Shown piece by piece: positions 1-20,007 of a stretch of DNA of 20,007 nt. Under the pieces are notes generated by a model that saw nothing but the letters and a program-made list of their open reading frames with translations, searched no databases and was not told where the DNA came from. Origin of the DNA: a virus. The position numbers and the translations under genes are program-made. The stretch's first letter is position 1. Each line of letters starts with the position of its first letter. Where the stretch lies: positions 1 to 20,007 of IMG/VR virus record IMGVR_UViG_3300024324_000106. The stretch is one strand, 5' to 3'.

Positions 1-398
1 GAATGTGAATAATAAACTCTGAAATGCATCGACTGTTCTATGATCGGGCGCTCCAGGTCTTTTTGCGCGGGTGCGTCATCGATGACCGGCTCTGTTCTGT
101 CAATAAATGCTAAACCCTGCGTTATATCCAGCATCAGTGCCTTGTGCACTTCTGCTCGAATCTGGTTAAATGTGGCTTCTGCTGTGGCGCTTTTTTTGAT
201 CTGTATATCGACTGCAAAACTTAGCGCCCGGTTAAATTGCCCGTAAGCTGAATCGATAACGGCATCTGACTCCATTTTTAATACCAGGGCTGGCACGGCT
301 GGAATTTCTTCAAATGCTCGATGGATAGAAGCACCGGTAACAGTCAACCCCGTTAAGTTTGTTTTAATAGCCTGCAGGCTTTGTTCTGCTCTATGCAT
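1..398 (-). CDS. Minor tail / tail-terminator-like protein, partial (runs off left edge)
   Basis: The frame opens with ATG at 398 and stays open to base 1, giving at least 132 residues, so the 3' end is missing. It begins one base after the TAA of the upstream tail gene, so it is translationally linked. The N-terminus MHRAEQSLQAIKTNLTGL followed by a Pro-Ala-rich stretch (IPAVPALVLKME) and an alternating amphipathic core resembles small tail-completion proteins encoded after the gpZ-like gene in lambdoid siphophages. That assignment rests on position and general pattern, not on a diagnostic motif. By lambda order the next genes should be the major tail protein and the tape measure, outside the window. 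Another small structural role is equally compatible. Confidence 0.6.
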   Translation of the reverse strand, partial: MHRAEQSLQAIKTNLTGLTVTGASIHRAFEEIPAVPALVLKMESDAVIDSAYGQFNRALSFAVDIQIKKSATAEATFNQIRAEVHKALMLDITQGLAFIDRTEPVIDDAPAQKDLERPIIEQSMHFRVYYSH

Positions 399-399
399 G

Positions 400-840
400 T
401 TAAGCCCCCGCCCCTACATCAAAACTGGTTTTTAAGATGACCGGGAACTCTGCAAACCCTTCTGAATAATTAGCAACAGGACGCTCTACTATTTCTAGTG
501 GTGCAAAATTGGCGTTTATCTGATTACCGACCAGGGCGTTAAGTATCGGCGTCATAAAACTACCGGCTTCACTGGCTGTGGTTTGCGTTGCTGTATTGTT
601 AACGTGCTTAACCATGACAGAGATCTGCCAGAACTGTGTTTCAGTCTGCACCGATCCATCGACACCCTGACTGTATTGGCCATCACCACTGAATAAAATA
701 ACGGCTGGTAATAATTTAGACGGGTTATTAACACCGGCCATGATGGTTTCATCACTGACCGTTTTAAGCCCGGCCAATGCCAGGCTGTTAATGACTTGCA
801 GGATGAGCGGCTCTATTTCAAATTGACTGGAGACTGGCAT
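400..840 (-). CDS. Tail terminator-like protein (gpU position)
   Basis: A 146-residue protein of mixed alpha/beta character, with no signal peptide or membrane segment. The N-terminal helix (EIEPLILQVINSLA), the central PAVILFSG strand and the QFWQISVMVKHV strand match the layout of phage tail-terminator proteins, which cap the tail tube and join it to the connector. Its ATG (840-838) overlaps the TAA of the gpZ-like gene (TAATG), so translation is coupled. Lambda has gpU at this position, and the length is close to gpU (131 residues). The family call is inferred from pattern and position. Confidence 0.62.
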   Translation of the reverse strand: MPVSSQFEIEPLILQVINSLALAGLKTVSDETIMAGVNNPSKLLPAVILFSGDGQYSQGVDGSVQTETQFWQISVMVKHVNNTATQTTASEAGSFMTPILNALVGNQINANFAPLEIVERPVANYSEGFAEFPVILKTSFDVGAGA

Positions 841-1415
841 TAGTTCCGCCCTGTTCTCTGGTACTTTGTTTTTGCAACGTTCAGGATATAATTCATTTCC
901 TGATCCATTTTTTTGTATAGCTCACCGGGTATTGCCGCTTCAATTTCATCGACTGAAACAGATTGAACTGGCTCAGTGATTGAGCGGATTTTACGGCTGT
1001 TTTTATTACGATACACAACCGATGGCCGTCCATCGGCTCTCTGAATTAAAAAAGCCTCTTCATAAAATCGACGAGTACGCCCAGATCCTACTGTAACACC
1101 TCGTTTTGATTCTTTAGCTTTACCAAGGTAACGAGCTTTTACACTGTTTGAACCAGCCCATATTTGTGCCTTTGTAGTATTAAATTTAATCTTGCTGGTT
1201 CTGACTCTGAACCCTTTTACATTTTTTGCACCTTTCTTAAAGATACTGACCGGCATAGCATTTTCTGCTGCCAGTTTTGACGCTTGTTGGCCACTGGCCC
1301 ACTTAACGGTTTTTGCCAGTGTTCTATATTTTGCGGTATTAATTTCTTTTGGGAATGCCAACAGAAACTGTGCCGTATGTTTTAAATCAATCGGGTTAAT
1401 ATCGACCGTAATCAT
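840..1415 (-). CDS. Minor tail protein Z-like head-tail connector protein
   Basis: A basic protein of 191 residues resembling the minor tail protein Z family (lambda gpZ, 192 residues), which takes part in joining the finished tail to the head. The N-terminal helical part (KEINTAKYRTLAKTVKWASGQ) is followed by a basic central stretch rich in KSKRG and a Tyr-rich C-terminus, as in that family. I chose the ATG at 1415 because it overlaps the preceding TGA (TGATG) and has a GGTGAGGG ribosome-binding site at proper spacing. The frame extends upstream to 1442, but that start lies inside the FII-like gene and has no such site. Its place between the FII- and U-position genes is as in lambda. Confidence 0.75.
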   Translation of the reverse strand: MITVDINPIDLKHTAQFLLAFPKEINTAKYRTLAKTVKWASGQQASKLAAENAMPVSIFKKGAKNVKGFRVRTSKIKFNTTKAQIWAGSNSVKARYLGKAKESKRGVTVGSGRTRRFYEEAFLIQRADGRPSVVYRNKNSRKIRSITEPVQSVSVDEIEAAIPGELYKKMDQEMNYILNVAKTKYQRTGRN

Positions 1416-1720
1416 CAGTACACCCTCACCATCACATTGCACCAGTTACCGGTTTCATAAATTGGAGCACTGATGATTGTATAGGTGACACCCTGGTAGA
1501 TAACCTGGTCATCGACCGCAGGTGCTAATTGATTATAGTCTGATGTTTTAAACGAAAAAGATGGATCTGGCCGCTCTACGTCGGTATTACCGACGCTGGT
1601 TTTTGCGTACGCATCGGCATAAACACCAACGATGTTACTGTGCGTAATAGTGCCGACCTTTACCTGGAGTTTTTCGCCCCAGGTGTTGAGGACGGCATTG
1701 TTTAGAGCGGACAGATCCAT
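1415..1720 (-). CDS. Head-tail joining protein (FII position)
   Basis: A 101-residue protein with a short N-terminal helix (LSALNNAVLNTWGEKL) followed by beta-strands. It resembles lambda gpFII (117 residues) and related Gifsy-2-type joining proteins, which attach to the portal/gpW end of the head to create the tail attachment site. The motif VDDQVIYQGVTYTIISAPIYETGNWCNVM is typical of this group: a turn, then two strands with a buried Trp. The TGA overlaps the next ATG by two bases. The gene lies 6 bp after the FI-position gene, in one head-completion operon. Confidence 0.72.
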   Translation of the reverse strand: MDLSALNNAVLNTWGEKLQVKVGTITHSNIVGVYADAYAKTSVGNTDVERPDPSFSFKTSDYNQLAPAVDDQVIYQGVTYTIISAPIYETGNWCNVMVRVY

Positions 1721-1726
1721 AAGGCC

Positions 1727-1924
1727 CTACTTAGGAGATTCCGTTTTTTCAGCTTCAGCGGGTTTTACCGCTTTTGCCGGTTTCTGAATATCAACCAGCG
1801 AGCCAAGTGCAATGTACCGCTTAACATCGTCATCACTGATGCCAAGGTCTTTTTGCGAGACCTCAACACCAGACTCGATAACTTTGTCTTTAGTGATATG
1901 AAACGTGCTGTTTGTGATAAACAT
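1727..1924 (-). CDS. Small acidic/basic protein at the FI position
   Basis: A 65-residue protein, MFITNSTFHITKDKVIE at the N-terminus and a Lys/Ala/Glu/Pro-rich tail. I chose ATG 1924, which has an AGGGGTG ribosome-binding site about 8 bp upstream. The frame could start at 1960, but that would run into the major capsid gene. Lambda has gpFI here, a nonessential packaging factor with a charged flexible segment. Position matches, sequence similarity cannot be judged by eye, and the protein is shorter than gpFI (132 residues). It may instead be one of the small hypothetical proteins commonly found between capsid and joining genes. Confidence 0.6.
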   Translation of the reverse strand: MFITNSTFHITKDKVIESGVEVSQKDLGISDDDVKRYIALGSLVDIQKPAKAVKPAEAEKTESPK

Positions 1925-1935
1925 GGCAATCACCC

Positions 1936-2952
1936 CTATGCGACTGTTGCAGCCAGGCAACCATTAACATTGCAAGGCACAACCAACGGTGCAGATTGAG
2001 TAAGCACCTGACGAACTGCAGGGTCTTGTGGCACCCATGACTTAGGAAAGTATTCCATCGCAATCAAACCAGCCGCATCATCAAGAATCGCACCATGCGC
2101 CTGAATACCTTCGAGTCCTGCACCACCGAGAATAACAGTTTTATTGGGCAACATTGGCTGAGTTGCACCGGCATCATCGACATACCATTCAGCATAAGTG
2201 TAAAAATTGAAGTTACCGATTGAACCCTGATACACACCACCCACATTACTTTGTGAATTGCTGCTGAAGTTTGCAGCAACATCACGACGATAGTTAAGCT
2301 GTGCCTGAACTTCGGTTGATGCAAAGAACAGTTCCCAGGCATCTGCATCCATTGTGATATCAGTCACACCGACCCCACCATTTTTAAGCACTAACAAAGC
2401 CCAGGCGCGTAGATTAGCCAATGGGTTAACCCCGGCAGCACCCCAGGCAGTGGCACCAGCCAGCGTAACACTTAATGCAGCATTACGACCAAAGTCGATA
2501 TTTTGCGTGGGAAATTTATCACCAGACAGGGTAATAGCACCGGTACGCAGGGCAGAAGCTGCCATCCATTCCTTACGACGAGTAATCTGGCCGATATGGT
2601 CTGCAATAGTCGCTGCAATACGCGCCATTTGACGGTCTGCTGGTGACAGCGTTCCGCCTATTTGCTCACCTGCCATACGCTTTAACGCGCCTGATGGTGC
2701 CAACGGTGTACGAGGTTTAACATAGGCAGGTTTAACGCTTTTAGCGACCATGCCGGTTTCCTGTACGATTTGACCTTCAACAACTGCCGACACTAATGGC
2801 GCAAGGCGTCGAGCTGTCGTGACTACATCGAAGTTAATTTCCTCCGTTGCGTGAACTTGCACCGAAGGAAAATAGGTATCGAGTAAAAATGATGACGGGC
2901 GGTTCATGAGTTCAACCACTTTCGCCAGTACGTTTGTAGAAAAGATATCCAT
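1936..2952 (-). CDS. E: Major capsid protein, lambda gpE family
   Basis: A 338-residue capsid protein, almost the length of lambda gpE (341). Stretches that line up with gpE as I remember it are AYVKPRTPL (gpE YVKPKHEV), IDFGRNAALSV (VDMGRSEENN), LPNKTVILGG (LPDNTMVLGN) and the C-terminal YFPKSWVPQDPAVRQVLTQS (YPKNWVTTGDPAREFTMIQS). It forms the icosahedral shell with an HK97-type fold. A GGAGA ribosome-binding site lies 9 bp before ATG 2952. It follows the decoration protein by 15 bp, as in lambda D-E. No lesion is seen. Confidence 0.95.
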   Translation of the reverse strand: MDIFSTNVLAKVVELMNRPSSFLLDTYFPSVQVHATEEINFDVVTTARRLAPLVSAVVEGQIVQETGMVAKSVKPAYVKPRTPLAPSGALKRMAGEQIGGTLSPADRQMARIAATIADHIGQITRRKEWMAASALRTGAITLSGDKFPTQNIDFGRNAALSVTLAGATAWGAAGVNPLANLRAWALLVLKNGGVGVTDITMDADAWELFFASTEVQAQLNYRRDVAANFSSNSQSNVGGVYQGSIGNFNFYTYAEWYVDDAGATQPMLPNKTVILGGAGLEGIQAHGAILDDAAGLIAMEYFPKSWVPQDPAVRQVLTQSAPLVVPCNVNGCLAATVA

Positions 2953-2967
2953 TGTTATTATCTCCAG

Positions 2968-3336
2968 TTATGCGCTAACAGATGGAACAAGCACAATGCC
3001 TTTTCCACGCAGGGTTTCACGGACGCTGTCCGCAGTGTGGCCAGTGCCATAAGTGACAGCGGACTCGTCAAAGTCACCACGGCTGTATGCTAGTGTTACC
3101 ACATCAGCCGCCGTTGCATCGACATCTTCAGCCAGAATTAAATCGGCTGTTTGTGAACCATCACCAGCAGCAGACAGGCTTAAAATATGCTTACCGGATG
3201 CAGTAATCTTGCCAAGCAATGCGCCACGACTTAAAACCTGACCGGTTAAAATAGTGACTTTTTGCCCAACCAGCAGATGAGCGTTATTACCCACCAGGCG
3301 ATCTGGTGAATAGATTGTTGATGTAAATTCAGACAT
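2968..3336 (-). CDS. D: Head decoration protein, lambda gpD family
   Basis: A 122-residue protein (lambda gpD is 110) between the protease-scaffold and major capsid genes, exactly the gpD place. gpD trimers bind the expanded shell and stabilise it against the pressure of packaged DNA. The segment VGQKVTILTGQVLSRGALLGKIT is the beta-rich start typical of the decoration-protein domain, and the ending (LRGKGIVLVPSVSA) matches the usual final strand. A strong GGGGGAA ribosome-binding site precedes ATG 3336, as expected for a protein made in hundreds of copies. Confidence 0.9.
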   Translation of the reverse strand: MSEFTSTIYSPDRLVGNNAHLLVGQKVTILTGQVLSRGALLGKITASGKHILSLSAAGDGSQTADLILAEDVDATAADVVTLAYSRGDFDESAVTYGTGHTADSVRETLRGKGIVLVPSVSA

Positions 3337-3349
3337 GAGTTATTCCCCC

Positions 3350-3730
3350 TTATGACTGGACCAGTGAAACTACTTTCGCAGCTAACTGATCATCGGTTAA
3401 TTCGGATCCTTCACCGGTATCAACACCGATCTCTGGATTACCCAGGGCATCCATTGCGGCGGTGAAACCATTTGTTGCTTTTGCCGGTACTGCAACCAGA
3501 AATTTGTCTGCAGCTTCAGCTTCAAGACCGTTTTCGATTGCAGCTGATAGCGTTGCATCGATCTTGCCTTTGGCTGAGTCGAGTTTAAGAATAGAGTTGA
3601 TGCGGGTTTGCTCCGCTTCGCGTCCAGCTTGTAGACCAGTCTCGTGACCTTCTGCTTTTGCGTTGGCAACAGCAGAGTCGAGATCGGCCTGTGAAATGAC
3701 GGACGTTATGCCCGTTTCTTTTTCAGACAT
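3350..3730 (-). CDS. Nested scaffold protein start inside gpC (Nu3-like)
   Basis: An in-frame ATG at 3730-3728 within the protease gene is preceded by GGAG at about 7 bp spacing. It would yield a 126-residue product starting MSEKETGITSVISQADL, with an Ala/Glu/Lys/Gln-rich, helical composition and an acidic C-terminus (EGSELTDDQLAAKVVSLVQS). Lambda makes its scaffold Nu3 from an internal start in gene C in the same way, so the two products share a C-terminus. The ribosome-binding site and the domain boundary are visible; expression is inferred. Confidence 0.68.
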   Translation of the reverse strand: MSEKETGITSVISQADLDSAVANAKAEGHETGLQAGREAEQTRINSILKLDSAKGKIDATLSAAIENGLEAEAADKFLVAVPAKATNGFTAAMDALGNPEIGVDTGEGSELTDDQLAAKVVSLVQS

Positions 3731-4633
3731 AATTGTCTCCGGTGATTTACTGGCTGTTGCCAGTGTTGATAAAACTGGTTGCTGTATTTCCGCTTCCAGT
3801 AGGTTAAGCGCTTCATCATGCGAGGCAATCTGGTCTATTAAACCAACGTCCATAGCATCCTTAGCAGTGTAAATTTGGGCTTGTGTATCGATAACATCTT
3901 GCTCACTCATGCTAGTGCGACCACTTGCAACATGACGAACAAAGATATCGTAATTTTGATCGACAATATTTTGATAAGTGCCTTGTGCCTGTTTACTTAA
4001 AGGCGCATGACTGCTGCCATCAATTTTGTGATGGCCTGCATAGATTGGCGTGTATTTTTTACCGGCTTTTGCATGTGCTTTGCTTTGGTCCAGGTGCATC
4101 ATGATGACGCCTATTGAACCGACCATAGCGGTTTCTGGTGCAATGATTCTGCTAGCACTGGCACCTATTGCGTAAGCAGCACTGAACATGCTTTCATTAC
4201 TAAGAGCCCAAACAGTTTTTACAGAATCTATACGTTTTATTTCTGCAGCCAGGTCAAACAATCCAGAGACAGATCCACCCGGCGAATCGACATCGAGCAA
4301 GATTGCTTTAACGTCTTGATCTTTTTCAGCTTTGCGTAATTGACTGGCCAACCGGCTATAGCTGGTCATACCCGACAGCGCATCCAGAAAACCAGCACGA
4401 TGTGTTAGTGAGCCCATGACAGAGATAACAGCAATTCCACTCGTGGTCATCTGGTACGGCTTACGCTCTGTATTGCTTGGAAATGCAGCAGCATCAACTT
4501 CTGGTGGCTTACCCATTGAGTAACCCTGAATAACATTATGCAGAATTTCTGCTTTACCAGGTGCTATCATCAAAGGCGTGTCGTAAAGCAAGCCTTGGAT
4601 AAGTTGATACTTAAATTGTTCAACTTCAGGCAT
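3350..4633 (-). CDS. C: Prohead protease with fused scaffold domain (S49 family, lambda gpC)
   Basis: A 427-residue protein (lambda gpC is 439). The S49 peptidase part covers roughly residues 60-285. Ser151 (in MFSAAYAIGASAS) is the probable nucleophile and Lys203 (in GHHKIDG) the general base, 52 residues apart as in lambda gpC. The conserved VGSIGVIMMH lies between them, and LLDVDSPGGSVSG (112-124) precedes them. The C-terminal ~126 residues are a helical, charged scaffold. I chose ATG 4633, which has GAGGA upstream and overlaps the portal end by 8 bp; the open frame reaches 4765 but only inside the portal gene. The protein matures the prohead by degrading scaffold and clipping portal protein. 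Confidence 0.92.
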   Translation of the reverse strand: MPEVEQFKYQLIQGLLYDTPLMIAPGKAEILHNVIQGYSMGKPPEVDAAAFPSNTERKPYQMTTSGIAVISVMGSLTHRAGFLDALSGMTSYSRLASQLRKAEKDQDVKAILLDVDSPGGSVSGLFDLAAEIKRIDSVKTVWALSNESMFSAAYAIGASASRIIAPETAMVGSIGVIMMHLDQSKAHAKAGKKYTPIYAGHHKIDGSSHAPLSKQAQGTYQNIVDQNYDIFVRHVASGRTSMSEQDVIDTQAQIYTAKDAMDVGLIDQIASHDEALNLLEAEIQQPVLSTLATASKSPETIMSEKETGITSVISQADLDSAVANAKAEGHETGLQAGREAEQTRINSILKLDSAKGKIDATLSAAIENGLEAEAADKFLVAVPAKATNGFTAAMDALGNPEIGVDTGEGSELTDDQLAAKVVSLVQS

Positions 4634-6224
4634 TAGCCGATTCCTCTTTTTTGGTTTTTTCTTCATCATCTGATTTATCTTGATCTGTTTCCCGAGAAAC
4701 ATCCGGCGCATACTCAACTTCATGCACACTCGGCAAACCAAGTTCTTGCGCATAATCGTTTTCAAACTTGCGCTGTTCTAAAGTTTCGCGCCAGTCCAGA
4801 CCCTGTTCCGCGCATTCGTTTTCCAGAGTAGACACACCAATATCCATTCTGATTTTCGCCGCATTGGCTTCCTTAACTGGGTCAACCCAACCACGTCCGG
4901 ACATGATCCAGCGGCAGCGTAAATAGGCATATTTATTGTCGTAATAATCTGGTGCTTCGACTCTGCCCAGGTTAATGGCTTCTTCTAGCCATAATTCATA
5001 AACAACGTTCAACCAGTAATCAGATATCCAGCGACGACGGCCCCAGAAATAACGCCAGGCTTCGAGCAATGCCATGCGTCCTGATGAATAATTGACGTTT
5101 GAAAAGTCCTTCATCAACAGTTCGTATGGAATATTTAAACCAACTGCCATATTGCGATGTAGACTCTGCATGAATGAGTCATAAGCAGAGTTATTGCGCC
5201 CGGCATTAAGCAGGTGCATTTTTGTGCCTGGTGGTATTTTTAATACGGCACCACCGGATAGCCGGGGTTTGTATCCACCTAAAAATTCGTTGTATTTTTT
5301 CTCGGCATTTTCACCGAAAATACTGTTCATAGTTTCCTGATCGAGATCAGATTCCAGCACGGCAGCAATCAGTGAATTTGCAATAGCGGTTTGCAGTTCG
5401 GTAACGGTGTACTTACCAGCCATTTTAAATTCACGCATAACCGATGAAATTAATGGCTTTCCACGACTTGCTCCGGCACGTTTTTTATCATGCAGGTGAA
5501 TAACACGACGACGACCCCAATCGGTGAAAGCGGGAATGCGCTGGTACTCATCGGCCCCGGCATACACAAATCCGTATTTTTCACCCGGATGGTTTTTCAT
5601 GATCCAGTATTCGATAGGCCGACCGTGCTGGTCATGCTGTACGCCACCACTCAGGTTCTTTTTCTGTTCCATGCCTGAAGGTGTGTCGAGTCTGTCAGAC
5701 TCCATGACCTGTAATCGAGTTGCCCATCGCGTAGCTGGCAGGGGCTTCCAGAGCGGTAACGCCAGTCCATCACCATTGGTAAAAGCACCGGAAAACATTT
5801 GCTGAGTTAAACCCAGTAGATTGAGTTCGCCACCGGCATCACATTCTGTGGTTTCTGCCCAGCTTCTAAATTGTGCTTCTGTGTTGTCTGCCCATTCCTG
5901 CGCCCAGTCGATAGTTTTACCCAACAATTTATAATCTGGTTTCGCACTTAGGCGCAGGCTGGAACCAATAATATTATCTTTGTGGGTTTGTTCTGCGCCA
6001 GAAGCTATGCCGTTATTGCGGTCAAGGTCACGAGAGCGACCCACCATCGTGACAAGCTCTTCAATCAAATCTATATCTGGTGATGCTGGCAGGGGATTCC
6101 AGTCACCGATTGCACGGTCACTGAGTGACGCCGCATCATGAGCACTGGCCGCCAATGTTGGCAGTTGCTCTATGCCAGCCAGGTCAGGTGATTGATTATC
6201 GAGTGCCAGTTGTGAATCCATCAT
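4626..6224 (-). CDS. B: Portal protein, lambda gpB family
   Basis: A 532-residue protein, practically the length of lambda gpB (533). It has the lambda-family portal pattern: an N-terminal MVGRSRDLDRNNGIASGA segment, WAETTECDAGG, QVMESDRLDTP with GGVQHDQHGRPIEYWI, IHLHDKKRAGASRGKPLI, and LLMKDFSNVNYSSGRMALLEAWRYFWGRR. The last of these is strongly conserved in lambda-type portals. A dodecamer of this protein forms the vertex through which DNA is packaged. Two tandem ATGs (6224 and 6221) follow a GGGG site. The start abuts the gpW TAA with no gap, and the end overlaps the protease start by 8 bp. Confidence 0.95.
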   Translation of the reverse strand: MMDSQLALDNQSPDLAGIEQLPTLAASAHDAASLSDRAIGDWNPLPASPDIDLIEELVTMVGRSRDLDRNNGIASGAEQTHKDNIIGSSLRLSAKPDYKLLGKTIDWAQEWADNTEAQFRSWAETTECDAGGELNLLGLTQQMFSGAFTNGDGLALPLWKPLPATRWATRLQVMESDRLDTPSGMEQKKNLSGGVQHDQHGRPIEYWIMKNHPGEKYGFVYAGADEYQRIPAFTDWGRRRVIHLHDKKRAGASRGKPLISSVMREFKMAGKYTVTELQTAIANSLIAAVLESDLDQETMNSIFGENAEKKYNEFLGGYKPRLSGGAVLKIPPGTKMHLLNAGRNNSAYDSFMQSLHRNMAVGLNIPYELLMKDFSNVNYSSGRMALLEAWRYFWGRRRWISDYWLNVVYELWLEEAINLGRVEAPDYYDNKYAYLRCRWIMSGRGWVDPVKEANAAKIRMDIGVSTLENECAEQGLDWRETLEQRKFENDYAQELGLPSVHEVEYAPDVSRETDQDKSDDEEKTKKEESANA

Positions 6225-6470
6225 TTACCCCAGGTACACCGGGCCAGACGGTAAACCAGAAGCTTTTGCCGCTTCTGATGCCAGCTTGTTTTCGTATTCT
6301 TTGCGGCGGGTTGTTATCCAGGCTTCATCGGCCTGGGTGAGGCTGCGTCCATTAACTGAGATTTGCTGTCCGGCACCCACGGCGACCTCGACACGTATCC
6401 AGTAGGTGTAGTGTTCTAGGGTGGTTCTGTTTTCGGGATTGGGTAATCCGTTGTCGATGTCTATTGCCAT
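6225..6470 (-). CDS. W: Head-tail connector protein, gpW-like
   Basis: An 81-residue protein immediately before the portal gene, the gpW position (lambda gpW is 68 residues). The segment VGAGQQISVNGRSLTQADEAWITTRRKEYENKL mirrors the gpW fold: a short beta hairpin carrying a Gly-Arg, then an Asp/Glu/Arg-rich helix. The C-terminus SGLPSGPVYLG resembles the GPAGFYV-type ends of gpW. gpW binds below the portal and stabilises packaged DNA. The ATG at 6470 has no good ribosome-binding site but follows a hairpin repeat and a possible promoter, so the message may be nearly leaderless. In lambda the gene follows terminase directly; here about 7 kb intervenes. Confidence 0.72.
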   Translation of the reverse strand: MAIDIDNGLPNPENRTTLEHYTYWIRVEVAVGAGQQISVNGRSLTQADEAWITTRRKEYENKLASEAAKASGLPSGPVYLG

Positions 6471-6492
6471 GCGACGGACTATGCCAGAATGT

Positions 6493-6524
6493 TTGTCCGG
6501 TTTTTAGGGAGAAAACCGGACAGG
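6493..6524. repeat. 32-bp hairpin direct repeat, left copy
   Basis: The 32 bases contain an inverted repeat with 11-bp arms (TGTCCGGTTTT and AAAACCGGACA) around a 7-base loop TAGGGAG. A second copy at 13397-13428 in the same orientation differs only in the loop (G at 6509 versus C at 13413), and similarity stops at both edges. This copy lies 22 bp upstream of the gpW start. It has no following T-run on either strand, so it is not a typical intrinsic terminator. It may be a protein-binding dyad or a recombination boundary. Confidence 0.9.
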
Positions 6525-6532
6525 TGTATAAT
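6504..6532 (+). promoter_or_regulatory. Probable promoter of the plus-strand moron gene
   Basis: A perfect TATAAT at 6527-6532 lies just outside the left hairpin repeat, in AT-rich sequence, 12 bp before the ATG at 6545. The -35 at 17-bp spacing (TTAGGG, 6504-6509) is poor and lies inside the hairpin. The predicted start of transcription near 6539 leaves a very short leader. A separate promoter is typical of moron genes carried by prophages. Confidence 0.5.
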
Positions 6533-6544
6533 CGTTAATTTTTG

Positions 6545-6985
6545 ATGACCAAAACCATGAAATGTGAGCCTACCTGGATAGATATAACCTCCGCTATATC
6601 ACTCCCAATAATTGCTGCTATTGGATTATTAATCGCATATGTTCAATGGAAAACCAATCAAAATCGACTAAAGAATGAGTTATTTGATAGAAGATATGAA
6701 GTATTTATAAATATAAAAACATTTCTTTCAGACCTCTCTAGAGAAGGAAATTTAAGTAGTGAAACTCAAGATAACTTCCGCAGATCAATTATTGGAATCA
6801 GATTTATTTTCGATAAAAAAACTTATAATTACGTCTGGAATGACCTTTGGTGCAAAGCCGTAGAAATGGATTTAGCTCATACACAAAAAAAACACACCAA
6901 AAGAGCGGAGCTAATGAAAGAACTAATGACTGAATTTTCAAACATAGAAGATAAATTTGAACCTTATATGCAGCTAAAATATTAA
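6545..6985 (+). CDS. Single-pass membrane protein of unknown function (moron)
   Basis: A 146-residue protein and the only plus-strand gene between the cI region and the left edge. The frame extends one codon up to a TTG at 6542; the ATG at 6545 is the better start. Residues about 12-34 (IDITSAISLPIIAAIGLLIAYVQW) form one membrane segment. The remainder is a charged, mostly helical cytoplasmic domain beginning QWKTNQNRLKNELFDRRYEVF. Similar small proteins with one membrane helix followed by an LFDRRYEVF-like motif occur in accessory regions of bacterial genomes, but I know no assigned function. It is clearly more AT-rich than its neighbours and converges with the minus operon, overlapping it by 4 bp. 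Superinfection exclusion or another lysogenic trait is possible but unproven. Confidence 0.75.
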   Translation: MTKTMKCEPTWIDITSAISLPIIAAIGLLIAYVQWKTNQNRLKNELFDRRYEVFINIKTFLSDLSREGNLSSETQDNFRRSIIGIRFIFDKKTYNYVWNDLWCKAVEMDLAHTQKKHTKRAELMKELMTEFSNIEDKFEPYMQLKY

Positions 6986-7320
6986 CTAATATGACCTTGC
7001 TCTGCCTCACCTTCTAGCACCCAGGGTAATTCGCTATCACCATCAGATACTTTTATTTCCATCTTTATTTCACCCACTTTGACAGACCCCAAACTAGACT
7101 TAGGAATATCTACCACAATTTTTGATGCACTCCAATCACCTTCACCATCTGTATGGTCAACCGTGACAGGGTCAACCAATAATGACGAACGATCACTGGA
7201 TATTATCGCTGCCTGCACAGTGGCTGTAATCGGTATATCGAATGTACTGGACACATCATTAACTATTTTTTTAAGAGTTATTACAAAATGGGCATCATAC
7301 CCAGTGGTTAGGGTGAACAT
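6982..7320 (-). CDS. Hypothetical beta-rich phage protein
   Basis: A 112-residue acidic protein without Cys, membrane segment or signal. Alternating hydrophobic strands (DAHFVITLKKIV, IPITATVQAAIIS, SASKIVVDIPKSSL, VGEIKMEIKVSDGD) suggest a single beta-sandwich domain. It is the last gene of the minus-strand operon that holds the 1376-residue protein. Its ATG overlaps the preceding gene by 13 bp and its TAA overlaps the end of the convergent plus-strand gene by 4 bp. A small virion accessory, chaperone or baseplate-like component related to the large protein is the simplest reading, but nothing diagnostic is present. Confidence 0.7.
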   Translation of the reverse strand: MFTLTTGYDAHFVITLKKIVNDVSSTFDIPITATVQAAIISSDRSSLLVDPVTVDHTDGEGDWSASKIVVDIPKSSLGSVKVGEIKMEIKVSDGDSELPWVLEGEAEQGHIS

Positions 7321-7580
7321 TGCAGGGTTGCCTCATATTGTGTTTGAGTGATTTCAGCAGTTAGAACAGTTTTCACTTGTGCCGTCAATGGCTTTATTTC
7401 TATTTCTGCCCGTTGTTCTGGCTGACGGATATCGACCATGAGCACCGCATTATTATTCATGACTTCAGCCACGATGCCTGGGCAGTTACCACCTAGCTGG
7501 TTATTTAAATGGTCCCAAAAAGTAGTGCCTGCCTGCACCGGCAAAGAGCTATTGCCCGTAATTATTTGCCAGAGTGTCAT
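7308..7580 (-). CDS. Hypothetical small phage protein
   Basis: A 90-residue protein (MTLWQIITGNSSLPVQAGT). It starts with an ATGA overlap at the end of the 1376-residue gene, so it is coupled to it. It has an N-terminal helical turn region with TTFWDHLNN, then strands (GIVAEVMNNNAVLMVDI) and a QAEIEIKPLTAQVKTVLTAEI-like stretch. No membrane segment is seen and the family is not recognised. Tight coupling to the large protein on one side and to the 112-residue protein on the other suggests the three work together, for example as a host-recognition structure. Confidence 0.7.
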   Translation of the reverse strand: MTLWQIITGNSSLPVQAGTTFWDHLNNQLGGNCPGIVAEVMNNNAVLMVDIRQPEQRAEIEIKPLTAQVKTVLTAEITQTQYEATLQCSP

Positions 7581-10500
7581 GGGAAAGACTCTGCGCCGAG
7601 AATGGCGGTTTTAGTGCCGGTGATAATGTCAGTTTTATCCTGGTCAGATACCGCACTTTGATTATCTTTAATTTGTTCCAGTGAATCGGTTAACGTATCA
7701 AACCCACCTCCTTTAATCTCTACCAGGTGCGCCACTACATTGTCGATGCTAATTTGACTCGCTGCTGATTTAGCTTCAATATTAGCCAAAGAAGTTTTTT
7801 CACCAGCTGTTAAAGCTGACCCTCCTATATTAGCGACGTAGATATCTCCTACATTCATAGATATCCCAAACCCCCCTGTAGGGGGATTTCTTCTAGGATC
7901 GCTACCGTCTTTACACGTTAGTAAAGCATTAGAAGTTTCTAGTAAATTTTGAGTACCTACGTTATCTAACTTTACAGTAGCAATATCTGTATTAAACTCA
8001 TAGTGTCCTGCATTAATAGCCTGCATAACATTAAAGAAAAGACGTATGCCCTCTTCTGTCATTAAATTATGCACATACCAGGCATACCCATTGAGAATAT
8101 TAAAAGTAGCTCCGGCAATTTGAATATCTATATTCAATCCATCTGCATCATCTACATAATCAGCAGAGTATCCAGTGACCGTAGATCCAGCTATACCGTT
8201 ATTTTCATATACACTATCTGTTTCTTGACTAGCTACTGCAGACCACCCAGTAGTAGAAACTAAAGCTGTTAAAGTTTGTATCTTCTTGGCATTTAATCCT
8301 GATTGGTAAGCTATTGTAATAGTGAGAACATCTCCATCTGAGTAAGTAGTACCATCAGTATAGGATACTGAGTACCCTGCAGCGGCTACAACAGTATTTA
8401 TTGTTTCATCATTATCTACCCCTACATTTCTAACAATTCGTACTCTGCTGCCCGAAATTAGACTAGTAATGCTGCCATTTGCTGTAACCGGTTCAACATA
8501 ATAACTCTCATCATTAGATTGAAATCTCACGAAGTCTGGATGATCAGAACCACCTCTGCTTACATAACAACCGTGCAAAGTCGTTGTAGTGTCTTGCCCG
8601 TCAACATAACCGACTGATGTTGCGTAGTCTGCGCCCTCTTCTATAACAAAATCAGGCCAGTTAAAAGGGTTTTTACTGTGATAAGTCGCATCCTGAGAAA
8701 GGTTATAATTCCACTCTCTTAGAATGTCTTCTGCTGTATTTGTACCACCGTCCTGAATCTCATAATCAAACGACTTACCACCAACTACTTTAGGGCTTGC
8801 TGTATGGTCTACGACTGTTAAAGTTATAGCAGGATCACCCGTTGCCGCTGTCATGGCTTCAGGCTCCATGCCTACTGTATATTCGTACGATTCTAATTCG
8901 GTTAATCCCAGACCATTGAGCACATTTGCTCTTGATTCATAATAACCGTTGATATGGTATTCAATAACTAAATGCGTTGAATAGTCATAATCTGGTGTAC
9001 CATCTCCATTAGCGTCTTCATAGAATTTAAATATTTGATCTACTGCGCCTGTAGCTCTTAAATCTGTTGTAGTTGATCCGTCTACTTGTTGATATTCGCC
9101 TTGCCCGCCTGCTGGTATCGTTCCTGCTGATTTGATTGAACACCATTTACCTATTACTTGATCACTAGTATTTTCCCACTGCATTCCTGCTCCTTTCCAA
9201 TGATCTAAATCATCAATTGTGCAACCATCTAGAAAGTCTATTCTATCAGGGCCAATAGCTTTTAGATTAAACTGAGTATTAGCCAATGTTGATTGGGCTA
9301 TAAACTCAGCTATCAATGCAGAATAAATGCTTCTTCCCTCTTCCCTGGTAACAAGTGTTAAAACCTTTGTTGTTCTATTGTATGTAATATTTGTTGTATA
9401 AGCTAAACCGTGACTAGAGTCGTAAATTGGATCTAATGTTTGTGATACTGAAATAGGAATAACTGAATTTCCAGCTGTTACACCTGCTACACGAATAGGC
9501 AAATACCCCGCTTTCATTATCGTGTAATCAACGTCTTGATCAGCAGAATAAACCTCGCTCCACGATTCGCTTGTAGCTGTTGAGTTATTTCGTTGTATTT
9601 CTGTTTGTGTGCCAGTCTCAAAAATTACGACTTGTGAACCAGCGACTAAACCTGTAAATGATAAGCCTGTGTTAACTGTTGGTGTTACGATTGTCAGTGT
9701 TCCTGCTCCGGGTACGCCGTTAGTACCATCATGCACACTCAGGCTAGTAGCTGATTGAATCTCAAAATCTGTTGTACCTGTATATTCAATATCATAAGTG
9801 TTGCCAGACACTGTAAGATTTGGATCAGTCCATGTTCCAGACTGATCGCCCGTTATTTTTATTGCTACTGAATTACCGCTAAACGTACAGTTGTGTAGCT
9901 TTTCAAAATCAGTCTCAGTTGTAACTGTAATTGCTTGAGCATCAACACAGTTTGAGATAACAACACCGCTAGTCATATCAGTGCTATTATGAGTAATCTC
10001 TTTACACGCGGAAAATGTCAGCCCGCTAAGAATATTATCTAATGGATGAAGAACAACTGTGCCATTTAGAACCAGAACACCATTTGTAGAGATATCCCCA
10101 CTAGTTAGTTCAAATACGTGGTAATCACCCATGTTATAGGTATTGGCATCTATAATGGCTGAATTACCTGTACCAAAATCAAACTCTATACCGAGAGTAG
10201 CTGGGTTAATTTGTGATTGTACTTTTAGTTCGGATATATTTGCAGCAATGGGAAATTCAATAGACTGTCCTGTACTATCCCATACCACTGCATCTGTGCC
10301 GCCATTCCCTATCCTTATCTTTTGCATACAGTAAAACTGCCCTACAGATTGGGTATTCTGCGATTCTATTGTGTATAGTAAGTTTTGCTGAGCTAGGGTG
10401 TAGGCATCTAAAAAGCTCAGCTCGCCTCCAATATACCCCCCTAAAACAGTAAGCGTTCTTAGGAGATAAAGAGGGCTCATGTTAATGCCAGAATAGGAGC

Positions 10501-11707
10501 TATTAGGTCTAACACCTACACCTATAACTGTTACAGCACTTCTATCAAAAGTGCCATATTCTTGTAACTCATATCCGGTAGATACATTGCTTGAGTCTGG
10601 CATCTGGATCAAGTGGCTGAAATAACTTTTCACAGTGTTAGGCATAACCTCTGTACCATTAGCTGCCCAAAGCATAGAACCATTACCATCTGATACTATG
10701 AGAGAACATACTCCTTTGTTGTAAGGAAGTTTGTTACCGGCATCAATTATAAAACGAAAAAGTATTATTTCATCAGTAAGATCAAGAGAGTCTATTGTAA
10801 ACGCTCCAATCAAAGGAATTTCGTTATAAGTAGATAGGCTTTGTTGTTGTAAACGAGTACCTGTAAAACCATATTCTTGTTCATTTCTAACGTTAGAGTT
10901 AACCAATTGACCGTCAGCTTCTACTGAATGTGTAGCATTTCCGTCTATATCAGGGATAAGATTACTACCAGTTGCATCAGCAGTAATATTTACGCTTCTA
11001 TCAGTTCCGTCTATACCCGCAAAACTTGCAGTATTAAAAGAGTTTAAAAGAATTGCAGCGGGATTATTTATATCTTTATACGCAGCTATCTTGCTTGTAC
11101 CGTCATCTTTAATAGCAACTGTTATTGCTCCGGGATTAGGTTGAGCAGCTGAGTAATAGAGGAAGTCTCCTGTTGCTCCGGCAGTTATCTGATATCGCGC
11201 AGAAAAAGAACTTCCATGATGGTAGTTGTTATTATTAGCATAACCTAAAGCAGAACTACTCACTTCAGGCAAAGGTATAGTATTACCTCCACAGTCTCCA
11301 AGACAGGACAGAACTAGACAATTATCTGTAGTAGTTGTAACGCCAGGAGCATCAATAGGAGCGTTATTGCCAGCATTACCTCTTAGAGAATAACTGTCAA
11401 TAAAGTTTGTAGCAGGAGCCCCCTTAATAATAGCTATATAATAAGCAACGTAAGTATTGTTAAGCGAATTAATAGTAGTTTCAGTTATTGGCGTAGCGCC
11501 TGCCACATGAGAGTAACAGTATAGTTCTGGCCCTTGCGTTTCAACTATCTCCTGAGTAAAGTCAGTTATAGCTCCATCGATAAACCCTGAATCAATAGAC
11601 ACAAACATTATAACTAGATCACCAGTATCATGCACAGGTATAGCTACAGGATGTATGTACTGTTGTGATGTATTGCAAAAAGAAGTTGTTTTAGTGATAT
11701 AAGGCAT
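7577..11707 (-). CDS. Giant beta-rich virion protein, probable tail fibre / adhesin-like
   Basis: A 1376-residue protein, the largest in the window, rich in Thr, Ser, Asn, Gly and Val with no membrane helix. Residues about 20-210 (DTGDLVIMFVSIDSG ... YCYSHVAGATPITETTI ... AYYIAIIKGAP) follow a pattern I recognise from phage structural proteins in which a GDLLV-like strand and a Tyr-containing VAG element recur. The middle carries beta-helix-like runs (about 560-700: LVLNGTVVLHPLDNILSGLTF, VVISNCVDAQAITV) as in fibre or pectate-lyase-like domains. The C-terminal 100 residues (VGDIYVANIGGSALTAGEKTSLANIEAK) turn helical. A host-binding fibre or virion-surface protein is inferred. Its place between terminase and gpW is unusual. 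The ATG at 11707 overlaps the previous TAA. Confidence 0.72.
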   Translation of the reverse strand: MPYITKTTSFCNTSQQYIHPVAIPVHDTGDLVIMFVSIDSGFIDGAITDFTQEIVETQGPELYCYSHVAGATPITETTINSLNNTYVAYYIAIIKGAPATNFIDSYSLRGNAGNNAPIDAPGVTTTTDNCLVLSCLGDCGGNTIPLPEVSSSALGYANNNNYHHGSSFSARYQITAGATGDFLYYSAAQPNPGAITVAIKDDGTSKIAAYKDINNPAAILLNSFNTASFAGIDGTDRSVNITADATGSNLIPDIDGNATHSVEADGQLVNSNVRNEQEYGFTGTRLQQQSLSTYNEIPLIGAFTIDSLDLTDEIILFRFIIDAGNKLPYNKGVCSLIVSDGNGSMLWAANGTEVMPNTVKSYFSHLIQMPDSSNVSTGYELQEYGTFDRSAVTVIGVGVRPNSSYSGINMSPLYLLRTLTVLGGYIGGELSFLDAYTLAQQNLLYTIESQNTQSVGQFYCMQKIRIGNGGTDAVVWDSTGQSIEFPIAANISELKVQSQINPATLGIEFDFGTGNSAIIDANTYNMGDYHVFELTSGDISTNGVLVLNGTVVLHPLDNILSGLTFSACKEITHNSTDMTSGVVISNCVDAQAITVTTETDFEKLHNCTFSGNSVAIKITGDQSGTWTDPNLTVSGNTYDIEYTGTTDFEIQSATSLSVHDGTNGVPGAGTLTIVTPTVNTGLSFTGLVAGSQVVIFETGTQTEIQRNNSTATSESWSEVYSADQDVDYTIMKAGYLPIRVAGVTAGNSVIPISVSQTLDPIYDSSHGLAYTTNITYNRTTKVLTLVTREEGRSIYSALIAEFIAQSTLANTQFNLKAIGPDRIDFLDGCTIDDLDHWKGAGMQWENTSDQVIGKWCSIKSAGTIPAGGQGEYQQVDGSTTTDLRATGAVDQIFKFYEDANGDGTPDYDYSTHLVIEYHINGYYESRANVLNGLGLTELESYEYTVGMEPEAMTAATGDPAITLTVVDHTASPKVVGGKSFDYEIQDGGTNTAEDILREWNYNLSQDATYHSKNPFNWPDFVIEEGADYATSVGYVDGQDTTTTLHGCYVSRGGSDHPDFVRFQSNDESYYVEPVTANGSITSLISGSRVRIVRNVGVDNDETINTVVAAAGYSVSYTDGTTYSDGDVLTITIAYQSGLNAKKIQTLTALVSTTGWSAVASQETDSVYENNGIAGSTVTGYSADYVDDADGLNIDIQIAGATFNILNGYAWYVHNLMTEEGIRLFFNVMQAINAGHYEFNTDIATVKLDNVGTQNLLETSNALLTCKDGSDPRRNPPTGGFGISMNVGDIYVANIGGSALTAGEKTSLANIEAKSAASQISIDNVVAHLVEIKGGGFDTLTDSLEQIKDNQSAVSDQDKTDIITGTKTAILGAESFP

Positions 11708-12087
11708 TACAGCAAACTAACCCCAGCAGCTAAAAAGAAAACGCCTATGAACATCATGTGTTCTTTTACTGAGTTAAATCCGTCTATGTACTGTGTGAAT
11801 CTAGTTGCTGCGTAGGTATAAGCAATTGAAACAGGTAGTGTCATGGCCCATTTATTTTCCACGAACCACACATGCCAATGATCTGGAGGCGTTGCAAGAT
11901 ATATTGCTACACCCCACCAGCCAACACAGACAGCGACAGCAAAGGACATTACACCCATTGTCACCACGATCTTTTCAGCAAATGAGCTTAATTCACCATG
12001 GAAATACCAGACCCAACACCGCCAGGTTAAGTACAAAGCTGTAATCGTTATTGCGTTGTTACCAATTTCTGTAATCCAGTTACCCAT
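11707..12087 (-). CDS. Multi-pass membrane protein, possible holin-like
   Basis: A 126-residue, very hydrophobic protein with about four membrane segments (roughly residues 12-30, 40-65, 80-97 and 109-126) and the C-terminus ending in the last helix (FIGVFFLAAGVSLL). Many Trp residues lie in the first half (YLTWRCWVWYF, GWWGVAIYL). Small multi-pass proteins like this near other membrane peptides in phage late operons are often holins or holin regulators, but no family motif proves it and no endolysin is seen nearby. It overlaps the upstream 57-residue ORF by 8 bp and the downstream giant gene by 3 bp. Confidence 0.65.
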   Translation of the reverse strand: MGNWITEIGNNAITITALYLTWRCWVWYFHGELSSFAEKIVVTMGVMSFAVAVCVGWWGVAIYLATPPDHWHVWFVENKWAMTLPVSIAYTYAATRFTQYIDGFNSVKEHMMFIGVFFLAAGVSLL

Positions 12088-12253
12088 GATGCACTTGCTC
12101 TTTTTGTTTTAACTCATCAAGAAATTCATTTAGTTTATTACGGTTTTCACGCATTAATTTTTTAGACTCTATTCGCTGCGTTTCACTTTCATTAAACTCT
12201 CTGTCTTCAATATGCTTTTCAGCCTGAGACTTCTTTTTAAAGATCGAAAACAT
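12080..12253 (-). CDS. Small highly charged protein (57 aa)
   Basis: A short frame (MFSIFKKKSQAEKHIEDREF ... QKEQVHHG), almost wholly Lys/Glu/Asn/Gln and predicted to be one long helix or coiled coil. ATG 12253 lies 2 bp after the TAG of the preceding gene, with AAAGAG upstream, and the end overlaps the next ATG by 8 bp. Tight packing on both sides supports a real gene. The function is unknown. Confidence 0.62.
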   Translation of the reverse strand: MFSIFKKKSQAEKHIEDREFNESETQRIESKKLMRENRNKLNEFLDELKQKEQVHHG

Positions 12254-12255
12254 AA

Positions 12256-12480
12256 CTAGCTCTTTAACGCCTCGAGTGTTTTTTCAAATATTTGAGCGGA
12301 TTCAAACATTTCTTTTTGAGAGTCACGAGATACATCAAAAGCTTTATTCTGCCAGTGCATACACTCTGTTTCTTTTTTATCAATCACCCGAGCCATTAAC
12401 CTGTTTTGCCAGATTAAATACGCGATAAATAAACCAGCAGTACCGAGCTGTTCAAGATTGATGGCGTTTAAAAACTCCAC
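12256..12480 (-). CDS. Small membrane protein with coiled-coil tail (BhlA/UviB-like, possible holin)
   Basis: A 74-residue protein starting at GTG 12480, which overlaps the previous TAG (TAGTG) and has AAGGA about 9 bp upstream. One N-terminal membrane segment (LGTAGLFIAYLIWQNRLMARVI) is followed by a charged helical tail (DKKETECMHWQNKAFDVSRD). This is the architecture of BhlA/UviB-type holins and of many unassigned phage membrane peptides. Neighbouring membrane proteins support a lysis-type role; no sequence motif proves it. Confidence 0.6.
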   Translation of the reverse strand: MEFLNAINLEQLGTAGLFIAYLIWQNRLMARVIDKKETECMHWQNKAFDVSRDSQKEMFESAQIFEKTLEALKS

Positions 12481-12836
12481 TAACAATGGTCCTTATCATG
12501 TTGGTTTAACTTTTGACATATCCAGACAGCGAACATAAAGCGCCACTTAATTATTCTGGATGAATGACTGTAAACCTTGAGTTTCTTATATCGCTTCATC
12601 CTTCCTGTAACCAGTTCAGTAAAGCTTCCCGGAGCATCTAAAAACAAAGGTATTAATAAAATATTTACCCACCAGTCGAAGACAACAAAAGGCAAAGCAA
12701 GGAATATCTTCCCAGGCAATTCCCATTTAGTGCCGACTACCCTGTGTTTAACTTTCATCACGAAAACAAACGCGATAAACAAATAGATCATTGCAGTAAT
12801 GACCAGGCTAAAATATTGATCGATTAGAGCTATCAT
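12480..12836 (-). CDS. Small phage membrane protein, paralogue B (ends DHC)
   Basis: A 118-residue protein with two membrane segments (near residues 6-27 and 45-67), then a basic cytoplasmic tail. It shares LFLDxPxxFxELVTGRMxRYKKL and the terminal LCQ/N-LN-DxxHC pattern with the gene at 12983-13351, so the two are paralogues. Phage proteins with the same ending (Cys, then Leu-rich, Asp and a final His-Cys) occur in late regions of several Proteobacteria phages, usually unnamed. The ATG at 12836 overlaps the TGA of the small frame at 12833-12979. The function is unknown. Confidence 0.7.
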   Translation of the reverse strand: MIALIDQYFSLVITAMIYLFIAFVFVMKVKHRVVGTKWELPGKIFLALPFVVFDWWVNILLIPLFLDAPGSFTELVTGRMKRYKKLKVYSHSSRIIKWRFMFAVWICQKLNQHDKDHC

Positions 12837-12979
12837 TTTCTTTTAAACAGTGTGGTTAGAATGGATTCAGGCCGAGGCTTATCATCTATCGTTTCATGAC
12901 GTGATTTTGTTTCTGTTCGTAAATCACCGAAGTAGGCCCGGACTACATAAGCGAATAAGTGTTTCTGTTTCAGGTAATT
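12833..12979 (-). pseudogene. 48-codon reading frame with displaced start
   Basis: Between the two paralogous membrane genes a frame of 48 sense codons runs to a TGA overlapping the next ATG (ATGA), typical of a translated partner. It encodes KHLFAYVVRAYFGD followed by a charged tail ending LTTLFKRK. No in-frame ATG, GTG or TTG exists. An ATG at 12983-12981, overlapping the preceding TAA, would lead straight into it if one A of the following AAA were absent. Either a one-base insertion has broken the gene, the sequence has an error, or a non-standard start (CTG at 12973) is used. Confidence 0.4.
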
Positions 12980-12982
12980 TCA

Positions 12983-13351
12983 TTAACAATGCCCTGCATC
13001 ATAACGGTTGAGGTGATTGCATAAACAGATCGCAAAAGATAAACGCCATTTTTTAAGTCTAGATAAATTCCATGGTCGATTCGATTGTAATTTTTTGTAG
13101 CGGGTCATTCTGCCGGTTACCAGCTCAAAGGGATGTGCTGGCAGGTCTAAAAATAGAGGTACAAATACCCAGTTCATCAAACAATCTGCTATTAAAAATG
13201 GAACACCAAATAGGACTTTTATGACGGGGTAGTATTTTGTATTTTCAAACTCTGTTTTTAACTCCACCAAAACAACAAAGAATATAAACAGAGCAATTAA
13301 TGACAGAAGGGTAAAGTGAATGTATTGCTCTAAAGCAGCGTGGATCGACAT
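12983..13351 (-). CDS. Small phage membrane protein, paralogue A (ends GHC)
   Basis: First gene of the cassette operon. It has two membrane segments (about residues 14-32 and 45-65 of 122) and a basic tail ending RYDAGHC. I chose ATG 13351, which has GAG about 7 bp upstream; a TTG at 13363 is possible. The core VPLFLDLPAHPFELVTGRMT matches LIPLFLDAPGSFTELVTGRM of the paralogue 150 bp downstream. This indicates an old tandem duplication, since the rest has diverged. It lies 46 bp downstream of the right hairpin repeat. The function is unknown. Confidence 0.72.
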   Translation of the reverse strand: MSIHAALEQYIHFTLLSLIALFIFFVVLVELKTEFENTKYYPVIKVLFGVPFLIADCLMNWVFVPLFLDLPAHPFELVTGRMTRYKKLQSNRPWNLSRLKKWRLSFAICLCNHLNRYDAGHC

Positions 13352-13381
13352 CAATATTCTCAACAGTGAACTTGATGTGAA

Positions 13382-13410
13382 TTTATAACTGATTTATTGT
13401 CCGGTTTTTA
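13382..13410 (-). promoter_or_regulatory. Possible activator-dependent late promoter overlapping right repeat
   Basis: On the minus strand TATAAA (13387-13382) lies 9 bp beyond the hairpin repeat, with no acceptable -35 at 17 bp (TAAAAA inside the hairpin). The hairpin dyad centre (13412) would fall near -37, as for an activator site. At the left copy the equivalent hexamer, at the same spacing, is CATAGT (6483-6478). This is inference from spacing only. Confidence 0.33.
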
Positions 13411-13428
13411 GGCAGAAAACCGGACAGG
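13397..13428. repeat. 32-bp hairpin direct repeat, right copy
   Basis: Same orientation and sequence as 6493-6524 except one loop base (TAGGCAG here, TAGGGAG there). Arms are TGTCCGGTTTT and AAAACCGGACA. It occupies the gap between the Mor-like gene (ending 13440) and the first membrane-protein gene (starting 13351). The two copies bracket 6872 bp that are absent from this position in lambda-type genomes. Confidence 0.9.
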
Positions 13429-13439
13429 ATCACTATTTA

Positions 13440-13736
13440 CTAAACTCCATATTGCTGACAGATAGTAAATACCTGGCTTTTAGACATACCTTCTTTATTT
13501 GCAATTTCTCGGCATGTCTTTCCTGCCAGTTTTAATTTGCAAATTCTTTCATTGCGAATATCTTTTCTTTCAACAGGAACATAAACTCGTTCTGACCCAC
13601 ATCGACGCTTAACCCCGTCATCAACAACCAGGGCAAAATCGTGCAACCGGTTACGACTGAGATCTATTCCGAGTTTTTTGGCGGCCTGGAACATTTCTTC
13701 ATAGATGATGTCGCCTAAATTTTCAGAGCCAGCCAT
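13440..13736 (-). CDS. Mor/C-family transcription activator-like protein
   Basis: A 98-residue protein. The N-terminal helical half (LGDIIYEEMFQAAKKLGID) resembles the dimerisation domain of Mor-family activators. The C-terminal half, from VYVPVERKDIRNERICKLKL through AGKTCREIANKEGMSKSQVFTICQQY, is a helix-turn-helix of the Mor type: a YVP strand, then helix, turn, recognition helix. Mu Mor and C are late-promoter activators that bind dyad-symmetric sites. ATG 13736 overlaps the terminase end by 14 bp, with GGGGGT upstream. It lies beside one hairpin repeat. It may therefore control late genes, in place of a Q antiterminator, which I do not see; that role is inferred. Confidence 0.72.
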   Translation of the reverse strand: MAGSENLGDIIYEEMFQAAKKLGIDLSRNRLHDFALVVDDGVKRRCGSERVYVPVERKDIRNERICKLKLAGKTCREIANKEGMSKSQVFTICQQYGV

Positions 13737-14250
13737 CGTTACCCCCTACTGAGTCATACATATCTACATTTCCATACGGATCATTATCCGCTGTTTGATT
13801 GTTATTGGTTTCTTGAGAAACGGCTGGAGCGCTGAACAGATCCACTTGTTGCAATTGATGCTCGATATCATCCCATTGCGCTGGTGTTTTTAAGTGCAGC
13901 TTTTTAGCCCGTGCCGCATGAAGGGCATAGCGTTCTGTGTCTGGAGCTTCGAGTCGTCTGCCAGAGTATTTCTGCCAAACTAGTTTTTTTCTGTTAGTAG
14001 GTGATGGTGCTTTTACTTCACTGTTTAGCTGCTTAAAATAGTCATTCCTAACTGTCTTATAAGCGTGCATCCGCCCTGCCCCATTACCCTCCAGCTGTAG
14101 CCTTTTATACAGCAGATCCTTTGATTTAAGGGTTCCAATTATATAAACCTTCAACCCATATTTTGATGCTTTTGTCGGCGATTTATGATCTATTGATCTT
14201 TCGCTGGGCGTTGAAAATATTTCTTTATCAGTTTGATCAGTTGATCCTTT
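13723..14250 (-). pseudogene. A: C-terminal part of large terminase downstream of an in-frame TGA
   Basis: These 175 codons continue the terminase frame after the TGA at 14253-14251 without any shift. They begin KGSTDQTDKEIF, matching the KGAS segment of lambda gpA, and include YGLKVYIIGTLKSKDLLYKR (lambda GVYLTEIGTDTAKEQIYNR). The GRRLEAPDTERYALHAARA segment corresponds to RRNEALDCFVYALAALRI. This is the end of the nuclease domain. No ATG with a ribosome-binding site begins the segment; the first possible start is a TTG at 14154. Without readthrough of TGA it would probably not be made. The coding quality after the stop is intact, so the lesion looks recent or is a sequence error. Confidence 0.82.
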
Positions 14251-15708
14251 TCATGCCATGATAAGCACATGAGAATATTTTTTCTTCATGGCCCTTACCC
14301 AGGTATAAACCATGTCGTTTGTACCACCGTCTGATGAGTCGATGGTTAGCGCCTGAGCAAATATGTCAAACCCTTTAACATGCTTGAATGGCTGGAAGCA
14401 CAGCTGCTCTAATTCCGTCCATACAGGGTCTTTTATGTCATGGACTACGCCGTATATTTCACCCCAATACACCAGCCAGCTTTCTTCATTTTTGCCCCAT
14501 GCCCTGATACAGACAGCAAAGCGATCATCTTGCACATCGATACCTATGGTAATATTTAATCCACCAATCTGCACTTGCATTTCTGGGTAATCTAACGCCC
14601 TTTGCTCAAGCGTTTCAGCTTCTGCATTATTGCTTTCGTATTTATAGGCCAGTGCCAGGCAATTGTTAACAAATGATATCCAGAAGGTATCTATTCCCTG
14701 AGCCAGCTTGTGCTTTGCTTCCAGGTATCTTTCCACCAGTCGTTCCATTCTTGAGCTATTGCCATTTAGATAAATTTCACCTACACCGGCATGACCCCTG
14801 ATGCCTCTGAATTCAGCCGTTGCTTTCCACCCATAATTTTCTGTAAAAACAGCAGACTGAACATTCTTCCATTTTTGTTCGTCATCCCATATTGACCCAC
14901 AATGAGGACATACATAGACCGCTGTTTCTGGTTTGCTTCTTCCGTATATTTCATGCACCGTTTCATTGTCTTTATCCCACACTACATTATAAAAATCGAG
15001 GGGGTGAGACTCTCCACAATCATGGCACGGAATATAAAATTTACTTTTATCAGATTCTTCGTAAGCGGTTTGAATGGCAGATAAACCATCTATTGTGGCC
15101 GTGCCTCCATAGATAACTTTTCTGTCTTCAACCTGTTTTGTTCGCTCTTCAAAGTTTTTAATCGCATCACCCTGCCCTTTAACATTGGCGTTTGCATCAT
15201 CTGGCTCTTCAATGATTGCGACTGTTAACGTCGAGTTTTTACCAGATGCTGGTGAGTTTGATGTGACTAACTTTAAAAACCCACCAGGAAAGTTACGAAA
15301 ATTCTTTTTATTACCTGCTTTTCGACTAACACTAACATCAATCTTTCCTTTTAATTTCGGTGTAGCCTTGACTGCTGGTGCCAATTTTTCCTCAATAAAA
15401 CCGTCAAATTCCCCCGCCTTAGAAAACATAATTCCTATAGAACATGGGTCAACATCAATCCTTTTCATGACATACCCAATAACTGGGCCACTAGTCCACG
15501 CCTGCTGGCTACATTTCATATTGATTACTTTCCAGACCTCTGGATCGTCGATTGATGCACAAATACCAATTGCCCATGGAATATTCATCATATCGAATTT
15601 TCCAGCATGATCTGGCGATTCCAGCTTTGTCAGCATTCTATATTTTTCGTTCCATTCTCTGGTGCTAATATCTTCAGGAGGCGACCATTTTTTCAAAGCC
15701 TTCCTCAT
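14251..15708 (-). CDS. A: Terminase large subunit, lambda gpA family (truncated by in-frame TGA)
   Basis: The packaging motor ATPase and cos nuclease. From ATG 15708 the frame gives 485 residues before TGA 14253-14251, whereas lambda gpA has 641. With the continuation to 13723 the product would be about 660. Visible parts are the Walker-A-like loop in VINMKCSQQAWTSG (near residues 62-73), Walker B in LTVAIIEEPDD (160-170), zinc-type cysteine pairs (IPCHDCGES and VCPHCG), and the nuclease start GIDVQDDRFAV with DSSDGGTND. ATG 15708 has GAGG upstream and overlaps the small terminase by 35 bp. Other ATGs lie upstream (15720, 15801). The truncated product lacks the nuclease end and should not support packaging. 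Confidence 0.9.
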   Translation of the reverse strand: MRKALKKWSPPEDISTREWNEKYRMLTKLESPDHAGKFDMMNIPWAIGICASIDDPEVWKVINMKCSQQAWTSGPVIGYVMKRIDVDPCSIGIMFSKAGEFDGFIEEKLAPAVKATPKLKGKIDVSVSRKAGNKKNFRNFPGGFLKLVTSNSPASGKNSTLTVAIIEEPDDANANVKGQGDAIKNFEERTKQVEDRKVIYGGTATIDGLSAIQTAYEESDKSKFYIPCHDCGESHPLDFYNVVWDKDNETVHEIYGRSKPETAVYVCPHCGSIWDDEQKWKNVQSAVFTENYGWKATAEFRGIRGHAGVGEIYLNGNSSRMERLVERYLEAKHKLAQGIDTFWISFVNNCLALAYKYESNNAEAETLEQRALDYPEMQVQIGGLNITIGIDVQDDRFAVCIRAWGKNEESWLVYWGEIYGVVHDIKDPVWTELEQLCFQPFKHVKGFDIFAQALTIDSSDGGTNDMVYTWVRAMKKKYSHVLIMA

Positions 15709-16171
15709 CCTCGTCCTCATCGTCTGACGAGTATTCAGCCAGGCGGGCGAGGACGGGGTTTGTAAGACCCTGAAGCTCCTTGAGTTCACAATCGAGTTCA
15801 TAGTTTCTCTTTAAATGTTTTTTTAATTTTCTGGCCAATCGCATCAGTTCAGATCGAGCTGAAAGAATGACACTTTCAAGAGCCCACTCGGCATCATCAG
15901 CCATCACATACATCCCTGATTTTTCCGCCAGCTCTAACTCTTTTAAATCTCCATTTAATCTATCCAGCCTATCCTTTGCCGACTCTCTCTGATAACCGGA
16001 AGACACAAACTGAACTCGCCACTCAATCACATCCTGAGTGTCATATTCATTTGACTTACCTCGACCAGCATCAACCTTAATTGGCATTCCTTTGTCCTGC
16101 CAATCGGTCAAAGTTCGCTCACTAACCCCGATGATTTCAGACAATTCCTTTTTGTTAACCACTCGACCCAT
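15674..16171 (-). CDS. Nu1: Terminase small subunit, lambda Nu1 family
   Basis: A 165-residue protein (lambda gpNu1 is 181) that binds cos and recruits the large subunit. Its N-terminus (RVVNKKELSEIIGVSERTLT then DWQDKGMPI) aligns with lambda VNKKQLADIFGASIRTIQNWQEQGMPV, a winged helix-turn-helix. The middle is a long helix (RLDRLNGDLKELELAEKSG) and the C-terminus is very acidic (SSDDEDEDEEGFEKM). ATG 16171 is the start nearest the conserved domain, although no convincing ribosome-binding site is visible. Upstream TTG (16231) and ATG (16210) starts are possible but lie outside the conserved part. Confidence 0.9.
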   Translation of the reverse strand: MGRVVNKKELSEIIGVSERTLTDWQDKGMPIKVDAGRGKSNEYDTQDVIEWRVQFVSSGYQRESAKDRLDRLNGDLKELELAEKSGMYVMADDAEWALESVILSARSELMRLARKLKKHLKRNYELDCELKELQGLTNPVLARLAEYSSDDEDEDEEGFEKMVAS

Positions 16172-16298
16172 CAGTAAACAACTAACCAATGAAAGAGTAA
16201 GGAAGTCCATAGGCAAACTAAATCTGCACAAAACCCACGAGTCTTGTGCCCGTGTTGGATGAAAATGGCTGGAAGTACCTTTTTTATTTCTGACACAA
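16172..16298. other. Intergenic gap before small terminase; candidate cos/packaging region
   Basis: A 127-bp gap with no good ORF. It holds a small inverted repeat (GCACAA at 16226-16231 pairing with TTGTGC at 16244-16249) next to CACGAG/CCCGTG elements. In lambda the cos site lies about 190 bp upstream of Nu1. Because this phage uses a Nu1/gpA terminase, a cos site is expected here or inside the 3' end of the preceding gene. I do not recognise the sequence of any known cosN. Confidence 0.3.
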
Positions 16299-16694
16299 TC
16301 ATGGTGCTGACCTGGTTATATCAAGCAGACTGTGTAGTGATTCGAACGCTGTAAGGTCAGGTGCTGCTGGCTGCTGCTGCAACAGTATGGTTTTATAATG
16401 CCGACCCACTCTGCCCATCCATTCTTCCACTCGCTCACCAGCCAATGGCTTAATCAGTTGATCAGTGATATTGCTGACACCTTGTAGCAGCAGCAACGTG
16501 GTCTGGTGCTGAATAATGCGGCGTGTTATCTCAGCCCATTCTGCAGGTTCTTGACCATAATGGTAACTACACAACCCCCATCGTGGAAACTTCGGGTCGC
16601 GCTTCTTTTCCTTCGGCCAGTAGTCTGTTACCTCGGTTGCCAGTAGCGGGCAACTGTTAGCTTTGCAGGTTGGGTGATATTGATGGGCGATCAT
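16299..16694 (-). CDS. Putative zinc-binding phage protein
   Basis: A 131-residue protein. C10, C15, C42 and H45 (PTCKANSCPL and GLCSYHYG) form a plausible CxxxxC / CxxH zinc site, followed by a helical region (EPAEWAEITRRIIQHQTTLLLL). The C10/C15 plus Cys-His pattern with EWxxIT recalls unnamed phage proteins encoded after dnaC-like genes. ATG 16694 has AGGG about 9 bp upstream and follows the previous TGA by 4 bp, so it belongs to the replication operon. The function is unknown; a replication or recombination accessory is conceivable. Confidence 0.68.
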   Translation of the reverse strand: MIAHQYHPTCKANSCPLLATEVTDYWPKEKKRDPKFPRWGLCSYHYGQEPAEWAEITRRIIQHQTTLLLLQGVSNITDQLIKPLAGERVEEWMGRVGRHYKTILLQQQPAAPDLTAFESLHSLLDITRSAP

Positions 16695-16698
16695 CGGT

Positions 16699-16920
16699 TC
16701 AGCCCTGTTTTACCTTGTGCGACTCACAAGCTGCCTTTGCTAGCTCTGCATTCTGCTTTGGTGTGCCGTTAGCATATACACCAAGCTGCTCGTATTTATC
16801 ATCAATGCCTTTATAGCTGGCCGAATACAGGTAACTACCATCCTTACCGGTGGCCAGTATCAGATAACACCCGCATACTGATTTCCATTGGCGTTTTGTT
16901 ATTTTCTTAAATTCGATCAT
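16699..16920 (-). CDS. Hypothetical small phage protein
   Basis: A 73-residue protein (MIEFKKITKRQWKSVCGCYL) with ATGA overlap to the DnaC-like gene, so it is coupled. A short beta-sheet-like core (GCYLILATGKDGSYLYSASYKG) is followed by a helix (PKQNAELAKAACESHKVKQ). Two adjacent Cys (C16, C18) are present but no paired zinc site. The family is not recognised. Its position in the replication operon suggests an accessory role, without further support. Confidence 0.68.
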   Translation of the reverse strand: MIEFKKITKRQWKSVCGCYLILATGKDGSYLYSASYKGIDDKYEQLGVYANGTPKQNAELAKAACESHKVKQG

Positions 16921-17675
16921 GATGGCTGCACCTGTTTCCTGCGGTAACTACCCCAGTCAAACGATATCACCGGAGCTTCTGACTCCTTAATCCTGTCCCA
17001 TACTCTAAACCCAAGGTATTGCTCCATTTCATCAGGCGTTAAATTACCTAAAATAATGGTTGGTTTCATTCGATTGTAGCGACCATTAATCACGTCAAAT
17101 ATGATAGCCTTACGCTTTTCATCGTCACCGATCGACACCCCCACTTCATCCAGTACCAGCAAATCAGCCAGGATAAAATCATCAAATACCTGCTGTTCTG
17201 TTTTTTTGCTGGCTGGAGAATATGTACCCCGTATAGCCCTGAGCATTTCTGAAACGGTAATAAATAGCCCCGTGTTTCCATTGTTGATAACCTGACTGAG
17301 TATAGATATTGCCAAATGCGTTTTACCCGTGCCTGCTTGCCCTGTTAAAACCATGCACACACCTTTCTTCAGAACATCAGTAAAATTATCAGCGTATCGC
17401 TGGCATATCTTTTTTGCTCTCATGCTGTCAGTTGCGGTTGCCTGATAGCTGTCAAATGCTTTGCAGATAAATCGCTCAGGAATACCAGCACGTTGCACAG
17501 CTTTCTCAATGATTATTTGCTGGCTTTGTGCAACATCAGATTTAGCCTGCTGTATAACCTGACTTGAAATAGCAGCCGTTTGCTTTAAATATTCGTCATG
17601 CGTAATCACGGAGGAACCCTTCGTCGGTTTGTACTTTGCTAAAATCTCCGCTGGGTTTTTTGCTGGCTGATTCAT
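16917..17675 (-). CDS. DnaC-type helicase loader (AAA+ ATPase)
   Basis: A 252-residue protein of the DnaC/IstB-like ATPase group. Walker A GQAGTGKT is at 112-119, Walker B LLVLDEVG at 172-179, a sensor-like NLTP at 211-214 and a RVWDRI arginine at about 224-229. The N-terminal ~100 residues would bind the helicase, as in E. coli DnaC, and load it at the phage origin. ATG 17675 has AGGG about 9 bp upstream and overlaps the O-like gene by 80 bp. Lambda uses the unrelated protein P for this job; O-like plus DnaC-like pairs are common in other phages. IstB of insertion sequences is excluded by the context. Confidence 0.9.
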   Translation of the reverse strand: MNQPAKNPAEILAKYKPTKGSSVITHDEYLKQTAAISSQVIQQAKSDVAQSQQIIIEKAVQRAGIPERFICKAFDSYQATATDSMRAKKICQRYADNFTDVLKKGVCMVLTGQAGTGKTHLAISILSQVINNGNTGLFITVSEMLRAIRGTYSPASKKTEQQVFDDFILADLLVLDEVGVSIGDDEKRKAIIFDVINGRYNRMKPTIILGNLTPDEMEQYLGFRVWDRIKESEAPVISFDWGSYRRKQVQPS

Positions 17676-18363
17676 GGTTTTTGCCCTGGTTAATTATTTC
17701 GTCATTCCACCGCTTTTGGTTTAGATAAGTCGATGGATTTGGAATGTATTGTTTTTGTGTGCCCTGGTATTGAGTGGGTAATTTTTCTAGTGCTGATTGT
17801 TGGTCTGTTGCTGATAGCTTATTCCAGCATTTTTCAGCAGGTTCTTTACCTACCTTTTTTGGAAAGATTGACCAGAATTGATCAAAGGGTATTTCACCTG
17901 TTTTGACCATATTACTTTGTTTTTGAATAGTTGTTTTTGTAGTGTCTTTTGATGACCCACATTTTTTGTGGGTGGTGGCACCCACATTTTTTGTGGGCGG
18001 TGTACTACATTTTTTGTGGGTGGTGGCATTTAATGCAGGTGCATTATTTGTGGGTGGTTGATGATCATTTTTGAACAATTCCCCCATCGAATATTCATTC
18101 ATTTTACCGTTTATTCTACGCACACTTATCAGCCCGATAACCTCCAGTTCTGATAATAATTTCTGCACCGTTCTGTCGTCTTTTATGCCTAAAAACTGCT
18201 TAAATTGGGTGAAAGGAATAGAATCTTTTACTTTATGCCAGCCCCGTGTTTTACGAATGATAAATATCAGACAGGCAAATGCTTTTGCCGAAACCTTACC
18301 CGCTATTTCATCGACAATTCTGTTCGGCACCTGGAATGAATTGGGTACAAACTCAGCCATCAT
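17596..18363 (-). CDS. O-like replication initiator with internal origin
   Basis: A 255-residue protein. The N-terminal ~95 residues (NRIVDEIAGKVSAKAFACLI ... RKTRGWHKVKDSI ... FLGIKDDRTVQKLLSEL) are a winged helix as in phage O-type initiators. A Thr/Lys/Asn-rich linker (about 100-150) is encoded by the iterons. The C-terminus (FDQFWSIFPKKVGKEPAEKC ... YIPNPSTYLNQKRW) is the common fW-yPkK module found in many phage and plasmid replication proteins. It presumably binds the iterons and hands the origin to the DnaC-like loader. Two tandem ATGs (18363, 18360) follow CAGGTAGGG. Confidence 0.85.
   Translation of the reverse strand: MMAEFVPNSFQVPNRIVDEIAGKVSAKAFACLIFIIRKTRGWHKVKDSIPFTQFKQFLGIKDDRTVQKLLSELEVIGLISVRRINGKMNEYSMGELFKNDHQPPTNNAPALNATTHKKCSTPPTKNVGATTHKKCGSSKDTTKTTIQKQSNMVKTGEIPFDQFWSIFPKKVGKEPAEKCWNKLSATDQQSALEKLPTQYQGTQKQYIPNPSTYLNQKRWNDEIINQGKNHESASKKPSGDFSKVQTDEGFLRDYA
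17891..18054. other. Probable phage replication origin (iterons plus AT-rich stretch)
   Basis: Four iteron copies lie inside the O-like gene at 17956, 17981, 18004 and 18038 (starts). Next to them (17891-17950) is a strongly T-rich strand, a likely DNA-unwinding element. Lambda has the same arrangement: dyad iterons and an AT-rich segment within gene O, in the linker between the two protein domains. Confidence 0.72.
17956..18054. repeat. Iterons: dyad CCCACA-T5-TGTGGG
   Basis: Copies 1 (17956-17972) and 2 (17981-17997) are identical 17-mers, CCCACATTTTTTGTGGG, whose arms CCCACA and TGTGGG are perfect inverted repeats. Copy 3 (18004-18020) has two changes in the left arm. Copy 4 (18038-18054) keeps mainly the right arm. 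Start-to-start spacings are 25, 23 and 34 bp. They encode repeated THKKC and TKNVG stretches in the initiator. Confidence 0.85.
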
Positions 18364-18368
18364 ATTCC

Positions 18369-18563
18369 CTACCTGAAATTTCGCACATTCGAAGCAGGAT
18401 TACGCCCGGTATTTTTTTTAATCCGGCGCGCTATCTCTTCGGACGCCAACTGAGATACAGCATCATCAAATGTAATGTCACGCTCATTAGCGACAGCATC
18501 AATCAATGCTTTTTCCTGATCACTAAAGGACGTTATAAAAGGGGTGATTTTAACTTTGGTCAA
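18369..18563 (-). CDS. Small ribbon-helix-helix-like protein
   Basis: A 64-residue protein starting at TTG 18563; no ATG, and GAGGG lies about 9 bp upstream. KITPFITSFSDQEKALIDAVANERDI then TFDDAVSQLASEEIARRIKK looks like the strand-helix-helix of Arc/MetJ-type DNA-binding proteins. The core FSDQEKALIDA resembles FSDEEERLIEA of the next upstream gene, so they may be distant paralogues. It sits 5 bp before the O-like gene. A regulator of early genes is inferred. Confidence 0.6.
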   Translation of the reverse strand: MTKVKITPFITSFSDQEKALIDAVANERDITFDDAVSQLASEEIARRIKKNTGRNPASNVRNFR

Positions 18564-18608
18564 TTGTTAGGGCCCTCAATAGGCACTGTATAGACCCTCA
18601 AACGCGCC

Positions 18609-18833
18609 TTAACCGACACTTGAAAGCGCCTGTTGAGTAACTTCAACGGCCTGATAAACAGGAGTAGTATTTAATCCAATAGCTGATGCAGCACCAGCAA
18701 GAACCATGTCACGAAGAAGAACGGCCTTTTGCTCTCCGGTGTAATTCACCCAGGCTTCAATCAATCTTTCTTCTTCATCACTAAAGCGGAGTTTTGTAAC
18801 ATGAGAACGAATTTTTGTAGGATCGGAGTACAT
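18609..18833 (-). CDS. Small ribbon-helix-helix-like protein, cII position
   Basis: A 74-residue protein. HVTKLRFSDEEERLIEAWVN and GEQKAVLLRDMVLAGA follow the ribbon-helix-helix layout. It occupies the place of lambda cII, between the terminator after cro and the O-like gene, but has no helix-turn-helix like CII. ATG 18833 has AGGTGAG at good spacing. It is probably an early-gene regulator; DNA targets cannot be told from sequence. Confidence 0.7.
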   Translation of the reverse strand: MYSDPTKIRSHVTKLRFSDEEERLIEAWVNYTGEQKAVLLRDMVLAGAASAIGLNTTPVYQAVEVTQQALSSVG

Positions 18834-18883
18834 ACCAACTCACCTATTCTGTTAATTAAAAGAATCACAGGCGCGAACCGGGG

Positions 18884-18907
18884 AAAAAGCGAGTTGTTCA
18901 AGCTCGC
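18884..18907 (-). terminator. Possible intrinsic terminator after cro (tR1-like)
   Basis: On the minus strand GCGAG pairs with CTCGC around a 9-base loop in which TTG and CAA can pair further, followed directly by TTTTT (18888-18884). It lies 70 bp after the cro stop and before the cII-position gene, the place of lambda tR1. The stem is short, so termination may be partial. Confidence 0.5.
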
Positions 18908-18976
18908 AAGGAGGACAAACGGCATACAGGCGCTGAAAAAGGAGGTAAACCAACGCCCCGGTATGCTGGCGGATAT

Positions 18977-19186
18977 TCATGATGCAATACCAAACTGTTC
19001 AGGACATAACTGCTCTTTTGTTACTGTGCCACCCGTTACACGCTCAATTTGCACGGCGCGGCGCATTGGCACCCCTCTTTTTTTCCAGTGGGACACGCTC
19101 ATTGATGTTAATTCAGGGTCAATGGCGCGAGCTAATGCAGCCTGATTTCCGTCAAAGTATTCGATTGCTTTTAATAATGCTGTCAT
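18977..19186 (-). CDS. cro: Cro-like repressor, YdaS family
   Basis: A 69-residue protein. LLKAIEYFDGNQAALARAID, then MSVSHWKKRGVPMRRAVQIE and VTGGTVTKEQL, is the YdaS/Cro-type helix-turn-helix found in many lambdoid immunity regions. I chose ATG 19186 because the predicted -10 ends only 9 bp upstream, leaving a leader of a few bases. No ribosome-binding site is visible, so translation may be leaderless. The open frame upstream to 19333 crosses the operators and is not used. It is divergent from cI and should compete for the same operators. Confidence 0.85.
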   Translation of the reverse strand: MTALLKAIEYFDGNQAALARAIDPELTSMSVSHWKKRGVPMRRAVQIERVTGGTVTKEQLCPEQFGIAS

Positions 19187-19195
19187 GGTATGCAC

Positions 19196-19224
19196 AATAT
19201 AACCGTTTTGGTTATACTTTACAA
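19196..19224 (-). promoter_or_regulatory. cro (rightward-early type) promoter
   Basis: On the minus strand TTGTAA (19224-19219) and TATATT (19201-19196) are separated by exactly 17 bp. Operator 1 covers the -10 and spacer, operator 2 covers the -35. Confidence 0.68.
19198..19216. promoter_or_regulatory. Operator 1 of the cI/cro switch
   Basis: A perfect palindrome TATAACCGTTTTGGTTATA (7-bp arms, 5-base centre). It overlaps the cro -10. A close relative lies 22 bp away, centre to centre. Confidence 0.75.
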
Positions 19225-19246
19225 CCAAAACAGTTATATTTAATAT
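19218..19246 (+). promoter_or_regulatory. cI maintenance promoter
   Basis: TTTACA (19218-19223) and TAATAT (19241-19246) with 17-bp spacing on the plus strand, followed by an AGGTG site before ATG 19269. Its -35 overlaps the -35 of the cro promoter on the opposite strand. Confidence 0.65.
19220..19238. promoter_or_regulatory. Operator 2 of the cI/cro switch
   Basis: TACAACCAAAACAGTTATA; its complement, TATAACTGTTTTGGTTGTA, differs from operator 1 at two positions. It covers the -35 of both promoters, so binding here should affect both. Confidence 0.72.
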
Positions 19247-19268
19247 TTCCACGTCAGGTGTAAACTCT

Positions 19269-19939
19269 ATGTTTATGATAACTGACTCAGAATTCGTGGC
19301 CGAAATGGTCAGAAAAATAGCGATTAGATACAAATCTAAACGACAATTTGCGCTGGAAATAGGAGAAAAAACAGGGCAAAACTTAAATCACTGGATAAAA
19401 AGAGGGCGCGTCCCAGGTGATAAAAACCCCTGGTCGCAGAAAAACTATCAATCGACTGGCTGGATAACAATTCAAGAATTAACGAACAGTTAAATAATTT
19501 AGATCAATCCTCTTTTGCAGATAATTGTGATATTGTCAGCAACCCAAACAATAAAGTCCCTTTACTATCAATAGAATCGGCAAGCAATTTAGACAAACAC
19601 CATAAAAATAATAGTCCAAGGAAAGGTGAATTTATGATTTACTGCAGTACAGACCACTCATACAACGCATTTGCACTAAAAATATCAGGCGACTCGATGA
19701 CAACATCATCAGGAATGTCTTTCCCTGACGGCATGACCATCATCATTGACCCGGAACAGATACCAATCAGCGGAGATTTTGCGCTGGCTCTCGTAGAAGG
19801 GACAAACATCGCCACGTTTAAACAACTCGTTATAGACGGCGACAAACACTATCTAAAACCACTTAATCATCAATACCCTCTAATTACAGATAAATTCAAA
19901 ATAATTGGAAAAGCGATAGAAGCATTTATCGTGCTGTAA
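19269..19939 (+). pseudogene. cI: CI-type repressor with S24 peptidase domain, frameshifted
   Basis: Two overlapping frames together form one repressor. Frame one (ATG 19269 to TAA 19493) carries the DNA-binding part (EFVAEMVRKIAIRYKSKRQF ... LNHWIKRGRVPGDK). The matching continuation KPLVAEKLSIDWLDN is in the -1 frame, reached at the A5 run 19422-19426. From there it runs uninterrupted to 19939, including VPLLSIESASN, SGDSMTTSSG (Ser nucleophile) and ATFKQLV (Lys), the LexA/CI self-cleavage domain. Adding one A would restore a 223-residue protein of normal CI length. As given, the DNA-binding part is truncated at 74 residues. A second ATG at 19634 could start the peptidase domain alone but has no use without the first part. 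Confidence 0.85.
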
Positions 19940-19941
19940 AC

Positions 19942-19974
19942 CCTGCTTCCTGCTTCCTGCTTCCTGCTTCCTGC
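19942..19974. repeat. Heptamer tandem repeat (CCTGCTT)n
   Basis: Four perfect copies of CCTGCTT plus a fifth partial copy (CCTGC), starting two bases after the cI stop. Such short repeats change copy number by slippage. No coding frame contains it. Confidence 0.9.
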
Positions 19975-20007
19975 AAATTATTTTCTATTAAATAGATAAA
20001 AGCTATA

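Follow-up and report, generated by a model that had tools for sequence, protein, structure and literature searches.

The locus described here raises the question of why a temperate phage should carry the same hairpin twice in its late region, in two copies separated by 6.9 kb of genes. The window, i.e. the whole stretch of 20,007 nucleotides that was analysed (positions 1 to 20,007 of IMG/VR record IMGVR_UViG_3300024324_000106), is a viral contig from a lambda-like temperate phage with its late genes on the minus strand, in the order small and large terminase, Mor-like gene, repeat copy 2, cargo, repeat copy 1, gpW, portal, protease, decorator and capsid. Sister contigs, 99.9% identical to it, extend the window both ways, adding tail genes and, beyond the repressor, lysis-like genes; placed in register with the window they give ~32.5 kb of phage sequence. 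The terminase large subunit is split into a main part (14251-15801, minus strand; PF05876/PF20454) and a C-terminal part (13723-14154) by an in-frame stop, which results from a single-base difference at 14253 private to the window contig; the gene is intact in the sister contigs. Similarly, the window contig lacks one base at 19421-19422 that its sisters have, and this deletion breaks its repressor reading frame in two. Four tandem 23-nt repeats (ACCCACATTTTTTGTGGGTGGTG) at 17955-18059, within the replication-protein gene, are likely lambda-type origin iterons.

The two repeats are as the initial annotation had described them. Copy 1 (6493-6524, minus strand) and copy 2 (13397-13428, minus strand) have the same orientation, agree at 31 of 32 positions, and each consists of perfect 11-bp arms around a 7-nt spacer. 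In copy 1 the palindrome covers 29 bp (6494-6522) with arms TGTCCGGTTTT/AAAACCGGACA and the minus-strand spacer CTCCCTA; copy 2 has the same palindrome with the minus-strand spacer CTGCCTA, the two spacers being one base apart (TAGGGAG vs TAGGCAG). Dinucleotide shuffles yielded no match against the two observed, and in the ~32.5 kb of phage sequence both repeats are the strongest perfect hairpins, second to the CI/Cro operator. The abrupt end of similarity was also borne out, with the resemblance falling off at the palindrome edges (D3: 84% over 45 nt). One sister contig, IMGVR_UViG_3300024258_000116, covers both copies and has them at the identical spacing of 6904 bp, whichever copy the remaining sister contigs reach is unchanged, and none of the few differences among these contigs falls inside either repeat. 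That 31 of 32 bases are kept between the copies despite diverged flanks fits selection on what may be a shared binding site. An Rfam search with the repeat gave no match, and a search of phages and plasmids with the 32-mer gave no credible match. The arm pattern was absent from 369 genomes of the class to which the Marinobacter relative belongs, so the repeat is not a common host element in that class, one of the possibilities raised at the outset.

The gene context given in the initial annotation, with the terminase and Mor-like gene on one side of the block and gpW and portal on the other, is right, and the positions of the copies relative to gene starts can be made more precise. Copy 1 lies between the divergent starts of the gpW-like head-tail adaptor gene, the first of the head operon (6225-6470, minus strand; PHROG 118, E = 2.5e-8), and a plus-strand gene at 6542-6985, which corrects an earlier description and means that this copy is behind no gene. 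The portal gene (4626-6224, minus strand; PHROG 21, E = 3.5e-121) is downstream of gpW. Copy 2 lies between the stop codon of the Mor-like gene, 12 nt away, and the start of the first cargo gene. Both copies are therefore upstream of minus-strand transcription units. Each is followed, 10 nt after the dyad, by a putative -10 hexamer on the minus strand: CATAGT at 6478-6483, 7 nt before the gpW ATG, and TATAAA at 13382-13387 before the first cargo gene. The gpW gene has no obvious Shine-Dalgarno sequence and is possibly leaderless. A TATAAT at 6527-6532 is found beside copy 1, near the plus-strand gene.

The cargo downstream of copy 2 is encoded on the minus strand and begins with four small membrane proteins recognized from their translations, tm1 (12983-13351, or up to 13363; no family match), tm2 (12480-12836), tm3 (12256-12486) and tm4 (11707-12087), of which the adjacent tm1 and tm2 are apparent paralogues. 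Next is a fibre-like, probable receptor-binding protein of 1376 aa without an informative family match (7577-11707), followed by two small proteins, s1 (7308-7580; 49% to the phage L208 and also found in L211) and s2 (6982-7320; 50% to L208, and also in L211 and L138). The plus-strand gene at 6542-6985, opposite to all of these, encodes a single-TM protein and is a moron candidate, with a weak PADLOC match (E = 0.002).

Is the 6.9-kb block extra? A terminase-based search returned ~150 relatives, 141 with both terminase and portal, and a portal-based search defined a nearer clade with portal identities of 46-66%. By automatic ORF calls, the ORF preceding the portal begins 22 nt or less from the terminase stop in 122 of the 141. 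The closest relative, L211 (portal 66%), has the fibre, s1 and s2 directly before gpW, as in the window, and after this fibre module comes a separate T-rich hairpin and then a dyad with arms unlike those of the window. The cargo is thus extra in comparison with most relatives, yet at least one further lineage has this fibre arrangement too. In the nearer clade the Mor-family gene is directly after the terminase, and in cargo-free loci it usually ends ~40-130 nt before gpW; the interval between the two often holds the promoter alone and reaches up to 5.4 kb where there is cargo. The Mor-gpW interval is a recurrent cargo site in these relatives. Its changing contents include defence-like matches to Lamassu (L220, 5595-9230), DSR2 (L236, 5943-9557), PDC-S42 (L229, 7810-8754), a DpnII-like enzyme (L230, 8571-9455), a NACHT/NYN pair (L221, 6692-9554) and a PIN-domain protein (L223, 8103-9740).

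In a comparison with ~75 relatives, most of them carry a promoter-like block just upstream of gpW, consisting of a dyad and a -10-like hexamer ~7 nt before the ATG. In the anchored alignment of 62 gpW-upstream regions (47 after dereplication), in which the row for L160 is set on a wrong start codon, the dyad block is at a fixed distance from the ATG, and the A2/T6 pattern of the -10-like hexamer, counted in the same alignment, peaks at -13/-12, i.e. 6-7 nt before the ATG. At the offset of the window CATAGT, relatives have CAATCT, CATAAA or CATTCT. The core CCTAAAA and its offset, and an ungapped CCTAAAAA core, are common to both window copies and to L211, L245, L237 and L239. The arms themselves vary by phage (GGAAAT/ATTTCC, GGACAT/ATGTCC, GCGACA/TGTCGC, TGTCCGG/CCGGACA), and they vary together: with the L160 start set right, complementarity was higher with a phage's own arm than across phages at centres -38 (z = 5.0) and -50.5 (z = 4.3), as compared to z values of about 0 to 1 at the control centres -57, -30 and -23. 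In the main group of relatives there are two overlapping dyads, and several relatives (L141, L235, L242, L243, L260 and L272) lack a dyad in register. By its position, copy 1 is the window's version of this conserved element, and both window sites have the late-promoter layout, in which a dyad extends over the -35 region, no -35 is present and the -10 hexamer is at a fixed distance. Two sets of candidate counterparts were rejected. In the Burkholderia group, the hairpins seen between terminase and portal turned out to be part of the terminase ORF, and the paired 11-7-11 palindromes of PS3-like relatives are in iteron-rich regions after a primase gene and are probably replication origins. Palindrome pairs with 9-12-bp arms ~205-225 bp apart were seen in L044 (6760-6994), L050 (5547-5793), L158 (2859-3114) and L142 (1888-2134); these relatives have a different replication module, and the pairs, which come with many half-sites and are located after a primase gene, are probably replication origins.

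These data also bear on whether the repeats act as RNA, as terminators or processing sites. The predicted hairpins are stable (-15 to -21 kcal/mol, z -3.7 to -5.9), as such a role would have it. However, no T-run follows either stem, neither copy is on the list of terminators, copy 1 has no gene in front of it to terminate, and L211 has a T-rich hairpin of its own ahead of the dyad. Moreover, the arms diverge between phages while the distance to the -10 and the ATG stays constant. The initial annotation's argument against simple terminators, which would combine a GC-rich stem with a T-run, holds, and we regard an RNA role as highly improbable.

If copy 1 is the gpW promoter element, copy 2 calls for an explanation of its own, and here other phages were informative. 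Each locus was scanned with its own element, using a 43-nt comparison for which the shuffle maximum was 27. Second copies were found in only 5 of ~74 loci: L224 (40/43), L237 (40/43), L245 (38/43), L239 (35/43) and the window itself (33/43). In the four relatives the second copy is 8.5-11 kb downstream, just after a fibre-like or lysis block and before further structural genes, and a -10-like site and then an ATG come after each. The cargo between the copies is at a different place in different phages, i.e. before gpW in the window, between portal and protease in L224, before the connector genes in L237 and L239, and after the capsid gene in L245, where near-identity of the copies continues through the -10 region. 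In L245 (18548-21000) the second copy is followed by a P22-like portal gene despite the lambda-like portal in the same contig, which could be a real chimera or a misassembly. Whole-contig searches gave two copies in L237, L239, L245 and L224, and, among the 12 phages of the Burkholderia-like group, a single strong copy in 11 and none at that sensitivity in the twelfth. With these four relatives the window does not stand alone, and its pairing is best taken as one case of a wider pattern, in which a further copy appears where a late operon restarts.

The candidate for the protein recognizing these sites is the product of the gene directly after the terminase (13440-13736, minus strand; PHROG 836, late activators, E = 2e-4). 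This Mor-like protein did not match the PF08765 model; it is 40% identical to its counterpart in L160, which does match (1.6e-4), and 32% to that of L216. Among its aligned homologues 30 of 31 match PF08765 (best 9.8e-17), and the profile built from the family alignment matches Mu Mor (1rr7, E = 3e-11) and Mu C (E = 2e-10). An alignment-based structure model (pLDDT 86), used because a single-sequence model was too weak, has Mor and C at Foldseek ranks 1-3, with probabilities of 0.97-0.98 but weak E values of at least 0.045 and TM ~0.4. The sequence comparisons thus assign the protein to the Mor/C family via its homologues and not via a PF08765 match of its own. Of 79 loci, 60 were found to have a Mor-family gene, among them all those with a visible terminase and portal identity of at least 50%. 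Loci with Mor could not be cleanly told from loci without it by their dyad scores, and co-evolution of Mor and operator was not specific, with a partial correlation of 0.18 vs 0.22 in the control region -22 to -1.

Taken together, the interpretation we favor, with a probability of roughly 0.7, is that the repeats are operators, specific to this phage, at late promoters of the Mor type, with each late operon having one. Copy 1 would start the head operon at gpW, and copy 2 would start the cargo operon with its small membrane proteins, fibre, s1 and s2, both on the minus strand. The Mor/C-family activator encoded after the terminase would bring RNA polymerase to promoters that have a -10 but lack a proper -35; we infer that it does so by binding the dyad, and that transcription begins at or near the gpW ATG. 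Each late operon would then need its own operator copy once cargo separates it from the existing promoter.

It can be asked whether late-promoter operators of this kind could be bound by some other regulator instead, such as CI/Cro, a host factor or a ribbon-helix-helix protein, in which case they might serve for repression or to block elongation. Repressor operators are typically perfect palindromes whose arms are specific to the phage, and CI/Cro as well as small DNA-binding candidates are encoded in the window. The sole other exact arm match in viral contigs, in the Mu-like phage L004, is also between repressor and transposase genes; as an element related to ours it was rejected, being a Mu-like phage operator whose resemblance is probably coincidence or convergence. 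Against such a regulator, the CI/Cro region has no copy of the repeat and has a different operator of its own, a large palindrome at 19196-19240 between the Cro-like and CI-like genes that is probably shared by them and is unrelated in sequence to the repeats, and across the clade the DNA-binding protein that accompanies the dyad is Mor. We consider another regulator rather unlikely, and Mor remains our choice for the predicted activator.

The initial annotation had read the repeats as marks of a module that entered, or can leave, by recombination, which in its strong form would make them tyrosine recombinase core sites of the 11-7-11 type. Direct repeats of recombinase-core size do flank a block missing in most relatives, and in four relatives too there are cargo blocks between the copies. 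However, copy 1 is a promoter element that occurs singly before gpW, with different arms, in most of the clade; the arms change from phage to phage, with the two arms of one phage changing together; and the second copies in the four relatives start other late operons. The spacers, which should be identical in core sites, differ by one base. No recombinase was recognized in the cassette or elsewhere in the window, which covers part of the genome, and no excised or one-copy form occurs among the sister contigs. In L211, a similar fibre module before gpW is accompanied by a dyad whose arms are different. The only recent exchange seen is inside the fibre gene, away from the repeats: its C-terminal 2.1 kb are 99.2-99.4% identical to two unlike phages (window 7484-9871; L207 2532-4643; L208 1-2124), one of which encodes a protein of 2312 aa beside the fibre region. 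This points to recent exchange of receptor-binding sequence across phage types, with parts moving by exchange within the gene and not at the repeats. Dedicated recombination sites thus seem very unlikely to us.

A milder role for recombination would refine the late-promoter interpretation rather than replace it. The operators might also act as joints for homologous recombination that shuffle cargo into late operons, and recombination at duplicated promoters is a possible route by which the copies arose. The cargo between copies at different operon places in the window, L224, L237, L239 and L245 speaks for such joints, as does the extent of near-identity in L245; against them, the window flanks are fully diverged, and among the phages compared no two were seen to carry the same cargo at different sites, or to flank a shared cargo with a single repeat in one and two repeats in the other. 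We hold this idea only tentatively. With similar reserve, one can envision the operator as a portable adaptor, where cargo such as fibres and lysis genes joins the late operon at varied places with, or flanked by, a copy of the Mor operator. The number of promoters would then follow the cargo, the repeated promoters would be the recombination joints, and the arms would drift quickly with the activator, keeping the regulon of each phage private.

The closest known parallel is phage Mu, where the dyad bound by Mor is centred at -43.5 and reaches into the -35 region of a promoter with no -35 hexamer (PMC4287176), and C binds dyads in four late promoters (PMC4287176; PMC4461284). As at the Mor/C promoters Pm, Plys, PI, PP and Pmom, there is here a predicted activator of the putative Mor/C fold, a dyad overlapping the -35 region, and a -10 without a -35, and one activator would serve several late promoters (PMC4287176, PMC4461284). 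Unlike in Mu, the head genes are lambda-like in a genome that is not that of Mu, the activator gene is directly after the terminase, and the dyad in the window is centred at -38 from the ATG, ~6 bp nearer; the arms also differ widely between relatives, the main group has two overlapping dyads, and gpW may be leaderless. T4-type phages reportedly have mobile regulatory cassettes (PeSLs) made of an early promoter and a stem-loop. These resemble the present case in that a short repeated regulatory element with a hairpin is beside exchanged genes, and differ in that here the hairpin is the putative operator itself, the promoters are late, and no instance of the element moving together with a gene was seen. 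The stoperators of cluster A mycobacteriophages, which are asymmetric, repressor-bound and many per genome (PMC9283540), likewise are repeated regulator-binding sites in intergenic regions, binding being a prediction in our case, whereas the window has two symmetric sites at operon starts. Finally, the hotspots of P2 and P4 prophages have changing antiviral systems at a fixed genome position (PMC9122126). Our relatives likewise have changing defence-like cargo at a fixed position; unlike in these hotspots, the site is between Mor and the gpW promoter of lambda-like phages, and the window cargo is mainly structural.

Considering our findings here, what looked like the scar of a mobile cassette would become a testable regulatory code, with a Mor-type activator and a phage-specific palindrome marking the start of each late operon. 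If that is true, the late operons and the cargo boundaries of a widespread lambda-like clade would be readable from sequence alone, and dozens of natural activator-operator pairs would be available from which to learn the specificity of the Mor family. The Mor-gpW interval would likewise be a predictable place to seek phage-borne defence genes.
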